The translations under genes and the position numbers were made by a program. A stretch of DNA of 64,000 bases from Aeromicrobium yanjiei (GTDB lineage: Bacteria > Actinomycetota > Actinomycetes > Propionibacteriales > Nocardioidaceae), in the NCBI RefSeq assembly GCF_009649075.1, contig NZ_CP045737.1:682001-746000 (forward strand). Direction: 5' to 3'. Shown piece after piece: positions 1 through 64,000 of the stretch. Numbering within the stretch: position 1 is the stretch's first letter; every line of letters starts with the position of its first letter. Below the pieces are notes generated by a model, which searched no databases, was not told the origin of the DNA, and saw only the letters and a program-made list of their open reading frames with translations.

Positions 1-14
1 ACCAGAGGGGCCCC

Positions 15-710
15 GTGCGGCTCCAGGGTGCAATGGTGCCCGACAGCACGACCGACCAGCGGCTGCTCGACTCGCGCGGGCCCACCGACTGGGTGCACAC
101 CGACCCGTGGCGGGTCCTGCGCATCCAGGCCGAGTTCATCGAGGGCTTCGGCGCGCTCGCCGAGCTCGGCCCCGCGGTCAGCCTGTTCGGCTCGGCCCGC
201 ACGCAGCCCGACGACCCGATGTACGAGGCAGGACGCCAGATCGCGGCGCAGCTGTGCGGCCACGGCTACGCGATCATCACCGGGGGCGGCCCCGGCGCGA
301 TGGAGGCCGCCAACCGGGGGGCGAGCGAGTGTGGCGGCGTGTCGGTGGGCCTCGGCATCGAGTTGCCCCACGAGCAGGGCATGAACGACTGGGTCGACCT
401 CGGCGTCAACTTCCGCTACTTCTTCGTCCGCAAGACGATGTTCGTCAAGTACGCCCAGGGGTTCGTCGTGCTGCCCGGCGGATTCGGCACGATGGACGAG
501 CTGTTCGAGGCGTTGACGCTCGCGCAGACGGGCAAGGTGACCTCGTTCCCGATCGTGCTGTTCGGCTCGGCCTACTGGGGCGGGCTCGTGGACTGGCTGC
601 GCGCGACGATGGAGACCGACGGCAAGATCACTCCCGGCGACGTGGACATGCTGCACGTCACCGACGACATCGACGAGGCGGTCTCCTACTTCGTCAACCG
701 GGCCGACTGA
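15..710 (+). CDS. LOG-family (TIGR00730) Rossmann-fold protein
   Basis: Predicted cytosolic nucleotide-monophosphate phosphoribohydrolase of the LOG / 'lysine decarboxylase-like' family, which in characterised members releases adenine-type bases from their ribose monophosphates. The 231-residue reading has the two family signatures: a glycine-rich GGGPGAMEAAN stretch near residues 90-100 and PGGFGTMDE near 154-162, with an Arg-Lys pair at about 139-140. The GTG at 15 follows AGAGGGG at a workable distance; an internal ATG at 33 is the alternative, and the frame is open to the window edge, so an upstream start cannot be excluded. The tag glycosylase follows 11 bases downstream and is probably co-transcribed. 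The substrate is not determined by the sequence. Confidence 0.9.
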   Translation: MRLQGAMVPDSTTDQRLLDSRGPTDWVHTDPWRVLRIQAEFIEGFGALAELGPAVSLFGSARTQPDDPMYEAGRQIAAQLCGHGYAIITGGGPGAMEAANRGASECGGVSVGLGIELPHEQGMNDWVDLGVNFRYFFVRKTMFVKYAQGFVVLPGGFGTMDELFEALTLAQTGKVTSFPIVLFGSAYWGGLVDWLRATMETDGKITPGDVDMLHVTDDIDEAVSYFVNRAD

Positions 711-721
711 GGCGCCCATCG

Positions 722-1288
722 ATGGCTGAGCCGACCCCGGTGGTCCGGTGCCCGTGGGGCGAGGACCCTGCGATGACGGCGTACCACGACACCGAGTGGG
801 GCCGTGAGCTGCGCGGGGACCGCGAGCTGTTCGAGCGCATGTCGCTCGAGGCGTTCCAGTCGGGGCTGTCGTGGGCCATCATCTTGCGCAAGCGCGAGCG
901 GTTCCGCGAGGTGTTCGCCGGCTTCGACCCCGAGGTCGTGGCCGGCTTCGGTGAGCCCGACGTGGCCCGGCTGCTCGACGACGCCGGCATCGTCCGCAAC
1001 CGCAGGAAGATCGAGGCGACGATCAGCAACGCACGTACGCTCCTCGCCCTCGACGAGTCGTTCTCAGACCTCTTGTGGTCGTTCGCACCGCCGCCGCGTC
1101 CTGCGCCGACCTCGTTCGCCGACGTGCCGGCCACGACGCCGGAGTCGATCGCGATGGCCAAGACCCTGAAGAAGAAGGGATTTCGGTTCTTCGGCCCGAC
1201 GACGGCCTACGCCTTGATGCAGGCCACCGGGATGGTCAACGACCACCTCGCCGACTGCGTCGCGCGGCCCGCATCCGGCGTCGCGTGA
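722..1288 (+). CDS. tag: DNA-3-methyladenine glycosylase I
   Basis: Base-excision repair enzyme that removes 3-methyladenine from alkylated DNA. The 188-residue protein has the Tag signature from its N-terminus: a Cys-Pro-Trp at about residues 10-12, YHDTEWG near 20-26, then LSWAIILRKRERFREVFAGF in the substrate-pocket helices. The C-terminal NDHLADC supplies the His and Cys that, with the N-terminal Cys and His, bind structural zinc in this family. The ATG lies 11 bases after the upstream stop, which suggests an operon with the LOG-family gene. Length and motifs are normal for an intact family member. Confidence 0.95.
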   Translation: MAEPTPVVRCPWGEDPAMTAYHDTEWGRELRGDRELFERMSLEAFQSGLSWAIILRKRERFREVFAGFDPEVVAGFGEPDVARLLDDAGIVRNRRKIEATISNARTLLALDESFSDLLWSFAPPPRPAPTSFADVPATTPESIAMAKTLKKKGFRFFGPTTAYALMQATGMVNDHLADCVARPASGVA

Positions 1289-1352
1289 CGCTGTGTCGCA
1301 TCCGTCGCCCGCCCTCAGGGCGTGGCTCCGCAAATCCGGCGCCCTGTCGTCC

Positions 1353-1358
1353 TACGAT
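1353..1358 (+). promoter_or_regulatory. -10 box, leaderless promoter of the coiled-coil gene
   Basis: TACGAT followed by exactly six bases and then ATG at 1365. With the usual 6-7 base distance from -10 to start site, transcription would begin at the start codon. No Shine-Dalgarno sequence is present. Confidence 0.5.
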
Positions 1359-1364
1359 CCGAGC

Positions 1365-1959
1365 ATGTCCAACCGGAGGATCCCCCGCTCCCGCCGCGCC
1401 GTCGGCGCCCTCGTCCTGCTCGTCTCGGCCGTCGTCGTCGCCGTGGTCGGGCTCATCGTCGCGACCGTGCCCGTGCCTGGTCGTCGCGACGTCCTACGCG
1501 GTCGTCGCGGGTGGGGTCGCCGCACGTCTGCTGTCCAACGAGATCGCCCAGGTCCGCCGTGACTGGGCGCGCGATCGCGCGACCCTGGCCGACGACAACC
1601 GCAAGATCGCAGTCGTCCGCTCGCGCGAGCACATCGAGTTCGCCGACCAGATGAGCCAGCGCATCAGTCTGCGCGATGCGCAGATCGCGAGCCTTCGCGA
1701 CGCTCTGGTCACCGCCGAGATCGAGCTCGCTCAGGCCCGCGAGCGGGTGTCCGCCGAGCGGGCCCGGCGTGCGGCGCTCGAGGCCGACGTCACCAGCGCG
1801 CGCTCCGACCTGGAGTCGGCGCGGGTCGATCTGCTGGCAGCGCAGGAGGCGCTCGCCGCGAGCGAGTCCGCCGAGGTGCAGGTGCGGGCCGAGCTGCTCG
1901 CGTGGCAGGAAGCCGCGTCCGACGAGAACAAGGCCGGGCACGACCGCAAGCTCGCCTGA
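1365..1959 (+). pseudogene. Membrane-anchored coiled-coil protein, frameshifted
   Basis: The ATG-initiated frame encodes a basic N-terminus and one membrane segment (about residues 12-33, ending VVGLIVATVPV). It then runs into an unrelated Arg-rich frame. The +1 frame from about 1477 continues the expected protein: a second hydrophobic stretch (LVVATSYAVVAGGVAARLL), then a long Glu/Arg/Ala heptad-like coiled coil to the stop at 1957-1959. Removing one C from the CC at 1476-1477 joins the two parts into one protein of about 198 residues. The coding pattern stays clean on both sides, so this is either a very recent mutation or a sequencing error. The order next to tag recalls a mycobacterial hypothetical gene beside tagA. 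Function unknown. Confidence 0.75.
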
Positions 1960-1964
1960 GTCCC

Positions 1965-2771
1965 TCAGCGGCCGGTGAACTCCGGCTTCTCCTTGGCCAG
2001 GAACGCCTTGACCGCGGCCGCGTGGTCCGACGAAGCGGCCGTCAGCGCCATCTTCTGGCCCTCGTGCTGCAGTGACGTCGCCAGGTCGTGCGTCGCGGAG
2101 AAGGCCAGCGAGCGCTTGATGGCGCCGTACGCGAGCGTGGGGCCGTGGGCCAGCTCGTGCGCGAGCGTGGCGACGGCCTCGTCGAATGCGTCGTCGTCCA
2201 CGACCGAGGTCGCGACGCCGATCTCGAGGGCCTCGTCGGCCGAGATGGTGCGCGGGCGCATGAGCAGATCTGTCGCCCGGGTGGTTCCCACCAGACGGGG
2301 GAGGGTCCACGAGGCGCCGGTGTCGCATGAGAACGCGATCGCGGCGAAGGCCGTGTTGAAGCCTGCCGAGCGCGCGACGACGCGGAAGTCCGCGGCGAAC
2401 GCCATCGACGCTCCAGCACCGGCGGCGATCCCGTTCACCGCGGCGATGACCGGCTTGGGCATCGTCGCGATGGCCGTGGCGATCGGGTTGTAGTGGTCCT
2501 CGACGGTGCTCGCGCTGCCGTACGGGTCCTCCTCGCTCGCCATCCCGGCCAGGTGCTCCTGCAGGTCCTGGCCCACGCAGAAGGCCCGTCCGGCGCCCCT
2601 CAGCACCACGCAACGCACCGCGCTGTCAGCCGCTGCCTCGTGCAGGGCGTCGCGGAGCGCGACCTTCGTCGAGAGTGTCAGGCTGTTCATCTCGGCGGGT
2701 CGATCGAGGGCCACGGTCCCGACGCCGTCAGCCACCACGTACCTGATCGGAGAGGCTGTGGGAACGCTCAA
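1965..2771 (-). CDS. Enoyl-CoA hydratase/isomerase, PaaG-like, TTG start
   Basis: Crotonase-superfamily enzyme acting on acyl-CoA thioesters in fatty-acid or aromatic degradation. The 268-residue protein contains the oxyanion-hole segment GRAFCVGQDLQEH (about residues 69-81) and GAGASMAFAADFRVV. A later SCDTGASWTLPRLVG carries the Asp typical of PaaG-type isomerases rather than the Glu pair of classical hydratases. The start is TTG at 2771-2769: it is preceded by AAAGGAG with 6 bases between and gives the family's usual N-terminus, whereas the frame continues upstream only into non-family sequence. The gene is convergent with the coiled-coil gene (5-base gap) and divergent from the DUF3117 gene. 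The exact substrate is unknown. Confidence 0.88.
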   Translation of the reverse strand: MSVPTASPIRYVVADGVGTVALDRPAEMNSLTLSTKVALRDALHEAAADSAVRCVVLRGAGRAFCVGQDLQEHLAGMASEEDPYGSASTVEDHYNPIATAIATMPKPVIAAVNGIAAGAGASMAFAADFRVVARSAGFNTAFAAIAFSCDTGASWTLPRLVGTTRATDLLMRPRTISADEALEIGVATSVVDDDAFDEAVATLAHELAHGPTLAYGAIKRSLAFSATHDLATSLQHEGQKMALTAASSDHAAAVKAFLAKEKPEFTGR

Positions 2772-2876
2772 GGGTGTCTCCTTTGGGACTGCGGTCGAAA
2801 CCGGTCGGGGTATAGGCGATAATGGTAGGCATGCCTTGACCGACGCGGTGGGGGCGCCAGGACGAGAGGGGAACTG

Positions 2877-3038
2877 ATGGCCGCCATGAAGCCACGGACC
2901 GGAGACGGGCCGATGGAGGTCACCAAGGAGGGCCGGTGCATCGTGATGCGGGTCCCTCTCGAAGGTGGGGGACGCCTGGTCGTAGAGCTCAACAACGAGG
3001 AAGCAGCCACACTCGGCGACGCGCTCAAAGCCATCTGA
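2877..3038 (+). CDS. DUF3117 small conserved actinobacterial protein
   Basis: A 53-residue protein starting MAAMKPRTGDGPMEV and ending in an EEAATLGDALKAI helix. This is the near-invariant DUF3117 family found across Actinobacteria, close to tag and sigE in mycobacteria as I recall. It is acidic and glycine-rich with a beta-rich middle, no cysteines and no membrane segment. The ATG at 2877 follows GAGAGGGG. Its stop shares one base with the next start (TGATG at 3036-3040), so the downstream gene is probably translationally coupled. Biochemical function is not established as far as I know. Confidence 0.93.
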   Translation: MAAMKPRTGDGPMEVTKEGRCIVMRVPLEGGGRLVVELNNEEAATLGDALKAI

Positions 3039-3397
3039 TGTACGGGCTGACGGTGCGTTGGTCCTTGACCGACGCACCGAAAGGCACGCTCAAGGCCTTG
3101 CGGGCCTATGTCGAGGACGAGTCGTACGCGAAGTTCGCCGGCCTCGAGGGGCTGCGGTTCAAGACGTGGCGCGCCGTCAAGGGGCAGTGGTTCGAGGGCA
3201 GCTACGTCTTCGTGTCCACAGAGGCCCGTGAGGCGTTCCAGCGCTCGTTCGAGGGGGTGGCCGCGGACTCGGCGGTGTCCCAGCTGATCGGTTCGCCGCC
3301 GGTCACGATCGAGCCCAGCGAGGTCATCGGGGTCGTCCGCGGCCCGGCCGGCTTCCGCAGCTCCGGCCGCTTCGAGCACGCCCCCCACGACGACTGA
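3038..3397 (+). CDS. Hypothetical protein, possible YdhR/ABM-like fold
   Basis: A 119-residue soluble protein translated from an ATG overlapping the DUF3117 stop by one base. The pattern of a short strand ([10 protein letters not shown]), a helix with [13 protein letters not shown], a second strand ([20 protein letters not shown]) and a helix with [12 protein letters not shown] resembles dimeric alpha/beta-barrel proteins of the YdhR or antibiotic-monooxygenase class. No catalytic residue can be assigned with certainty. The last 20 residues look disordered. The gene ends at a 21-bp repeat array. Coupling to DUF3117 suggests a shared role; the fold assignment is tentative. Confidence 0.7.
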
Positions 3398-3409
3398 CCC
3401 ACCCCCACC

Positions 3410-3707
3410 CAACGCTGAGGCGCGCCTCCCGTCCGCCGACGGGAGCCCCGCGTCCGCTGAGGGGAGCCTCCCGTCCGCTGACGGGAGCCTCCCGTCCGCT
3501 GAGGGGAGCCCCGCAGCGCGCCTCGGCTGACGGGAGCCGCGCGTCAGCGGACTGGGAGCGCGCCTCGGCGGGCGGCAGCCGCGCGTCAGCGGACCGTAGC
3601 CGCGCGTCAGCGGACTGGAAGCGCGCGTCAGCGGACGGGAGGCGCGCCTCAGCGGACAGGAGCCGCGCGTCAGCGGACGGGAGGCGCGCCTCAGCGGATG
3701 GGGGCGG
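3410..3707 (+). repeat. 21-bp tandem repeat array with orientation switch
   Basis: This stretch between two convergent genes is almost entirely a 21-bp repeat. Four clear units in one orientation have GTCCGC anchors at 3431, 3452, 3473 and 3494. After a transition at about 3515-3538, eight units run in the opposite orientation, anchored at GCGC in 3539, 3560, 3581, 3602, 3623, 3644, 3665 and 3686. Spacing is exactly 21 throughout. The right-hand core is GCGTCAGCGGACGGGAG; the left-hand unit is its reverse complement with about two changes. Together the halves can fold into a long imperfect hairpin on either strand. There are no unique spacers, so it is not a CRISPR array. Confidence 0.9.
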
Positions 3708-3708
3708 G

Positions 3709-4338
3709 TCAGGTGAGGAGCTGGGCGACGAGGAGTCCGTCGCCCAAGGGGACCAGCATGCTGCGCAGGCGGTCGTCGGTGGCGACGCGCTGCACGACCT
3801 CGCGGATCGCGGTCGTCTCGGGGTCGCGCTGCGACGGATCGGCCACGCGGTCGTGCCACAGCGCGTTGTCGAACGCGATGAGCCCGCCGGGCCGCACGAG
3901 GCGTACGGCCTGCTCGAGGTACTCGCCGTACTCGACCTTGTCGCCGTCGAGGAAGACCAGGTCGTAGCCGGCGTCGGTGAGGCGCGGCATCACGTCGAGG
4001 CCCGCTCCGGCGATGAGCCGGAAGCGCTGCGGGGCGAAGCCCGCCTCGGTGAACGTCTCGCGGGCAAGACGCTGGTGCTCGGCCTCGAGGTCGACCGAGG
4101 TGAGCACCCCGTCGGACTGCATCCCGCGCAGGAGCCACAGCCCCGACACGCCCGTGCCGGTGCCGATCTCGGCGATGGCCTTGGCCTGGATGGCCGAGGC
4201 GAGGAAGGACAGGACGGCACCGCCGCCGGTTCCGATGGGCACCACGCCGACCTCGTCGGCGCGCTGCCGGGCAGCGGCGAGATGGTCGTCCTCGCTCAGG
4301 TGGTCCTCGGCGAACGCCAGGCTGGCTGCGGTGGTGAT
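3709..4338 (-). CDS. O-methyltransferase, apparent ATC start
   Basis: SAM-dependent class I O-methyltransferase of the catechol/caffeoyl-CoA type. Motif I is the [12 protein letters not shown] segment, followed by DLEAEHQ, and the metal and substrate region [13 protein letters not shown] and [13 protein letters not shown]. The family usually begins M-T-T-A-A-S; here the matching codons at 4338 read ATC-ACC-ACC-GCA, preceded by AAGGAG with six bases between. So the natural start position carries ATC instead of ATG (210 codons, 209 residues). The first conventional start is the GTG at 4245, which would remove 31 conserved residues. The gene lies divergent from sigE, as the corresponding methyltransferase does in mycobacteria. 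Substrate unknown. Confidence 0.85.
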
Positions 4339-4417
4339 GGTGGGCTCCTTGGTCGGTGGTGGGTCCAGCCTATCGGCGGGGAGCCCGCGGAAGGGGGAGG
4401 CTCGGACGAGGAAATGG

Positions 4418-4443
4418 GGAACCGTCAGGTGGTTCTGTGCGTT
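4418..4443 (+). promoter_or_regulatory. ECF (SigE-type) autoregulatory promoter
   Basis: GGAACC at 4418-4423 and CGTT at 4440-4443 are separated by 16 bases, matching the -35/-10 pair recognised by SigE/SigW-like ECF factors in Actinobacteria. It lies 31 bases before the sigE ATG at 4474, so SigE probably activates its own gene and that of its anti-sigma factor. Confidence 0.7.
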
Positions 4444-4473
4444 CTCTCAGGTGCAGGGACAACGATCGACACC

Positions 4474-5055
4474 ATGAAGGCAGAAGACGTGGCCACCACG
4501 ACGCTCGAGCGAGCCCCCCAGGACTGGGAAGGGATCGTCAGCGAGCACTCGGCCCGGGTCTACCAGTTGGCCTACCGTCTCACCGGCAATCGTCAGGACG
4601 CCGAGGACCTCACGCAGGACGTCTTCATCCGCGTCTTCCGCTCGCTCGACACGTACGAGCCGGGCAACTTCGGCGGCTGGCTGCACCGCATCACGACCAA
4701 CCTGTTCCTCGACCGTGTACGCCGCAAGTCCCGCCTGCGCATGGACGGCTTCGGCGACGGCGCCGAGGAGCGGCTGCTCAGCGGCGAGGTGCTGCCCGAG
4801 TCCGCGGTGCACGACGCCAACTTCGATCCCGACATCGAGGCCGCCCTCGCGTCGCTCTCGGACGAGTTCCGTGTCGCGGTGGTCCTGTGCGACATCGAGG
4901 GACTGTCCTACGAGGAGATCTCCGACGTGCTGGGGGTCAAGCTCGGCACCGTACGCTCGCGCATCCATCGCGGCCGCACGCAGCTGCGGGAGGCCCTGGC
5001 GCACCGCGCCCCGTCCAAGGGACGCACCCGATTCGTGGGGCCCGTGGGCGTCTGA
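4474..5055 (+). CDS. sigE: ECF RNA polymerase sigma factor SigE
   Basis: Extracytoplasmic-function sigma-70 factor for envelope or oxidative stress. The 193 residues contain region 2 ([23 protein letters not shown]..., about residues 30-95, including the [16 protein letters not shown] core- and -10-contact helix) and region 4 ([23 protein letters not shown] with helix-turn-helix [18 protein letters not shown]). The start gives the expected short N-terminus. The stop overlaps the anti-sigma ATG by one base, indicating coupled synthesis. The upstream ECF-type promoter implies positive autoregulation. Position beside an O-methyltransferase and tatB supports assignment as the SigE orthologue. Confidence 0.93.
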
Positions 5056-5894
5056 TGCCTCACCTGGGTGCCGATGTCGCAGCGTTCGTGGACGGACAGC
5101 TGTCCGACTCCGCGATGCAGGAGGCGTCCGCACATCTGCTGGCCTGTGACGAGTGCGAGCGCGCCGTACGCCAGCAGCGTCTCCTGAAGTCGCGGATGTC
5201 GACGTCAGCAGCGCCCGCGCCGCCGGCCGCGCTGCTCGCCTCCTTGGCCGACCTGGCGTCGGCCCCGCCCCCGAGCGAGGCCTGGTGGGAGCGCCTGGTC
5301 AGGTCCGCACCCTTCCGGTCGGGCCTCGTGCTGGTCGGCGCCGCGATCGCCGTCGTCGCGACCGCGTACGCCGTGGGGACGCCCGATCGTGTCGGCGACG
5401 AGGTGTCCCCCCCGTACGAGCGCTATGTCGCGGAGTTCGCGGGTGCGCCCCGCGCCGAGAGCGGGGGCACGATCACCGCATCGGCCATGAGCGAGCTCAG
5501 CAGCTCGGGGTGGCCGTGCCACGAGACGCTCGCAGGCGATCTTCAGCGCGTGTCGGGCTCCTACGCCGAGGCGGGGGAGGTGATCGCCCTGAGCTACAGC
5601 GACGGACGCTCCTCGCTCGACCTCTTCGAGCAGACCGGGGCGCTCGACCCGTCCGGGCTGGACGACTTCGAGCAGGCACGCCTGGGCGGGTCCGAGGTCT
5701 GGGTGCGCGAGGGCAGTCCGCTGGTCGTGACCTGGGACCGGGACGGCACGGTGTTCACCGTCGTGACCGACGTCGACCGTGAGCGCGTCGCGCGGGCCGT
5801 CGCGGAGCTGCCCAGCATGGGCCAGCAGCCCGGCCCGGTCGACCGGGTGGGCAACGGCCTGACCCGCATGACGTCCTGGCTGGGCGCGGCCTAG
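5055..5894 (+). CDS. Zinc-containing anti-sigma factor (RseA-like)
   Basis: Membrane-anchored regulator expected to hold SigE inactive. The N-terminus has a ZAS zinc motif, HLLACDEC (His-x3-Cys-x2-Cys, about residues 33-40). One transmembrane segment, SGLVLVGAAIAVVATAYAVG, lies near residues 88-107, and about 170 extracytoplasmic residues follow. The protein is 279 residues, longer than the compact RseA of mycobacteria because of the large outer domain, which may sense envelope state. The ATG overlaps the sigE stop. In mycobacteria an htrA protease gene follows; here the next gene is tatB on the other strand, 10 bases away, so that protease gene is missing from this position. Confidence 0.87.
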   Translation: MPHLGADVAAFVDGQLSDSAMQEASAHLLACDECERAVRQQRLLKSRMSTSAAPAPPAALLASLADLASAPPPSEAWWERLVRSAPFRSGLVLVGAAIAVVATAYAVGTPDRVGDEVSPPYERYVAEFAGAPRAESGGTITASAMSELSSSGWPCHETLAGDLQRVSGSYAEAGEVIALSYSDGRSSLDLFEQTGALDPSGLDDFEQARLGGSEVWVREGSPLVVTWDRDGTVFTVVTDVDRERVARAVAELPSMGQQPGPVDRVGNGLTRMTSWLGAA

Positions 5895-5904
5895 ACCCAC
5901 TCGG

Positions 5905-6219
5905 TCAGGTGGACTCGGGGTCGAACGGCGGGATCTCGCCCGGCCGCAGGATCCGGGTCTCCTTGGTCGCCGCAGGCGTCGTGTCCTCGAGGAAGTTGCG
6001 CCGGACGACCTCGCGCGGGTCCAGATCCTTCAGATCCAGCCCGGACAGGTCCTGGCCGATCTCCCGGCCGAGGTCGTTCTTGGCGTTGTCCGCCATCCTG
6101 CGCAGGGTCCGGACGAATCCGCCGGCCTGCTTGGCGAGCTCGGGGAGCTTCTCGGGTCCGAACACGAGCAGGGCGACCACGAGGATCAGGCCGATCTCGG
6201 GCATGCCCATGCCGAACAT
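5905..6219 (-). CDS. tatB: Sec-independent protein translocase subunit TatB
   Basis: Twin-arginine translocation component that recognises folded precursor proteins with TatC. The 104-residue protein starts MFGMGMPEIGLILVVALLVF, a single N-terminal membrane span ending in the conserved FGPEKLPEL hinge. It continues as an amphipathic helix (LAKQAGGFVRTLRRMADNAKN) and an acidic, flexible tail. Length and Glu at position 8 favour TatB over TatA. The start is supported by a -10 hexamer exactly six bases upstream that overlaps the stop of mrp, so tatB has its own leaderless promoter even though mrp runs into it on the same strand. Confidence 0.9.
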   Translation of the reverse strand: MFGMGMPEIGLILVVALLVFGPEKLPELAKQAGGFVRTLRRMADNAKNDLGREIGQDLSGLDLKDLDPREVVRRNFLEDTTPAATKETRILRPGEIPPFDPEST

Positions 6220-6225
6220 GGTGGG

Positions 6226-6231
6226 AGCCTA
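6226..6231 (-). promoter_or_regulatory. -10 box, leaderless promoter of tatB
   Basis: On the minus strand TAGGCT is followed by CCCACC and the tatB ATG. The first three bases of the box are also the TAG stop of mrp. Confidence 0.5.
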
Positions 6232-7368
6232 CAGGCGGCCGGCAGGTGCCAGGCCCAGCTGCATGCCGGCCAGGCCGCGCGAGCGTCCGCTGAGCTGGTC
6301 GGCGATGCCCTGAAGGATCTTGGCCGACTCCGAGTCCGGATCGGACATGACGATCGGGTCGCCGACGTCGCCGCCCTCACGGAGCGTCTGGTCGAGCGGG
6401 ATCTGGCCCAGCATCGGGACGTCGTAGCCGAAGCGGCCGCTGAGCGTCTCGGCGACCTTGGCCGCACCGCCGGAACCGAAGATCTCCATGCGCTCGCCGC
6501 CGGGGACCTGCAGGTAGGACATGTTCTCGATGACACCGACCACGCGCTGGTGCATCATCGAGGCCATCGTGCCGGCGCGCTCGGCCACGTCGGCCGCGGC
6601 AGGCTGGGGGGTCGTCACGACGACGACCTCGGCGTTGGGCAGGTGCTGGCCCAGGCTGATCGCCATGTCGCCGGTACCCGGGGGGAGGTCGAGCAGCAGG
6701 GCGTCGAGATCGCCCCAGTAGACGTCGCTCAGCATCTGCACGAGCGCACGGTCGAGCATCGGGCCGCGCCATGCGACGACCTGGTCCTTGCGGGGCTTGA
6801 GCATGCCGATGCTGATGACCTTGAGGCCCTTGATCGGGACCGGCATGATCATGTCCTCGACCTGGGTCGGGCGGATGTCGCCGACGCCGAGCATGTCGGG
6901 GATCGAGTGGCCGTAGATGTCGGCGTCGACGATGCCGACCTTGAGCCCGCGACGCACCATCGCGAGGGCCAGGTTGACCGTGACGGTCGACTTGCCGACA
7001 CCGCCCTTGCCCGATGCGATTGCATAGACCTTGGTCAGCGAGCCGGGCTGTGCGAACGGCACCTCGCGCTCGGCGCGACCGCCGCGCAGCATCGCCTGCA
7101 TGTCCTTGCGCTGCTCATCGGTCATCACGCCCATGTCGACCACGACGCCGTACGCCGGCGCGACCGCGGCGACCGCAGCGGTGATGTCGCGGGTCAGGGT
7201 GTCCTTGAGGGGGCAGCCGGAGACCGTCAACAGGAGGCGGACGGTGATCTGCGCTTCCTCGATCGTGATCGTGTCGACCATGCCGAGCTCGGTGATGGGA
7301 CGCTTGATCTCGGGATCGTTGACCGTGCCGAGCGCGGCGCGGATCTGTTCTTCGGTGACGACTGCCAT
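6229..7368 (-). CDS. mrp: Mrp/NBP35-family iron-sulfur cluster carrier ATPase
   Basis: Soluble P-loop ATPase that carries and transfers Fe-S clusters. An N-terminal MIP18/DUF59 domain (about residues 1-95, with SGCPLKDTL) precedes a ParA/MinD-type ATPase. The deviant Walker A is ASGKGGVGKST at about 118-128, followed by DADIYGHS and the LLLDLPPGTGD switch. The C-terminal CPxC pair that ligates the bridging cluster in many homologues is absent: the segment reads NMSYLQVPGGERMEIFG. As I recall this is common in actinobacterial members, so cluster binding may rely on the DUF59 cysteine. The start at 7368 gives 379 residues and sits six bases after a TACGAT box. Confidence 0.92.
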   Translation of the reverse strand: MAVVTEEQIRAALGTVNDPEIKRPITELGMVDTITIEEAQITVRLLLTVSGCPLKDTLTRDITAAVAAVAPAYGVVVDMGVMTDEQRKDMQAMLRGGRAEREVPFAQPGSLTKVYAIASGKGGVGKSTVTVNLALAMVRRGLKVGIVDADIYGHSIPDMLGVGDIRPTQVEDMIMPVPIKGLKVISIGMLKPRKDQVVAWRGPMLDRALVQMLSDVYWGDLDALLLDLPPGTGDMAISLGQHLPNAEVVVVTTPQPAAADVAERAGTMASMMHQRVVGVIENMSYLQVPGGERMEIFGSGGAAKVAETLSGRFGYDVPMLGQIPLDQTLREGGDVGDPIVMSDPDSESAKILQGIADQLSGRSRGLAGMQLGLAPAGRL

Positions 7369-7374
7369 GTCCCC

Positions 7375-7380
7375 ATCGTA
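7375..7380 (-). promoter_or_regulatory. -10 box, leaderless promoter of mrp
   Basis: Minus-strand TACGAT, then GGGGAC, then the mrp ATG at 7368. Without a ribosome site this arrangement favours a leaderless message. Confidence 0.5.
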
Positions 7381-7444
7381 CGGGGGGTATGGCAACCGGA
7401 CGGGTGAGTGTGACCTAACAGGTCTGCACTGCGACGATGGACGT

Positions 7445-9127
7445 GTGGGACACCTCGACCTGAGCTCGATCAGCTTCACGCTCTCCGACGGGCGGCCGCT
7501 GCTGACCGATGTCAGCCTCCGCGTGGGCGAGGGGGCGAAGGTCGCGCTCATCGGTCCCAACGGCACCGGCAAGACGACGCTGACCCGCATCGCGACCGGG
7601 GACCTCGACCCCCACTCGGGTGCCGTGACGGTCAGCGGCGGCCTCGGCGTCATGCGCCAGTTCATCGGCTCGGTCCGGGACGACACGACGGTGCGTGACC
7701 TGCTCGTCTCGGTGGCCCCACCCGTCGTCCGTGCGGCGGCAGCGGAGGTCGACCGCACCGAGCTCGCGATGATCGAGCGGGACGAGGAGCGCGACCAGAT
7801 GGCGTACGCCCAGGCGATCGTCGACTGGGGCGATGCGGGCGGCTACGACCACGAGGACATGTGGGACATCTGCACGATGGCGGCGCTCGGCGTGCCCTTC
7901 CAGCAGGCCCAGTACCGCCAGGTCACGACGCTGTCGGGCGGTGAGCAGAAGCGGCTCGTGCTCGAGGCGCTGCTCCGCGGGCCCGAGCAGGTGCTGCTGC
8001 TCGACGAGCCCGACAACTACCTCGACGTGCCGGCCAAGCGGTGGCTCGAGGAGCGGCTCGTCGAGACGCCCAAGACCGTCCTGTTCGTGAGCCACGACCG
8101 CGAGCTCATCGAACGCGTCGCGGAGCGCATCGCGACGCTCGAGCCGGGAGCAGCGGGCAGCACTCTGTGGGTGCACCCCGGCCGCTTCTCGACGTACCTG
8201 GACGCGCGGCTGGACCGCAACGCCAAGCTCGAGGAGCGCCGGCTCCGGTGGGACGAGGAGCGCGCGAAGCTCAAGGCGCTCGTGCTGATGTATCGACAGA
8301 AGTCCGCGTACAACTCCGACATGGCCGCCCGCTACCAGGCCGCCCAGACACGCCTGGAGAGATTCGAGCGCGAGGGCCCGCCCGAGGCCGTGCCGATCGC
8401 CCAGAGCCTGCGGATGCGGCTCGAGGGTGGGCGTACGGCCAAGCGCGCGGTCGTCGCCGAGCAGGTCGAGCTGACCGGGCTGATGAAGCCGTTCGACCTG
8501 GAGATCTGGTTCGGGGAGCGGATCGCGGTGCTCGGCAGCAACGGCTCGGGCAAGTCGCACTTCCTGCGCCTGCTCGCGGGCGGAGGCTCGCGTCCCGACG
8601 TCGAGCACGAGCCCGTGGGCGACGTCGTGCCGCCCCCGGTGGAGCACAGCGGCATGGCCCGCCTGGGGTCGCGCGTGCGTCCGGGCTGGTTCGCCCAGAC
8701 CCACGAGCACCCCTCGCTGATGGGCCGCACGCTCCTGGAGATCCTCCACCACGGCGACGGCCACCGCCGGGGGATGGGCCACGAGGGATCTGCCAAGGCG
8801 CTGGACCGGTACGGTCTCGCGAAGGCCGGTGAGCAGGTGTTCGACCAGCTCTCGGGCGGCCAGCAGGCGCGGTTCCAGATCCTGCTCCTCGAGCTCGCGC
8901 ACGCGACGATGCTCCTGCTGGACGAGCCGACCGACAACCTCGACCTGGAGTCCGCGGAGGCGCTGGAGGCGGCCCTGTCGACGTTCGAGGGCACGGTCGT
9001 CGCGGTCACCCACGACCGGTGGTTCGCGCGGAGCTTCGACCGGTTCCTGGTCTTTGGCTCCGATGGCAGGCTGTACGAGTCGGACGAGCCGGTGTGGGAC
9101 GAGTCGAGAGTGGTGAGGGACAGATGA
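7445..9127 (+). CDS. ABC-F family ATP-binding protein
   Basis: Soluble tandem ATPase of the ABC-F class, which acts on ribosomes (translation factor or antibiotic protection) rather than in transport. The 560 residues hold two ATPase halves: Walker A GPNGTGKTT with LSGGEQKRL and LLLDEPDNYLD, then an arm-linked Glu/Arg-rich linker (about 255-320), then Walker A GSNGSGKSH with LSGGQQARF and LLLDEPTDNLD. No membrane spans are present. Helicity of the linker and its short length do not allow a subfamily call. The GTG start at 7445 lies six bases after GACGAT, a weak leaderless promoter. The following methyltransferase overlaps by four bases (ATGA). Confidence 0.9.
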   Translation: MGHLDLSSISFTLSDGRPLLTDVSLRVGEGAKVALIGPNGTGKTTLTRIATGDLDPHSGAVTVSGGLGVMRQFIGSVRDDTTVRDLLVSVAPPVVRAAAAEVDRTELAMIERDEERDQMAYAQAIVDWGDAGGYDHEDMWDICTMAALGVPFQQAQYRQVTTLSGGEQKRLVLEALLRGPEQVLLLDEPDNYLDVPAKRWLEERLVETPKTVLFVSHDRELIERVAERIATLEPGAAGSTLWVHPGRFSTYLDARLDRNAKLEERRLRWDEERAKLKALVLMYRQKSAYNSDMAARYQAAQTRLERFEREGPPEAVPIAQSLRMRLEGGRTAKRAVVAEQVELTGLMKPFDLEIWFGERIAVLGSNGSGKSHFLRLLAGGGSRPDVEHEPVGDVVPPPVEHSGMARLGSRVRPGWFAQTHEHPSLMGRTLLEILHHGDGHRRGMGHEGSAKALDRYGLAKAGEQVFDQLSGGQQARFQILLLELAHATMLLLDEPTDNLDLESAEALEAALSTFEGTVVAVTHDRWFARSFDRFLVFGSDGRLYESDEPVWDESRVVRDR

Positions 9128-9729
9128 GCCAGGACCTGTTCACCGAGGACTACTGGGACGAGCGCTACGCGTCGGAGGAGCGGATCTGGAGCGGTCAGCC
9201 GAATCCTCAGCTGGTCGACCGGGTGACCGGCATGGCCCCCGGACGCGCGCTGGACGTGGGTGCGGGTGAGGGCGCAGACGCGATCTGGCTGGCCCGCCAG
9301 GGCTGGACGGTCACCGCGCTCGACGTCTCCCAGGTCGCGCTCGACAAGGCGGCCCGGCACGCGGTCGACGCCGGCGTCGCGGACCGGATCACCTGGCAGC
9401 GCGTCGATCTCAGCAGCTGGCTGGGCGACCCCGGCGCGTACGACCTGGTGTCGGCACAGTTCATGTACCTGCCGCAGCCGGCCCTGACCACGCTCTATCG
9501 CCAGCTGGGCGCGGCCGTGGCCCCCGGCGGGACGCTGCTGCTGGTCGGCCACCACCCGATCGATGAGAGGCCCGGCGACCACGACTTCCCGGACTTCCGC
9601 TGGACCGGCGAGGAGGCGGCCGGGTGGCTGGAGCCCGCCGAGTGGTCGTCGATCGACGTCACCACCGTCCGCCGGCAGGGCCACTCCGGGACGATGCACG
9701 ACGCGATCGTCCAGGCCGTCCGCCGCTGA
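9124..9729 (+). CDS. Class I SAM-dependent methyltransferase
   Basis: Small-molecule methyltransferase of the UbiE/TehB-like class, 201 residues. The N-terminal EDYWDERYASEERIWSGQPN is typical of this group, followed by motif I ALDVGAGEGADAIWLA (about residues 41-56), acidic motif II ALDVSQVAL and a motif IV-like DLVSAQFMYLP. The C-terminal part contains GGTLLLVGHHP, typical of post-motif strands. The ATG overlaps the ABC-F stop, so expression is coupled. A structured palindromic element lies just downstream. The substrate cannot be deduced; tellurite-resistance-like annotations are common for such proteins but not demonstrated here. Confidence 0.88.
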   Translation: MSQDLFTEDYWDERYASEERIWSGQPNPQLVDRVTGMAPGRALDVGAGEGADAIWLARQGWTVTALDVSQVALDKAARHAVDAGVADRITWQRVDLSSWLGDPGAYDLVSAQFMYLPQPALTTLYRQLGAAVAPGGTLLLVGHHPIDERPGDHDFPDFRWTGEEAAGWLEPAEWSSIDVTTVRRQGHSGTMHDAIVQAVRR

Positions 9730-9747
9730 CCGACACCCCCCGCCCAG

Positions 9748-9803
9748 ATGTGCGGGGTCTTGCACGGAATTCGCGCCAAAAAGCGTGCAGGAGTCCGCAG
9801 ATC
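9748..9803. repeat. Palindromic structured intergenic element
   Basis: Between two convergent genes. TGCGG (9751-9755) pairs with CCGCA (9795-9799), and TGCACG (9761-9766) pairs with CGTGCA (9784-9789). The two stems are separated by equal 5-base internal loops, and a 17-base loop caps the structure. GAT/ATC flanks extend it by three pairs after one mismatch. It could be a bidirectional terminator, but it lacks a continuous GC stem and T tract and looks more like a mobile REP-type element. Confidence 0.6.
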
Positions 9804-9807
9804 GGGG

Positions 9808-10314
9808 CTAGGGGGTCTCGGGCTCGTCGTGGTCGTCGCGCCGCTCCAGGTCGTTGACCAGGTTGCGCAGCTCGCTGCGGATGAAGTCGCGGGTCGCGAC
9901 CTCCCCGATGCCGAGGCGCAGGCTCGCGACCTCGCGGGCGAGGAACTCCATGTCGGCGGCGGCCTGCGCGGTGGCGTCGCGCTCCTGCTCCTGCGTGACA
10001 CGGTCACGGGCCTCCTGGCGGTTCTGGGCCAGCAGGATGAGCGGAGCGGCGTACGACGCCTGCAGCGACAGGATCAGCGTCAGGAAGATGAACGGGTAGT
10101 CGTCCCAGCGGTGGCGGTCCGGGCCGTAGGGCATGTTCCAGCCGATCCAGACCGCGACGAACACGGTCATCCAGGCGATGAACGTGGCCGTCCCGAGGAA
10201 GCGCGCGGTTGACTCGGCGAACCGGCCGAAGCGCTCGGGATCGGGCTCGCGGCGTCGGGGCCGGATGGATCGGCGGACCTCGCGGGGCTGGTCCAGACGT
10301 GCGCGCTCAGCCAT
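9808..10314 (-). CDS. DUF1003 membrane protein
   Basis: A 168-residue inner-membrane protein with two hydrophobic helices (FIAWMTVFVAVWIGWNM near residues 44-60 and FIFLTLILSLQASYAAPLIL near 75-94). A charged coiled tail with QNRQEARDRV then ends near ERRDDHDEPETP. This is the DUF1003 pattern. It overlaps the end of the upstream MgtE-N/CBS gene by eight bases, and the same pair occurs together in other actinobacteria as far as I recall. This suggests a joint role in divalent-cation handling. No enzymatic motif is visible. Confidence 0.9.
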   Translation of the reverse strand: MAERARLDQPREVRRSIRPRRREPDPERFGRFAESTARFLGTATFIAWMTVFVAVWIGWNMPYGPDRHRWDDYPFIFLTLILSLQASYAAPLILLAQNRQEARDRVTQEQERDATAQAAADMEFLAREVASLRLGIGEVATRDFIRSELRNLVNDLERRDDHDEPETP

Positions 10315-11569
10315 GGGTGACCGCCTCCGCGTTGTCGGGGTCGCTCTCGCGCCAACCCTCCGGGAGGAGGTGATCGAGGACGTCGTCGATGGTCACCGCC
10401 CCGAGCAGGTGGGAGTTCTCGTCGACGACGGGGAGCGCGACCATGTTGTACGCCGCCAGGAGGTTGGCGACGTGCTGGAGCGAGGCGCCCGGGCGCGGCC
10501 AGTCGATGTCGTTGTCGACGATCGCGCCGACCAGCGTCGACGGGGGCTCGCGCAGGAGAGCCTGGAAGTGCACGATGCCGAGGAACCGGCCGGTCGGCGT
10601 CTCCAACGGAGGGCGGCACACGTAGACCAGTGACGCGAGCGCGGGGCTCAGGTCAGGGTTGCGGACGCGCGCGAGAGCCTCGGCGATCGTGGCGTCGGGG
10701 GACAGGACGACCGGCTCGGTCGTCATCATCCCGCCGGCGGTGCGCTCCTCGTACGACAGCAGGCGGCGCACGTCCTCGGCGTCCTGCGGCTCCATCTGCA
10801 GCAGCAGACCCTCGGCGGTCGCGGCAGGCAGCTCGCCGAGCAGGTCGGCCGCGTCGTCGGGGTCCATCTCGGTGAGCACGTCGACCGCGCGACCCGGGTC
10901 CAGCACGCCCAGGATCTCGATCTGGTACTTCTCGGGAAGCTCCTCGAGGACGTCGGCGAGGCGCTCGTCGTCGAGCTCGGACACGACCTCCATGCGGCGC
11001 TTGGGCGCGAGATCCCGCAGCGCGTTGGCGACGTCGACGGGGCGCATCTCGTCCATCGTCGCGAGCAGGTGGGTCGCGCCCTGGGTGGTCTCCTCGGAGG
11101 TGAGGCCCTTGACCTCGTCCCACTCCAGCACCTGGTGGGGGCCGCGACGGCCGAACCGCTTGCCGGCGGCCTGGACCGCGAGATTGGAGATGTACCAGTC
11201 GCGGCGGGGGTCCTGCTCCATCGCGAGGTCGTAGACCGTGCCGGGGCTGCCGTCCGGCAGGGTCACGGTGCGGTCGAGGAGCTCGTGGATGGCCAGGGTC
11301 TCGGTGCTGCGCTGCTCGAACCTGCGGACGTTGACGACCCCGGTCGTGATGATCTGGCCCGAGTCGAGCGACGTCACCCGGGTGATGGGCAAGAAGACGC
11401 GACGGCGTCCGAGGACCTCCACCACGATGCCCAGTACGCGCGGGCGCTGCTTGGCCGACCGCACGGCCACCACGACGTCGCGCAGCTTGCCGACCTGGTC
11501 GCCCGCGGGGTCGAAGACTGCCTGCCCGACGATGCGGGACAAGAAGATCCGACCGGTCGTTGCGCTCAC
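10307..11569 (-). CDS. MgtE N-domain and CBS-domain protein without channel
   Basis: A 420-residue cytosolic protein. It begins with a PRC-barrel-like beta domain (about residues 1-110) and a second barrel-like stretch to about 190. An MgtE N-terminal superhelix follows with repeated LPEKYQIEILGVLDPGRAV and MDPDDAADLLGELP motifs. Two CBS domains come last (GGMMTTEPVVLSPDATIAEA and a later VALPVVDENSHLLGAVTIDD). The transmembrane Mg2+ pore of true MgtE is missing, so it is more likely a Mg2+- or nucleotide-sensing regulator, possibly for the DUF1003 protein encoded just downstream. The GTG at 11569 is chosen because TACAGT lies exactly six bases upstream and homologues begin near here; a start at 11608 would add 13 residues. 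Confidence 0.87.
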   Translation of the reverse strand: MSATTGRIFLSRIVGQAVFDPAGDQVGKLRDVVVAVRSAKQRPRVLGIVVEVLGRRRVFLPITRVTSLDSGQIITTGVVNVRRFEQRSTETLAIHELLDRTVTLPDGSPGTVYDLAMEQDPRRDWYISNLAVQAAGKRFGRRGPHQVLEWDEVKGLTSEETTQGATHLLATMDEMRPVDVANALRDLAPKRRMEVVSELDDERLADVLEELPEKYQIEILGVLDPGRAVDVLTEMDPDDAADLLGELPAATAEGLLLQMEPQDAEDVRRLLSYEERTAGGMMTTEPVVLSPDATIAEALARVRNPDLSPALASLVYVCRPPLETPTGRFLGIVHFQALLREPPSTLVGAIVDNDIDWPRPGASLQHVANLLAAYNMVALPVVDENSHLLGAVTIDDVLDHLLPEGWRESDPDNAEAVTHG

Positions 11570-11575
11570 GTTCGA

Positions 11576-11581
11576 ACTGTA
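11576..11581 (-). promoter_or_regulatory. -10 box, leaderless promoter of the MgtE-N/CBS gene
   Basis: Minus-strand TACAGT, six bases, then GTG at 11569. This decides the start codon in favour of 11569. Confidence 0.55.
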
Positions 11582-11696
11582 CCGGGGCGCGGGCACCACT
11601 TCGCCCACGACGCCGGGCCAGGTGTGTCCGCGTGCGAGGCGGGACTTCCGGCCCTAGGTTGAGATGAGCATCACGCGTCCATCTGGGGGAAAGATC

Positions 11697-13220
11697 ATGG
11701 CACTTGCAGTACTCGACCGGCGTCACACCGTCGCCAAGCCCGGCTTCAACCGCTGGCTGATCCCGCCGGCTGCGCTCGCGGTCCACCTGTGCATCGGGCA
11801 GGTCTACGCGACGAGCGTCTACAAGGCGTCACTCGTCCAGCACTTCGACTCGAGTCTTACCAAGATCGGCATCATCTTCTCGATCGCGATCGTGATGCTC
11901 GGCCTGTCCGCCGCGATCTTCGGCACCTGGGTCGACTCCGGCGGCCCGCGCCGCGCGATGGCCACCGCAGCCCTGTTCTGGTCCGGCGGCTTCATGATCG
12001 GCTCGCTCGGCATCGCGACCGACCAGCTGTGGCTCGTCTACTTCGGCTACGGGTTCATCGGCGGCATCGGCCTCGGCATCGGCTACATCTCCCCGGTCTC
12101 CACGCTGATCAAGTGGTTCCCCGATCGTCCCGGCCTCGCGACCGGCATGGCGATCATGGGCTTCGGTGGCGGCGCGATGATCGCGAGCCCGCTGTCGTCC
12201 AAGCTGCTCGGCATCTACGACGACAACTACGACACCGCGACCGGCATCGCGTCCGGCTCGGCCGTGGCCAAGCTGTTCGTCACCCTCGGCCTGGTGTATC
12301 TCGTCCTGATGCTGTTCGGCGCGTGGCTGATCCGGGTGCCCGCGGACGGCTGGAAGCCGGCCGGTTTCGACCCGTCAACGGTCAAGACCAAGGCGCTCGT
12401 CACGACCGACAACGTGTCGGCCGACAATGCGGTCAAGACTCGCCAGTTCTGGTTGCTGTGGGTCGTGCTGTTCTGCAACGTCACCGCCGGCATCGGCATC
12501 CTGGAGCAGGCCTCGCCGATGATCCAGGACTTCTTCCGCGACGGGTCCACGTCCACGGTCACCGCGGCGTCGGCAGCCGGGTTCGTCGGCCTGCTGTCCT
12601 TGTTCAACCTCGCCGGCCGGTTCATCTGGTCGTCGACGTCGGACATCGTGGGCCGCAAGAACATCTACGTGATGTACCTCGGCGTCGGACTCATCCTGTA
12701 CGCGATCCTGGCCACCAAGGGCTCGACCAGCACGACCCTGTTCGCTCTCCTCGCCGGCGTCATCCTCAGCTTCTACGGCGGTGGGTTCGCGACCGTCCCG
12801 GCGTACCTGCGCGATCTGTTCGGCACCTTCCAGGTCGGTGCGATCCACGGCCGACTGCTGACCGCGTGGTCGGCGGCCGGCGTCGCAGGCCCGCTGATCG
12901 TCAACAGCATCCTCGACGCGCAGGGCGAGCCGGGCAAGCTCAACGCGGGTGACTACCGGCCGGCGCTGCTGACGATGGTCGCGATCCTCGCGGTCGGCTT
13001 CGTCGCGAACCTGTTGATCCGGCCGGTGGCCGACCGGTTCCACGAGCCGAGGAACAAGGAGGACCAGGTGGCAACCGAGGCAGCGGCGCCGAGCTCGCAG
13101 GACGGTGACGTGGCCGTCAAGGCTTCCGTGCCGCTCCTGGTCATCGCCTGGGTCGTGGTCGCGGTCCCGCTGGTGTACGGGATCTACGAGACGGTCGTCA
13201 AGGCAGCCGACCTGTTCTGA
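11697..13220 (+). CDS. OFA-family MFS transporter (oxalate/formate-type)
   Basis: Major-facilitator permease of the oxalate:formate antiporter family, 507 residues and about 12 membrane helices. The first helix carries PPAALAVHLCIGQVYATSVY, characteristic of OFA proteins. The helix 2-3 loop (GTWVDSGGPRRAMA), GFGGGAMIASPL and WSSTSDIVGRKN are MFS loop motifs. A soluble insertion (about 440-475) precedes a last C-terminal helix. ATG 11697 is preferred over 11664: GGGGGAAAG precedes it, and a TAGGTT -10 box at 11655-11660 would start the transcript around 11667. It converges on a formate-dehydrogenase-like gene, so transport of formate or a related carboxylate is a reasonable inference. Confidence 0.9.
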   Translation: MALAVLDRRHTVAKPGFNRWLIPPAALAVHLCIGQVYATSVYKASLVQHFDSSLTKIGIIFSIAIVMLGLSAAIFGTWVDSGGPRRAMATAALFWSGGFMIGSLGIATDQLWLVYFGYGFIGGIGLGIGYISPVSTLIKWFPDRPGLATGMAIMGFGGGAMIASPLSSKLLGIYDDNYDTATGIASGSAVAKLFVTLGLVYLVLMLFGAWLIRVPADGWKPAGFDPSTVKTKALVTTDNVSADNAVKTRQFWLLWVVLFCNVTAGIGILEQASPMIQDFFRDGSTSTVTAASAAGFVGLLSLFNLAGRFIWSSTSDIVGRKNIYVMYLGVGLILYAILATKGSTSTTLFALLAGVILSFYGGGFATVPAYLRDLFGTFQVGAIHGRLLTAWSAAGVAGPLIVNSILDAQGEPGKLNAGDYRPALLTMVAILAVGFVANLLIRPVADRFHEPRNKEDQVATEAAAPSSQDGDVAVKASVPLLVIAWVVVAVPLVYGIYETVVKAADLF

Positions 13221-13239
13221 TCGGGGGACGGGCAGGGGG

Positions 13240-13674
13240 TCAGAGACGGTCCAGCGTCGCCGGATCGTCCTGGCCCCCGAAGAGCCCGTCGAGGACCGCC
13301 CGGAACGGGGCGGGGTCGTCGGCCACGGCGGCGAACAGGGTCATCGACGACTGCAGCTTCTGCGCATCGACCCCGCCGAGGACGTCGGTGGCGCTGCCCT
13401 CGACCTCGGTCATCAGCGCCGCGCACTCCAGGAGACGCGGACCCAGCACGGGGTGGTCCAGGTACGCGCTCGCCTCGTCGCGCCCCGAGACCGCGAAGCG
13501 CACCGCCGTCTCGCTACGGCCGAGCCCCGCGACCTGCGGGAACACGAACCACATCCAGTGGGTGGTCTTGTGCCCGTCTCGCAGCTCGGCGACGGCCCGT
13601 TCGTACGTGCCGTTGTCCTGGGCGTCGACGAACCGCTGCAGGTCGAACGGGTCGTCTGCGGCGTCCGCCGTCAC
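13240..13674 (-). CDS. DUF1810 family protein
   Basis: A 144-residue soluble protein with the DUF1810 hallmarks: DPFDLQRFVDAQ near the N-terminus, GHKTTHWMWFVFPQVAGLG in the middle and LDHPVLGPRLLECA following. The family is mostly alpha-helical and its function is undefined; calpastatin-like naming exists but rests on weak similarity. The GTG start overlaps the stop of the FdhF-like gene (GTGA at 13671-13674), so it is translated as the second gene of that message. It is convergent with the OFA transporter across 19 bases. Confidence 0.9.
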   Translation of the reverse strand: MTADAADDPFDLQRFVDAQDNGTYERAVAELRDGHKTTHWMWFVFPQVAGLGRSETAVRFAVSGRDEASAYLDHPVLGPRLLECAALMTEVEGSATDVLGGVDAQKLQSSMTLFAAVADDPAPFRAVLDGLFGGQDDPATLDRL

Positions 13675-16034
13675 GACAGGTGGTGGGGCTGACGGTCCGT
13701 CTTGTGGGACTCGTCCGCGCCCACACCGTTCTGCGACCCGCCGGCGTTCGCGAAGCGGCCCTGCCCGGCCGGGACCGCCCGGACGATGACCGACTTCGAC
13801 GTGGGCTGGTTGCTGCCCTCAGCGGTCGAGTCCAGCGGCACCAACGAGTTGGTCTCGGGATAGTAGGCAGCGGCCGAGCCACGCGGCGTCTCGTAGGAGA
13901 CGATGCGGAACCTCTCGGCGACCCGGTCGACGTCGTCGTCGTCCCAGCGCGTCACGAGGTCGACCATGTCGCCGTCCTTGAAGCCCTGCGCCGAGATGTC
14001 GTCGGGGTGCATGAACACGACCCGGCGGCCGTCCTCGATGCCGCGGTAACGATCGCTGAGCCCGTAGATCGTGGTGTTGAACTGGTCGTGGCTGCGCAGG
14101 GTCTGGAGCACGAAGTGCCCCTCGGGGACCTGCAGGACCTCCAGCGGTGACGCGATGACCTCGGCCTTGCCGGACTTGGTCTCGAAGATCCGCGAGTCGC
14201 GCGGAGCGTGCGGCAGCACGAAGCCGCCCGGACGGTCGACGTTGTGCGTGTACTCCTCGCAGCCCGGGACGACACGGGAGATGTGGTGGCGGATGATGTT
14301 GTAGTCCTCGGCCATCTCGGCCCAACGGATCCCGTGCCGGTCACCGATCGTCGCCTGCGCGATGCCCGCGATGATCGCGATCTCCGAGCGCACGTGGTCG
14401 CTGACGGGCGGGATCGCCCCACGCGAGGCGTGGACCGCCGACATCGAGTCCTCGACCGTGATGAACTGCTCGCCCGCTCCGGTCGCGTTGTGCTCGGTGC
14501 GACCCATCGCGGGGAGGATCAGGGCGGTCTCGCCGCAGTCGAGGTGCGAGCGGTTGAGCTTGGTCGAGACCTGGACGGTCATCTCGATGCTGCGCAGCGC
14601 CTCGGCCGTCACGTCGGTGTCGGGGGCGGCCTTCACGAAGTTGCCGCCGAGCCCCATGAAGAACGTGATGTCGCCGTCGCGCATCCCGCGGATCGAGTCG
14701 ACGGTGTCGAGACCGTGCTCGCGCGGCGGATCGAAGCCGAACTCCGCCTGGAGCGAGTCGAGGAAGTGCTCGGGTGCGCGCTCCCAGATGCCCATCGTGC
14801 GGTCGCCCTGCACGTTGGAGTGTCCCCGCACGGGGCACAGTCCGGCTCCCCGCTTGCCGATGTCGCCGCGCACCAGCGCGACGTTGCAGATCTCGCGGAT
14901 CGAGGCAACAGCGTTGCGGTGCTGCGTGAGGCCCATGGCCCAGCAGTAGATCGTGGCGTCGGAGTCGCGGATGATCTCCGCGGCCTCCGTGATCTGCTCG
15001 CGGGTCAGTCCCGAGGCGGCCTCGATCTCGTCCCAGTCCGCGGCCAGCACGTGGTCGCGCCAGGACTCGAAGCCGTTGACGTGCCGGTCGATGAACTCGT
15101 GGTCGAGCGCGTCCCACTCCACCAGCAGGCGGCCGATGCCCTGGAAGAGGGCCAGATCGCCGTTGATGCGCACAGGCAGGTGGAGGTCGGCGATGTCGGT
15201 GCCCTTGCCGACCACACCGCGCGCAACCTGGGGGTTGCGGAAGTTGACCAAGCCGGCTTCGCGCAGCGGGTTGACCGAGATGATCTTCGCGCCGCGGCGC
15301 TTGGCGATCTCGAGCGCCGACAGCATGCGGGGGTGGTTGGTCCCGGGGTTCTGGCCCGCGATCACGATGCACTTGGCGTCGTACATGTCGCGCAGGCTGA
15401 CGCTGCCCTTGCCGATGCCGATCGACTCGGTCAGGGCCGTGCCGCTGGACTCGTGGCACATGTTGGAGCAGTCCGGCAGGTTGTTGGTGCCGTAGGCCCG
15501 GATGAACAGCTGGTAGAGGAATGCCGCCTCGTTCGAGGCCCGTCCGCTCGTGTAGAACGTGGCCTGGTCGGGGGACGTCCGGGTGCGCAGGTGCTCACCG
15601 ATCAGCTCATACGCGTCCTCCCAATCGATCGGCTCGTAGTGCGTGCCGCCGGGGCGCTTGACCATGGGGTGGGTGATGCGGCCCTGCATGTTGAGCCAGT
15701 AGTCGTCGTGCGCAGCCATCTCCTCGATGCTGTGCCGCGCGAAGAACGAGGGGGTGACCCGGTCGGTGGTGGCCTCGTCGGCCACGGCCTTGGCGCCGTT
15801 CTCACAGAACTCCGCGGCGTGGCGGTTCTCCGGGTCCGGATCGGGCCAGGCGCAGCTCACGCAGTCGAAGCCGTCCGCCTGGTTGAGCTTGAGCAGTGTC
15901 CGTGCAGTGCGCGTGGGCCCCATGAGCGAGAGCGAGCGCTGCAACGCGACCCTCACCCCGGTGATGCCCGCTGCTGCCTGCTTCGGTGCGTGGACCTCGA
16001 GCTGGTCCTCGTCGATGTCCTTGGCCTTGCTCAT
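13671..16034 (-). CDS. FdhF/YdeP-family molybdopterin oxidoreductase
   Basis: Cytosolic member of the formate-dehydrogenase-H-like superfamily binding bis-MGD molybdenum. The N-terminus carries CVSCAWPD and a later FCENG cysteine (about residues 52-75), typical of the YdeP subgroup's Fe-S site. The active-site loop reads SNMCHESSG near residue 175, so the metal-ligand position is Cys, not selenocysteine. Later come GQNPGTNHPRML, AMGLTQHRNAVA and the C-terminal MopB lobe with DRYRGIEDGRRVVFMHPDDI. The start ATG at 16034 follows GGGAGGC at good spacing and yields 787 residues. Whether it oxidises formate or acts in acid or other stress, as proposed for YdeP, is open; the OFA transporter nearby favours a carboxylate link. 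Confidence 0.9.
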   Translation of the reverse strand: MSKAKDIDEDQLEVHAPKQAAAGITGVRVALQRSLSLMGPTRTARTLLKLNQADGFDCVSCAWPDPDPENRHAAEFCENGAKAVADEATTDRVTPSFFARHSIEEMAAHDDYWLNMQGRITHPMVKRPGGTHYEPIDWEDAYELIGEHLRTRTSPDQATFYTSGRASNEAAFLYQLFIRAYGTNNLPDCSNMCHESSGTALTESIGIGKGSVSLRDMYDAKCIVIAGQNPGTNHPRMLSALEIAKRRGAKIISVNPLREAGLVNFRNPQVARGVVGKGTDIADLHLPVRINGDLALFQGIGRLLVEWDALDHEFIDRHVNGFESWRDHVLAADWDEIEAASGLTREQITEAAEIIRDSDATIYCWAMGLTQHRNAVASIREICNVALVRGDIGKRGAGLCPVRGHSNVQGDRTMGIWERAPEHFLDSLQAEFGFDPPREHGLDTVDSIRGMRDGDITFFMGLGGNFVKAAPDTDVTAEALRSIEMTVQVSTKLNRSHLDCGETALILPAMGRTEHNATGAGEQFITVEDSMSAVHASRGAIPPVSDHVRSEIAIIAGIAQATIGDRHGIRWAEMAEDYNIIRHHISRVVPGCEEYTHNVDRPGGFVLPHAPRDSRIFETKSGKAEVIASPLEVLQVPEGHFVLQTLRSHDQFNTTIYGLSDRYRGIEDGRRVVFMHPDDISAQGFKDGDMVDLVTRWDDDDVDRVAERFRIVSYETPRGSAAAYYPETNSLVPLDSTAEGSNQPTSKSVIVRAVPAGQGRFANAGGSQNGVGADESHKTDRQPHHLS

Positions 16035-16062
16035 GCTGCCTCCCGGGGGTTCGGTGATGACG

Positions 16063-16500
16063 TTACCCCGACAACGGCGGTGCAGTCGGATGAAGCGTGT
16101 CGTCGACGTCGGACGCCACCACGACCCGGTCCGTCGGCACCAGGCGGACGACCACGGACTCGGCGGCCCACCGCTCGATCGCACGATCGCTGTCGGACAG
16201 GTTGAGACGACCGGCCTTGAGCGCGGTCGTCACCGGGTCCCAGTGCTCGGAGCCCGGCGGCACGATCTCGACACGCGCGTCCGCCTCGGCGGCGAGGGCG
16301 CGGGTCGTCTTGCTGCGCAGCAGGAGACGTACCGAGGACTGGTCGGCGATGCCGGGCAGACGTTGCTCACCACCGCCCGACACGACGCAGACCGCGTCGC
16401 CGACCCACTCGTGCCACACGGCGTGGGTGCGCCCGCCGTACGCGATCCAGACGAGGCCGGACTTCTTGGCGAGCTCGGCGACGAGGTTCGTGGCGGTCAC
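16063..16500 (-). CDS. Conserved hypothetical protein
   Basis: A 145-residue soluble protein, GTG start, with a pattern of short strands (LVWIAYGGRTHAVWHEWVGDAVCVVSG, RLLLRSKTTRAL, ARVEIVPPGSEHWDPV) recalling the split beta-barrel of pyridoxamine-phosphate-oxidase-like proteins. No flavin-binding signature can be assigned. It lies 28 bases upstream of the FdhF-like gene on the same strand and 12 bases downstream of the lipase-like gene, so it may belong to either message. A weak TGTGCT -10-like box lies six bases before the start. Function unknown. Confidence 0.75.
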   Translation of the reverse strand: MTATNLVAELAKKSGLVWIAYGGRTHAVWHEWVGDAVCVVSGGGEQRLPGIADQSSVRLLLRSKTTRALAAEADARVEIVPPGSEHWDPVTTALKAGRLNLSDSDRAIERWAAESVVVRLVPTDRVVVASDVDDTLHPTAPPLSG

Positions 16501-16512
16501 GACCTCAGCACA

Positions 16513-17568
16513 TCACACGACGGAGGCTCGTGCGCCGCGGGCGCTGCGGGTCGGGGGTGTCGAGACCATGGTGGGAGCGGTCGCCGTCGCGTCCCGCTCG
16601 GCGAGACCACGCACGAACGCGCCGATCTCCTCGATCGCGGCGCGAGCCTCCGGGACCCACGAGGCGGCAGCCTGGAACACGTGCACCTGCTTCTCCCAGA
16701 CCTGCAGGTCGCACGGCACCCCGGCCGAGACGAGACGGTTGGCCATGAGCTCGGCGTCGGCCATCAGCACCTCGCGGGAGCCGACGTGGATCAGCGCCGG
16801 GGGCAGGTCGCCGAGCGGCATGTTGACCGGATCGGTCCGCGGGGTCGTGACGCCGCGGCGCGTGTCCATCCGCAGCGACACGTCGGCGAGCTTCGCGACC
16901 GCGTGCAGGGGGAACGTCTGGCAGCGGTGGGCGTTGCGGTGCGCCTTCTTGCCCGCGGGGTCGAAGTCGAGCAGCGGGGACAGCGCGACGACGCCTGAGG
17001 GGCGGCCGAGGCCGTGGTCGATCACCGCTCGGGCCACGCTGAACGCGAGATAGCCGCCCGCGGAGTCTCCGGCGATCGTGATGTTCTCGGGCGCGTACCC
17101 CTGGCCGAGCAGCCAGCGGAAGCCGGCGACGCCGTCGGCGATCGACTCGTTGATCGGCTCGTAGGGCATCTGGCGGTAGCCGACGTTGAGGACGGGCTGC
17201 TTCGCGGCGTACGAGATGCGCGAGACGAGCCGGCGGTGCGTGTTGAGCCCGCACGTCAGGAACGCTCCGCCGTGGAAGTACAGGATCGCGCGCTCGTTGC
17301 CGCCGGTGATGTCCTCGACGCCCTTGGCCTGCAGCCACTCGCTCGTCGTGAGGTCGATCTCGACCGGGCGCCACATCGTGCCCTCGTGGACGGGCAGGAG
17401 CCGTGCGGCGTGCTCGATCACGTTGGGAGGGAAGACGTCGAACGGGAGGTGGGCCCACAACCCGAGCAGGGGTCGGACCGTGTGGCGGAGCCCGAGTCCC
17501 AGCGCCTTGGACTGCAGGCTCGAACCACGGAAGAACTGCGGCTGAGCGGCGAGCGACAGGTGCGCCAT
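16513..17568 (-). CDS. Alpha/beta hydrolase, hormone-sensitive-lipase family
   Basis: Carboxylesterase or lipase of the HSL (family IV) type, 351 residues. The oxyanion-hole motif is ILYFHGGAFLTCG (about residues 94-106), the nucleophile elbow GDSAGG at about 167-172, and the catalytic acid and His lie in the SREVLMADAEL and KQVHVFQ segments. The first 60 residues form a helical cap. There is no signal peptide, but the divergent partner is a wax-ester/diacylglycerol acyltransferase, so intracellular storage-lipid hydrolysis is a plausible role. The ATG follows GAAGGACACCC. A short inverted repeat between the divergent genes may serve a shared regulator. Confidence 0.9.
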   Translation of the reverse strand: MAHLSLAAQPQFFRGSSLQSKALGLGLRHTVRPLLGLWAHLPFDVFPPNVIEHAARLLPVHEGTMWRPVEIDLTTSEWLQAKGVEDITGGNERAILYFHGGAFLTCGLNTHRRLVSRISYAAKQPVLNVGYRQMPYEPINESIADGVAGFRWLLGQGYAPENITIAGDSAGGYLAFSVARAVIDHGLGRPSGVVALSPLLDFDPAGKKAHRNAHRCQTFPLHAVAKLADVSLRMDTRRGVTTPRTDPVNMPLGDLPPALIHVGSREVLMADAELMANRLVSAGVPCDLQVWEKQVHVFQAAASWVPEARAAIEEIGAFVRGLAERDATATAPTMVSTPPTRSARGARASVV

Positions 17569-17618
17569 GGGTGTCCTTCCTTCGGCGTCGAGCCGGTGAC
17601 GATCGCTCGACCAAATTT

Positions 17619-17633
17619 GTCACAACGAGTGAC
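17619..17633. promoter_or_regulatory. Inverted repeat in divergent lipid-gene promoter
   Basis: GTCAC, five bases, GTGAC. It lies between the hydrolase and WS/DGAT genes, just upstream of a TAGCGT -10-like hexamer at 17652-17657 for the rightward gene. It could be a dimeric-repressor operator; the regulator is unknown. Confidence 0.35.
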
Positions 17634-17695
17634 GTGCGCCACACGGAGCGTTAGCGTACTCCCGGTACGTCCCGCCCGCAGCCGAAGGAACCTGA

Positions 17696-19072
17696 ATGTC
17701 GTTCATGCCCCCCACCGACTCGATGTTCCTTCTGGCGGAGTCGCGGGACCAGCCGATGCACGTCGGAGGTCTCCAGCTGTTCGTCCCGCCGGAGGACGCC
17801 GGGCCCGACTACGTGAGCGAGACCGTCGCCTCGTTCCGCGACCTCGGTGAGGTGTCCCCGCTGTTCCGCAAGCGACCGGCGGAGCCGGTCGGGACCTTGG
17901 GCAACACGTGGTGGGCCGCCGACGAGACGATCGACTTCGACTACCACGTCCGGCACTCCGCGGTGCCGCGGCCGGGCCGGATCCGGGAGCTCCTGCAGCT
18001 GACCTCCCGGTGGCACGGCTCGCTGCTCGACCGGCACCGGCCGCTGTGGGAGGCGCACGTCGTCGAGGGGCTGGCCGACGGCCGGATCGCGGTCTACACC
18101 AAGGTCCACCACTCGATGCTGGACGGCGTGTCGGCGCTGCGGCTGATCCAGAAGACGCTGAGCGCGGACCCGGACGCCCGCGACTGCATACCGCCCTGGG
18201 GGGTCATGCCGCACGGCGGTGGCGGGTCGAAGCGCGGCCTGGACCCGATGGGCCTGCTGCGCACGGGGGCGGGTGCGCTCGGTGACATCGCCGGCCTGGT
18301 GCCCGCCTCGCTTCGCATCGGCAGCCAGGTCCTGCGCGACGGCGACGTGACCCTGCCCCGGGCTCCCAAGACGATCCTCAACGGGCCGGTCGGGGGATCG
18401 CGCCGGTTCGCGGCGCAGTCGTGGGAGATCGAGCGCATCCAGCGCGTGGCGAAGTCATCGGCCACGACGCTGAACGACGTCGTGCTGGCCATGGTCTCCG
18501 GTGCCCTGCGCCAGTACCTGCTCGAGCAGCACGCCCTGCCGGACGACCCCATGACGGCGATGGTGCCGGTGTCCCTGTCGCTGCGAGCCGGCTCGGCGGA
18601 GGACGACGCCGAGCCCGGCAACGCGACTGGCGCGATCGTGGTCAACCTCGCCACCGACCGCGAGCAGGGGGCCAGCCGCCTGGAGGAGATCGCGTACTCC
18701 TCGCGGCAGGCCAAGAAGATCATGGGCGACCTGACGCCCACCCAGATCCTCGCGTTCTCGGCGCTGCAGGTGCTGCCCCTCGCCCTGGGCCCGGTGCCGG
18801 GCTTCGTCAAGTACACCCACCCGCCGTTCAACGTCATCGTGTCCAACGTGCCGGGGCCCAAGGAGCCGATGTACTTCAACGGCTCGCGACTCGACGGCCT
18901 GTACCCGGTGTCGATCGTGCTCGACGGGCAGGCGCTCAACATCACGCTCACCAGCCGGGACAAGTACCTCGACTTCGGTCTCATCGGCTGCCGCGCCTCG
19001 GTGCCGCACCTCCAGCGGCTGCTGCTCCACCTCGAGTCGTCCCTCGCCGAGCTGGAGCAGTCCTGGGGCTGA
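17696..19072 (+). CDS. WS/DGAT O-acyltransferase
   Basis: Bifunctional wax-ester synthase / acyl-CoA:diacylglycerol acyltransferase that makes storage lipids. The catalytic HHxxxDG motif is HHSMLDG at residues 138-144, within the N-terminal chloramphenicol-acetyltransferase-like fold. The C-terminal DUF1298 half contains NVIVSNVPGPKEPMYFNG and the conserved SIVLDGQALNITLTS stretch. Length (458 residues) is normal. The start follows GAAGGAACCTGA, a good ribosome site. It is divergent from a lipase-like gene and followed by an epimerase and an acyl-CoA dehydrogenase, so this stretch reads as a lipid storage and turnover cluster. Confidence 0.95.
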   Translation: MSFMPPTDSMFLLAESRDQPMHVGGLQLFVPPEDAGPDYVSETVASFRDLGEVSPLFRKRPAEPVGTLGNTWWAADETIDFDYHVRHSAVPRPGRIRELLQLTSRWHGSLLDRHRPLWEAHVVEGLADGRIAVYTKVHHSMLDGVSALRLIQKTLSADPDARDCIPPWGVMPHGGGGSKRGLDPMGLLRTGAGALGDIAGLVPASLRIGSQVLRDGDVTLPRAPKTILNGPVGGSRRFAAQSWEIERIQRVAKSSATTLNDVVLAMVSGALRQYLLEQHALPDDPMTAMVPVSLSLRAGSAEDDAEPGNATGAIVVNLATDREQGASRLEEIAYSSRQAKKIMGDLTPTQILAFSALQVLPLALGPVPGFVKYTHPPFNVIVSNVPGPKEPMYFNGSRLDGLYPVSIVLDGQALNITLTSRDKYLDFGLIGCRASVPHLQRLLLHLESSLAELEQSWG

Positions 19073-19087
19073 CGACGTCCCGCAGGG

Positions 19088-19131
19088 TTGAACGTGTTCA
19101 AAACTCCGCTAGGGTGCAGTGACACGTTCAA
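19088..19131 (+). promoter_or_regulatory. TetR-type (KstR-like) operator pair and promoter
   Basis: TTGAACGTGTTCAA at 19088-19101 is a perfect palindrome with a 2-base centre, matching the pattern T-N2-AAC-N2-GTT-N2-A known for KstR-type repressors. A second element, ACACGTTCAA at 19122-19131, repeats half of it in inverted order. A TAGGGT -10-like box lies between them at 19114-19119, so a bound repressor would cover the promoter of the epimerase gene. Confidence 0.6.
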
Positions 19132-19143
19132 CGAGGAGGCGGC

Positions 19144-20073
19144 ATGCACGATCTGAGGACCGCGACGATCGCGGGGGCAACCGGACATGTCGGCACGTAC
19201 GTGCGGCAGCACCTCGAGGCGCAGGGCGTCACCGTGCGGGCCATCGGACGTGGCGCGGGAAGCGACGCGACGTGGGACGACCCCGACGCGCTCGTGCGGG
19301 CCGTGGACGGCACCGACCTGCTCGTCAACTTCGCGGGCCGCTCGGTGAGCTGCCGCTACACGAAGTCGAACGTCGACGAGATGTTCAGGTCGCGCATCGC
19401 GACGACGGCCGCACTGGGGCGGGCGACCGCCGCGGCGGCGAGCCCGCCGGCCCTCTGGGTCAATGCGAGCACCGGGACGATCTATCGCGACTCCCGGGAC
19501 CGCCCCATGGACGAGATCGGCGGAGACATCGGCTCGGGGCTGTCGGTCGAGCTCGCCCGCGCCTGGGAGCACGAGCTCTTCGCAGCAGCCACCGACGTGC
19601 GCCGGATCGCGCTGCGCATGACGATCGTCCTGGGGGCCGGCGGCGGGGCGGTCAACCCGTTCATCAACCTGGCCCGCATGGGCTTCGGCGGGCCGATGGG
19701 CGACGGCGAGCAGCGCTTCAGCTGGGTGCACGCGGACGACGTCGCCCGCGCGATCGTCCACCTGCACGAGCACCCCGAGATCGCCGGTCCGGTCAACGTG
19801 GCCGCTCCCGAGGTCGTCGGCAATGCCGAGCTCATGAGGCTGGTGCGAGAGACGATGGGACGCCGGCACGGACTGGCCGAGCCGCGCTGGCTGCTCGAGA
19901 TCGGTGCCCGGATCATCCGGACCGAGGCCGAGCTGGTCCTCAAGAGCCGCTGGGTCGAGTCGCGGGTGCTCCGGGAGTCCGGCTTCGTGTTCGAGCACGC
20001 CACGCTCCGGTCGGCGCTCGAACAGATCGCCAGGCAGACGCGCCGCGGGCTCCTCCCGGTCGCGCTGGGCTGA
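19144..20073 (+). CDS. TIGR01777-family NAD-dependent epimerase
   Basis: Extended SDR-fold oxidoreductase/epimerase of the YfcH/TIGR01777 group, 309 residues. The dinucleotide motif is AGATGHVGTYV near residues 9-19. LVNFAGRSVSCRYTKSNVDE is the family's distinctive block, then LWVNASTGTIYRDS, and the C-terminal DUF1731 domain carries LRESGFVFEHATLRSAL. The usual catalytic Tyr-x3-Lys is not evident, as in this group generally. The ATG follows ACGAGGAGGCGGC, a strong ribosome site. A palindromic TetR-type operator spans the promoter, so expression is probably repressed by an acyl-CoA- or steroid-type sensor encoded elsewhere. Confidence 0.9.
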   Translation: MHDLRTATIAGATGHVGTYVRQHLEAQGVTVRAIGRGAGSDATWDDPDALVRAVDGTDLLVNFAGRSVSCRYTKSNVDEMFRSRIATTAALGRATAAAASPPALWVNASTGTIYRDSRDRPMDEIGGDIGSGLSVELARAWEHELFAAATDVRRIALRMTIVLGAGGGAVNPFINLARMGFGGPMGDGEQRFSWVHADDVARAIVHLHEHPEIAGPVNVAAPEVVGNAELMRLVRETMGRRHGLAEPRWLLEIGARIIRTEAELVLKSRWVESRVLRESGFVFEHATLRSALEQIARQTRRGLLPVALG

Positions 20074-20109
20074 GCAGCGGCCCGGGTCGCCGGGGGTTCC
20101 GGGGCACTG

Positions 20110-20115
20110 CACACT
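20110..20115 (+). promoter_or_regulatory. -10 box, leaderless promoter of the DMT transporter
   Basis: CACACT, six bases, then GTG at 20122. The first base departs from the usual T, so it is weaker than the others. Confidence 0.35.
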
Positions 20116-20121
20116 GGTCCG

Positions 20122-20991
20122 GTGAATGCGCTCCTCGCCATCGTCGCCATCGTGGGAGTCTCGGCATCGGGGCCACTCATGGCCGGGGCCGCCGCCCCGG
20201 CTCTCGCGATCGCGTTCTGGCGCAATGCGCTCGGAACGCTCGCGGTGGCCCCGTTCGCGGTGCCGGTCAGGCACGAGCTGGCAGGGCTCGGGCGCGACGG
20301 CTGGCGGACGGTCGGATTCGCCGGCGTGATGCTCGCGGCGCACTTCGCGACCTGGTGCACGTCGCTGAAGATGACCTCGGTCGCCGCCGCGACCGCGATG
20401 GTCAGCATGCAGGTCGTGTTCGTCGTGATCATCGACCGACTGCGCGGCGACTCCGCCGCGCCTGCCGTCATGGTCGGCATCGGGGTCGCGGTCGTCGGGG
20501 TGCTCGTGATCACCGGGGTCGACTTCTCGCTGTCGGCGCGCGCACTCGCCGGTGACCTGCTCGCCCTCCTGGGCGGGCTGACCGCGGCGCTCTACCTCAT
20601 GGCCGGTAGTCGGGTGCGCGAGAGCATCTCGACGTCGGCCTACACGTTCGCGTGCTACGGGATCTGCGCGGTCACCCTCGCGGTCGGGGCCCTCGTGGCC
20701 CAGGTCGAGATGGTCGACTTCACCGGGCGCACGTGGCTCGCGATCGTGGCGGTGACGATCTGCGCGCAGCTGCTGGGGCACTCGGTCCTGAACCACCTGC
20801 TGGCGGTGATGAGCCCCGGTCTGATCTCGTTGCTGCTCCTCCTCGAGGTGCCCGGGGCGGCGATCCTGGCGGGCATCTTCCTCGACCAGACCCCTCCTGC
20901 AGGGGTCTACGTGGGCCTCGTCCTGATCCTCGCCGGACTCGTCGTGGTGGTCGCGCGCCGCACGCCGCCGGAGGTCGTGCTCGCCGAGTGA
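20122..20991 (+). CDS. EamA/DMT-superfamily transporter
   Basis: Drug/metabolite-type permease, 289 residues with ten predicted membrane helices in two five-helix halves. Each half contains an EamA-like pattern: SASGPLMAGAAAPALAIAFW at the start of the first and LAGDLLALLGGLTAALYLMAGS at the start of the second. The last helix is GVYVGLVLILAGLVVVVA, followed by a short charged tail. The substrate cannot be predicted. The GTG start is placed by the hydrophobic N-terminus and by a -10-like box six bases upstream, indicating an independent promoter 48 bases after the epimerase gene. Confidence 0.9.
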   Translation: MNALLAIVAIVGVSASGPLMAGAAAPALAIAFWRNALGTLAVAPFAVPVRHELAGLGRDGWRTVGFAGVMLAAHFATWCTSLKMTSVAAATAMVSMQVVFVVIIDRLRGDSAAPAVMVGIGVAVVGVLVITGVDFSLSARALAGDLLALLGGLTAALYLMAGSRVRESISTSAYTFACYGICAVTLAVGALVAQVEMVDFTGRTWLAIVAVTICAQLLGHSVLNHLLAVMSPGLISLLLLLEVPGAAILAGIFLDQTPPAGVYVGLVLILAGLVVVVARRTPPEVVLAE

Positions 20992-21044
20992 CGGGTGGCC
21001 CACGTCACCCCACCGGCCCCGCGACGGGGGCAGCGCACCCTCGG

Positions 21045-21050
21045 TACAGT
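21045..21050 (+). promoter_or_regulatory. -10 box upstream of the acyl-CoA dehydrogenase
   Basis: TACAGT, followed about 33 bases after the predicted start site by the ATG at 21090 with AGGGAG as ribosome site. No clear -35 is seen. Confidence 0.4.
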
Positions 21051-21089
21051 CAGCGTGTCATCGCCGCAGCAACGTAGGGAGCACCCACG

Positions 21090-22283
21090 ATGGGTCGTCT
21101 GGTCAGCACCGAAGGTCTCACCGAGGATCAGCAGGAGATCCTGAAGCTCGTCCGGCAGTTCGTCGAGAAGGAGATCCTTCCGGTCGCCACCGACCTGGAG
21201 CACAAGGACGAGTACCCGACCGACATCGTCGAGGGCCTCAAGGAGCTGGGCATCTTCGGGCTGATGATCCCCGAGGAGTTCGGCGGCCTGGGGGAGTCGC
21301 TGCTGACGTACGCACTGGTGGTCGAGGAGATCGCGCGCGGCTGGATGAGCGTCAGCGGCGTCATCAACACGCACTTCATCGTGGCGTACCTGCTGATGCA
21401 GCACGGCACGGACGAGCAGAAGGCCAAGTACCTGCCCAAGATGGCGACAGGTGAGGTCCGGGGCGCGTTCAGCATGAGCGAGCCGAGCCTGGGCTCGGAC
21501 GTCTCGGCGATCTCGACCAAGGCCACCAAGCTCGACGACGGCGGCTACGAGATCAGCGGCCAGAAGATGTGGCTGACGAACGGCGGCTCGTCCACCCTCG
21601 TCGCGGTCCTGGTCAAGACCGACGAGGGTGAGGACAGCGTCTACAAGAACATGACGACGTTCCTCATCGAGAAGGAAGCCGGCTTCGGCGAGACGGCCCA
21701 GGGCATCACGATCCCGGGCAAGATCGACAAGATGGGCTACAAGGGCATCGACACGACCGAGATGATCCTGGACAAGCACCGCACGACGTCCGAGCAGATC
21801 CTCGGTGGCGTCCCGGGCAAGGGCTTCTACCAGATGATGGACGGTGTCGAGGTCGGCCGGGTCAACGTCGGCGCCCGCGCGGTCGGCATCGCCAACCGGG
21901 CCTTCGAGCTCGGCGTCGCGTACGCGCAGCAGCGCGAGACGTTCGGCAAGCCCATCGCGCAGCACCAGGCGATCTTGTTCCGCATCGCCGAGATGGCGAC
22001 CAAGGTCGAGACCGCGCACGCGATGGTCGTCAAGGCCGCACGCCTCAAGGACGCCGGCAAGCGCAACGACGTCGAGGCCGGCATGGCCAAGATGATCGCC
22101 TCGGAGTACTGCAACGAGGTCGTCCAGGACTCGTTCCGCATCCATGGCGGCTACGGTTACTCCAAGGAGTACGAGATCGAGCGCCTCTACCGTGAGGCCG
22201 CGTTCATGCTCATCGGTGAAGGAACGTCCGACATCCAGAAGATGATCATCGGCCGCGCACTCCTGAAGGACTACAAGCTGTAG
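21090..22283 (+). CDS. Acyl-CoA dehydrogenase
   Basis: FAD flavoprotein that oxidises an acyl-CoA to the trans-2-enoyl-CoA, passing electrons to ETF. The 397 residues show the N-terminal helical domain (LTEDQQEILKLVRQFVEKEI), the FAD-contact block SMSEPSLGSDVSAI and MWLTNGGSS (about residues 127-175), and the C-terminal helices with QQRETFGKPIAQHQ. The final IGEGTSDIQKMIIGRALL contains the Glu that is the catalytic base in short/medium-chain members. All signature residues are present. Promoter and ribosome site are its own. Chain-length preference is not determinable. Confidence 0.95.
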   Translation: MGRLVSTEGLTEDQQEILKLVRQFVEKEILPVATDLEHKDEYPTDIVEGLKELGIFGLMIPEEFGGLGESLLTYALVVEEIARGWMSVSGVINTHFIVAYLLMQHGTDEQKAKYLPKMATGEVRGAFSMSEPSLGSDVSAISTKATKLDDGGYEISGQKMWLTNGGSSTLVAVLVKTDEGEDSVYKNMTTFLIEKEAGFGETAQGITIPGKIDKMGYKGIDTTEMILDKHRTTSEQILGGVPGKGFYQMMDGVEVGRVNVGARAVGIANRAFELGVAYAQQRETFGKPIAQHQAILFRIAEMATKVETAHAMVVKAARLKDAGKRNDVEAGMAKMIASEYCNEVVQDSFRIHGGYGYSKEYEIERLYREAAFMLIGEGTSDIQKMIIGRALLKDYKL

Positions 22284-22313
22284 CCCTTACCGACGTCGCC
22301 CTCGGAGGCAACC

Positions 22314-22796
22314 ATGGCTGAGATCTTCTCGTTGGAGTACCCGCAGTCGCTTGGCATCTATGACAAGTACGCCGACGCGCAGAAGGCCGTCGACTACCTC
22401 TCGGACGAGGGCTTCCCGGTCGAGAACGTCCTGATCGTCGGCACCGAGCTGCGCCAGGTCGAGCGGGTCACGGGCCGGCTGACCTGGGGCCGCGTGCTCT
22501 CGGCCGGCGCCGCGTCCGGTGCGTGGCTCGGTCTGCTCATCGGCCTGTTCCTCAGCCTGTTCGCGGAGGGCAGCTCGGCGGTCGTCACGATCATCGGCGG
22601 CATCGTGTTCGGCATCGTGTTCGGGCTCATCTCCGGTGCGCTCGGCTACGCGGCCACGCGCGGCAAGCGGGACTTCAGCTCGGTGCAGAAGGTCGTGGCG
22701 ACCAAGTACGAGATCCTCGTCGAGCACAAGCACCTCGCCGCCGGACAGGCCCTGCTGGCCAAGATGCCCGGCAACACCACCTCGCCCTTCGCCTGA
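22314..22796 (+). CDS. General-stress-protein-like membrane protein (GSP17M type)
   Basis: A 160-residue protein with an N-terminal soluble segment related to general stress protein 17M (GIYDKYADAQKAVDYLSDEGF, residues 13-33). Two glycine-rich membrane helices follow (AGAASGAWLGLLIGLFLSLF and IIGGIVFGIVFGLISGALGY), then a soluble tail with KYEILVEHKHLAAGQALL. The first and last parts may pair into one small alpha/beta domain around the membrane hairpin. It starts 30 bases after the dehydrogenase with GGAGG as ribosome site and is likely co-transcribed. No catalytic motif. Confidence 0.88.
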   Translation: MAEIFSLEYPQSLGIYDKYADAQKAVDYLSDEGFPVENVLIVGTELRQVERVTGRLTWGRVLSAGAASGAWLGLLIGLFLSLFAEGSSAVVTIIGGIVFGIVFGLISGALGYAATRGKRDFSSVQKVVATKYEILVEHKHLAAGQALLAKMPGNTTSPFA

Positions 22797-22820
22797 CCTC
22801 ACCCGGGAGCGCACACCGCA

Positions 22821-23858
22821 ATGACCACCAAGACCAACGCCGGCAACTTCTTCGAGGACTTCAAGGTCGGGCAGGTGCTCGAGCACGCGACGCCGCGCAC
22901 CGTGACCGAGGGGGACCGTGCGCTGTACGGCGCGCTGTACCCCACGAGGTTCGCGGTGCCGTCCTCGGCGGAGTTCGCGGCGTCGGTCGGGTTGAGCCCC
23001 GCCCCGGTCGAGGAGCTCATCGCGTTCCACATCGCGTTCGGCAAGACGGTCCCCGACGTGTCGCTCAACGCGGTGGCCAATCTCGGCTACGCGGAGTGCC
23101 GCTTCCACCGTCCGGTCGTGCCCGGCGACACGCTGCGCACGTCCTCGGAGGTCATCGGGCTCAAGCAGAACTCCAACGGCAGGACGGGAGTGGTGTACGT
23201 CCGCTCGACCGCGACCAACCAGCGCGGCGAGGTCGCGCTGGACTGGGCCCGGTGGGTCATGGTGCACAAGCGGGACGCCGAGGCCCCCGCGCCCGAGACG
23301 GTCGTGCCCGAGCTCGCACCGGCCGTCGATGCCGCGGACCTCATCGTGCCCGAGGGGCTCGACTTCACGTCGTACGACTTCGCGGCCGCGGGGGAGACGC
23401 ACCGCTTCGACGACTACGAGGTGGGCGAGACGATCGATCACGTCGACGGCGTGACCCTGACCGATCCCGAGCACATGCTGGCGACCCGGCTGTGGCAGAA
23501 CACCGCCAAGGTCCACTTCAGCACCGAGGCGCGGCCCGACGGCACCCGGCTGGTCTACGGCGGGCACGTCATCTCGATGGCTCGCGCGCTGTCGTTCAAC
23601 GGCCTGGCCAACGCCCAGCTCATCGCCGCGATCAACGCGGGTGCGCACACCGCCCCGGCGTTCGCGGGCGACACCATCTACGCGTGGTCCGAGGTGCTCG
23701 ACAAGGCCGAGACGCCGGCCCCCGGGGTCGGTGCGCTGCGGCTTCGACTCGTCGCGACCAAGGGGCGCGACGAGACCACCACCCTGCGGGGCGAGGACGG
23801 CAAGTACGCCCCTGGCGTCCTGCTCGACCTGGACTACTGGGCGTTCGTGCCGCGATGA
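22821..23858 (+). CDS. MaoC-family dehydratase, double hotdog
   Basis: (R)-specific enoyl-CoA hydratase-like protein, 345 residues, with two hotdog domains. The first (about residues 8-165) contains FEDFKVGQVLEHATPRTVTEGD. The second (about 190-345) contains DDYEVGETIDHVDGVTLTDPEHM and the VYGGHVISMARAL helix. Domain 2 keeps the hydratase-like Asp-x-His spacing better than domain 1, as usual in double hotdogs where one half is degenerate. Tight packing with the phosphatase gene (ATGA overlap) places it in an operon. It could act on the acyl-CoA dehydrogenase product; that link is inferred from proximity. Confidence 0.9.
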   Translation: MTTKTNAGNFFEDFKVGQVLEHATPRTVTEGDRALYGALYPTRFAVPSSAEFAASVGLSPAPVEELIAFHIAFGKTVPDVSLNAVANLGYAECRFHRPVVPGDTLRTSSEVIGLKQNSNGRTGVVYVRSTATNQRGEVALDWARWVMVHKRDAEAPAPETVVPELAPAVDAADLIVPEGLDFTSYDFAAAGETHRFDDYEVGETIDHVDGVTLTDPEHMLATRLWQNTAKVHFSTEARPDGTRLVYGGHVISMARALSFNGLANAQLIAAINAGAHTAPAFAGDTIYAWSEVLDKAETPAPGVGALRLRLVATKGRDETTTLRGEDGKYAPGVLLDLDYWAFVPR

Positions 23859-24439
23859 GCTCCCCGGCCGATCTCGAGGACCAGCTCTGGCTGGTCCGCC
23901 ACGGCGAGACCGAGTGGAGCCTGAGCGGACAGCACACCTCCACGACCGATCTCCCGATGACCGCGAGCGGGGAGGCCGGCGCGCGGACGCTCGCGCCGCT
24001 TCTCGCCGAGCTCGACTTCGCGCAGGTGCTGACCAGTCCGCGCCAGCGCGCCCGTCGGACCGCAGAGCTCGCGGGGTTCCCCGACGCCGAGCCCGACGAG
24101 GATCTCGTCGAGTGGTCCTACGGCGACTACGAAGGGCTCACGACGCCGCAGATCCAGGAGTCGGTGCCCGGCTGGTCGATCTGGTCGCACCCGAGCCCCG
24201 GCGGCGAGACCGCTGCCGAGGTCAGCGAGCGGCTCGACCGGGTCGTCGCGCGGGCACGTGCGGCAGAGGGGAAGACGCTGGTCTTCGCGCACGGGCACTC
24301 GCTGCGCGCGCTGGCAGCCAGGTGGCTCGAGGTCGACGTCGCCGAGGGCCGCCACTTCGCTCTCGACACCTCGACCATCTCGGTGCTGGGTGTCGACCGG
24401 GGCACCCCGGTCGTCCGCCGTTGGAACGTCCAGCCGTGA
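23855..24439 (+). CDS. Histidine phosphatase family protein
   Basis: Phosphoglycerate-mutase-like phosphatase, 194 residues. The phospho-accepting motif is VRHGETEW (residues 14-21). The second Arg lies in TSPRQRARRTAEL, the acid in VEWSYGDYEG, and the second catalytic His in FAHGHSLRALAARW. These are the four core elements of the family. It overlaps the MaoC stop by four bases and the following lipoprotein gene by four bases (GTGA), so all three are translationally coupled. The substrate is unknown; such proteins include broad sugar-phosphate and alpha-ribazole phosphatases. Confidence 0.92.
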   Translation: MSSPADLEDQLWLVRHGETEWSLSGQHTSTTDLPMTASGEAGARTLAPLLAELDFAQVLTSPRQRARRTAELAGFPDAEPDEDLVEWSYGDYEGLTTPQIQESVPGWSIWSHPSPGGETAAEVSERLDRVVARARAAEGKTLVFAHGHSLRALAARWLEVDVAEGRHFALDTSTISVLGVDRGTPVVRRWNVQP

Positions 24440-25149
24440 CCCGCCTCGTCGTCACTCTCGCCGTGACGCTCGCCGTGCTCGCGGGGTGCGGCGGCTCGGC
24501 GTCGGACGAGGGTGCGCCGCAGAGGGCGGCGGCCACGACCGCCGGGCCCGCCGTGCGCACCGTGGCCGAGCTGGCGGCCGCGCTGCCGCGCACGAACCAG
24601 GTCCCCGGTGGTGACGAGAAGGTGTTCTCGTGCCCCGGGGAGGAGTCCTGCCGGGCCCACCCCGACCGGGTGAGCGTCGGCGTGCAGCTCGAGCCGTCAC
24701 TCACCGACGAGCAGGTCAAGAAGCGGTACGACGTGTACGTCCTGCCGGAGAACCTCCAGGTGACGGCGGAGGCCTGGAAGGACGAGTCTGCGGCCGAGCA
24801 GGCCGTGGCGGACGCTCGCGCCGAGCAGAGGCGTTTCGTCGGCAGGTTCGCGACCAAGGGCAAGGACACCTCGGACACGTCCTACACGTTCGGCTCGAAG
24901 GGGGTGGGCACCGTCGACGACCTGACGATGGGCGAGTGGGAGGGATTTGTCGGACGCCGCGAGGAGGTGCTGACCAACCCCGACGGCGACACCGACTCGG
25001 CACCGGTCGTCTCGATCACCCTGCATGTCTCGAACGGCAACACGACCGTGCAGGTCGTCGCCTCCGTGCTCGACGCCGAGGAGCGGGCCGGTGACGCCGA
25101 GGCGCTCGCTCGCCAGGTCGCCGAGGAGTACATCGGTCGTCTCGCCTGA
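24436..25149 (+). CDS. Lipoprotein of unknown function
   Basis: A 237-residue secreted lipoprotein. The signal peptide MTRLVVTLAVTLAVLAGCGG has a lipobox LAGC with Cys18 as the acylation site. The mature part begins with a low-complexity Ala/Thr linker, then a globular domain with two nearby cysteines (VFSCPGEESC) and many charged residues. No enzymatic signature is seen. The GTG start overlaps the phosphatase stop, so it is the third gene of the MaoC operon. Homologues were not recognised by eye. Confidence 0.82.
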   Translation: MTRLVVTLAVTLAVLAGCGGSASDEGAPQRAAATTAGPAVRTVAELAAALPRTNQVPGGDEKVFSCPGEESCRAHPDRVSVGVQLEPSLTDEQVKKRYDVYVLPENLQVTAEAWKDESAAEQAVADARAEQRRFVGRFATKGKDTSDTSYTFGSKGVGTVDDLTMGEWEGFVGRREEVLTNPDGDTDSAPVVSITLHVSNGNTTVQVVASVLDAEERAGDAEALARQVAEEYIGRLA

Positions 25150-25166
25150 TCGTCGGTCGCAGCCGA

Positions 25167-25172
25167 TAGCCT
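25167..25172 (+). promoter_or_regulatory. -10 box, leaderless promoter of the PHP gene
   Basis: TAGCCT, six bases, then GTG at 25179. This favours 25179 over the GTG at 25173. Confidence 0.5.
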
Positions 25173-25178
25173 GTGGCC

Positions 25179-26003
25179 GTGCGCATCGACCTCCACACCC
25201 ACTCGAATCGTTCGGACGGCACGGACACGCCGGCAGAGCTGGTTGCCAACGCGAAGGCCGCAGGTCTCGACGTCGTGGCGCTGACCGACCACGACGCGAC
25301 CACCGGGTGGGACGACGCCCTGGCGGCGGGGGAGGCGCTGGGCGTCCACGTCGTGCGAGGCATCGAGATCTCCACGCAGCTGCACGGCGAGAGCGTGCAC
25401 CTGCTCGGCTACGAGTTCGACCCGGACCACCAGCCCTTGGTCGAGGAGCTGCGCCGCGTCCTGCACGGCCGGGAGGAGCGCCTCCCGCAGATGCTCGACA
25501 AGCTCGCGTCGCACGGCATCGACATCACGATGGCCGACGTCGCTGCCCAGTCAGGTGACGCCGCGGCCTCGGGGCGTCCCCACATCGCCGACGCGATGGT
25601 CGCCAAGCACTACATCGGCCACCGCGACGAGGCCTTCCATGGCTGGCTCAACTCCAGCGGCAAGGCGTACGTCGACCGTTATGCCGCCCCGCTGTTCGAG
25701 GCGGTGCGCCTGCTGAAGGAGGCCGGCGGCAGGGCCGTGATCGCGCACCCGTGGTCGCGGGGCAGCGACAAGGTGCTGACCCCCGAGGCGCTCGAGGAGC
25801 TGGCCGCTGCGGGACTCGACGGGCTCGAGGTCGACCACAACGATCACGACGACGAGGCCCGGCGCGAGCTGCGCCGGATCGCCGCCGACCTCGATCTCGT
25901 GACGACGGGGTCCAGCGACTACCACGGCACGGGCAAGAGCGAGAAGTTCCACCTCGGCGTGCACACGACCGATCCCGAGCAGTACGAGCGCCTGCTGGGC
26001 TGA
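25179..26003 (+). CDS. PHP-domain phosphoesterase (TrpH/RNase AM-like)
   Basis: Metal-dependent phosphoesterase. Related proteins hydrolyse 3',5'-nucleotide bisphosphates or act as a 5'-to-3' exoribonuclease in rRNA maturation. The 274 residues begin RIDLHTHSNRSDGTDTPAEL, giving the first metal ligands (His-x-His and Asp). LTDHDATTGWDDA is the second motif, RGIEISTQLHGESVHLLGYEF the third, and AVIAHPWSRGS and SSDYHGTGKSEKFHLG the last two. All PHP ligands appear intact. The gene ends at a strong hairpin shared with the convergent carboxypeptidase gene. Confidence 0.9.
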   Translation: MRIDLHTHSNRSDGTDTPAELVANAKAAGLDVVALTDHDATTGWDDALAAGEALGVHVVRGIEISTQLHGESVHLLGYEFDPDHQPLVEELRRVLHGREERLPQMLDKLASHGIDITMADVAAQSGDAAASGRPHIADAMVAKHYIGHRDEAFHGWLNSSGKAYVDRYAAPLFEAVRLLKEAGGRAVIAHPWSRGSDKVLTPEALEELAAAGLDGLEVDHNDHDDEARRELRRIAADLDLVTTGSSDYHGTGKSEKFHLGVHTTDPEQYERLLG

Positions 26004-26010
26004 TGGAGCG

Positions 26011-26043
26011 CGTCCTGGCCCGGCGGATCACCGGGCCAGGACG
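26011..26043. terminator. Bidirectional terminator hairpin
   Basis: A perfect 13-bp stem, CGTCCTGGCCCGG with its complement, and a 7-base loop at 26024-26030. It lies between two convergent stops. No T tract follows, as is common in high-GC actinobacteria. Confidence 0.8.
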
Positions 26044-26049
26044 GTCCTG

Positions 26050-28188
26050 CTAGCGGCCCTTCCTCCGGCAGGGGTCCCCGACGCGGACGGTCTCACCGCG
26101 GTCGACGATGACCTCTCGGGTCGAGAGCACGCGACCGTTGCGGTTGCTGCAGGTGAGGTTCCACGCCTCCTTGAGCCCGGAGTAGGTGCCCGGGGTGGGG
26201 GACGCGTAGTCGACCCGGCCGGTCCAGTCCGACGTGGCGCCACCGCCGTAGTTGATCAACCGGATCGTGTACGTGCCGGGTGCCGGGTCGATCAGCACCG
26301 CCTGCTCGGGGTCGTCCAGCGTGGCCGCGGTCGCGACCGGCCGGCCGCGGGAGTCGTAGACCTCGACGTCCCAGTCGACCTGGGCGTCCGGCCAGTTGAT
26401 CACGACCGTGGCGGTGCCGTTGTCGTACGACGGCTGCCCGGCGACGGTGAAGGTCGCAGTCTCGTACGCGCCTTCTGCCGGGGTGCCCGCGGGGTTCACG
26501 AGCGTCTGGGCCGGCTGCGGGGGACCTTGCGGGTCACGGCCGTAACGTCCCACCACCAGCGGCCGGGTGGACGGGTTGACCGCCCAGCTGAACTGCCCGC
26601 CCTTGGTCTGGTAGCTCGAGGCGAGGGTGTCGCGGTAGTAGCGCGGGGCCCCGGTCGATCCGTCGGTCTGGATGACCGGCGAGGTGGCCGTGATGAACGA
26701 CTTGCTGACCGTCAGCTTCCGGTTGGGACGGGTGCTGCCGACGATCGTGGAGTGCAGTCCGGCGTTCACCGTGGCCTCCGCCATCACGTAGTACGCCTCG
26801 CGGTTGCCGCCGAAGCCCGCGCCCGCGGAGGGTGCCAGGCCGAGGTACTCGTTGACCACACCCTGCTGGAACGGCGGGTGGAACTCATCGGGTCCGATCT
26901 CGAAGGTGAAACCGAGGCCGCCGGTGTTCCAGTAGCTCCAGTCCTCGGTCGAGCCGGACGTGTCGTAGAGCTGGAACGAGGCCCAGTTGGCGTAGCCGTT
27001 GGCGTCCGTCATGCCCGCGCCGAGCGCGCGGTAGGCCGGCTCGTCGGGGGAGAAGCCGGTCGAGCGGATCGACGGTGGCCGCAGCACCAGGTTGCCGTAG
27101 GTGTGGTTGGTGATCAGGTTGGTGACCTGGCGCTGGGAGATCAGGCGACGGATGTTGTCGACCTCCGGCTCGGACCCGGGCGCGTCGCCGCGGAAGGTGT
27201 CGGAGGACCACAGCGCGCTCGCGCCGGGACCACCCCAGAACCCGGGGTAGTTGCGGTTCAGGTCGGTGCCGCGCAGCCGCCCGGCCGGGTTGTCGGCACA
27301 GGTGCCACCGCGACGGTCCGCCGGCGTCTGGACCGACGTCGAGCAGTTCTTGCGCTTCATCTCGTAGTCGAACGCGCTGAAGTCGCCCAGGGGTGCGGCA
27401 GTCCGGGAGACGACGAAGCCGTCGACGTTGACGACCGGGACGACGATGGTCCGCGAGCGCTGCACGATGCGACGCGTACGTCGGTCGGTGCGGTAGTTCT
27501 CGACCAGGTCGTAGGCGAACTCCATCGCGTGCTCCGCGGAGGGCCACTCGCGCGCGTGGTGGGCACCCAGCATCAAGAACGCCGGCTTGCCGTCGTTGAC
27601 CTGACGGGCGTTGGTGGTGATCTCGATGCCGCGGACCGGGCGGCCCTCGATCGAGCGGTTGCGCAGCGTCAGCGGCTTCACCAGGTTGGGGTAGCGCTTC
27701 GCCAGCCGGGTCATCTCGCGGTTGTAGTCGTCGAGGTTGCGGTAGGCCGTGCGTCCGCTCGGAAGTGGCGACTGCGCGACCGCCTTGTCGTAGCGCCGGT
27801 CCTTGGCCTGGTTGGCCTCCGTCCGTGCCTGCAGGTCGGGGATCTTGACCTTCCAGTCGAAGCCGGCACCGCGGAGCCGGGCGGCGTCCTTGCTGCCGTG
27901 CAGCACGACCTCGACACCGGTGGCGTCGCCGTGCTCGGTCATGTCCAGCCCGAGCTTGCTGACCTTGGTCCGCGCCGCCGGGGTGGGTGCCTCGACGTGG
28001 ACGACCTGGACCTTGCCGGTCTGGTCACGGCCGGAACCGACGAGCGGATCGTCGGGGGAGGCGTTCGCCTGGGTGGTCGCGAGCCCGGTCGCGACCAGGG
28101 TCAGGGCACCCAGCCCGGCGACGGCGGCGAGACGCCCCCGGCGTGGACGGTGTGCGGTGCGGGCAGGACGTGCGGGGTCGTTGGACAT
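26050..28188 (-). CDS. Secreted M14-family zinc carboxypeptidase
   Basis: Extracellular metallocarboxypeptidase, 712 residues. The basic N-terminus plus LAAVAGLGALTLVATGLA is a signal peptide with probable cleavage after ANA. A propeptide-like region (about 45-135) precedes the catalytic domain. The zinc ligands are His and Glu in GAHHAREWPSAEH and a distal His in NHTYGNLVLRP. The C-terminus-binding Arg lies in DLNRNYPGFWGG, and the catalytic Glu in FTFEIGPDEFHPP. A beta-sandwich domain (about 570-660) resembling pre-peptidase C-terminal or P-domain folds and a short Cys-containing tail follow. Tat-type twin Arg is not clear, so Sec export is more likely. Confidence 0.92.
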   Translation of the reverse strand: MSNDPARPARTAHRPRRGRLAAVAGLGALTLVATGLATTQANASPDDPLVGSGRDQTGKVQVVHVEAPTPAARTKVSKLGLDMTEHGDATGVEVVLHGSKDAARLRGAGFDWKVKIPDLQARTEANQAKDRRYDKAVAQSPLPSGRTAYRNLDDYNREMTRLAKRYPNLVKPLTLRNRSIEGRPVRGIEITTNARQVNDGKPAFLMLGAHHAREWPSAEHAMEFAYDLVENYRTDRRTRRIVQRSRTIVVPVVNVDGFVVSRTAAPLGDFSAFDYEMKRKNCSTSVQTPADRRGGTCADNPAGRLRGTDLNRNYPGFWGGPGASALWSSDTFRGDAPGSEPEVDNIRRLISQRQVTNLITNHTYGNLVLRPPSIRSTGFSPDEPAYRALGAGMTDANGYANWASFQLYDTSGSTEDWSYWNTGGLGFTFEIGPDEFHPPFQQGVVNEYLGLAPSAGAGFGGNREAYYVMAEATVNAGLHSTIVGSTRPNRKLTVSKSFITATSPVIQTDGSTGAPRYYRDTLASSYQTKGGQFSWAVNPSTRPLVVGRYGRDPQGPPQPAQTLVNPAGTPAEGAYETATFTVAGQPSYDNGTATVVINWPDAQVDWDVEVYDSRGRPVATAATLDDPEQAVLIDPAPGTYTIRLINYGGGATSDWTGRVDYASPTPGTYSGLKEAWNLTCSNRNGRVLSTREVIVDRGETVRVGDPCRRKGR

Positions 28189-28285
28189 GGCTGCCTCCGA
28201 GGCGAGCGCCTCGAGAGATCGGATACCCCCCGAGACTCTTCTCGCAACCTAGGACTGCGGCCGCGAGATGGCAAGGGTCGAGGGA

Positions 28286-29011
28286 TCAGCTGGTGGGGCC
28301 GAACTGCTCGACCCGCACGGTGTCGCTGCGCACACCTGCTTCGCCGAGGATGCGCCCGACGAAGCTGACGAAGCCGACCGAACCGCACACGTACGCCCGC
28401 TCGATGCCCTCCGCGAGGGGCACGATCTCCTCGGGGTAGATGTGCGCGGCGACCCGCTCGCTGCCGTCGGTCTGCAGGTGGTTCTCCCGGGTGAGGGCGA
28501 TGAACGCGCCGTAGGCCTCGAGCTCGTCGGCGTACGGCAGCCGCTCCCGGGTCTGCGCCGAGGCGGCGATCCGCAGCAGGGGCTCGGTGCCGGTGCGCCG
28601 GGCGTACCTGAGCATCGACACGAACGGGACGACGCCGGAGCCGCCGGCCACGCACAGCGCCGGGGTGGTGCCGCCCCAGACGAACCACCGCCCGATCGGG
28701 CCACGCGCCTCCAGCACGTCACCCACCTCGACCACCTCGTGCAGGAACGAGGAGACCTCGCCCCGCGGCAGGCACTCGACCATCAGCTCGACGAGCGGGT
28801 CGTCGGGATCGGACGCGATCGAGTACGAGCGCTGGGCCGTGTAGCCGTCGGGCGCGCGCAGCCTGACGACGTAGTGCTGCCCGGGGACGTGCGGTGTGCG
28901 GTCCGCGACCTCGAGGCGCAGCTTGACGAAGTCCTGGCCGAGACGCTCGACCTCGCGCACCACTGCGGTGGTCCACGAGCTCGCGACCGGCGTCGGGACG
29001 ATCTGGGTCAT
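28286..29011 (-). CDS. FAD-dependent reductase of the ferredoxin-NADP reductase type
   Basis: Flavin reductase of 241 residues. The FAD motif is RSYSIAS (about residues 61-67) within an N-terminal beta-barrel, the phosphate loop GRWFVWGG follows, and the NAD(P) half has LCVAGGSGVVPFVSMLR. It ends with YVCGSVGFVSFVGRIL, with no 2Fe-2S domain. The ATG overlaps the stop of the molybdoprotein gene by four bases, so the two are coupled. The natural inference is that this reductase supplies or accepts electrons for the sulfite-oxidase-like protein, an unusual soluble arrangement since such molybdoproteins generally use cytochromes or membrane quinone partners. Confidence 0.9.
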   Translation of the reverse strand: MTQIVPTPVASSWTTAVVREVERLGQDFVKLRLEVADRTPHVPGQHYVVRLRAPDGYTAQRSYSIASDPDDPLVELMVECLPRGEVSSFLHEVVEVGDVLEARGPIGRWFVWGGTTPALCVAGGSGVVPFVSMLRYARRTGTEPLLRIAASAQTRERLPYADELEAYGAFIALTRENHLQTDGSERVAAHIYPEEIVPLAEGIERAYVCGSVGFVSFVGRILGEAGVRSDTVRVEQFGPTS

Positions 29012-29619
29012 GCGTCGCCCTGGTAGCGCTGCTCGAGCCACGGGTCGCCGCGGTCGTGGTAGCCGTTGCGCTCCCAGAACCCCTGCTCGTCGTGGTCACG
29101 CAGCTCGAGGCGGGTGATCCACTTCGCGGACTTCCAGAAGTACAGGTGGGGCACCAGCAGGCGCACCGGGCCGCCGTGCTCGGGCGTGAGCGGCTTCCCG
29201 TCGAAGTCCCACACGATCCAGGCCTTGCCGTCGGTGATGTCCGCGAGCGGCAGGTTGGTCGTGTAGCCGGTGGTCGAGGTCGCGAACACGTGCGTGGCCT
29301 CGGGCTTGACGCCGGTGACCTCGAGCAGCGAGTCGACGCTGACACCCGAGAACGTGGTGTCGAACTTCGACCACGTCGTGACGCAGTGGATGTCGCCGAA
29401 GTAGGAGTCGGCCGGCAGCGCGTGGATGCCGCGCCAGTCCCACGTCGTGGGCTGCTCGACGAGGCCGTCGAGCGTCAACGTCCACTCGTCGACGTCGATC
29501 TGCGGGGTCAGCTCGGCGGTCAGGGTCGGCCACCCCGCCCCGGTGTCGTGCTGGCCGGGCGGCAGCCGGTCGTTGCCGCCCCCGCGGGGGCGTCCGGTGA
29601 ATCCACGGGTCACGGGCAT
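29008..29619 (-). CDS. Sulfite-oxidase-like molybdopterin protein
   Basis: Mononuclear molybdenum protein of the sulfite oxidase/MsrP-like class, 203 residues. The molybdenum-ligand Cys is in FGDIHCVTTWSKFDTTFSGV (about residue 77). Cofactor contacts occur in ATSTTGYTTNLPLADITDG and GGPVRLLVPHLYFWKSAKW. There is no twin-arginine signal, so it appears cytoplasmic. It is the third gene of a four-gene operon and is coupled to the downstream flavin reductase by ATGA, and to the upstream hydrolase by a one-base stop/start overlap. Substrate unknown; an S- or N-oxide is most likely for the fold. Confidence 0.92.
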   Translation of the reverse strand: MPVTRGFTGRPRGGGNDRLPPGQHDTGAGWPTLTAELTPQIDVDEWTLTLDGLVEQPTTWDWRGIHALPADSYFGDIHCVTTWSKFDTTFSGVSVDSLLEVTGVKPEATHVFATSTTGYTTNLPLADITDGKAWIVWDFDGKPLTPEHGGPVRLLVPHLYFWKSAKWITRLELRDHDEQGFWERNGYHDRGDPWLEQRYQGDA

Positions 29620-30446
29620 CAGCTGTGCTCCTTCAGGAACGGCAGCCATGCATCGACCAGGGCTGCGGGATTCTCGACGGCAGGGGAGTGCGCCGAGTCG
29701 GGGACGACGTGGATCCGCGTCCCGAGGCGTCCGGCCATGTCGGCCTGGACGTCGTGCGGCCACGCGTCGTCGTCGGCGCCGCGACCCACCCAGACCGGGA
29801 GGCCGGTGGCCGCGACCTGCTCGACGACGTCGGGTGCGTCGATGAGCAGCTGGGTCATCGCCCGCAGCGAGCGCGGGTCGTTGGCGGTGAACCGCTTGGC
29901 CAGGAACGAGGTGATCTGGGCGGGACGCTTGACGCCCTGCTCCCGGAGCTCGTGCAGCTGCAGCAGCGGCACCTTGCCGATCGCGGCCACGAGCTTCTTG
30001 AGCGGCCGGCGGTCGTCGTCGCCGAGGGCGCCGGGGCCCGAGCAGAGCAGGCTGAGGGTCCGCAGGTCTGCCGCGCCGAGGACCGCCGCCTGCTGGGCGA
30101 CGAGGCCGCCGAACGAGTGCCCCAGCACGTGGCTGCCGTCCGCGCTGACGGCCCGGCTCAGGTGCAGCGCGTTGGCCGCATAGCGCTCGAGGGAGTAGTC
30201 GGCTGCCGGCGCGCTCTCGTACTGGCCGGCCTGGTCGTACGCCGTGACGTCGTAGCCCGCCGCCGCCAGGAGGGGCAGCACGGGGGTGAAGTCCTCCTTG
30301 CTGCCGGTCCAGCCCGGGACCAGCAGCACGTGACCGACCCGGGTGCCCACCGCGGACGCGCTGAGGGCTGCGATGTCTCCGTCGAGTCCCGCGAGGACCT
30401 CGCTGCGTACGCCCGCGGGGAGCTCGAGCGTCCGCGGGACGCTCAT
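29619..30446 (-). CDS. Alpha/beta hydrolase
   Basis: Soluble serine hydrolase of 275 residues. The strand-turn with the oxyanion residues is HVLLVPGWTGSKEDF (about residues 40-54), the nucleophile elbow GHSFGG near 109-114, the acid in WVGRGADDDAWP, and the catalytic His in PDSAHSPAVENP. This is the canonical lipase/haloperoxidase-like order. It overlaps the upstream SDR by four bases (ATGA) and the molybdoprotein start by one base, so it is in the middle of a tightly coupled operon. Substrate unknown. Confidence 0.9.
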   Translation of the reverse strand: MSVPRTLELPAGVRSEVLAGLDGDIAALSASAVGTRVGHVLLVPGWTGSKEDFTPVLPLLAAAGYDVTAYDQAGQYESAPAADYSLERYAANALHLSRAVSADGSHVLGHSFGGLVAQQAAVLGAADLRTLSLLCSGPGALGDDDRRPLKKLVAAIGKVPLLQLHELREQGVKRPAQITSFLAKRFTANDPRSLRAMTQLLIDAPDVVEQVAATGLPVWVGRGADDDAWPHDVQADMAGRLGTRIHVVPDSAHSPAVENPAALVDAWLPFLKEHS

Positions 30447-31201
30447 CGTCCGCGCCGGGCGATGCGGGTGACCAGTGACTTGGGCATGTGCTGGGCGAGG
30501 CTGGCCAGGACCTTGTAGCGGAACGACGGGATCGAGACGGTCTTGTCGTGCTGGAGGTCGCGCAGCGACGCCGCGACGACCCGGTCGGCGTCGAGCCACA
30601 TCCACCGGGGGACGTCGGAGACGTCCATCTGGCCGCGCGGGTGGAACTCGGTGCGGACGAAGCCGGGGCACAGCGCCTGCACGGAGATGTTGACGTCGTC
30701 GTAGTGGATGTCGGCCCACTGGGAGAGGTTGAGCAGCCACGCCTTGTGTGCGGAGTAGACCCCGCGGGGAGTGAATGCCGCGACGCTGGACACGTTGATG
30801 ATCTTGCCACCGCCGCGACCGGCCATGGTCTTGATCGCGGCGTCCATGAGGTGCATGGGCGCGCGGACCAGGAGGTCGAGCTGGTAGTCCTCGTCGACGA
30901 TGTCGGTCGTGCCGAACCACCCCGCCAGAGAGGCGCCGGCGTTGTTGACGAGCAGGTCGACCGGCCGGGCGGTGTCGGTCAGCGCGTTCGCGGTTGCCTG
31001 CATGCCCTCGGACGTGGCCAGGTCGGCGGTCACGACGTCCACCTCGACGCGGTGCTTGCTGCGAAGATCGGCCGCGATCTGCTCGAGCTTGTCGGTGGTG
31101 CGGGCCACGATCACCAGGTCGTGCCCTCGCTTGGCGAGCTCCCTCGCGAAGGCGTTGCCGATCCCTGAAGTTGCCCCGGTGACCAGCGCACGACGTGTCA
31201 T
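30443..31201 (-). CDS. Short-chain dehydrogenase/reductase
   Basis: Classical SDR of 252 residues. The cofactor motif is VTGATSGIGNAFA (about residues 7-19), NNAGAS the structural motif, NVSSVAAFTPRGVYSAHKAW the Ser and Tyr-x3-Lys catalytic segment, and CPGFVRTEF the substrate loop. A basic residue pattern after strand 2 (VARTTDKLE) favours NADP. It is the first gene of the operon with the hydrolase, molybdoprotein and flavin reductase. A weak leaderless-type promoter lies upstream, back-to-back with that of the parA-like gene. Confidence 0.92.
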   Translation of the reverse strand: MTRRALVTGATSGIGNAFARELAKRGHDLVIVARTTDKLEQIAADLRSKHRVEVDVVTADLATSEGMQATANALTDTARPVDLLVNNAGASLAGWFGTTDIVDEDYQLDLLVRAPMHLMDAAIKTMAGRGGGKIINVSSVAAFTPRGVYSAHKAWLLNLSQWADIHYDDVNISVQALCPGFVRTEFHPRGQMDVSDVPRWMWLDADRVVAASLRDLQHDKTVSIPSFRYKVLASLAQHMPKSLVTRIARRGR

Positions 31202-31207
31202 GGACCA

Positions 31208-31213
31208 AGCATG
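31208..31213 (-). promoter_or_regulatory. -10-like box, SDR operon promoter
   Basis: Minus-strand CATGCT, six bases, then ATG at 31201. Its first base deviates from the common T. Confidence 0.35.
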
Positions 31214-31247
31214 CCAAACGTGTCAGCGCATCGCGGGCCAGGCCGCC

Positions 31248-31264
31248 GTCATCGATGACACAAT
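31248..31264 (+). promoter_or_regulatory. Palindrome and -10 box before the parA-like gene
   Basis: GTCATCGATGAC at 31248-31259 is a perfect 12-bp palindrome directly adjoining a CACAAT -10 box at 31259-31264, which is followed by six bases and the GTG start. A dimeric repressor, or ParA itself, could bind here. Confidence 0.45.
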
Positions 31265-31270
31265 GGCCGC

Positions 31271-32053
31271 GTGACGACGACGATCGCAGTGGCGAACCAG
31301 AAAGGTGGCGTCGCGAAGACGACCACCGTGGTGTCCCTCGGGGCGGCGCTCGTCGAGCTCGGTCAGCGCGTCCTGCTGGTCGACGTCGACCCGCAGGGCA
31401 GCCTCACGTTCTCCCTCGGCATCGATCCGGAGGACCTCGACGTGAGCGTCGCGGAGGTGCTGCTCGGCACCAAGCTGGCCGACGACGCGATCGTCATCAC
31501 CGACGACGGCATGCACCTGCTGCCCGCGAACATCACGCTGACCCAGGCCGAGGAGAGCCTCCTCGGGCGGACCGGACGCGAGCAGCGCCTGCGGGTCGCG
31601 CTGGACAAGGTCGCGGACGACTACGACTGGATCGTCATCGACTGCCCGCCGACCCTCGGTGTCCTCACGGTCGGGGCGCTGTCCGCGGCCCAGCAGGTGC
31701 TGATCCCGCTGCAGGCCGAGACGTTGTCGCACCGGGGGGTCGGGCAGCTGCTCGACACGATCCACGACGTCCGGCAGTTCATCAACCCGGGCCTGGACAT
31801 CCTCGGCGTGCTGCCCACGATGTACGACGGCCGCACCCGGCACGCCCAGAACGTCCTCGCCGCGATCGAGGAGACCTACGGGTTGCCGGTCGTGCGCCCG
31901 CCGATCCCCAAGACGATCAAGTTCGCCGAGGCCCCCGCGATCGGCCGATCGGTCCTGTCGACCGCTCGCAACCACAAGGGCGCCCAGGCGTACCGCGAGG
32001 TGGCGGCGGGCCTGCTCGCGTCCGGCAAGGACACGGCCGGCACGAGGGCCTGA
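31271..32053 (+). CDS. ParA-family ATPase
   Basis: Deviant-Walker ATPase of the ParA/Soj type, 260 residues. The P-loop is NQKGGVAKTT (residues 9-18) with the signature Lys at 11. Walker A' is LLVDVDPQGSLTF, and Walker B is WIVIDCPPTLG (about 117-127). There is no N-terminal DNA-binding extension and no parB follows, so it is an orphan, as is the Soj-like gene near rhlE in mycobacteria. It may position a non-chromosomal cargo. The GTG start is fixed by the -10 box six bases upstream. It is divergent from the SDR operon. Confidence 0.92.
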   Translation: MTTTIAVANQKGGVAKTTTVVSLGAALVELGQRVLLVDVDPQGSLTFSLGIDPEDLDVSVAEVLLGTKLADDAIVITDDGMHLLPANITLTQAEESLLGRTGREQRLRVALDKVADDYDWIVIDCPPTLGVLTVGALSAAQQVLIPLQAETLSHRGVGQLLDTIHDVRQFINPGLDILGVLPTMYDGRTRHAQNVLAAIEETYGLPVVRPPIPKTIKFAEAPAIGRSVLSTARNHKGAQAYREVAAGLLASGKDTAGTRA

Positions 32054-32081
32054 CCCCGCGGAGTGCCGGCGGTGCCCTCGC

Positions 32082-32087
32082 TAGGAT
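32082..32087 (+). promoter_or_regulatory. -10 box, leaderless promoter of the L,D-transpeptidase gene
   Basis: TAGGAT, six bases, then GTG at 32094. Confidence 0.5.
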
Positions 32088-32093
32088 GGTGAC

Positions 32094-32777
32094 GTGTCCA
32101 AGCATCGCGCGCCTCGACTGGCCGCTCGTCGTGGACGGGCCGGCGCCCTCGCCCTTGCTCTCGGCGTCACCCTCGCCGTGGGCGGCGCAGCAGTAGGCGT
32201 CCTGCCGCAGCTGACCGCGGAGAAGGCATCGGCCGATCAGGCCGCGAGCCGGCCGTCAGTGTCGTCGCCGATCGAGACGGCCTCGCTCGACAAGATCCTG
32301 ACCACCGGCCCGGCGTCCGCGGACGCCGAGCGCACCGCGAAGGTGTCCGCCGCGGCCGACCGCGCCGATCCCGCGCCACCGCCCGGATCGGGTGAGGGCC
32401 GGCGCATCGTGTTCGACCAGGGCGACCAGCGGGTGTGGCTGATCCGGAGCGACGAATCGGTCGAGCGCACCTACCGGGTATCGGGCAGCAAGTTCGAGAA
32501 CCTCGAGCCCGGCTCGTACGAGGTGCTGTCCAAGACGCGCCACGCGACCGCGTTCGATGCGAGCGGCACGATGGAGTACTTCGTGCGGTTCGCGACCGGT
32601 TTCAGCGAGCCGATCGGGTTCCACTCGGTGCCCCGCGACAACTCCGGCAAGCTCGAGCAGACCCGGTCGCAGCTCGGTCAGCGGCTCTCGGCGGGCTGCG
32701 TGCGCCAGTGGAAGCCCGACGCGATCGCGCTGTGGGACTTCGCCCCCGTCGGCACCCAGGTCGTCGTCACCGCCTGA
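32094..32777 (+). CDS. L,D-transpeptidase (YkuD domain), exported
   Basis: Cell-wall cross-linking enzyme forming 3-3 peptide bonds, or a related YkuD-fold protein, 227 residues. A basic N-terminus and ALALALGVTLAVGGAAVGVL form a signal anchor, followed by a disordered Ala/Pro/Ser linker to about residue 100. The YkuD domain is short: RIVFDQGDQRVWLI, a catalytic His in GFHSVPRD, and the nucleophile in LSAGCVRQW (Ser-x-Gly-Cys-x-Arg). The gene is followed by two tandem hairpins that separate it from rhlE. Confidence 0.9.
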   Translation: MSKHRAPRLAARRGRAGALALALGVTLAVGGAAVGVLPQLTAEKASADQAASRPSVSSPIETASLDKILTTGPASADAERTAKVSAAADRADPAPPPGSGEGRRIVFDQGDQRVWLIRSDESVERTYRVSGSKFENLEPGSYEVLSKTRHATAFDASGTMEYFVRFATGFSEPIGFHSVPRDNSGKLEQTRSQLGQRLSAGCVRQWKPDAIALWDFAPVGTQVVVTA

Positions 32778-32831
32778 CGCCTCCCGCCCCCCGCACCGAT
32801 CTTTCGGCCTTTCGGCAGCCGGCACAGCAGG

Positions 32832-32907
32832 AACGTCGAAGGATCCGTCCCCGGGGGGACGGATCCTTCGACGTTGGTGCTGCTCTGACGACGTCAACGT
32901 CGTCAGA
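32832..32907. terminator. Two tandem terminator hairpins
   Basis: The first hairpin pairs 32832-32852 with 32855-32875, a 21-base perfect complement whose innermost pairs must open for a loop. Partly complementary AGCAG/CTGCT flanks add to it. The second pairs TCTGACGACG (32884-32893) with its complement at 32898-32907 around TCAA. They lie between convergent genes and probably stop transcription both ways. Confidence 0.85.
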
Positions 32908-32913
32908 TCGGTC

Positions 32914-34467
32914 CTACTCGGACTTGGCGACCGGGTCGCCGCCGCGCGAGCGCGTGCGGTTGCGGTTGCGCTTGCGGGGGGTGCGGGTCGCACCGTCGCC
33001 CGCGGGGGCGGACGCCGACGAGGGCTGCGCCTGCTTGTCGCCGCCACCGTTGCTCGAGCCGCGGTCGCTGCCGTTGCTCGAGCTGCGGTCGCCACCGGAG
33101 CGGCCACCGCGGTCGCTGCTGCGTCCACCGCCGCTGCGGCCACGGCCGCCACGGTCGTCGTCCTTCTTGGGCTCGCGCGGCGCGGGAGGCTTGAGGCGTC
33201 CCTTGACGTTGCGGTCGATGCCGAGGTCGTGGAACAGGTGGTCCGACGTCGAGTACGTCTCCTGCGGCTCGTCGAACGGCAGCCCGAGCGCCTTGTTGAT
33301 GAGCTTCCAGCGGGTGATGTCGGCCCAGTCGACGAACGTCACCGCGATGCCGGACGCGCCTGCGCGGCCCGTACGACCGATCCGGTGGACGTACGTCTTG
33401 TCGTCCTCGGGGCAGTTGTAGTTGATGACGTGCGTGATGCCGGCGACGTCGATGCCGCGGGCGGCGACGTCGGTCGCGACGAGGATGTCGATCTTGCCCT
33501 CGCGGAAGCGGGTCAGCGCCTTCTCACGGGCCGGCTGCGCCATGTCGCCGTGCAGCGGCGAGGCCGGGAAGCCGCGGTCGATGAGCTCATCGGCGACCCG
33601 CTGCGCCGTGCGCTTGGTGCGGGTGAAGATGATGACGCGGCCCACGTCGTCGGCCTGCAGGATGCGGCCCACGATCTCGGGCTTGTCCATGTCGTGCGCC
33701 TGCCAGACGAACTGTGCCGTCGCCGGCACCATCTGGCTGTCGTCGTCGCCGGACTCGGCGCGGATGTTCATCGGGTGGCGCATGTGCTTGCGCGCCAGAC
33801 CGACGATCGCGCCGGGCATCGTCGCGGAGAACAACATCGTCTGGCGCGTCTCGGGCGTCTTGGCCAGGAGCGACTCGACGTCGGGCAGGAAGCCCAGGTC
33901 GAGCATCTCGTCGGCCTCGTCGAGGACGAGCGACTTGACGTGCGACAGGTCGAGGACGCCGCGGTTGGCCAGGTCGAGCAGACGACCGGGCGTGCCGATG
34001 ACGATGTCGACGCCGGCCTCGAGCGCGTCTAGCTGCGTCTCGTAGGGGACGCCGCCGTAGATCGTCAGGTTGCGGGTGCCGCGACGCTTCGACGCGACCG
34101 CGATGTCGCTGGCGACCTGGATCGCGAGCTCACGGGTCGGCGCGACGATGAGCGCCTGGGGCTTGCCCGCGACGACCTGGTCGTAGTCGGGGTCGTGGGG
34201 CGCGACCGTGCGCTGGATGACGGGGATGCCGAACGCCAGCGTCTTGCCCGTGCCGGTGCGTGCCTGGCCGATGAGGTCGGTGCCCATGAGGGCGACGCCG
34301 AGCGTCATCTCCTGGATGGGGAAAGCTTCGATGATGCCGACGTCAACGAGTGCGTCGGCGATCTCGGGCATGACGCCCAGATCTTTGAACGTAGTCAGGG
34401 TCTTCTCGAATTCTTCAGATTCGTGGGATTTCCGCTCCCAGTCTAACGTCTGGGGCGAGCACGCCAC
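32914..34467 (-). CDS. rhlE: DEAD-box RNA helicase RhlE
   Basis: ATP-dependent RNA helicase, 517 residues. The Q motif (FPIQEMTLGVAL) and Walker A ARTGTGKT lie near residues 50-75, then PTRELA, TPGRLLD, DEAD (LVLDEADEMLDLGF), SAT (FSATMPG), and in domain 2 ATDVAARGIDV and HRIGRTGRAG. The tail from about 430 is a Gly/Arg/Ser-rich disordered RNA-binding region. The open frame reaches a GTG at 34467, only 18 bases from the divergent ferritin-like ATG. Homology becomes clear only from about residue 26 (TTFKDLGV), so the true start may be further in, and the first 25 residues are uncertain. Confidence 0.92.
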   Translation of the reverse strand: MACSPQTLDWERKSHESEEFEKTLTTFKDLGVMPEIADALVDVGIIEAFPIQEMTLGVALMGTDLIGQARTGTGKTLAFGIPVIQRTVAPHDPDYDQVVAGKPQALIVAPTRELAIQVASDIAVASKRRGTRNLTIYGGVPYETQLDALEAGVDIVIGTPGRLLDLANRGVLDLSHVKSLVLDEADEMLDLGFLPDVESLLAKTPETRQTMLFSATMPGAIVGLARKHMRHPMNIRAESGDDDSQMVPATAQFVWQAHDMDKPEIVGRILQADDVGRVIIFTRTKRTAQRVADELIDRGFPASPLHGDMAQPAREKALTRFREGKIDILVATDVAARGIDVAGITHVINYNCPEDDKTYVHRIGRTGRAGASGIAVTFVDWADITRWKLINKALGLPFDEPQETYSTSDHLFHDLGIDRNVKGRLKPPAPREPKKDDDRGGRGRSGGGRSSDRGGRSGGDRSSSNGSDRGSSNGGGDKQAQPSSASAPAGDGATRTPRKRNRNRTRSRGGDPVAKSE

Positions 34468-34485
34468 GCGCTACGCTGCACAGTC

Positions 34486-35184
34486 ATGGCCACCAAGGAC
34501 GTTCAGCCCCCCTCGACGATGGATGATCCGGTCTACCGGACGGGCGTGCTGGAGCTGCTCGGCCTGCTCGCGTACGGCGAGATCAGCGCGTGCGAGCGGC
34601 TCGCCGAGGACGCCAAGATGGCCCCGGACCTGGAGCACAAGGTCGAGATCGCCGCGATGGCGACGGCCGAGTTCCACCACTTCGAGAAGCTGCGCGACCG
34701 GCTCGTCGAGATGGGCGAGGACCCGTTCGCGGTCATGCTGCCCTTCGCGGCGACGTTCGAGCGGTTCCACCGCCAGACCAGGCCGTCGGACTGGCTCGAG
34801 GGCCTCGTCAAGGCGTACGTCGGCGACGGGCTGGCGGCCGACTTCTACCGCGAGATCGCGGCGTACCTGGATCCGGACACCCGCACGCTGGTGCTGGACA
34901 CGCTGAGCGGCACGGGCCACTCCGACTTCGTCGTCGACGCGATCCGCCGGGCGATCGACGAGGACCACCGGGTCGGCGGACGGCTCGCGCTGTGGGGTCG
35001 CCGGTTGATGGGCGAGGCCCTCAGCCAGGCGCAGATGGTCGTGGCCGAGCGCGATGCGCTGAGCACGGTGCTGGTCGGCGGGGTCGACCACCCCGGCATG
35101 GACCTGGCCGCGATCGGGCGGATGTTCACCCGCCTCACCGAGGCCCACGCCGCGAGGATGGACAAGCTGGGCCTCGCGGCGTAG
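34486..35184 (+). CDS. Ferritin-like fold protein
   Basis: A 232-residue helical protein with metal-ligand-like acidic and His residues in a four-helix bundle: LLAYGEISACERLAEDA (first Glu), ATAEFHHFEKL (Glu-x2-His), DFYREIAAYL and a C-terminal helix. Similar proteins are annotated as ferritin-like or compared with the tRNA hydroxylase MiaE. Iron-dependent oxidation is likely but the substrate is unknown. The same neighbour order (rhlE, ferritin-like, DUF3107, TetR) is found in mycobacteria from memory. A TACGCT box lies eight bases before the ATG. Confidence 0.85.
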   Translation: MATKDVQPPSTMDDPVYRTGVLELLGLLAYGEISACERLAEDAKMAPDLEHKVEIAAMATAEFHHFEKLRDRLVEMGEDPFAVMLPFAATFERFHRQTRPSDWLEGLVKAYVGDGLAADFYREIAAYLDPDTRTLVLDTLSGTGHSDFVVDAIRRAIDEDHRVGGRLALWGRRLMGEALSQAQMVVAERDALSTVLVGGVDHPGMDLAAIGRMFTRLTEAHAARMDKLGLAA

Positions 35185-35194
35185 GCCGGGGGCG

Positions 35195-35455
35195 CTACTT
35201 CGAGGCGGCGGTGACGGCCTCGCTGGCCGCCAGGCCGAAGCCGACCTTGCGGCCCACGTCGGAGGTGAAGTCGAGGTAGGCGACCTTCTCGGCCGGAACC
35301 GCGACCGTACGGCCCTTGGCGTCGGTCAGGGTGAACACGGTGCCGTCCTTGAGTGCCTGGTCGAGCAGCGCCAGCACGGCGGCGGGCTCCTCCTCGGTCG
35401 ACACGGACAGCTCACGGGGCGCGTACTGCACGCCGATCTTGACCTCCACGGTCAC
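35195..35455 (-). CDS. DUF3107 small protein (TB9.4-like)
   Basis: An 86-residue soluble protein, VEVKIGVQYAPRELSV at the start, a central EEPAAVLALLDQAL helix, and a final VPAEKVAYLDFTSDVGRKVGF. This is the DUF3107 pattern conserved across Actinobacteria. The GTG overlaps the stop of the tetR gene (GTGA), so it is made with the repressor. Function unknown; the pairing with TetR is itself conserved, suggesting linked roles. Confidence 0.9.
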   Translation of the reverse strand: MTVEVKIGVQYAPRELSVSTEEEPAAVLALLDQALKDGTVFTLTDAKGRTVAVPAEKVAYLDFTSDVGRKVGFGLAASEAVTAASK

Positions 35456-36096
35456 TCATCTCCTTGCATGTTGTCGTCTTCGTTGCGGGGGAACCCGCCG
35501 ATGCCGCGCCAGGCCAGTGCCGCGACGAGCTGGACGGCCTCGTCGCGGGTCAGGCTGGAGTCCTGGGAGAGCCAGTTGCGCGCGCCCACGTGGCCCATGC
35601 CGACCAGGCTCACGGCCAGCAGGTGGGAGGCCGCGTCCGGCAGTCCGGTGTCGTCACGGATGACCTCGGCGACCAGGGCGGCGGACTCCTCGACGACCCG
35701 GTCGACCTGCTCGCGCACCGACGGATCGCTCGTCAGGTCCGACTCGAACACGAGCCGGAACGCGGCGCCGCGGTCGCCGACGTAGTCGTACCAGAGCTCC
35801 ATCGTGGCCTGGACGCGTCGGCGGTTGTCCTGCGTGGAGGCGAGCGCCGTGCGGACCCCGTCGATGACGGTGTCGCAGGACGTCTCGAGCAGCGCGAGGT
35901 ACAGATCGAGCTTGCCGGGGAAGTGCTGGTAGAGGACGGGCTTGGAGACGCCCGCACGCTCGGCGATCTCGTCCATCGAGGCCGAGTGGTAGCCCTGCTC
36001 GACGAAGACCTCGAGCGCGACCTCGAGCAGCTGGGCCCGGCGCGCGGTGCGCGGCAGGCGGCTCGTGCGCGTACGCATCGGGATGGCTTCAGTCAC
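35452..36096 (-). CDS. TetR/AcrR-family transcriptional regulator
   Basis: A 214-residue repressor. The N-terminal helix-turn-helix spans about residues 18-65 (RRAQLLEVALEVFVEQGYHS, then MDEIAERAGVSKPVLYQHFPGK). The ligand-binding part contains the DYVGDRGAAFRLVFESDL block. It ends with an acidic tail. The GTG start is supported by TAGGCT exactly six bases upstream. It forms an operon with DUF3107 and is divergent from the moeZ-like gene. Its ligand and targets are unknown. Confidence 0.92.
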   Translation of the reverse strand: MTEAIPMRTRTSRLPRTARRAQLLEVALEVFVEQGYHSASMDEIAERAGVSKPVLYQHFPGKLDLYLALLETSCDTVIDGVRTALASTQDNRRRVQATMELWYDYVGDRGAAFRLVFESDLTSDPSVREQVDRVVEESAALVAEVIRDDTGLPDAASHLLAVSLVGMGHVGARNWLSQDSSLTRDEAVQLVAALAWRGIGGFPRNEDDNMQGDE

Positions 36097-36102
36097 GCGA
36101 TC

Positions 36103-36108
36103 AGCCTA
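36103..36108 (-). promoter_or_regulatory. -10 box, leaderless promoter of tetR-DUF3107
   Basis: Minus-strand TAGGCT, six bases, then GTG at 36096. Confidence 0.5.
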
Positions 36109-36228
36109 CTGGCCCCGCCCACGATCCGGACGGGAGGCGCAGGTGGGTGGCAGGACCGGGAACAATGGAGGGCAGCGTCGGCGTTGTGCCGAACACCAGA
36201 GCTTCATCGCACCACCAGAGGAGAACCC

Positions 36229-37401
36229 GTGGTCGCCCCACTCGTGGAACCCGCCGAAGAGCTGACCATCGACGAGGTACGTCGCTACAGCCGGCACCTG
36301 ATCATCCCCGACGTCGGGATGACCGGACAGAAGCGCCTCAAGAACGCCAAGGTGCTGGTCATCGGCGCCGGCGGCCTCGGCAGCCCTGCCCTGCTCTACC
36401 TGGCCGCGGCCGGCGTGGGCACCCTCGGCATCATCGACGACGACGTCGTCGACGAGTCCAACCTGCAGCGCCAGATCATCCACGGCCAGTCCGACATCGA
36501 CAAGCCGAAGGCCGAGTCGGCTGCGGCCTCGGTGGCCGAGACCAACCCGTACGTCAAGACGATCGTGCACAACGAGCGCCTCGACAACGACAACGTCCTG
36601 GAGATCTTCAGCCAGTACGACCTCATCGTCGACGGCACCGACAACTTCGCGACGCGCTACCTCGTCAACGACGCCGCCGTGATCCTCGGCAAGCCGTACG
36701 TCTGGGGCTCGATCTACCGCTTCGAAGGTCAGGTGTCGGTGTTCTGGGCGCAGGAGGGGCCGCAGTACCGCGATCTCTACCCCGAGCCGCCGCCGCCGGG
36801 CATGGTCCCGTCGTGCGCCGAGGGTGGCGTGCTGGGCGTGCTGTGCGCCTCGATCGGCTCGATCATGGTCACCGAGGCCATCAAGCTGATCACCGGCATC
36901 GGTGACCCGCTCATCGGCCGCCTGATGGTCTACGACGCGCTGGAGATGCGCTACCAGACGCTGAACATCCGCCGGGACCCGAACGGCGTCCTGCCGACCG
37001 AGCTGATGAGCGACTACGAGGCGTTCTGCGGCGCGATCAGCGAGGAGGCCGCCGACGCGGCCGCCGACTCGACGATCTCGGTCGCGACGCTGGACGGGTG
37101 GCTGAAGGAGCGCAACGACGGCGGCCGCGACTTCGTGCTGGTCGACGTCCGCGAGCCGGGCGAGTACGAGATCAACAAGATCCCCGGCTCGGTGCTCATC
37201 CCCAAGGGCGAGTTCCTCAACGGCAAGGCGCTCGAGCAGCTGCCGGACGACAAGCAGATCGTGCTGCACTGCAAGTCCGGCGTCCGCTCCGCCGAGGCGC
37301 TGGCCGTGCTCAAGGGAGCGGGCTACAAGGACGCCGTGCACGTGGGCGGCGGTGTCGTGGCCTGGGTCAACCAGATCGACCCCAGCCAGCCGACGTACTG
37401 A
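36229..37401 (+). CDS. Adenylyltransferase/sulfurtransferase MoeZ-like (ThiF-rhodanese)
   Basis: Two-domain sulfur-activating enzyme, 390 residues. The E1-like domain (about 1-260) starts with RYSRHLIIPDVGMTGQKRL. Its nucleotide-binding GAGGLGSPALLYLAAAG (about 45-61) and DGTDNFATRY follow, along with the SCAEGGVLGVLCASIGS segment. The rhodanese domain (about 285-390) has the active loop CKSGVRS with the persulfide Cys. In mycobacteria such proteins load sulfur onto ubiquitin-like carriers for molybdopterin and thio-cofactor synthesis; moaE lies 16 kb away. The GTG start follows AGAGGAG with six bases between. The preceding gap carries nothing but its promoter. Confidence 0.92.
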   Translation: MVAPLVEPAEELTIDEVRRYSRHLIIPDVGMTGQKRLKNAKVLVIGAGGLGSPALLYLAAAGVGTLGIIDDDVVDESNLQRQIIHGQSDIDKPKAESAAASVAETNPYVKTIVHNERLDNDNVLEIFSQYDLIVDGTDNFATRYLVNDAAVILGKPYVWGSIYRFEGQVSVFWAQEGPQYRDLYPEPPPPGMVPSCAEGGVLGVLCASIGSIMVTEAIKLITGIGDPLIGRLMVYDALEMRYQTLNIRRDPNGVLPTELMSDYEAFCGAISEEAADAAADSTISVATLDGWLKERNDGGRDFVLVDVREPGEYEINKIPGSVLIPKGEFLNGKALEQLPDDKQIVLHCKSGVRSAEALAVLKGAGYKDAVHVGGGVVAWVNQIDPSQPTY

Positions 37402-37429
37402 CGCAGCAACCCCGCTGGAGGAGCTGGCG

Positions 37430-37729
37430 ATGAGCCCGGACTTCACCGAGCGGGTCCTGGACCTGGTCGAGCGGATACCGCCCGGCCAGGTCCTGTCGTA
37501 CGGGCTGATCGCCGAGATCTTGCAGGACGGTGGGCCGCGCCAGGTGGGCCGGGTGATGGCCCTGGAGGGTGCAGCGGTGCCGTGGTGGCGGGTCGTCCGC
37601 GTGGACGGCAGCCTGCCCGCCTCGCACGCGATCGACGCCCAGGCGCACTACCGCGACGAGGGGACGCCGATGCGGGCGAACGGCTCGGCGGTCGACATGC
37701 GCGAGGCGCTCTGGCGGTTCGAGCGCTGA
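37430..37729 (+). CDS. Alkyltransferase-like (ATL) DNA-repair protein
   Basis: A 99-residue relative of O6-alkylguanine-DNA alkyltransferase. The helix-turn-helix ERIPPGQVLSYGLIAEILQDG and the ASHAIDAQAHYRDEG wing are present. The reactive PCHR motif is replaced by PWWRVVR, so the acceptor Cys is absent. Such ATL proteins bind and flip O6-alkylguanine and recruit nucleotide-excision repair rather than repairing it directly. The Trp in the Cys position is usual for ATLs; Trp also at the next position, where ATLs usually have His, is noteworthy. It sits between moeZ-like and adnA, with GGAGGAGC upstream as ribosome site. Confidence 0.88.
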   Translation: MSPDFTERVLDLVERIPPGQVLSYGLIAEILQDGGPRQVGRVMALEGAAVPWWRVVRVDGSLPASHAIDAQAHYRDEGTPMRANGSAVDMREALWRFER

Positions 37730-37746
37730 GTGTCGGACCCGTCTGG

Positions 37747-37752
37747 TGAGAT
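37747..37752 (+). promoter_or_regulatory. -10 box, leaderless promoter of adnA
   Basis: TGAGAT, six bases, then ATG at 37759. The second base G departs from the consensus A. Confidence 0.4.
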
Positions 37753-37758
37753 GGGGTC

Positions 37759-40700
37759 ATGACGATCGAGTACGAGCTGGGTGCACCGCAGGCCGCACCC
37801 TCGGTCCCTCGGCTCGACGTCGAGCAGCGCAGCGTCGTCGAGCACCCCGGCGGTCCGCTCCTGGTGCTCGCGGGCCCCGGCGCGGGCAAGACCTCGACGC
37901 TCGTCGAGGTCGTGGCCGATCGGGTCGACCGGGGCTACGCGCCCGAGGAGATCCTCGTCCTGACCTTCAGCCGCAAGGCCGCCGACGAGCTGAAGTCGCG
38001 CATCGGGCGGCGCCTCGACCGCACGACGGCCACGACGCCGGCGATGACCTTCCACTCCTTCTGCTACGCCCTGGTGCGCCAGCTGCAGACCGAGAGCGAG
38101 TTCTCCCGGCCCCTGCAGCTGCTGAGCGCCCCCGAGCAGGACGCGATCATCCAGCGGCTGCTGGGTGAGGGCGACGCCGAGCAGTGGCCCGCCCTGATGC
38201 GGCCCGCCCTGCGCACGCGGGGGCTCGCCGACGAGATGCAGCACTTCATGGCCACTGCCCGGTCCCGCAACATGGATGACGTCGACGTTCTGCGGCTCGG
38301 CGAGGCGTCGGGCCGCGAGGAGTGGAAGGCTGCCGCCCGCTTCTTCGACGAGTACACCGGCGTCGCGGCCCTGCAGAACACGATCGACTACTCCGATCTC
38401 GTCTTCCAGGCCGTCCAGCTGCTGCGCGATCCCGCCCACCGCGAGCGCCTGCGCCAGACCTACCGGCTCGTGGTGGTCGACGAGTACCAGGACACCGACC
38501 CCCTGCAGGTCGAGCTGCTGCAGGCGCTGGCCGGCGACGGACGCGACCTGGTGGTCGTGGGCGATCCCTATCAGTCGATCTACGGCTTCCGGGGCGCCGA
38601 CGTGCGCGGCATCCTCGACTTCCGGCACGAGTTCCCGCAGGCCGACGGGTCCCCGGCCGATCTGGTGGTGATCACGAGCACGAGTCGTTACGGCGAGAAG
38701 ATCTCGGCCGCGGTCGCCTCGATCGTGTCCAACCGCGGCGTCCTCGGCCCGGTCGACGGTCGTGACTTCGAGGGGCTGCGCCACCTCGCGCCGCGGCGCC
38801 ATCTCGAGGGAGACGTCCACGTCGAGACCTTCGTGACGCCGACCGCCGAGGCCGAGCACGTGGCGCTGATCCTGCGCGAGCAGCGACTCTCCCGTGAGGT
38901 CCCGTGGGACCAGATGGCCGTCCTGGTGCGCTCGGCCGCCGACATCGCCCGGTTCCAGCGCTCACTGAGCGCGGCGGGGGTCCCGGTGGTCGTGGCCGGC
39001 GACGAGCTTCCGCTGCGCTCGGAGCCCGCGGTCCGTACGCTCCTGGTCGCCCTGCGGGCCGCCGACGACCTCGCGCACGACCGAGCTCTCGACCCCGCGG
39101 CCGCAGACGCCCTGCTCGCGGGGCCGCTGTGCGGTCTCGACGCACCCGCCCTGCGTCGCATCGGCCGGGCGCTGCGCGAGGCCGACCGCTCCGAGGCCCG
39201 CGGTCCCCGCGCCTCGCGGCTGCTGCTCGCCGAGGCGCTGTCCCACCCCGCGGTGCTGCTGACCCTGGCCGCCCCGGGCTCCCAGCTGGCCCACTCCGCC
39301 GCGAGGGCGTCCCGCCTCGCGACCCTGCTGCGCCGTGCCGCCGAGCAGATCGTGGCAGGGGAGTCGCCCGAGCGGGTGCTGTGGACGATCTGGTCGGGCA
39401 CGCCGTGGCGCGACCGGCTCCGGTCCGAGGCCCTCGGCAACGGCGAGGGCTCGGCGCGCGCCGACCACGACCTCGACGTGCTGGTCGCGCTGTTCGCACA
39501 GGCCGCCCGGGCCGAGGAGCAGCACACGCGCCGGTCGCTGGCCGAGTTCATCACCGAGCTGGACGCCCAGGACATCCCCGCCGACACCCTGGCCCAGGGC
39601 GCGATCGCTCCCGACGCGGTCCAGCTCATGACGGCGCACCGGTCCAAGGGCCTGGAGTGGCGCACCGTGGTCGTCGCCGGCGTGCAGGACGGCACCTGGC
39701 CCGACCTGCGCCACCGCGGCAGCTTCCTGCGGTCCGAGCGCCTCGGCCCCCACGGCGAGATCGCCCCGCCCACGGCACGCGAGGCGCTGCGCGAGGAGCG
39801 CCGGCTGTTCTACGTCGCGTGCACGCGGGCCCGTGAGCACCTGGTCGTCACCGCCGTCGAGAGCGGGCGGGAGGATGGCGACCAGCCGTCGATGTTCGTC
39901 AGCGAGCTGTGGGACCACCTGCACCGCGACGCCTCGGGCGCAGTCCCGGAGCGCGAGCCCAAGCGCCGCCCCGACCGTCCGTTGTCGCTGCGCGGCTCGA
40001 TCGCGGCGCTGCGGCGCCTCGGCGAGACCACCAAGAGCGATGTCGTGCGCGATCGGGTCGCCCGCCTGCTCGCGATGCTGGCCGAGCGTCCGGGCTCGGC
40101 GACCCGGCCCGCGCAGCCCGAGCGGTGGTGGGGCATGAGCGCGATCACCCGGTCCGAGACCCCCATGCGAGCCCCCGACGCCACGATCCGGCTGTCCGGC
40201 AGCTCGGTCAGCTCGATCGTGGAGTGTCCGCTCAAGTGGTTCTACGACCACGAGGTCAAGGCGTCGACCGGCACCACCACCGCACAGGGATTCGGCTCGG
40301 TGGTGCACGCGGTCGCGGCCGAGGTCGCCGAGAACCGGCTGCCCGCCGACGCCGACGCGCTCGGCGCCTACGTCGACAAGGTCTGGGACCAGCTCGCCTT
40401 CGCGGCGGACTGGATCGGCGGCCGCGAGCGCACCGAGGCGCGCGACGCCCTCGTCCGTTTCGTCCGCTGGCACCTCGAGCACGGCCGGACGACGCTCAAG
40501 GCCGAGCACGAGTTCCGGGTGTCCACGACGGTCGAAGGACGCCCGGTCGAGCTGGCCGGCTCGATGGACCGGGTCGAGCAGGACGACGACGGGGTCCACG
40601 TCGTCGATCTGAAGACCAGCAAGTCCGTCGCCGACAAGAAGGACCTCGCCGAGCACCCGCAGCTGGGCTTCTACCAGCTCGCGGTCGACCTGGGTGCGAC

Positions 40701-40983
40701 CGCCGACCTGGCCCCGGGGGCGCCCGCAGCGGGCGCCGAGCTCGTGCAGCTGCGCAACGCCGAGAAGAAGCTGCCCGACTACCCGGTCGTCCAGCCGCAG
40801 GACGCGCCCGCGCCCGACGTCCCCTTCTTCGCGGTCGAGCAGCTGTCGCGATCGGTCCACGTGATCGCCGAGGAGCAGTTCGTGGCCACGCCGAGCGAGA
40901 AGTCCTGCCGCTACTGCGAGTTCCGACGAGCCTGCCCGGCCCAGCCGGAGGGCGCCACGATCCTCGGAGGTGGTGAGCAGTGA
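37759..40983 (+). CDS. adnA: AdnA-type helicase-nuclease subunit
   Basis: Subunit of the actinobacterial AdnAB motor-nuclease that resects DNA double-strand ends for recombination. The 1074 residues comprise a UvrD-like motor (Walker A GPGAGKTSTLVE at about 37-48, Walker B VVVDEYQDTDPLQ, motif III GDPYQSIYGFRG, motif VI RLFYVACTRAREHL) and a C-terminal RecB-like nuclease with HVVDLKTSKS. Four cysteines, one in VECPLKWFYDHE and three in SCRYCEFRRACP, form the pattern of the Fe-S cluster that locks such nucleases. The adnB GTG overlaps its stop by four bases. All helicase motifs appear intact. Confidence 0.93.
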   Translation: MTIEYELGAPQAAPSVPRLDVEQRSVVEHPGGPLLVLAGPGAGKTSTLVEVVADRVDRGYAPEEILVLTFSRKAADELKSRIGRRLDRTTATTPAMTFHSFCYALVRQLQTESEFSRPLQLLSAPEQDAIIQRLLGEGDAEQWPALMRPALRTRGLADEMQHFMATARSRNMDDVDVLRLGEASGREEWKAAARFFDEYTGVAALQNTIDYSDLVFQAVQLLRDPAHRERLRQTYRLVVVDEYQDTDPLQVELLQALAGDGRDLVVVGDPYQSIYGFRGADVRGILDFRHEFPQADGSPADLVVITSTSRYGEKISAAVASIVSNRGVLGPVDGRDFEGLRHLAPRRHLEGDVHVETFVTPTAEAEHVALILREQRLSREVPWDQMAVLVRSAADIARFQRSLSAAGVPVVVAGDELPLRSEPAVRTLLVALRAADDLAHDRALDPAAADALLAGPLCGLDAPALRRIGRALREADRSEARGPRASRLLLAEALSHPAVLLTLAAPGSQLAHSAARASRLATLLRRAAEQIVAGESPERVLWTIWSGTPWRDRLRSEALGNGEGSARADHDLDVLVALFAQAARAEEQHTRRSLAEFITELDAQDIPADTLAQGAIAPDAVQLMTAHRSKGLEWRTVVVAGVQDGTWPDLRHRGSFLRSERLGPHGEIAPPTAREALREERRLFYVACTRAREHLVVTAVESGREDGDQPSMFVSELWDHLHRDASGAVPEREPKRRPDRPLSLRGSIAALRRLGETTKSDVVRDRVARLLAMLAERPGSATRPAQPERWWGMSAITRSETPMRAPDATIRLSGSSVSSIVECPLKWFYDHEVKASTGTTTAQGFGSVVHAVAAEVAENRLPADADALGAYVDKVWDQLAFAADWIGGRERTEARDALVRFVRWHLEHGRTTLKAEHEFRVSTTVEGRPVELAGSMDRVEQDDDGVHVVDLKTSKSVADKKDLAEHPQLGFYQLAVDLGATADLAPGAPAAGAELVQLRNAEKKLPDYPVVQPQDAPAPDVPFFAVEQLSRSVHVIAEEQFVATPSEKSCRYCEFRRACPAQPEGATILGGGEQ

Positions 40984-43900
40984 CGTTGCTGCGCACGGTC
41001 GACGACCTCGACCGGCTCTTCCAGGGCATGTTCCCGGCGGCGCCGGGGCGCGCGCCCTTCCGGTTCTCCGATCCGCAGGTCGCCGCGATCACCGCACCGG
41101 TCGACAGCCCGAGCGTGATCATCGCGGGCGCCGGCTCGGGCAAGACCACCGTCATGGCCGCCCGGGTCGTGTGGCTCGTGGGCCACCACGGGGTCGCCCC
41201 CGAGCGCATCCTGGGCCTGACGTTCACCAACAAGGCCGCCTCCGAGCTCGGCGTCCGGGTCCGGCGATCCCTCGCAGGCCTCGATCTCGAGGCCGACGGC
41301 GACCCGACCACCTCGACCTACCACGCGTTCGCGGGCACCCTGATCGCCGAGCACGGGCTGCGCCTGGGCATCGAGCCCGATCTGCGCATCCTGTCCGACG
41401 CCTCGAGGTTCCAGCGCGTCGCGCAGGCGATCGAGCGCTACGACGGCGAGCTCGTCGAGGTGAGCACCAACGTGCCCCGCCTGGTCGGCGACGTGATGGC
41501 GCTCGACGGCCAGCTGTCCGAGCACCTCGTGCCGACCGACCGCCTGCGAGCCTTCGACGCCGATCTGATCGAGACGCTCCAGGCCGCCGACAAGACGTAC
41601 GCGGTGCACGAGGCGGGGATCGCCGCCGCCCGCAAGCGCATCGAGCTGAGCCTGCTGGTGGACCGCTACCGGGCTGCCAAGGCCGCCGCCGGGGTCATGG
41701 ACTTCTCCGACCAGATGGCGTGGGGAGCCGAGCTGTCGGCCGTGCCCGAGGTGGCCGAGTCCCTGCGCGAACGTTTCGACGTGGTGCTGCTCGACGAGTA
41801 CCAGGACACCTCGGTCGCGCAGCGCGACCTGCTGAAGAATCTGTTCTCCGGGCCCGACGTCGAGCACGGGCGCGGGCACAGCGTGATGGCCGTGGGCGAT
41901 CCCGCCCAGGGCATCTACGGCTGGCGCGGGGCCGCGGCCGGCAACCTCACCGAGTTCCTCGACCACTTCCCGCGCGCCGACGGTGGTCGCGGCTCCCTGT
42001 TCTCCCTGGTCGAGACCCGCCGGTGCGGCAAGACGATCATCGGGGCGGCCAATGAGCTCGCCGCCGACTTCTACGCGACCTCCGAGGACGTCCTGCCGCT
42101 GCAGGCCCACACCGACAACGCCGACGGCTCGGTGACGGTCGCGCTGCACCCGACGGTCGCCGACGAGGTCGAGGCCGTCGTGGACGGCGTGCGCTCGGCG
42201 ATCGAGTCGGGGCACCCGGCGTCCGAGATCGCGATCCTCGTCCGGGTCGGGGCCGAGAACGGCGAGATCGTCGCGGGCCTGCGCGAGGCGGGCATCCCGT
42301 TCGAGGTCGTCGGGCTGACCGGTCTGCTGTCGCAGCCGGAGGTGCAGGACCTCGTCTCGGTCCTCGAGGTCGTCGAGGACGTGACCGCCAATCCGGCGAT
42401 GCTGCGTCTGCTGACCGGACCCCGCTGGCACATCGGACCCCGCGACCTGGCGCTGCTCGGTCGCCGGGCCGCCGCGCTCAGCGGGCGGGTGTTCGGCCGC
42501 GAGGGCGACCTGTCCCTCGACGACCAGCTGGCCAAGGCGGTCGAGGGCGCCGATCCCACCGAGATCGTGTCGCTCGCCGACGCCGTCGAGGACCCGGGAG
42601 ACCTGCCCTACTCGCCCGAGGCCCGGGTCCGCTTCCAGTCGCTCGCAGGCATGATGTCGAGCCTGCGCTCCCACGTCGGCGAGCCGCTCTACGACTTCGC
42701 GCGACGCGCGATGCACGCCCTCGACCTCGACGTCGAGCTCGAGGCCAGCGGCACTCCGTCGGGACTCGACAACGTCGCGCTGCTGCTCGACGCGATCGCG
42801 GCATATGCCTCCGACGACCCCTTCGCCTCGCTGGCGGGGCTCCTGGCCTACCTCGAGGCCGAGGAGCGGTTCAACGACGGCATGGAGGTGTCGACGCCCT
42901 CGGAGGCCGAGTCGGTCAAGCTGCTGACCGCCCACAAGGCCAAGGGCCTGGAGTGGCGCGTGGTGTTCGTCCCGTTCATGGCCAAGGGTGTGTTCCCGCA
43001 CTCGCGCGGCCGGTCGCGATGGGTGGGCAGCGCGACGACGCTGCCCGTGGCCCTGCGCGGTGACGCCGACCAGCTGCCCGACATCGAGGAGTGGACCTAC
43101 GCGGGCGACAAGGAATATCGCGCGCTCAACGCCGCCGATGCGTTGCAGGAGGAGCGCCGGCTGGGCTACGTCGCGTACACCCGCGCCAAGCTCGAGCTGC
43201 ACGTCTCGGGGCACTGGTGGGGACGCACCGCGACCCGGCCGAGGGGTCCGTCGCCGTTCCTGGACAACACCCGTGAGTGGCTGCAGCGGCGGGGGGTCGA
43301 GCCGACCGTCTGGACGCCCGCTCCGGAGGCCGAGGACCGCAATCCCCTGGCCGAGCAGCGGCTCACGGTGACCTGGCCCGCGTCGCCCGCCGACCTGACG
43401 GCCCGGCACCGGCTGGCCGCGCTGGTCGACGCGCACATCGACGACCCGTCCTCGCCGGCCCTGCCCGAGTTCGGCACGCCCGAGGAGCGGGCCGAGCTGG
43501 CGATCGTCCAGGAGATCGAGGACGAGCTCGCCCTGCTCGTCGCCGAGGCGGACCGGGCAGCCGACCCCGTCCGCAGGATCTCCCTGCCGCCGGCGCTGTC
43601 GGCGACCACCGCGCTGCGGCTCGCGAACCAGCAGGGCGACGTGCTCGCCGAGCTGGCCCGGCCCATGCCCCGGGAGCCCGTCGCGGGCGCCCGGTTCGGC
43701 ACCCGGTTCCACGCCTGGATCGAGGCGCAGTTCGGTCAGCAGACGCTTCTCGACCCAGCTGATCTGCCCGGTCGTGGCGACGCGCACATCGGCAACGACG
43801 CCGAGCTCGACGAGATGATCGAGAAGTTCCGTGCGGGCCCCTACGGCGGGAGCTCCCCCCACCGCATCGAGGCGCCGTTCTCGCTGCTGCTGGGGGGCCA

Positions 43901-44153
43901 GCAGGTCATCGGGCGCATCGACGCGGTCTACCGCACCGCCAAGGGATATGACGTCGTGGACTGGAAGACCAACAACCAGGCGACGTCCGATCCGCTGCAG
44001 CTCGCGATCTACCGCCTCGCGTGGGCTGAGCTCATGGGCATCGATCCCGTGTCGGTCGACGGGGTGTTCTACTACGTCCGCCTCGGCGAGGTGCACCGCT
44101 ATGACGACCTGCCGGACCGGGCCGAGCTCGAGCACCGTCTCGGGCTAGCCTGA
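40980..44153 (+). CDS. adnB: AdnB-type helicase-nuclease subunit
   Basis: Partner of AdnA, 1057 residues. The N-terminal UvrD-like motor has Walker A GAGSGKTTVMAARV (about residues 45-58), Walker B VLLDEYQDTSVAQ, GDPAQGIYGWRG, and AHKAKGLEWRVVF and LGYVAYTRAKLEL. The C-terminal nuclease has GYDVVDWKTNNQA with the metal-binding Asp and catalytic Lys. Unlike AdnA it lacks the C-x2-C-x5-C cluster, so only one subunit should carry Fe-S. The GTG start overlaps adnA, ensuring equal synthesis. Its last codons also contain the promoter of nudC. Confidence 0.93.
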   Translation: MTLLRTVDDLDRLFQGMFPAAPGRAPFRFSDPQVAAITAPVDSPSVIIAGAGSGKTTVMAARVVWLVGHHGVAPERILGLTFTNKAASELGVRVRRSLAGLDLEADGDPTTSTYHAFAGTLIAEHGLRLGIEPDLRILSDASRFQRVAQAIERYDGELVEVSTNVPRLVGDVMALDGQLSEHLVPTDRLRAFDADLIETLQAADKTYAVHEAGIAAARKRIELSLLVDRYRAAKAAAGVMDFSDQMAWGAELSAVPEVAESLRERFDVVLLDEYQDTSVAQRDLLKNLFSGPDVEHGRGHSVMAVGDPAQGIYGWRGAAAGNLTEFLDHFPRADGGRGSLFSLVETRRCGKTIIGAANELAADFYATSEDVLPLQAHTDNADGSVTVALHPTVADEVEAVVDGVRSAIESGHPASEIAILVRVGAENGEIVAGLREAGIPFEVVGLTGLLSQPEVQDLVSVLEVVEDVTANPAMLRLLTGPRWHIGPRDLALLGRRAAALSGRVFGREGDLSLDDQLAKAVEGADPTEIVSLADAVEDPGDLPYSPEARVRFQSLAGMMSSLRSHVGEPLYDFARRAMHALDLDVELEASGTPSGLDNVALLLDAIAAYASDDPFASLAGLLAYLEAEERFNDGMEVSTPSEAESVKLLTAHKAKGLEWRVVFVPFMAKGVFPHSRGRSRWVGSATTLPVALRGDADQLPDIEEWTYAGDKEYRALNAADALQEERRLGYVAYTRAKLELHVSGHWWGRTATRPRGPSPFLDNTREWLQRRGVEPTVWTPAPEAEDRNPLAEQRLTVTWPASPADLTARHRLAALVDAHIDDPSSPALPEFGTPEERAELAIVQEIEDELALLVAEADRAADPVRRISLPPALSATTALRLANQQGDVLAELARPMPREPVAGARFGTRFHAWIEAQFGQQTLLDPADLPGRGDAHIGNDAELDEMIEKFRAGPYGGSSPHRIEAPFSLLLGGQQVIGRIDAVYRTAKGYDVVDWKTNNQATSDPLQLAIYRLAWAELMGIDPVSVDGVFYYVRLGEVHRYDDLPDRAELEHRLGLA
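44146..44151 (+). promoter_or_regulatory. -10 box of nudC inside the adnB end
   Basis: TAGCCT, six bases, then GTG at 44158. The box ends on the first base of the adnB TGA stop, so nudC can be transcribed on its own. Confidence 0.5.
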
Positions 44154-44157
44154 CGAG

Positions 44158-45033
44158 GTGGACTTCGCCTTCGATCACGCCCAGCACGACCGCGCCGGAC
44201 ACCTTCGCAAGGACGATGCGTGGCGGCGGGGTCCCGGAGGCGGCAACGACATCCGCGTGCTGGTCATCGGCGGTGAGCACGTGCCGACGCACGGCGGAGC
44301 AGGGCTGCGCTGGATCCCCGCGGACGAGGCGCCCGAGGGGGAGTGGATCTTCCTCGGCGTCAAGGACGGCGTCCGTCACGCCGCGGTCATGGTCGACCGC
44401 CTGCCCGCCGAGCTCGAGCCGGCCAGCCTGCGGGTGATCGGCCCCACGGTCGCCGCGGACGAGGCGTCGATGGCGGTGCACGCGGTCGGCATCGCCCGCT
44501 GGCACCAGACGCACCGCTTCTGCGCCAAGTGCGGGGCTCCGAGCGACATCGCCCAGGCGGGGCACGTCCGCATCTGTCCTGCCTGCGGTGCGCACCACTT
44601 CCCGCGCACCGATCCCGCGGTGATCATGCTGATCACCGACGACCAGGACCGGGCCCTGCTCGGGCGTCAGGGTGCGTGGCCGGAGGGGCGCTTCTCGACG
44701 CTCGCGGGCTTCGTGGAGCCGGGGGAGACCCTGGGCGACGCCGTGCGCCGCGAGGTCATGGAGGAAGTCGGCATCGAGGTCGGCGACGTCACGTACGCCG
44801 CGAGCCAGCCGTGGCCGTTCCCGTCGAGCCTCATGCTGGGGTTCTTCGGCCGGGCACTGACCCACGACATCGTGGTCGACCAGGACGAGATCGCCGAGGC
44901 GCGCTGGTTCTCCCGCGAGGAGGTCACCGAGCTGACCGCCTCGTCGCAGCTGCTGCTGCCGCCCGACGTCTCGATCTCCCGGTGGCTGCTCCACCAGTGG
45001 CACGGCGGCGCGATCCACGGCCGCTGGACCTGA
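44158..45033 (+). CDS. nudC: NAD(+) diphosphatase NudC
   Basis: Nudix hydrolase that cleaves NADH and removes NAD caps from RNA, 291 residues. A zinc ribbon with four cysteines (FCAKCGAP and ICPACGAHHFPRTDP, about residues 121-148) precedes the Nudix box GFVEPGETLGDAV...REVMEEVGIEVG. The family-specific SQPWPFPSSLM after the box, a contraction of the SQPWPFPxS motif, distinguishes NudC from other Nudix enzymes. The GTG start lies four bases after the adnB stop. In mycobacteria a potassium-channel-like gene sits between adnB and nudC; it is absent here. Confidence 0.95.
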   Translation: MDFAFDHAQHDRAGHLRKDDAWRRGPGGGNDIRVLVIGGEHVPTHGGAGLRWIPADEAPEGEWIFLGVKDGVRHAAVMVDRLPAELEPASLRVIGPTVAADEASMAVHAVGIARWHQTHRFCAKCGAPSDIAQAGHVRICPACGAHHFPRTDPAVIMLITDDQDRALLGRQGAWPEGRFSTLAGFVEPGETLGDAVRREVMEEVGIEVGDVTYAASQPWPFPSSLMLGFFGRALTHDIVVDQDEIAEARWFSREEVTELTASSQLLLPPDVSISRWLLHQWHGGAIHGRWT

Positions 45034-45089
45034 CCCCCCGGTTCGCCGACGCGAGCCTTCGGTACGTGTGAGGGGAGGGTTGCGGCCCT

Positions 45090-45332
45090 TCAGGAGGCCA
45101 GCTTGGCCTTGACCTGGGCGACGCTCGGGTTGGTCAGCGCGCTGCCGTCGGCGAAGATGAGCGTCGGGACCGTCTGGTTGCCGTTGTTGGCCTTCTCGAC
45201 GAGCGCTGCCGCTTGCGGCTCCTGCTCGATGTCGACCTCCTCGAACGTGATTCCCTCGCGCTTCAGCTGGCTCTTCAGACGGTGGCAGTAGCCGCACCAG
45301 GGGGTGGAGTAGATCGTGAACGTGCCGGGCAT
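45090..45332 (-). CDS. mrx1: Mycoredoxin (glutaredoxin-like)
   Basis: An 80-residue thioredoxin-fold redox protein that reduces mixed disulfides formed with mycothiol. The active site is WCGYC (residues 12-16), and the cis-Pro segment is QTVPTLIFADG. Length and the CGYC sequence are typical of mycoredoxin-1. The ATG follows GAAGGAGACACTCC. It is divergent from uvrD2, across a 73-base gap containing the palindrome GACTAGTC, as in mycobacteria. It implies that this organism uses mycothiol. Confidence 0.93.
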   Translation of the reverse strand: MPGTFTIYSTPWCGYCHRLKSQLKREGITFEEVDIEQEPQAAALVEKANNGNQTVPTLIFADGSALTNPSVAQVKAKLAS

Positions 45333-45405
45333 GGAGTGTCTCCTTCGACGACTAGTCTGAACATCTCAACACATCGTCCGTTCACCCCATTCCTGAGGAG
45401 CCTGC

Positions 45406-47454
45406 GTGCCACCTGCCGACGACCTGTTGTCCGGGCTCGACCCCGAGCAGCGGGAGGTCGCACTCGCGTTGCGCGGCCCCGTCAGCGTCATCGCCGGCGC
45501 CGGCACGGGCAAGACCCGAGCGATCACGCACCGCATGGCGTACGGCGTCGCGACGGGCGTCTACAAGCCCACCGAGGTCCTGGCCGTCACGTTCACGACC
45601 AAGGCCGCCAACGAGATGCGCGTACGCCTGCGCGATCTCGGCGCCGCCGGGGTCCAGGCCCGGACGTTCCACTCCGCGGCACTGCGCCAGGCCCGGTTCT
45701 TCTGGCCGCACGTCTACGGCGGCGAGTTCCCCGAGATCACCCAGTCGAAGTTCCCGCTGGTTGCCGAGGCCATGCGCCGCCTGGGCAAGCGGGCCGACAC
45801 CCCGCTGCTGCGCGACCTCTCCTCCGAGATCGAGTGGGCCAAGGTCTCCAACATCGCGCCCACCGCGTACGCCGCGGCGGCCGGCCCGGCCCGCCGCGAG
45901 GTCGCCGACCTGTCGGCCGGTGACGTCGCCAACGTGCTGGCCTCCTACGAGGAGGTCAAGCGCGAGCGCGGCCGCATCGACATGGAGGACATCCTCCTGG
46001 TCACCGCCGCGATTCTGGCCGATGACGAGCGCATCGCCGCGCGCGTGCGCCAGCAGTACCGCTGGTTCGTCGTCGACGAGTTCCAGGACGTCAACCCCCT
46101 GCAGTCGACGCTGCTCGAGCTGTGGCTGGGCGGCCGCGACGACATCTGCGTCGTCGGCGATCCGCGCCAGACCATCTACTCGTTCGCCGGGGCCTCGCCG
46201 CAGATCCTCGCCTCGTTCGGCCGCCGCCACGAGGGTGCCCAGCGCATCGAGCTGGTCCGCAACTATCGCTCGACACCGCAGATCGTCGCGGCCGCGAATG
46301 CGGTCTTCGCCCGGTCGAACGCGACCGAGGGGGTCCGGCTGGTCTCGCAGCAGGAGCCCGGCGACCCCGTGACGTACGTCGGCTTCCCCGACGAGCTCGC
46401 CGAGGCCAACGCCGTGGCGAGCGAGATCGCGCTGCTGCACCGTCGCGGCGTGCCCTACCGCGAGATGGCGATCCTCTATCGCATCAACGCCCAGTCCGAG
46501 GCGTTCGAGGAGGCGCTCGGCGAGCACGGCATCCCGTACTCGATGCGCGGCGCGACCGGCTTCTTCAACCGCCCCGAGGTGCGCCAGGCGGTGACGCTGC
46601 TGCGGGGCTCCGCGCGCGGCGGCGAGACGGCCGGACACCTGGTCGACGACGTCCGGGCCATCTTCGCCGCGATGGGCCATACCGACGAGCCACCGACCGC
46701 GGCCGGTGCGGTCCGCGACCGGTGGGAGTCGCTGCACGCGATCGTCACGATGGCCACCGACCTCGCGGAGTCGACGCCGGGCGCCGACATGACCGCGCTC
46801 GTCGCCGATCTCGACCGGCGCATCGAGCAGGCCCACGCGCCCGCGGTCGACGGCGTCACGCTGGCGACGCTGCACTCGGCCAAGGGCCTGGAGTGGGACG
46901 CGGTCTTCTGCGTCGGGATGCACGAGGGCATGATGCCGAGCATCCACGCCGACACCCCCGTGCTGGTCGAGGAGGAGCGCCGGCTGTTCTACGTCGGCGT
47001 GACCCGGGCGCGGCACGACCTGATGATCTCGTGGGCGGCGGCGCGCAAGCCCGGCGGCCGCGGCAACCGGCAGCCCACGCGCTTCCTCGACCCGTTGCTG
47101 CCGGCCGGCCACCAGGCCCGGCAGGTGTCCTCCCAGGCCCGCCAGCGCAAGGTCGCCAAGTGCCGGGTCTGCAACCAGGTCCTCGCGGTCGCCGACCGCA
47201 AGCTCGGGCGGTGCTCGACGTGCCCCGCGACGTACGACGAGGACCTCTACGAGGCGCTGCGGGCCTGGCGCAAGGAGCAGGCGACCGAGCAGGGCAAGCC
47301 GGCCTACGTGATCTTCACCGACGCGACGCTGCAGTCGATCGCCGAGGCCAAGCCGGCCGACGAGGCGGCCCTCGAACGCGTCCCGGGCATCGGTCCGGCC
47401 AAGATCGAGCAGTACGCCGCGTCAGTCCTGGAGCTCGTCGGCAAATCCCGGTAG
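45406..47454 (+). CDS. uvrD2: ATP-dependent DNA helicase UvrD2
   Basis: Superfamily 1A 3'-5' helicase, 682 residues. The motor has Walker A GAGTGKTRAITHRM (about 28-41), Walker B VVDEFQDVNPLQ, motif III GDPRQTIYSFAG, LHSAKGLEWDAVF and LFYVGVTRARHDL. It is followed by a tetracysteine module (CRVCNQVLAVADRKLGRCSTC, seen as two Cys-x2-Cys pairs) and a C-terminal HRDC domain (EAALERVPGIGPAKIEQYA). This combination is diagnostic of actinobacterial UvrD2. The GTG follows TGAGGAG. Its last 33 bases overlap the convergent ABC1-kinase gene, so the two C-termini are encoded on opposite strands of the same DNA. Confidence 0.95.
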   Translation: MPPADDLLSGLDPEQREVALALRGPVSVIAGAGTGKTRAITHRMAYGVATGVYKPTEVLAVTFTTKAANEMRVRLRDLGAAGVQARTFHSAALRQARFFWPHVYGGEFPEITQSKFPLVAEAMRRLGKRADTPLLRDLSSEIEWAKVSNIAPTAYAAAAGPARREVADLSAGDVANVLASYEEVKRERGRIDMEDILLVTAAILADDERIAARVRQQYRWFVVDEFQDVNPLQSTLLELWLGGRDDICVVGDPRQTIYSFAGASPQILASFGRRHEGAQRIELVRNYRSTPQIVAAANAVFARSNATEGVRLVSQQEPGDPVTYVGFPDELAEANAVASEIALLHRRGVPYREMAILYRINAQSEAFEEALGEHGIPYSMRGATGFFNRPEVRQAVTLLRGSARGGETAGHLVDDVRAIFAAMGHTDEPPTAAGAVRDRWESLHAIVTMATDLAESTPGADMTALVADLDRRIEQAHAPAVDGVTLATLHSAKGLEWDAVFCVGMHEGMMPSIHADTPVLVEEERRLFYVGVTRARHDLMISWAAARKPGGRGNRQPTRFLDPLLPAGHQARQVSSQARQRKVAKCRVCNQVLAVADRKLGRCSTCPATYDEDLYEALRAWRKEQATEQGKPAYVIFTDATLQSIAEAKPADEAALERVPGIGPAKIEQYAASVLELVGKSR

Positions 47455-48801
47455 GGACTCCTCGAGGATCTCGCGGAACGGCGCCGTCGCCCCGAGCTGG
47501 CTGAGCACGCCGATCCCGCCGAGCCAGACCCGGTGGATCAGCAGGTACTGCGGCGGCAGGTTGATCTTCATCGCCGTGCCCATGCCCTCGGCGGTGGGGG
47601 CGCTGACCCGCAGCGTCTGCTCACGGAGCCACTCGCGGCTGAAGGTGAACGCCTCGACCTGGGCCGGCTCGACGAACGGGCCGATGTAGCGGGCGATCGT
47701 GTCCGCGTCGAGATCGTTGGTCGATCGCACGAAGCCCTCGTCGCGCAGGCCCTCCAGGACGCTGTCGAAGTCGCCGTCGACCGCGTGGCGCAGCAGTCGG
47801 CCCATCGTGGGCGGCAGCCCTTCGGGGAGGCGGGCCACGGCACCGAAGTCGACGACGCCGAGCCGACCGTCGGGCATGATCCGGAAGTTGCCCGGGTGGG
47901 GGTCGGCGTGCAGCATGCCGGTGCGGCGGGGCCCGGCGAACAGGAACCGGACGTACGCCTCGCCGTATCCGTCGCGCTCGTCCTGCGTCCCGCTCGTGAT
48001 GATCTGGGCCAGGGACGAGTCTGCCTCCAGCCACGTCGAGACGAGGGCGTGCTCGGTGTGGGCGAGCGCCCTCGGCACGATGATCTCGGGATCGTCGGCG
48101 AACTCGGCCGCGAACACGTTCTGGGCCCCGGCCTCGAGCGAGTAGTCGAGCTCCTCGGCGACGCGGTCCTGCAGCTCGCGGACGAGGGGCTTCACGTCGA
48201 GCCCGGGGGCGATGACGCCGAACATCCGGGCCAGCCGGCTGATCTGTCGCAGATCGGAGAGCAGAGCCTTCGCGGCTCCCGGGTACTGCAGCTTGACCGC
48301 GACGTCGACGGGCTCGGCGCCCGGGTCGTCCGGATCGGACCACGTCGCCCGGTGGACCTGGCCGATCGACGCCGAGGCGGCCGGGCGGTCCCCGAACGAG
48401 GGGAACTGCTCGCGCCAGTCGTCGCCGAACTCCTGCGCCATGACCCGGTGCACGGTGGCAGGAGGCATCGGTGGAGCCGAGTCCTGCAGCTTGACGAGCG
48501 TCTCGCGGTACGGGCCGATGAGCTCCTCGGGAAGCGCGGCCTCGAAGATGCTCATGGCCTGGCCGAACTTCATCGCGCCGCCCTTGAGCTGTCCGAGGAC
48601 GCTGAAGATCTGGTCGGCGGTGCGGCGCTGCACCTCGTCGAGGACGAGATTGGCGGGGGTGCCGACCACCCGCTTGCCGAGACCGAGCGTCGTGCGTCCG
48701 GCGAAGCCGAGCGGAAGAGAGGCGAGTCGAGCCGTACGCGCGAAGGCGCTGCCCGTCAGCGGGCGGCCCTTCGGCTGGTCCTGCTCAGGGGTCTCGGACA
48801 C
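47422..48801 (-). CDS. ABC1/UbiB/AarF-family kinase-like protein
   Basis: Atypical protein-kinase-like ATPase, 459 residues. The KxGQ motif (GGAMKFGQAMSIFE, about 75-88) replaces the usual Gly-rich loop. The AAS/A-rich motif PAASASIGQVHRA follows, then VAVKLQYPG with the VAIK-like Lys, and LHADPHPGNFRIM with VVDFGAV as catalytic loop and metal motif. Related UbiB proteins support isoprenoid-quinone synthesis; in actinobacteria the role is unproven. The GTG is supported by TATCCT six bases upstream. The 3' end overlaps uvrD2. Confidence 0.92.
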   Translation of the reverse strand: MSETPEQDQPKGRPLTGSAFARTARLASLPLGFAGRTTLGLGKRVVGTPANLVLDEVQRRTADQIFSVLGQLKGGAMKFGQAMSIFEAALPEELIGPYRETLVKLQDSAPPMPPATVHRVMAQEFGDDWREQFPSFGDRPAASASIGQVHRATWSDPDDPGAEPVDVAVKLQYPGAAKALLSDLRQISRLARMFGVIAPGLDVKPLVRELQDRVAEELDYSLEAGAQNVFAAEFADDPEIIVPRALAHTEHALVSTWLEADSSLAQIITSGTQDERDGYGEAYVRFLFAGPRRTGMLHADPHPGNFRIMPDGRLGVVDFGAVARLPEGLPPTMGRLLRHAVDGDFDSVLEGLRDEGFVRSTNDLDADTIARYIGPFVEPAQVEAFTFSREWLREQTLRVSAPTAEGMGTAMKINLPPQYLLIHRVWLGGIGVLSQLGATAPFREILEESLPGFADELQD

Positions 48802-48807
48802 GTGCTC

Positions 48808-48813
48808 AGGATA
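48808..48813 (-). promoter_or_regulatory. -10 box, leaderless promoter of the ABC1-kinase gene
   Basis: Minus-strand TATCCT, six bases, then GTG at 48801. It lies in the 27-base gap after the cyclodehydratase-like gene. Confidence 0.5.
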
Positions 48814-48828
48814 GTCCGGCGGTCGCGA

Positions 48829-49641
48829 TCACGCGGCCCCAAGCAGATCGCACGTGCACCGCGGATGGAAGGGGACGGGCCGCTGGGTCCGCTCGTCGTG
48901 GCGGGGACCCACGAGCAGGCAGCACCCGACGGTGAGGGGCCGTGCGCCGTCCAGGTGGTCGAGCGTCGCCGCCGCGACCTCCACCGCGGCGGCGTGCGCC
49001 GTGGTCGCGCGCAGCCCTGCAGCGGAGGCACCGCCGGCGGCCCGACCCAGCTGGTGCAGCAGCGCGGGCCAGGCCGGATCGAAGTCGGCGCGGTGCAGGT
49101 CGTGACAGCAGAGCCCCGGGGTGCGGCCGGGGGTGACGAGGGGGCCGATGCGTACGCGGTCCTCGTCGATGACGACCGGCAGGTGGTCGATCCCCCAGAG
49201 CGAGGCCTGCTCGAAGGCCGAGCGTGGCGGCTCGCCGCACGACACGAGCACGAGCAGCTCCGGCTCGGTGGAGTCGAGGCGGTGCAGGCCCGCCGAGGTG
49301 AGGATCGAGCGGATGGCGCCGACGACCTCGCCGCTCGCGGGATCGCCGACCACCGCCAGCTCGTGCGTCGCACGCGGGTCGGCGGCCGACGTGTCCACGA
49401 CGGCCCCCGCCGCCATCAGCCGGGACACGAGCTCGGAGACGTCGTCCTGCAGCTCCGGGACCCGCTCGCGCACCAGCGCCCCGAGCCGTTGCAGGTCCCG
49501 GGCCCCGTCGAGGAGGCGCAGGAACGAGAGCAGCCCGGGTCGGTCGGGGAGGATGACGCCCGGCGACGTGCCGACCTGCAGGTGCGTCGCGTCCCGACGC
49601 AGCAGCGGTGCGCCGGGACGGAGCGCAGGTCGAAGGGCCAT
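48829..49641 (-). CDS. TOMM cyclodehydratase-like / leader-binding protein
   Basis: A 270-residue protein related to the E1-like leader-peptide-binding partners that make thiazole/oxazole-modified microcins. The start LRPGAPLLRRDATHLQVG is the winged-helix leader-binding pattern. GLCCHDLHRADFDPAWP is the Cys-rich E1-family block, and the C-terminal FHPRCTCDL adds a Cys-x-Cys. No classic nucleotide-binding loop is evident in the middle (ELAVVGDPASGEVVGAI). No YcaO, dehydrogenase or precursor is adjacent, so this is an orphan, as is the equivalent hypothetical gene in mycobacteria. The ATG at 49641 lies six bases from a CAGGCT box. Confidence 0.75.
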   Translation of the reverse strand: MALRPALRPGAPLLRRDATHLQVGTSPGVILPDRPGLLSFLRLLDGARDLQRLGALVRERVPELQDDVSELVSRLMAAGAVVDTSAADPRATHELAVVGDPASGEVVGAIRSILTSAGLHRLDSTEPELLVLVSCGEPPRSAFEQASLWGIDHLPVVIDEDRVRIGPLVTPGRTPGLCCHDLHRADFDPAWPALLHQLGRAAGGASAAGLRATTAHAAAVEVAAATLDHLDGARPLTVGCCLLVGPRHDERTQRPVPFHPRCTCDLLGAA

Positions 49642-49825
49642 GTCGTCAGCCTGCCCGCGTCGTCGTGCCGGGCCAAGCCACCGTCCACAGCGGCGCTGTG
49701 GACGTCGGTCGACCCGTGGGGACGCGCCGCGACTCGCCGAGGGGTTTTTGGCCGCTCCGAGCGTGAAATGCCACCGTCGCACCTATGCTGACAGTGATCA
49801 GCACCACATCGGCAAGGAGGCCGCA
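49642..49825. other. Divergent intergenic region with inverted repeat
   Basis: Contains GTCCACAG, five bases, CTGTGGAC (49683-49703), which also gives two DnaA-box-like 9-mers. A TATGCT -10-like box at 49784-49789 serves the small zinc-ribbon gene. No open frame of its own is convincing. Confidence 0.6.
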
Positions 49826-49984
49826 ATGTCGGAAACATGGAGTGGCGAGTTCTACTGCGTCAAGTGCAAGGAGAAGCGCGAGACGTCCGGAGAGGTCCAT
49901 GTCAGTGACAAGGGCACTCGCATGGCCAAGGGCGTCTGCCCGGTCTGTGGCACCAAGCTGAACCGGATTCTCGGCAAGGCCTGA
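49826..49984 (+). CDS. DUF5679 zinc-ribbon small protein
   Basis: A 52-residue protein with two Cys-x2-Cys pairs, YCVKCKEKRE near residues 10-19 and VCPVCGTKLN near 37-46. These should bind one zinc ion. It matches the DUF5679 family of short treble-clef-like proteins. The ATG follows GGCAAGGAGG, an almost perfect ribosome site. It is divergent from the cyclodehydratase-like gene and ends 42 bases before a strong terminator, so it is monocistronic and probably highly expressed. Function unknown. Confidence 0.9.
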   Translation: MSETWSGEFYCVKCKEKRETSGEVHVSDKGTRMAKGVCPVCGTKLNRILGKA

Positions 49985-50026
49985 ATCCACCAGTGGGGCC
50001 CCGCGCCCCGCACTTCCCCCACTCTT

Positions 50027-50058
50027 GCGGAGGACCCGGCACCGGCCGGGTCCTCCGC
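50027..50058 (+). terminator. Terminator hairpin after DUF5679
   Basis: GCGGAGGACCCGGC and its complement form a perfect 14-bp stem around the tetraloop ACCG at 50041-50044. Confidence 0.85.
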
Positions 50059-50106
50059 ACCTGTGTGCACCCGGCGGGGGTCCACGTCAACCTCTGGATC
50101 GAACCG

Positions 50107-50260
50107 TTGTCCACCGCTTGTGGACAACTCTGGGGACAAGTTGTGGGGAACGCCGAGCGAGCCTGTGGACGAAGCGGTGCACAACCTGTGCGGTGAGCGG
50201 GCGCGGGTGGCAGTGCGTGGTGCGTGAGCAGGACTTTCGGCCGGACCCGCCTGTGGACGC
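50107..50260. other. Cluster of DnaA-box-like 9-mers
   Basis: Relative to the actinobacterial DnaA box TTGTCCACA: TTGTCCACC (50107, one mismatch), TGTGGACAA (50119, perfect on the minus strand), TGGGGACAA (50131, one), TGTGGGGAA (50142, two), TGTGGACGA (50164, one), TGTGGACGC (50252, two). The first four start 12, 12 and 11 bases apart and the fifth 22 further, about one helical turn each. The rest of the 309-base gap from 49985 holds the terminator and the promoter of the next gene. Confidence 0.6.
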
Positions 50261-50281
50261 AGAAAAGACACCTCGCGGCGG

Positions 50282-50287
50282 TAGATT
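50282..50287 (+). promoter_or_regulatory. -10 box, leaderless promoter of the M48-like gene
   Basis: TAGATT, six bases, then ATG at 50294. Confidence 0.5.
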
Positions 50288-50293
50288 CACCTC

Positions 50294-50785
50294 ATGGGCG
50301 AGGTGGAGATCCGGCGCAGCGACCGGCGCAAGCGCACGGTGCGGGCGTACCGCGAGGGCGGCAGGACCATCGTGCTGATGCCGGCGCACCTGTCCAAGGC
50401 CGCCGAGGACGAGCACGTCCGCAACCTCGTGGAGCGGCTCGACCGCCGCGAGCAGCGGGTGCGCCCCAGCGATGACGAGCTGATGGCCCGGGCGGCTGCC
50501 CTGTCGCAGTCCTGGTTCGGCGGCCGGGCGGTCCCGTCGTCGGTCCGCTGGGTCACCAACATGGACAAGCGATGGGGCTCGTGCTCGAGCTCGGACCAGA
50601 GCATCCGGCTGTCCCACCGGCTGCAGGGCATGCCGGCGTACGTCGTGGACTACGTGCTGGTGCACGAGCTGGCGCACCTGATCGAGCCCAACCACAGCCG
50701 CCAGTTCTGGGCGCTGGTCAGCGCCTACCCGGAGACGGAGAAGGCGAAGGGATTCCTCGAAGGCGTCTCGTGGCAGCAGCGGTGA
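50294..50785 (+). CDS. YgjP/SprT-like zinc metallopeptidase (DUF45)
   Basis: A 163-residue minigluzincin-type protein. The zinc motif is VHELAHLIEPNHSRQFW (HExxH near residue 118-122 with the third ligand His about 9 residues on). It is preceded by WGSCSSSDQSIRLSHRL, which is characteristic of the YgjP/WSS1-like group. The N-terminal strand segment RTVRAYREGGRTIVLMPAH fits the family. No export signal. The last 68 bases overlap the convergent Nudix gene. Its substrate is unknown; relatives act on DNA-protein crosslinks or as general peptidases. Confidence 0.87.
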   Translation: MGEVEIRRSDRRKRTVRAYREGGRTIVLMPAHLSKAAEDEHVRNLVERLDRREQRVRPSDDELMARAAALSQSWFGGRAVPSSVRWVTNMDKRWGSCSSSDQSIRLSHRLQGMPAYVVDYVLVHELAHLIEPNHSRQFWALVSAYPETEKAKGFLEGVSWQQR

Positions 50786-51296
50786 GGTCGCGCACCGACT
50801 GATCGGTTCCGTCGGGCAGGTCGTCCACGTCGAACCAGGCCAGATCGTCGGACTCGTCGCTGATCGCGATCAGCTCGTCCGTCGCGATGCCCACGAACTG
50901 CACGTCCAGGTGGTGCGACGGGCGGATCGGTCCGCACGAGGGGACCTCGTGGCGTGACAGCAGCACGGGCTCGGGGTCCACGCTGATCGTGCGCAGGCCG
51001 CTCTCCTCGAGCCCCTCGCGCCGGGCGGCCTCGACGAGCGTGGCGTCGCCGGGCTCGCAGTGACCGCCGGTCTGCAGCCACCGCTTGATGATCCGGTGCA
51101 GCGTCAGCAGCACGCGCGACCGGTCGGGCGAGACGATGACCAGGCTCGCGGTGAGGTGATCGGGGTGGCAGCTGCGACTCATGGCGTCGGGATGTGCGTC
51201 GAGGTGCGCGAGGTAGAGCAGCCGGAGCCGCTCCTGCTCGTCGTCGGGGGCCGTCCACCGCGCGAGGACGTCGTACGCGTCCCCGTGCAGCGTCAC
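50718..51296 (-). CDS. Nudix hydrolase
   Basis: A 192-residue Nudix protein. The Nudix box spans about residues 77-100: GGHCEPGDATLVEAARREGLEESG, close to the Gx5Ex7REUxEExGU pattern. A preceding KRWLQTGGHCEPGD and following GPIRPSHHLDVQFVG recall enzymes acting on nucleotide sugars or dinucleotide polyphosphates. The GTG start overlaps the stop of the DUF2342 gene by four bases (GTGA), so the two are coupled. Its 3' end overlaps the convergent metallopeptidase gene by 68 bases; the C-terminal tail is low complexity. Confidence 0.88.
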   Translation of the reverse strand: MTLHGDAYDVLARWTAPDDEQERLRLLYLAHLDAHPDAMSRSCHPDHLTASLVIVSPDRSRVLLTLHRIIKRWLQTGGHCEPGDATLVEAARREGLEESGLRTISVDPEPVLLSRHEVPSCGPIRPSHHLDVQFVGIATDELIAISDESDDLAWFDVDDLPDGTDQSVRDLTAAATRRLRGIPSPSPSPGRR

Positions 51297-52588
51297 TCGG
51301 GACGGTCCTCGTCGCCGGTGTGGTCGCCTCCGTCGAGCAGCTCGCCGAGGGCGGCGTCGAAGTCGTCGTCGCCCTGCGTGCGGCCCTCGCCCTGGGCGAA
51401 GCCGAGCGGATCGTCGAGATCGGCAGCGACGGGCATGAGGTCGGGGTGGCTCCAGACCGCGTCGCGCGCATCAGCGCCCTGGCGGTCGCGCAGCGCGGCC
51501 CACAGCGTCGTGGCCTCGCGCAGCTTGCGGGGACGCAGCTCGAGGCCGACCAGGGCAGCGAACGTCTGCTCGGCGGGGCCACCCGTGGCCCGGCGGCGAC
51601 GCATCGCCTCGGACAACGGGGCGGCGGCCGGCATGCGGTCCTTGGTCGCCTCGGTCACGACCTCGTCGACCCAGCCCTCGATGAACGCGAGCAGCGTCTC
51701 CAGCCGATCGAGCGCACGCTGCTGCTCGGCCGTCCGCTGGGGCTCGAACAGGCCACCTGCGAGCGCCTCCTGGATGTCCTCGGGCCGCGAGGGGTCGAGG
51801 CTCCGCATCTGCTCCTCGATCGCCGAGATGTCGATGCGGGTGCCCCGGCCGTACTCCTCGATCGCGCCGACGAGCGCCGAGCGCAACCAGGGGGAGTGCT
51901 GGAAGAGGCGGTGGTGCGCGCACTCGCGCAGCGTGACGTAGAGCAGGACGTCGGCGGCCGAGTGCTCGAGACCCTCGCCGAACGCCTTGACGTTCTCGGG
52001 GATCACGGCGGCGACCCGCTCGGGGCCGAGCGGCAGCCCGATGTCGGTCGACGACACGACCTCGCCCGCCAGGCCACCGAGGGCCTGGCCGACCTGCTGG
52101 CCGAACATCGCCCCGCCGGCCTGCGTCAGCATGCCGAGCAGGGGACCGGCCATGGCCTTGGCCTCCTCGGGCAGGGCCTGGCTCATGGCCGTGACCACGT
52201 GCTGGGCGATCGGCTCGACGAGCTGCTGCCAGGTGCCGGCGGTGGACTCGATCCACTCCGCGCGGCTCCATGCCGTGGCGGTCGTCGCGCCGGCGGGGAT
52301 CGAGGTCGCCGTGTCGAGCCACAGCTCGGCGAGCCGGGCGGCGTCGTCCACGGCACCCTGCTGGGAGCTGGTCGGGCTCGGATCGGGACCCGCGGCGGCC
52401 ACGGTGTGGCGGGCGACGTCCTTGGCGAGATCGAAGTTGACGCTGCCCTCGTGCGGGGCGAACATCTTCTGCATCTGGCCCATGATCTGGTTCATGTCGA
52501 TCGGGCCGCCGGAGAACGCGCCGAAGATCTGCTCCATCGGCGTGCCCTTGAAGGGGTTCTCGGGCTCGTTCTTCTCGTCATCGGCCAT
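51293..52588 (-). CDS. DUF2342 zinc-dependent metalloprotease-like protein
   Basis: A 431-residue soluble protein. The core carries ADVLLYVTLRECAHHRLFQH (about residues 205-224), the Glu-Cys-Ala-His pattern of the DUF2342 family, often annotated as a zinc-dependent metalloprotease or F420-associated protein. A second block LETLLAFIEGWVDEVVTEA follows. The N-terminal 110 residues contain a Met-rich stretch (MNQIMGQMQKMFA). No membrane segment. Leaderless-type TAGTGT box six bases upstream. Protease activity is unproven to my knowledge. Confidence 0.88.
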   Translation of the reverse strand: MADDEKNEPENPFKGTPMEQIFGAFSGGPIDMNQIMGQMQKMFAPHEGSVNFDLAKDVARHTVAAAGPDPSPTSSQQGAVDDAARLAELWLDTATSIPAGATTATAWSRAEWIESTAGTWQQLVEPIAQHVVTAMSQALPEEAKAMAGPLLGMLTQAGGAMFGQQVGQALGGLAGEVVSSTDIGLPLGPERVAAVIPENVKAFGEGLEHSAADVLLYVTLRECAHHRLFQHSPWLRSALVGAIEEYGRGTRIDISAIEEQMRSLDPSRPEDIQEALAGGLFEPQRTAEQQRALDRLETLLAFIEGWVDEVVTEATKDRMPAAAPLSEAMRRRRATGGPAEQTFAALVGLELRPRKLREATTLWAALRDRQGADARDAVWSHPDLMPVAADLDDPLGFAQGEGRTQGDDDFDAALGELLDGGDHTGDEDRPE

Positions 52589-52594
52589 GTGACA

Positions 52595-52600
52595 ACACTA
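52595..52600 (-). promoter_or_regulatory. -10 box, leaderless promoter of DUF2342-Nudix
   Basis: Minus-strand TAGTGT, six bases, then ATG at 52588. Confidence 0.5.
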
Positions 52601-52653
52601 CCGACTTGCTCCCCGCACCCCAGCGTTCCGTGTTCGCCCTACGATGAATCGAC

Positions 52654-53076
52654 ATGACAGCCGTACGCCTCATCGACATCCGCGAGACCCCGTTGAGCCT
52701 CGACGAGGTCTACGCCGCGGTGTCTGACCCCACCGCGGGAGGCACGTGCCTGTTCGTCGGGACCGTGCGCGACCACGACGGGGGACAGGGCGTCAGCGCC
52801 CTCGGCTACTCCTCGCACCCGACCGCCGTGGCGCGTCTGCAGGAGGTGGCCGAGCGCATCGCCGCCGAGTGCGACGTCGTGGCCCTGGCGGGCGTCCACC
52901 GCGTCGGCGACCTGACGATCGGTGACCTCGCGGTGGTGGTCGCGGCCTCCGCGGCGCATCGCGCGCAGGCGTTCGAGGCGTGTCGCCGGCTCATCGACGA
53001 GCTCAAGGCGGACGTGCCGGTGTGGAAGCATCAGACGTTCACGTCGGGCGACTCCGAGTGGGTGCACCACGCCTAG
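52654..53076 (+). CDS. moaE: Molybdopterin synthase catalytic subunit MoaE
   Basis: Transfers sulfur from MoaD thiocarboxylate to precursor Z to form the molybdopterin dithiolene. The 140 residues show GTCLFVGTVRDHDGG (about residues 30-44), RVGDLTIGDLAVVVAASAAHR in the core and the active-site Lys region PVWKHQTFTSGDSEWV at the C-terminus. Length is normal. A TACGAT box lies eight bases before the ATG. The window also encodes two molybdoenzymes (FdhF-like and sulfite-oxidase-like), which would use this cofactor; no moaD is adjacent. Confidence 0.94.
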   Translation: MTAVRLIDIRETPLSLDEVYAAVSDPTAGGTCLFVGTVRDHDGGQGVSALGYSSHPTAVARLQEVAERIAAECDVVALAGVHRVGDLTIGDLAVVVAASAAHRAQAFEACRRLIDELKADVPVWKHQTFTSGDSEWVHHA

Positions 53077-53121
53077 CGTGGACATCTCGACGGGGATTCG
53101 CTCCGGGTTGTCCTGACTCAC

Positions 53122-53127
53122 TACTCT
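53122..53127 (+). promoter_or_regulatory. -10 box, leaderless promoter of the PDZ-Lon gene
   Basis: TACTCT, six bases, then GTG at 53134. Confidence 0.5.
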
Positions 53128-53133
53128 TGACGT

Positions 53134-54213
53134 GTGCCCGAGCCCTCCTCGCTGAGCCGTCGTTACACGACATTGGTCGTGGCGGCGGTTTCGTTGATCG
53201 TGCTGACGAGCGTGGCGTTGCTGGTCCCGGTGCCGTACGTGACGATGAGTCCCGGCCCGGCGTTCGACACGCTCGGGTCCCCTCGCATCGCCGGAGGCAA
53301 GCCGCTGCTGACGTTCGGCGACGACGTCAAGACGTATCCGACCACCGGATCGCTCGACTTCACGACGGTGTCGGTGACGCGGCCGGACTCGCAGGTGTCC
53401 ATCGTCGATGCGATCAGGTCGTACGCCGACAAGGACGTCGCGGTCGTGCCGAAGTCGCTGGTCTATCCCGACGATGAGTCCGAGAAGGAGTCGAGCGCGC
53501 AGTCAGCCGCCCAGCTCGCGAGCTCCAAGGACGCCTCGAAGGTCGCCGCCCTGCGCGCTGCGGGCTACGACGTCCCCGGTCGCCCGGTCATCGCCGCCGT
53601 GGTCAAGGACGGCGCGGCGGCCGGCAAGCTCGAGTCGGGCGACATCGTGACGAGTGTCGACGGCACCGAGGTCACGTCGTCGGATGCCGTCGTCAAGGCG
53701 GTCGGCTCGGTCGAGCCCGGCGACACGGTCGAGGTCGGCATCGAGCGCAAGGGCACCCCGCGGACGGTCTCGATCGTCACCCGCGCAGACCCCCAGGACC
53801 CGGACGTGCCGCGGCTCGGCATCTCGATCGGCACCAAGTTCAGCTTCCCGATCAAGGTCGACAACAACGTGGGCCGCGAGATCGGCGGACCCAGCGCAGG
53901 CTCGATGTTCGCCCTCGCGATCTACGACAAGCTGACCCCCGGCCAGCTGACCGGCGGCAAGACGATCGCGGGGACCGGCGAGATCTCCGCGGACGGCGTG
54001 GTCGGCGCGATCGGCGGGGTGCGGCAGAAGATGGCCGGCGCGGCAGAGGCCAAGGCGACGATCTTCCTCGTGCCGGCGGCCAACTGCGCCGAGGCCGCGG
54101 ACGGCGACGACCACGGCCTCAAGCTGGTCAAGATCACGAAGCTCGACGACGCCATCTCCTCGCTCGAGGCGCTGGCCAAGGACCCCAAGGCGAAGGTTCC
54201 CTCATGCAGCTGA
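53134..54213 (+). CDS. Membrane-anchored PDZ and Lon-type serine protease
   Basis: YlbL-like protease of 359 residues. An N-terminal signal anchor (TLVVAAVSLIVLTSVALLVPV, quoted by its position at about 10-30) places the rest outside the membrane. A PDZ domain (about 140-220) contains GKLESGDIVTSVDGTEV. The Lon protease domain has the nucleophile Ser in GGPSAGSMFALAIYD (about 250-264) and the Lys in AIGGVRQKMAGAAEA. Both dyad residues are present. Its start is fixed by a leaderless promoter. The next gene overlaps by 10 bases, consistent with an operon; the target is unknown. Confidence 0.9.
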   Translation: MPEPSSLSRRYTTLVVAAVSLIVLTSVALLVPVPYVTMSPGPAFDTLGSPRIAGGKPLLTFGDDVKTYPTTGSLDFTTVSVTRPDSQVSIVDAIRSYADKDVAVVPKSLVYPDDESEKESSAQSAAQLASSKDASKVAALRAAGYDVPGRPVIAAVVKDGAAAGKLESGDIVTSVDGTEVTSSDAVVKAVGSVEPGDTVEVGIERKGTPRTVSIVTRADPQDPDVPRLGISIGTKFSFPIKVDNNVGREIGGPSAGSMFALAIYDKLTPGQLTGGKTIAGTGEISADGVVGAIGGVRQKMAGAAEAKATIFLVPAANCAEAADGDDHGLKLVKITKLDDAISSLEALAKDPKAKVPSCS

Positions 54214-54713
54214 TGCCCGACTCCCCGCTCCGCCAGGCCGCCCTCGAGGTCGAGTCGCACGTGGGCGCCGAGGGATGGGACCAGCCCCCGCGCCTGTTCG
54301 CGCTGGTGCCCACGGCAGATCTCGTCGCGGCCGAGCCCGGCCTCGCCGACCAGCTCGGTGGCGACCCCGACGGCATCACGCCGATCGAGCAGGAGCTGCC
54401 CGAGGGACGTGAGCTCGAGGACCTGCTGACCGAGATCGAGTGGCCCGACGCCGTGATGGGCTGCGCCGCCGTGATCGAACGCATCATGCTGCCGCCGGAG
54501 GCCGAGGAGTCGCTGCCCGAGGACCCCGACGCGATCGTCGAGGCGGCCATCAACCACCCCGACCGCCGCGAGGTGCGCCTCGTCGCCGCGGTGACGCGCG
54601 ACGGCCGGTCCCACAGTGCGGTCCGCGCCAGGGACCCCGCAGACGCGGAGCTGCTGGAGGGCCCTGACCTGGTCCCCGGCCTGATCGAGCACCTCCGCAC
54701 CACCCTGACCTAG
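54204..54713 (+). CDS. PPA1309-family conserved protein
   Basis: A 169-residue acidic soluble protein. Recognisable blocks are GAEGWDQPPRLFALVPTADL (residues 25-44), IEQELPEGRELEDLLTEIEW and a C-terminal PDLVPGLIEHLRTTL. It matches the actinobacteria-restricted family named after Cutibacterium PPA1309. It lies between the PDZ-Lon protease (10-base overlap) and the UPF0182 gene, an order kept in related genomes from memory. No catalytic motif; function unknown. Confidence 0.9.
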   Translation: MQLMPDSPLRQAALEVESHVGAEGWDQPPRLFALVPTADLVAAEPGLADQLGGDPDGITPIEQELPEGRELEDLLTEIEWPDAVMGCAAVIERIMLPPEAEESLPEDPDAIVEAAINHPDRREVRLVAAVTRDGRSHSAVRARDPADAELLEGPDLVPGLIEHLRTTLT

Positions 54714-54743
54714 AGTCTTGACACCCCTTCACCCAGGAGACCT

Positions 54744-57662
54744 GTGAGCGACATCTTCGGAACACCCCGTCCGCGCCAGCCCCAACCCCCGTCGGGGTCC
54801 GGGCGACGCCAGCGGGTGCTCGTCCCGACCCTTGTGACCTTGGCCGTGCTGCTCCTGCTCGGCTCGATCTTCATCAGCGTGTGGACGGACCGGCTGTGGT
54901 TCAAGTCCGTCGGCTACAGCGAGGTCTTCCGCAGCGTCCTGGTGTCCCGTGTCGGACTGTTCGTCGCGATGGGGCTGATCTTCGGCCTGTTCGTGATCGG
55001 CAACCTCTACCTCGCGTACCGGACGCGTCCCGACACGGTGCCGCTGCGTCGTGACGACCCGTCCTACCGCTACCGCCTTGCGCTGACCCCCATCCTCAAG
55101 CCGATCGGCATCGTGCTGTTCCTCGTGCTCGGCGCATTCGCCGGCTCCGTCGGCGCGAGCCACTGGGACACGTACAAGATGTGGCGCCACGGCTCGTCGT
55201 TCGGCGTCAAGGACCCCCAGTTCAACAAGGACGTCGGCTTCTACGTCTTCGACTACCCGTGGTGGCGCTTCCTGACGTCGTTCTCGTTCGCGATGATCGT
55301 CATCACGGTCCTGGCGGTGCTGTTCCTCAACTACGTCTACGGCGGCATCCGCATCGCCGGCCGCGGCCCCAAGCTGACCCGCGCGGCGCAGGTGCACCTG
55401 TCGGTCCTGGTGGGTCTGGGTGTCCTGACCCGGGCCGTCTCGTACTACCTCGACCGCTTCGGCCTGGCGATCGGCAACTCCAAGCTGTTCGACGGCATCG
55501 GCTACACCGACGCGAACGCCCGCATCCCGGGCAAGAACATCCTGATCGGTGTCGCGATCGTCTGTGCGATCTTGTTCTTCGCGGTCATCTTCATCCGCTC
55601 GTGGACCCTCCCGGCGATCGGCCTGGGTCTGCTCGCGCTGACGTCGATCCTCATCGGCGCGATCTGGCCGGCGGTCATGCAGGGCTTCCAGGTCAAGCCG
55701 TCCGAGCCCGACAAGGAAGGCCCCTACATCGCCCGCAACATCGAGGCGACGAGGGAGGCGTACGACGTCGCGGACACCGAGGTCGAGTCCTACTCGGCCA
55801 AGACCGACCTGACGGACAGCGAGCTCGCCGCCTCCGCGGAGTCGCGCGTCAGCACGCGTCTGCTCGACCCGACCCTGATCTCGGACGCGTTCGAGCAGCT
55901 GCAGCAGGTGCGCGGCTACTACTCGGTGCCGAGCACGCTCGACGTCGACCGCTACAAGCTCGAGGGCGAGAAGGTGCCGCAGGACACGATCATCGCGGCG
56001 CGTGAGCTCAACCTCGACGGCCTGCAGGACACGCAGCGCAACTGGGCGAACGACCACACGGTCTACACGCACGGCTATGGCATCATCGCCGCCCGCGGCA
56101 ACCAGCGCGGCCCCAACGGCGAGCCGGTCTTCACCGCGAAGGACATCCCGCAGATCGGCGAGATCAAGACCACGACCCCGCCGCGGATCTACTTCGGCGA
56201 GCAGTCCCCGTCGTACTCGATCGTGGGTCGCCCGAAGGGTGCCGCCGCGATCGAGGTCGACATCCCGCGCGGTGGCGCGACCGGTGAGGACGGCAAGGTC
56301 AACGCGACCCAGAACACGTACGACGGCAAGGGCGGCGTGCCGATCGGCGGCCTGTTCAACAAGGCGCTCTACGCGTTCAAGTTCGCCGAGCCGAACATCA
56401 TCTTGTCCAACCGGGTCAACTCCGAGTCCAAGATCCTGTACGACCGCGAGCCGCGCGACCGGGTCAAGAAGGTCGCGCCCTGGCTGACGGTCGACGGCGA
56501 CTCCTACCCGGCGGTCGTGGACGGTCGTGTGGTGTGGATCGTCGACGGCTACACGACGAGCAACTCCTACCCGTACTCCGAGCACCGCTCGCTGCGGGAG
56601 GCCACCGCCGACACGCTGACCGACGGCCGCGCGCAGAAGGCGCTGCCGACCGACCAGGTCAACTACATGCGCAACTCGGTCAAGGCCGTCGTCGACGCGT
56701 ACGACGGCACGGTCAAGCTCTACCAGTGGGACACCAAGGACCCGGTGCTCAAGACGTGGATGAAGGTCTTCCCCGACGTCGTGGAGAGCAAGGCCAAGAT
56801 CAGCGACGCGCTCCTGGAGCACCTGCGCTACCCGGTCGACCTGTTCAAGGTGCAGCGCGACGTGCTGCAGCGCTACCACGTGACCGACGCGCAGACGTTC
56901 TACGAGGACGGCGAGCGGTGGAAGGTGCCCGAGGACCCGACGGCCCCGAGCAACTCCAGCGCCCTGCAGCCGCCGTACTACCTGTCGACCGCGCGGCCGG
57001 GTGAGGACACGCCGAAGTTCAGCGTCACCAGCGTCTACCTGCCCAACCGGCGACAGAACCTGGCGGCGTTCGTTTCGGTCAACTCCGAGGCGACGGACAC
57101 CGAGAACTACGGCAAGATGCAGATCCTGCAGCTGCCGAGCGAGACCCAGATCTCGGGTCCCAGCCAGATCGCGAACGACTTCCAGACCGACAAGGGCGTC
57201 TCGCAGGCCTTGCTGCAGTATCAGCAGTCCAAGACGGCGTCGATCCTGTACGGCAACCTGCTGACCCTCCCGGTCGGCGACGGGCTGCTGTACGTCCAGC
57301 CGGTCTACATCAAGCGCAGCGCGGTCGAGGGCTCGTACCCGGTCCTGCAGTTCGTGATCGCGTCGTTCGGCAAGGACGTCGGCTTCGGACAGACCCTGGA
57401 CGAGGCCCTCCGGGTCGCGCTGGGTCTTGAGGAGGGGACGAACCCCGACGACGCCGCGGAGAGGCCGACGACGCAGCGACCGGAGTCCTCCGGCAACCAG
57501 ACGGCCTCACAGCTGCTGGACGACGCGTCCCGGTTCTACGACCAGGCGCAGGATGCTCTGAAGGACGGCGACCTCGCGCTCTACCAGCGTCGGATGAACC
57601 AGGTCGGCGACGCGGTCGAGAAGGCGCAGCGGGCCGTGGAGCAGGCCGAGAAGAAGGAGTAG
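54744..57662 (+). CDS. UPF0182 large membrane protein
   Basis: A 972-residue integral membrane protein. Seven hydrophobic helices occupy about residues 25-310 (for example LVTLAVLLLLGSIFISVW and ILIGVAIVCAILFFAVIFI). They contain LWFKSVGYSEVF after the first helix and WRFLTSFSFAMIV. A very large outer domain of about 600 residues follows, with TRLLDPTLISDAFEQLQQVR and the late YVQPVYIKRS block. It ends with a charged coiled coil. Conserved throughout Actinobacteria without assigned function. CCAGGAGACCT upstream is a good ribosome site for the GTG start. Confidence 0.93.
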   Translation: MSDIFGTPRPRQPQPPSGSGRRQRVLVPTLVTLAVLLLLGSIFISVWTDRLWFKSVGYSEVFRSVLVSRVGLFVAMGLIFGLFVIGNLYLAYRTRPDTVPLRRDDPSYRYRLALTPILKPIGIVLFLVLGAFAGSVGASHWDTYKMWRHGSSFGVKDPQFNKDVGFYVFDYPWWRFLTSFSFAMIVITVLAVLFLNYVYGGIRIAGRGPKLTRAAQVHLSVLVGLGVLTRAVSYYLDRFGLAIGNSKLFDGIGYTDANARIPGKNILIGVAIVCAILFFAVIFIRSWTLPAIGLGLLALTSILIGAIWPAVMQGFQVKPSEPDKEGPYIARNIEATREAYDVADTEVESYSAKTDLTDSELAASAESRVSTRLLDPTLISDAFEQLQQVRGYYSVPSTLDVDRYKLEGEKVPQDTIIAARELNLDGLQDTQRNWANDHTVYTHGYGIIAARGNQRGPNGEPVFTAKDIPQIGEIKTTTPPRIYFGEQSPSYSIVGRPKGAAAIEVDIPRGGATGEDGKVNATQNTYDGKGGVPIGGLFNKALYAFKFAEPNIILSNRVNSESKILYDREPRDRVKKVAPWLTVDGDSYPAVVDGRVVWIVDGYTTSNSYPYSEHRSLREATADTLTDGRAQKALPTDQVNYMRNSVKAVVDAYDGTVKLYQWDTKDPVLKTWMKVFPDVVESKAKISDALLEHLRYPVDLFKVQRDVLQRYHVTDAQTFYEDGERWKVPEDPTAPSNSSALQPPYYLSTARPGEDTPKFSVTSVYLPNRRQNLAAFVSVNSEATDTENYGKMQILQLPSETQISGPSQIANDFQTDKGVSQALLQYQQSKTASILYGNLLTLPVGDGLLYVQPVYIKRSAVEGSYPVLQFVIASFGKDVGFGQTLDEALRVALGLEEGTNPDDAAERPTTQRPESSGNQTASQLLDDASRFYDQAQDALKDGDLALYQRRMNQVGDAVEKAQRAVEQAEKKE

Positions 57663-57679
57663 TAGGGGGCGGGCGCCCG

Positions 57680-58945
57680 TCAGAGCAGGTAGTGGAACAA
57701 CGGACTGCCGGGCGCCACCCGCTCCACCCCGAGGGGGCTGTCCTCGAGTCGCTCGAGGAGGCCCTCGAGGTCGTCCGCGCTCGCCAGCTCCACGCCGATG
57801 AGCGCGGGCCCGGTCTCCCTGTTGTTGCGCTTGACGTAGTCGAACAGCGTGATGTCGTCGTCGGGCCCGAGGATGTCATCGAGGAACCGGCGCAGCGCGC
57901 CCGGCTCCTGCGGGAAGCTCACCAGGAAGTAGTGCTTGAGGCCCTGGTGGATGAGGGACCGCTCGAGCACCTCGCCGTACCGGCTGATGTCGTTGTTGCC
58001 GCCTGAGACGACGCACACGACGGTGGAGCCGGGCGTGACCTCGATGCTGTCGAGGGCGGCGGTCGCGAGGGCTCCTGCCGGCTCGGCGATGATGCCGTCG
58101 GACTGGTAGAGCCGCAGCATCTCGGTGCAGATGTGGCCCTCCTCGACCGTCACGAGCTGGGCGCCCGCGTCGCGTACGAGCGGGAAGGTGTGCTCGCCGG
58201 CCGTCCCGACCGCCGCGCCGTCCACGAACGGGTCGACCTCCGCCAGGGGAGTGGGTGCGCCGGCCGCGAGGGCAGCGCCCATCGATGCGGCGCCGGCCGG
58301 CTCGACGCCGATGATGCGGGTGCTGGGGTGCCGTTCGTGCAGCCAGGTCGCCATGCCGGCGATCAGCCCGCCTCCGCCCACCGGGACGACCAGCAGATCG
58401 GGCGCCTGACCCAGCTGCTCGACGATCTCGGGGGCCACGGTGCCCTGACCGCTGATCGTCCGCGGGTCGTCGAACGCCGGCACGAGCACCGCGCCGGTGT
58501 CCGCGGCATCCTGCTGAGCGGCGCGGAACGCGTCCTCGTAGGAGTCGCCGACCACGATGACCTCGACGTCGGTGCCACCCAGGGTCACGATGCGCTCACG
58601 CTTCTGCCGGGGCGTCGTGCCGGGCACGAAGATGCGTCCGCGGGTGCCGAGCCGGCGGCAGGCGAGAGCGACCCCCTGCGCGTGATTGCCGGCGCTCGCG
58701 CACACGACGCCGTGGGCCCGCGCGTCGGCGTCGAGCTGCACGATGAGGTTGTACGCGCCACGGATCTTGTACGACCGCACGGGCTGCAGGTCCTCACGCT
58801 TGAGCCAGACCTGTGCGCCGGTCGCCTCGGACAGGCGCGCGTTGAGCTCCAGCGGCGTACGGCTGGCCACGTCAGCAACGCGAGTCGCTGCCTCGTCGAC
58901 GGTCGCTGCGGTCACTCGGGCGTTCGAGATCGGGGAAGTCGTCAC
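57680..58945 (-). CDS. ilvA: Threonine ammonia-lyase (biosynthetic/catabolic, with ACT-like tail)
   Basis: PLP enzyme converting threonine to 2-oxobutanoate, the first step of isoleucine synthesis. The PLP Lys is in PVRSYKIRGAYN (about residue 60). SAGNHAQGVA is the substrate loop, VPVGGGGLIAGMA the phosphate-binding glycine cluster, and VVCVVSGGNND the serine that contacts the pyridine nitrogen. A C-terminal ACT-like regulatory domain (about 330-421, HYFLVSFPQEPGALRRFLDD) suggests feedback control by an amino acid. The GTG at 58945 is preferred (421 residues); TACGGT lies eight bases before it. It is convergent with UPF0182. Confidence 0.92.
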   Translation of the reverse strand: MTTSPISNARVTAATVDEAATRVADVASRTPLELNARLSEATGAQVWLKREDLQPVRSYKIRGAYNLIVQLDADARAHGVVCASAGNHAQGVALACRRLGTRGRIFVPGTTPRQKRERIVTLGGTDVEVIVVGDSYEDAFRAAQQDAADTGAVLVPAFDDPRTISGQGTVAPEIVEQLGQAPDLLVVPVGGGGLIAGMATWLHERHPSTRIIGVEPAGAASMGAALAAGAPTPLAEVDPFVDGAAVGTAGEHTFPLVRDAGAQLVTVEEGHICTEMLRLYQSDGIIAEPAGALATAALDSIEVTPGSTVVCVVSGGNNDISRYGEVLERSLIHQGLKHYFLVSFPQEPGALRRFLDDILGPDDDITLFDYVKRNNRETGPALIGVELASADDLEGLLERLEDSPLGVERVAPGSPLFHYLL

Positions 58946-59027
58946 GTCGGTCAACCGTAGTCGCGGGCACTTCGGCCCGGCATCCCGGTGCCGCTTGCGG
59001 GACGGGCGTCGAGTGCGATGACCCGAT

Positions 59028-59056
59028 TTGGTCCGGCGGGGGTGGACCTGTAAAGT
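59028..59056 (+). promoter_or_regulatory. Promoter of the initiator tRNA gene
   Basis: TTGGTC at 59028-59033 and TAAAGT at 59051-59056 are 17 bases apart, placing the start at about 59063, five bases before the mature tRNA. Typical sigma-A promoter. Confidence 0.75.
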
Positions 59057-59067
59057 GGAGCATGCGA

Positions 59068-59144
59068 CGCGGGGTGGAGCAGCTCGGTAGCTCGCTGGGC
59101 TCATAACCCAGAGGTCACAGGTTCAAATCCTGTCCCCGCTACCA
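59068..59144 (+). tRNA. Initiator tRNA-fMet (CAT)
   Basis: A 77-base tRNA with anticodon CAT in the loop CTCATAA. Three consecutive G:C pairs in the anticodon stem (CTGGG/CCCAG) and a mismatch at the end of the acceptor stem (C1 opposite T72) are initiator hallmarks. The T arm (ACAGG-TTCAAAT-CCTGT) and D arm are normal, and the 3' CCA is encoded. It has its own promoter and a terminator. It is followed by a decayed region, consistent with use as an integration site, though no attachment-site repeat is seen in the window. Confidence 0.97.
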
Positions 59145-59147
59145 CCA

Positions 59148-59181
59148 CGAAGGCCCTCACTGGAGACAGTGAGGGCCTTCG
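59148..59181 (+). terminator. Terminator hairpin after tRNA-fMet
   Basis: CGAAGGCCCTCACT pairs perfectly with 59168-59181 around a 6-base loop (59162-59167). Confidence 0.88.
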
Positions 59182-59392
59182 TCATGTACGCCACCATTCG
59201 TCGTGTGCGAGCGCCTCGGACACGAGAGGGTGCTCTCCCGTCGGCACGGACAGCCGAGATGGCCTGCTCGGCCTTGGCTATCGGCTGCGTCAGCCGCTGC
59301 TCGAGCAGACCGATGACGGTCAAGGAGTGCGACGCACCGACCGTCGATACCTCGGGGACGTCGGACAGCAACGTCGCGACGGCCGGCGGGAG
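59182..59392. other. Decayed DNA downstream of the tRNA
   Basis: No recognisable gene. The minus strand reads as G/C-biased open frame (containing SLTVIGLLEQRLTQPIAKAE) and might be a remnant of an unknown gene, but no start, family motif or neighbour supports it. Confidence 0.5.
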
Positions 59393-59551
59393 GCAGTCAA
59401 CACCGCCCTGAGCCCCACCGACGAAGAGCTCGCGTGGGCTCGCACGATCCGCGAGTCGGTGACGAGCGGGGGAGTGGCGGTCGTCGACGGCGCCATGATC
59501 GACCCCCCGGTGCTGGCGCGCGCAGCTCAGATTTTGGCGAGGGTTCGCTGA
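59393..59551 (+). pseudogene. C-terminal remnant of a CitE/HpcH-type CoA-ester lyase
   Basis: From 59393 to the stop at 59549-59551 the frame encodes VNTALSPTDEELAWAR, then SGGVAVVDGAMIDPPVLARA and a final ILARVR. This is the C-terminal end of citrate-lyase-beta-like CoA-ester lyases, in which SPTEEE-AWAR and VVDGxMID-PV-RA are conserved. The preceding 230 or so residues with the catalytic barrel are absent, since the frame upstream is unrelated. About 53 residues remain of an enzyme normally near 280. It lies directly after the tRNA and its terminator and is not expected to be functional. Confidence 0.7.
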
Positions 59552-59663
59552 GAAGGTTGACGCAGTGTCCACAACGCTTGCGAGGCCCGTCACCGTGACG
59601 GCCGGGGTCAGCAAGGCGGACGACCGCGATGTCTTCGATCGGCGGAGCGACCTCGACATAGGG
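59552..59663. other. Gap between remnants
   Basis: No supported gene or regulatory element. Confidence 0.5.
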
Positions 59664-59829
59664 TCAGTTGATTCGCTCGAGGACGAGGAATTCGGTGTCC
59701 TCAACGGCTGTCGCCCCGGTGCCGGTCCCCTTCGTGCACGGCCACGACGTCCCCGATCCCCGCATGTGTCCCGTCCGTGAACGTCAACGACCCCTTCGCG
59801 ATGATCAGCTGCTCGTCGCGATCGTGGAC
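59664..59829 (-). pseudogene. Cupin-domain protein remnant, truncated and frameshifted
   Basis: Minus-strand translation from 59829 gives VHDRDEQLIIAKGSLTF, then TDGTHAGIGDVVAVHEG, a cupin motif 1-to-2 region. At the C run 59727-59730 one extra base breaks the frame; beyond it the frame reads TGTGATAVEDTEFLVLERIN and stops at 59664. The N-terminal strand set is missing, replaced by the end of the flavin-reductase-like gene, with which it overlaps by 25 bases. So it was both truncated and frameshifted, probably after a deletion joined it to the neighbour. Confidence 0.65.
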
Positions 59830-60512
59830 TCAACGCCTGCGGAGCGGGTCTCGGCTCCCTCCTGCGGGCAGGACCGGACCGAGGGAACCTGCCACCCCTT
59901 GGCCAACCTGGAGGGGTGAAGGTTCACGCCGCGACCATAGAAGTGGGTGAACTTCATGATCAACGGATCCCACTTCTCCGGATCGATGTGCCGATCCGAG
60001 CCTGCGATCAACAGCTCCGGACGGACGTGCGTGCGGATGACCCTTGCTTCGATCGCCAGGAGGCCGCTGTCCTCCCCGTCGAACGGCGCCACGCCTTGAA
60101 CCGACGACTCGAGCGAGATGGGGCACTCCAGGACCCGGGCCGGCGCGACGAGATCGGAGGGGATGGGCGTGAGTCCCGCTGCGCCGAACTTGTCGGCCAC
60201 GTGCGTGTAGCCCTTGATCACCTTGTGTGCGGGGACGGTGCTGGTGCCTGTGAGGAGCGCGAGCCGGTCGACCGCCTCGACCATCGTCGAGTCTGGGAGG
60301 TTCAGCACGAGCTCACCGGTCCGCTGGAGATTCAGGGTGGTCTGGGACGTCGCATCGAGCCCGAGCATGCATGAGCCACCCACCCACCACGCAGATGACA
60401 TCGGAGCCACGTTCGTCGACCCGTCTGGGTTCTCGGTACTGATGAGCACCACCGGTGTGCCGAAGTAGAGGACGCGTGGCTCGATCACTCGATGCGCGTG
60501 TGTGTCGAGCAT
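59805..60512 (-). CDS. Flavin-reductase-like (split barrel) protein
   Basis: FMN-binding split-barrel protein of the flavin reductase/nitrilotriacetate monooxygenase component B family, 235 residues. The N-terminal strand block RVLYFGTPVVLISTENPDGS and NVAPMSSAWWVGGSCMLGLD are family hallmarks; the later TGELVLNLPDSTMVEAVDRL is conserved too. The ATG at 60512 is the natural start because homologues begin at LDTHAHRVIEPRVLYFGTP; a longer frame exists upstream without similarity. The last 20 residues are atypical and end inside a cupin remnant, so the C-terminus was probably altered by a rearrangement. Confidence 0.82.
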   Translation of the reverse strand: MLDTHAHRVIEPRVLYFGTPVVLISTENPDGSTNVAPMSSAWWVGGSCMLGLDATSQTTLNLQRTGELVLNLPDSTMVEAVDRLALLTGTSTVPAHKVIKGYTHVADKFGAAGLTPIPSDLVAPARVLECPISLESSVQGVAPFDGEDSGLLAIEARVIRTHVRPELLIAGSDRHIDPEKWDPLIMKFTHFYGRGVNLHPSRLAKGWQVPSVRSCPQEGAETRSAGVESTIATSS

Positions 60513-60680
60513 GTTCACCACGTCGACGTTGCCAGAACTCGAGCGTGAGGACTGGCAGTAAACGGACGCGGAGGTCACGTCCGCCATGCTGCGGCGCATG
60601 GGCCGAGGTGCTCGGAGGTTCGCAAGGGCATCGGGAGCTGCCTGACCGCGCTCGGGGCATGGCGGGCCTAGGGTGGGGCC
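60513..60680. other. Divergent promoter region
   Basis: Holds the promoter of the TetR gene (see next feature) and, on the minus strand, an unassigned leader for the flavin-reductase-like gene. No other gene supported. Confidence 0.5.
60669..60674 (+). promoter_or_regulatory. -10 box, leaderless promoter of the TetR gene
   Basis: TAGGGT, six bases, then GTG at 60681. Confidence 0.5.
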
Positions 60681-61322
60681 GTGAACGACGAGACGTCCGC
60701 CGCCGCGCGCGGATCGCGCCGGAGGGAACGTACCCGGGCTCTGCTCCTCGACGCGGCCGAGCTGTTGATGTCGCAGCGCGCGGCCGAGGAGATCAGGATC
60801 GAGGACGTCGCCGCGGAGGCGGGGATCTCGCCGGCGTCCGTCTACGTGCACTTCGGCACGAAGGACGGGCTCCTCGCAGCCGTCACTGAGCGCGTCCTGG
60901 CCGTGGCGACGGACGCGCTCCGCTCGGCGTACGCGGCGCAGACGTCACCGCTCGAGCGCTTCGCGGGCGTCGGAGCGGCGTACCTGCGGCTGCTGCTCGA
61001 CCACCCTGCGGTGCTGAGATATCTGACGGTGACGGGGGAGCGCGGTCCGCGTACGCCTGCCGAGGAGGAGGTCGTCGCCCGCTTCAGCCAGCTGCGACGA
61101 GAGTTCGAGCAGAGCATCCGGGACGCCGTCGAGACCGGCGCGATCCGCCGGGTCGATCCCGAGCTCATGTCGTACTTCCTCTTCGGAGCGTGGAACGGGG
61201 TGGCGACGCTGGGTCTGCGCCGCGACGCCCTGGTGCTCTCGCCCGAGCGCGTCGAGCTGGCGGTGATCGAGGCCGGCCTGGTGCTCCTGGAGGGGCTGAT
61301 CGTGGACTCGCCGACCCCCTGA
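60681..61322 (+). CDS. TetR/AcrR-family regulator
   Basis: A 213-residue repressor. The helix-turn-helix is at about residues 15-60 (RTRALLLDAAELLMSQRAAE, then EDVAAEAGISPASVYVHFGTK). The C-terminal domain resembles regulators with WNGVATLGLRRDAL near 170-183. It lies 78 bases upstream of the phytoene-desaturase-like gene, whose promoter carries a 17-base palindrome. This arrangement suggests that it represses that gene and perhaps itself. Leaderless GTG start. The inducer is unknown. Confidence 0.9.
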   Translation: MNDETSAAARGSRRRERTRALLLDAAELLMSQRAAEEIRIEDVAAEAGISPASVYVHFGTKDGLLAAVTERVLAVATDALRSAYAAQTSPLERFAGVGAAYLRLLLDHPAVLRYLTVTGERGPRTPAEEEVVARFSQLRREFEQSIRDAVETGAIRRVDPELMSYFLFGAWNGVATLGLRRDALVLSPERVELAVIEAGLVLLEGLIVDSPTP

Positions 61323-61335
61323 CCGGCGCGGGCCC

Positions 61336-61380
61336 TTGGCACAGCGGCCCCTGAGGGAGTTAACTGGAGTCCGACTCCAG
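61336..61380 (+). promoter_or_regulatory. Promoter with palindromic operator
   Basis: TTGGCA (61336-61341), 18 bases, TTAACT (61360-61365). CTGGAGTCCGACTCCAG at 61364-61380 is a perfect palindrome (7-base arms, 3-base centre) that abuts the -10 and would cover the start site, a typical TetR operator. Confidence 0.65.
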
Positions 61381-61400
61381 AACTCTTGAAAGCGATCCGC

Positions 61401-63092
61401 ATGACACAGACCGCCCTGCCCTCGACCCCGACCCCCGAGGGCGACACCGACACCTGGGACGCGGTGGTGGTGGGCGCGGGTCCGGGCGGACTCACCACGG
61501 CGGCCTACCTCGCGGCGAACGGCAAGAAGGTGCTGGTCCTCGAGGCCAACCAGGTGGTCGGCGGCAGCACCCAGGTCTTCCGCCGGGCCGGCAACAAGTT
61601 CGAGTTCGACGTCGGCACCCACTACGTCGGCGAGTGCGGCCCGGGCGGCCGGATGCAGACCGCCCTGTCCGGGCTGGCCCTCACCGAGCGGATCAAGTGG
61701 CTGCGCCAGGACCCCGAGGGGCACTGCCGCATCATGATCCCCGGCACCACGTTCCACACTCCGACCGGCTGGGACACCTACCTCGAGCGGCTCGTCGCCG
61801 CGTTCCCCGACGAGGAGGCGGGCCTGCGACGTTGCGTGCGCATCCTGCGGATCATCTCCGCGGGGGAGGAGCCGCGCCGCAAGCCATGGGCACTGCTGCG
61901 CTGGGGCCTGCGCCCGATCACGACGCTGATGGACGCGTGCGGCCTCAGCGGCGACGCGCAGGCCGTGATCCTGGCCGAGAACGGCGACTACACGTGGCCG
62001 CCGCACCGCACGCCGGCCGTGATGCACGGAGGCCTGCTGCACCACTACCTCCAGGCGGGCGCCTACTACCCGCGCGGCGGCGGCCAGGTCATCGGCGCAC
62101 ACCTCACGGACGTCATCCAGACGCACGGCGGCACGGTCCGCACGAAGTCGCGCGTCGACCGCATCCTCATCGAGGACGGCCGCGCCGTGGGCGTGCGGCT
62201 GCGCGGCGGCGAGGAGGTCCGGGCCGACGTCGTCGTGGCCGCGGGCGACTACAAGAAGACCTGGACCGAGCTGGTCGGCGACGAGCACCTCACCCGTCGG
62301 CTCCGCAAGCGTTTGGCCGGTCTGGAGATGACCCAGCCGATGTTCGCGGTCTACGTCGCGCTCGACGTCGACCTGCGTGAGCGCGGCACCCCGCCGCTGG
62401 CCTGGGTCTGGCCCAACAACGATGTCGACGGCTACTACCGCGAGGTCGCGGCCGGACGGTGTCCCGAGCAGATGCCGGTCGGCATCAGCTGCCCCACGGC
62501 GAAGGATCCCGAGGGCACGCACTCGGCACCGCCGGGCTACTCGACCCTCGAGCTGGTCAGCTGGGCCCCCAAGGAGCACGCCTTCTGGAACGTCGACACC
62601 GACCCGATGGAGGGAGCCGAGTACGGCCGCGACGAGCAGTACCGCAAGCTCAAGGACGAGCTCACCGAGCGTGTCCTGGACACCGCCTCGCTGATGATCC
62701 CGGACCTGCGCGAGCGGATGGTGTACTGCGAGGCGTCCACGCCCATGACGCAGGAGCGTTTCACGCTGACCTCGGACGGCTCCTGCTACGGCATCGCGCC
62801 GCTGATGCGCAACCTCGGCCCGTTCCGCCCGCGGGTCAGGACCCACATCCCGGGCCTGTTCCTGGGAGGCGCCAGCACCGAGCACATGTTCGGCATCAAC
62901 GCCACGATCTGGGGCGGCATGAAGACCGCCGGAACGATCCTGGGACGCGATCTCGAGCAGGAGGTGCGCGACGGTGCGGTCTTCGTCGACGAGGCCGACC
63001 TGACGCCGATCACCCCCGACTTCGACCCGCTGCTGGCATCGAAGCCGGGCTCGCGCATCCGCCGGGCGGTGCGCCGGCGTCCAGTGGCCTAG
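61401..63092 (+). CDS. Phytoene-desaturase-like FAD-dependent oxidoreductase
   Basis: Flavoprotein of the carotenoid-desaturase/retinol-saturase-like superfamily, 563 residues. The FAD motif is VVVGAGPGGLTTAAYLAANG (about residues 23-42). The second contact is EANQVVGGSTQVF, the substrate-side GGGQVIGAHLTDVIQTHGG is typical of CrtI-like enzymes, and the C-terminal FAD block is LFLGGASTEHMFGINATIWG. No membrane helix beyond the hydrophobic active-site cover. No other carotenoid genes are adjacent, so the substrate could be a polyunsaturated or retinoid-like lipid. Controlled most likely by the upstream TetR. Confidence 0.88.
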   Translation: MTQTALPSTPTPEGDTDTWDAVVVGAGPGGLTTAAYLAANGKKVLVLEANQVVGGSTQVFRRAGNKFEFDVGTHYVGECGPGGRMQTALSGLALTERIKWLRQDPEGHCRIMIPGTTFHTPTGWDTYLERLVAAFPDEEAGLRRCVRILRIISAGEEPRRKPWALLRWGLRPITTLMDACGLSGDAQAVILAENGDYTWPPHRTPAVMHGGLLHHYLQAGAYYPRGGGQVIGAHLTDVIQTHGGTVRTKSRVDRILIEDGRAVGVRLRGGEEVRADVVVAAGDYKKTWTELVGDEHLTRRLRKRLAGLEMTQPMFAVYVALDVDLRERGTPPLAWVWPNNDVDGYYREVAAGRCPEQMPVGISCPTAKDPEGTHSAPPGYSTLELVSWAPKEHAFWNVDTDPMEGAEYGRDEQYRKLKDELTERVLDTASLMIPDLRERMVYCEASTPMTQERFTLTSDGSCYGIAPLMRNLGPFRPRVRTHIPGLFLGGASTEHMFGINATIWGGMKTAGTILGRDLEQEVRDGAVFVDEADLTPITPDFDPLLASKPGSRIRRAVRRRPVA

Positions 63093-63136
63093 GTGTACCC
63101 GGCCATGACGTTGGTGACAGGCGGCTGATCGGGGGG

Positions 63137-63394
63137 CAACCTCGAGTAGTTGTCGACCAGCGGCTGGACGTGATCGTGACCGACCCCGGTCTTGTTCAAG
63201 CGGGACTGATGATTGGTCACGGTCTCGCCCCTGGTCCGCCAGCCGCCACCTTCTGGAATTCTGCGGAATTTCTTGACGTCCATGTGGGCCAGCTCGCCGG
63301 GGCGAGACTTCTCGTATCGGACTGCGGTGGTCTTCGACGACCGGATCACCTCGCCGGTCATCGGGTCGAGGTGACGCAGGTAAGCTCGGACTCT
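63137..63394 (-). pseudogene. IS481-family transposase fragment
   Basis: The minus-strand frame (open 63604-63089) contains RYEKSRPGELAHMDVKKFRR and RIPEGGGWRTRG, then HDHVQPLVDNYSRL. This is the middle of an IS481 integrase-core transposase: the first catalytic Asp is in HMDVKK and the second in VDNYSRL. The C-terminal third with the catalytic Glu is missing, because after NYSRL the frame runs into unrelated sequence that ends against the desaturase gene. The N-terminal helix-turn-helix domains are not recognisable. So only a core fragment remains, and no terminal inverted repeats were found. Confidence 0.75.
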
Positions 63395-63604
63395 GGAGTT
63401 CCCGGCCCGCTGCATGCTGCGGAGGCGTGTCGAGCGAACCTCGGATTCTCCGTTCGCCCGTGCAGGTGGCCGTTGACGAAGATTGGCCGAGTTGGCCCTA
63501 CCGGCGACAGGCCCGACGGTGCGGGTTCGTGGCGCCAGATCGAGCTCGCCGCCTGACACTGTGTATGCATCAGACCCCATGATCGTCAGTTCGTCGCTGG
63601 TCAC

Positions 63605-63734
63605 CTCACGACCTGGCGCAGAGGGTAGGCATCAGGGATCTTTCGTGGGCCGGGGTCCCGATGAGGATGGGCCTGCGTGCCGAGACAGGTGCCCAACCGA
63701 CGGATGACAGATCCGCGGTCAGCGGAGGTATGCC
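63605..63734. other. Intergenic region upstream of the AraC-like gene
   Basis: No gene seen. The GGAGG at 63723-63728 is the ribosome site of the next gene. Confidence 0.5.
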
Positions 63735-64000
63735 ATGAATGACGAGACGACAGACGCGGGTGGACGGTTCGTGCGGCGCGCAGCCCAGGGCACGAATCAC
63801 GCGCCGTCTCTGGGAGCGCCTTTCGTCGAGTCCTCGAATGCGCGGCACTGGGCCGAGCTCATCCGGGATGTGTATGGGGGCGTCGACGTGGTTGCGCGCA
63901 CCGAAGACCCGTTCGAGGGTCGACTGGCGCGCAGGACGCTGGATCGCCTCGAGACGGTCGAGCTGAGGACCAGCGCCCAGGAGTACACCCGGACGCAGTC
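63735..64000 (+). CDS. AraC-like regulator, N-terminal part (cut by window end)
   Basis: An ATG with AGCGGAGG upstream opens a frame that runs without a stop to the window edge (88 full codons). The sequence after about residue 30 (FVESSNARHWAELIRDVYGG) and the later FEGRLARRTLDRLETVELRT and TSAQEYTRTQ match the ligand-binding N-terminal domain of AraC/XylS regulators (AraC-binding-like, as in NphR/FeaR types), including the strand block with ELRTSAQ. The C-terminal helix-turn-helix would lie beyond the window. Identity as AraC-type is therefore inferred. Confidence 0.6.
   Translation, partial: MNDETTDAGGRFVRRAAQGTNHAPSLGAPFVESSNARHWAELIRDVYGGVDVVARTEDPFEGRLARRTLDRLETVELRTSAQEYTRTQ

Follow-up and report, generated by a model that had tools for sequence, protein, structure and literature searches.

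A conserved, helically phased DnaA-box array away from oriC: probably a control region for adjacent promoters, most commonly that of a small structured RNA

Why should a tight row of DnaA-box-like sites be kept in intergenic DNA far from the origin of replication? The question is raised by positions 50107-50260 of the window, the whole 64,000-nucleotide stretch analysed, which covers positions 682001-746000 of a 3.63-Mb contig in a 3.68-Mb Aeromicrobium genome. The first-pass annotation had reported there a cluster of such 9-mers, one of them perfect, away from oriC, and had offered three functions for it: titration of DnaA, its reactivation, or a DnaA-regulated promoter. Our results suggest that this conserved, helically phased array is probably a control region for adjacent promoters and that its commonest client is a small structured RNA. 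The last of the three functions is thus the best fit; the commonest promoter, however, is the leftward one of the small RNA, which is intact in most relatives, degenerate here and invisible from the window itself. The array is not oriC, since dnaA lies at position 601 of the contig (C2:601), 0.73 Mb away (20% of the contig), and the adjacency to dnaA/dnaN that would mark a replication origin is lacking.

At a tolerance of two mismatches the array comprises seven sites, six of them on the minus strand. A leading plus-strand site, TTGTCCACC (50107-50115, one mismatch), opposes the direction of the other six: the perfect box TTGTCCACA (50119-50127), TTGTCCCCA (50131-50139, one mismatch), the weak site TTCCCCACA (50142-50150, two mismatches), TCGTCCACA (50164-50172, one mismatch), the weak site TTGTGCACC (50176-50184, two mismatches), and GCGTCCACA (50252-50260, two mismatches), which lies 34 bp ahead of a YgjP-like metallopeptidase gene. 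The starts are 12, 12, 11, 22, 12, and 76 bp apart, as the annotation had it, and an extra palindromic overlap match falls at 50118 in the same scan. The window overall is not enriched in boxes (77 found versus 88.9 expected at up to two mismatches); its densest 155-bp stretch, the one here, holds eight matches, and the next separate stretch holds three. In sixty second-order Markov simulations of the window the densest stretch held 2 to 4 matches at this threshold, against the observed 8, and 0 to 2 against the observed 4 when one mismatch was allowed. The genome-wide count that had been proposed, at up to one mismatch, yielded 267 box matches versus 215 for the backward word, and by a rough Poisson estimate four boxes within 66 bp are expected 8e-5 times in the whole genome. 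The pattern TCCACA-N0-30-TCCMCA-N0-30-TCCMCA matches only the array and C2:484028-484096 genome-wide, with none for the backward control; the second place, the only other such triple in the genome, carries CTCCACA-type words. Unrelated to the array, repeats around CGACTCGTCAC and CGTCCGTACG were noted in the same genome near 2.324 Mb (locus L006, 1400-1625). The clustering of boxes is beyond chance: many near matches do occur in a GC-rich genome, but a chance cluster is contradicted by the simulations and the triple pattern, as well as by the conservation in the genus and the enrichment in 17 families described below, and can practically be dismissed.

The word itself, with R as its third letter, and the head-to-tail arrangement in steps of 11 to 12 bp fit what we take to be the DnaA-box consensus (near TTRTCCACA). 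The box words of the array are also present around dnaA of the same genome, and the DnaA encoded there bears the RDHTTV signature. In the genus the first two boxes are arranged as an inverted repeat, as might suit a protein other than DnaA; given the agreement in word, degeneracy, and arrangement, such a reader of the 9-mers appears very improbable.

Conservation was read in the genus through the YgjP-like gene, which has clear orthologues in 42 of 49 genomes, using the best 30 of the 42 orthologue loci, the window's own included. All 30 carry four to nine boxes (up to two mismatches) within 330 bp upstream of the gene, mostly in shared order and spacing; the leading plus-strand box, 11 to 12 bp ahead of the next, is present in 29 of the 30, the TGTGGA of the site at 50164-50172 is kept in the alignment, and many loci have a box at about -40 to -50 from the gene start. 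The second box reads TTGTCCACA in some loci and TTATCCACA in others, an alternation that is presumably the degeneracy expected of DnaA boxes. Because the boxes align as blocks while the DNA around them varies, the objection that boxes might be unconserved within conserved flanks fails. The proposal that a phased DnaA-box cluster off oriC is under selection here is supported both by these 30 loci and by the enrichment in 17 independent families.

The array sits between a DUF5679 gene (49826-49984, plus strand; Pfam PF18930, E 1.4e-14), whose 3' end faces it here, and the YgjP-like gene (50294-50785, plus strand; Pfam PF01863, E 3.5e-26), its usual divergent neighbor. A hairpin with further 9-mers had been placed at 49683-49703. 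A palindrome does exist at 49681-49705, GTCCACAGC-GGC-GCTGTGGAC, in the gap that separates the DUF5679 gene from its neighbor on the left; its exact arms are absent in six relatives, and we left it out of the array.

What lies on the far side of the boxes became apparent from the relatives. In the direction away from the YgjP-like gene, most of them show promoter-like TTGAC and TAnnnT words and, behind these on the same strand, a hairpin whose loop resembles GCAAGGGGAAGGC. The predicted RNA would be about 60 to 90 nt long, with a GGGGAAG loop and a terminator-like stem of its own at its end. A first model, R1, from 28 seed copies gave a covariation-supported stem; the seeds were picked for the exact loop GGGGAAGG, so its presence in all 28 sequences of alignment A1 is by construction. 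In a wider alignment of 53 model hits, changes on both sides were seen at 21 of 21 pairs, and 93.4% of cells were paired, versus 78.9% after shuffling and 34 to 53% after sliding; G-U cells exceeded A-C cells (62 versus 23), which favors the modeled strand. The loop GGGGAAG occurs in 53 of the 53 and AAGGGGAAG in 50, in sequences retrieved by a model into which the loop had been built. The candidate thus displays the compensatory stem changes by which a structured RNA is recognized. That the hairpin might instead be a mere bidirectional terminator and no RNA gene would be in keeping with its strong GC stem, its U-rich end in many copies, and its place beyond the ends of neighboring genes; a terminator would not, however, be expected to hold a GGGGAAG loop across many families, to show a strand-specific G-U excess, or to follow a promoter-like pair at a near-fixed distance, and we regard this reading as improbable.

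R1 at an E value of no more than 0.05 found the RNA in 128 of 393 genomes of the class, with one match each, and in 51 of 122 genera, some weak matches possibly being false (that at locus L212 lacks the loop); the other two thirds of the class genomes gave no match. A single match per genome even in genomes of 1.2 to 1.4 Mb suggests that the RNA is important. Within the genus, 31 of 49 genomes matched at E values of up to 1, 27 of them with E below 0.003; of these 27, 25 adjoin the YgjP-like gene and two belong to genomes in which no such gene was found, and the four weaker matches, situated elsewhere, were dropped. The model detects the RNA at 21 of the 30 loci read in the genus. A search of the phylum gave matches in 13 genomes, one of them of the genus, and seven of the others have, by reading or script, the loop and a promoter-like word. 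In the other classes, seven loci have the loop, six of these with boxes; L300 has the loop and no boxes, two matches (L295 and L296) have no loop, and two more (L299 and L301) lie outside the inspected set. A scan with a descriptor, run on 57 loci of which almost none had a model hit, found one of the seeds (L112) and, in family f19, a locus that the models had missed (L303, 1500-1760), where an extended form with loop CCGGGGAAGGC and a longer stem follows a box array beside a YgjP-like gene. Three loci of family f17 (L198, L199, and L200) match with loop AAGGGGAAGC and altered closing pairs and have no boxes upstream; the putative RNA can therefore occur without the array. None of the 4,227 models of Rfam 15 matched at the RNA when 20 loci, 19 of them with the RNA, were scanned, and only chance matches arose elsewhere. 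Our literature searches, in the parts of the sources they reached, returned no description of the RNA or the locus, and the portions of PMC3411110 and PMC3765725 available to us make no mention of such a locus.

All 65 RNA loci scanned have, 12 to 18 bp before the stem, a TAnnnT word preceded at 17 or 18 bp by a TTG-like hexamer, the scan having required TAnnnT and a spacing of 15 to 20 but not the narrow distance from the stem; the -35-like words are TTGAC in 49, TTGAT in 9, another TTG word in 6, and ATGGCA in 1. Upstream of the RNA, 146 boxes point with it and 20 against it, and they gather at about -63, -74, -85, -107, -118, and -130 from the predicted start, with a period of 11.0 to 11.25 bp (vector strength 0.69 over 124 positions). 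Related sequences inflate such counts and periodicities, and some of the fetched loci are near-duplicates; in 29 hand-picked loci of 28 families, about one per family, at least one box was found in 28 and at least two in 27, the direction was 82 versus 9, and the period was 11.0 with R of 0.67, versus a random 99% level of 0.32. Across 47 RNA loci of 17 families outside the first model (L212 excluded), 100 boxes lie in 16.9 kb upstream versus 23 in 103 kb elsewhere in the same loci, or 5.9 versus 0.22 per kb, a 26-fold difference measured against mostly coding DNA; at least two boxes are present in 31 of the 47, and the backward word gave 6 versus 23 matches (0.35 versus 0.22 per kb). Against DNA that is likewise mostly coding, box density was 6.4 upstream versus 0.22 elsewhere across all 70 RNA-hit loci read from the 128 of the class (the 30 best and 40 for breadth of families, L212 included), 12 of which have no upstream box at up to one mismatch, including 6 of 12 in the streamlined family f23 and 3 of 4 in f17. 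An unbiased word count, scored as a ratio with a pseudocount and with L212 included, ranked TGTCCACA as the top 8-mer (33 of 64 loci versus 0.63 expected) and GTCCACA as the top 7-mer; words bearing TGTGGAC led the 9-mers, and TTGTCCACA itself occurs in 16 loci versus 0 expected. Boxes at a fixed phase to a promoter, as expected of a DnaA-regulated promoter, are thus seen in the relatives that have the RNA, whereas the RNA promoter of the window has no -10 element.

From this arrangement we infer a mechanism in which DnaA, probably as an oligomer, would line up head to tail on strong and weak boxes spaced by about 11 bp, which start about 53 to 63 bp upstream of the predicted RNA start. Strong boxes joined by weaker TCCCCA forms at steps of 11 to 12 bp resemble arrays on which DnaA oligomers form, and boxes from about -63 outward would lie at an activator's distance. 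The small RNA would be made from the TTGAC-17/18-TAnnnT promoter, which is sigma70-like; DnaA would most likely activate it and, less likely, repress it, and the level of the RNA would then track DnaA activity or the replication cycle.

In the window itself only traces of the predicted RNA gene could be read. On the minus strand, a remnant -35 word, TTGACG, lies at 50085-50090, recognized by reading against the consensus of the RNA loci; the place of the -10 element (50062-50067) reads CACACA rather than the TAnnnT of RNA-bearing relatives, and no promoter was found there by script; and a remnant of the loop, GCAAGAGTGGGGGAAGTGC where relatives have GCAAGGGGAAGGC, is found at 50010-50028 with its stem disrupted, by reading and folding. 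A strong terminator-like hairpin predicted by folding occupies 50027-50058 in place of the 5' arm. The closest relative (G002) resembles the window in keeping the -35 word and in the strong hairpin that replaces the 5' arm, and the -10 place reads CACACA or GAACAA in the two. None of the models found the RNA at the locus, and R1 gave no match in the window's genome apart from a weak one on the other strand (E 6.9). A match of a second model, R2, at C2:536728-536782 (E 0.003) is short and fits both strands; it was taken for a terminator and discarded. As far as these readings and folds indicate, the -10 element and stem of the RNA have decayed in this species while the array remains.

The window is not alone in this respect. 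In nine of the 30 genus loci, those of the window and of the closest relative included, the RNA was not detected although three or more boxes with no more than one mismatch are kept (L057, L058, L068, L073, L074, L075, L082, L083, and L084); the words of the RNA promoter remain in L068 and L075 and were not found in the other seven. By reading, the 3' end of the DUF5679 gene occupies the place of the RNA in L068. Two Geodermatophilus loci (L041 and L046), again by reading, have the array and a -10-like word, TAGCGTT, directly before the DUF5679 gene, about 290 to 480 bp upstream of the YgjP-like gene, and no RNA; the array may have changed clients there. Since nine genus loci keep boxes without a detected RNA and the Geodermatophilus boxes precede the DUF5679 gene, the RNA is not all that the array is linked to, and because boxes persist where the RNA is undetected, the array must also have another client, be a sink for DnaA, or outlive the RNA. 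In the window's species the likeliest options are that it acts on the YgjP-like gene, serves as a DnaA sink, or outlives its client; its survival in nine loci without the RNA makes a mere relic, in our judgment, the least likely of the three roles.

Regulation of the divergent YgjP-like gene could, on one account, be the main function of the array wherever it occurs. The last box precedes that gene closely in the window and in many genus loci, the gene adjoins the array in all 30 (by design of the search), and the arrays that lack the RNA stay beside it. By reading, however, the boxes in a second genus of the family lie about 1.1 to 1.3 kb from the YgjP-like gene, before a PHP-domain-like gene that stands between, and array and RNA persist in L185 and L188, whose arrays are not faced by a YgjP promoter, and in L195, where the array is faced by the end of the YgjP gene. 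The RNA is the constant partner of the array in these three loci and in the second genus, and we consider it unlikely that the array mainly serves the YgjP-like gene.

Because the array survives in the nine genus loci without the RNA, there is also room for datA-like titration or DARS-like reactivation. A datA-like site would titrate DnaA or promote the loss of DnaA-ATP and so restrain initiation, with the RNA as a neighbor or a read-out. Four boxes in 66 bp of the array, versus three in the dnaA-dnaN gap of the same genome (up to one mismatch), would suit such a site, as would the RNA-less arrays and the chromosomal position: the distance of the array or RNA from dnaA is 20 to 34% of the chromosome in 15 genomes of family f1, 12 to 19% in eight of f23, and 39 to 41% in two of f2 (25 of the 37 genomes with a located dnaA; the window's genome was placed by its array and G002 was estimated from its YgjP gene). 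The part of PMC4585315 available to us attributes to B. subtilis and S. coelicolor clusters of DnaA boxes close to oriC that repress initiation at the wrong time, and it describes datA and DARS, which the array resembles in its origin-proximal position. Gene-order conservation is confounded with this position, however, and could by itself explain it, and titration needs neither directional phasing to a promoter nor frequent pairing with one RNA. Titration is accordingly a possibility that we take seriously but hold to be the less probable one, and control of adjacent promoters is our preferred reading.

How does the locus compare with known systems? A DnaA-box cluster outside oriC was reportedly found in Streptomyces coelicolor by Smulczyk-Krawczyszyn et al. 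in 2006, and no RNA is known to have been reported with it. Compared by description, that cluster shares with the array its actinobacterial DnaA boxes outside oriC; no RNA was detected at two Streptomyces YgjP loci, which have one box (L037) and two boxes (L039) at the YgjP gene. The E. coli datA and DARS sites, as far as the available text of PMC4585315 describes them, are likewise noncoding DnaA-box sites at a conserved relative distance from oriC, but the boxes here are in phase with an RNA promoter. The accessible part of PMC8203912 lists sda among DnaA-regulated genes; as at B. subtilis sda, DnaA at a promoter region would link expression to DnaA, a link that is predicted here, whereas what is controlled here would be a structured RNA that occurs across much of a phylum. 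CcnA of Caulobacter crescentus, in the part of PMC8959179 available to us, is a small RNA gene with weak DnaA boxes inside that acts in the cell cycle; by this description it is 182 nt long, carries CtrA boxes, and is located at the origin, and thus differs in position and architecture. None of these systems, as described in the portions of the sources at hand, is the same thing.

As to what the RNA would act on, we looked for targets of its loop. The reverse complement of the loop, CCTTCCCCTT, was searched in 14 genomes (13 of f23 and one of f35); the RNA gene is its only site in 8 of the 14, and the other sites number 12 versus 11 for the backward control, so that no conserved 10-nt target emerged. 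CTTCCCC near the dnaA-dnaN gap was dropped: 6 of 9 genus loci have it, among them the two closest RNA-less ones, and few other loci do. The lack of a conserved perfect 10-nt loop target makes a protein partner or a short pairing likelier. It is tempting to speculate, with more doubt than confidence, that the locus is an ancient RNA-based branch of the control of replication in Actinomycetota, in which DnaA oligomers on the phased array would switch on a single-copy structured RNA that would bind a conserved partner through its GGGGAAG loop and feed the replication state back to initiation, division, or growth.

DnaA regulates protein genes and is bound at clusters away from the origin. An array spread over much of a phylum with a small RNA as its commonest partner would be a new output of this initiator, and the pairing hints that many Actinomycetota may couple an RNA signal to their DNA replication. 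The repeated absence of the RNA beside a surviving array within one genus provides natural experiments that separate the jobs of the array from those of the RNA.
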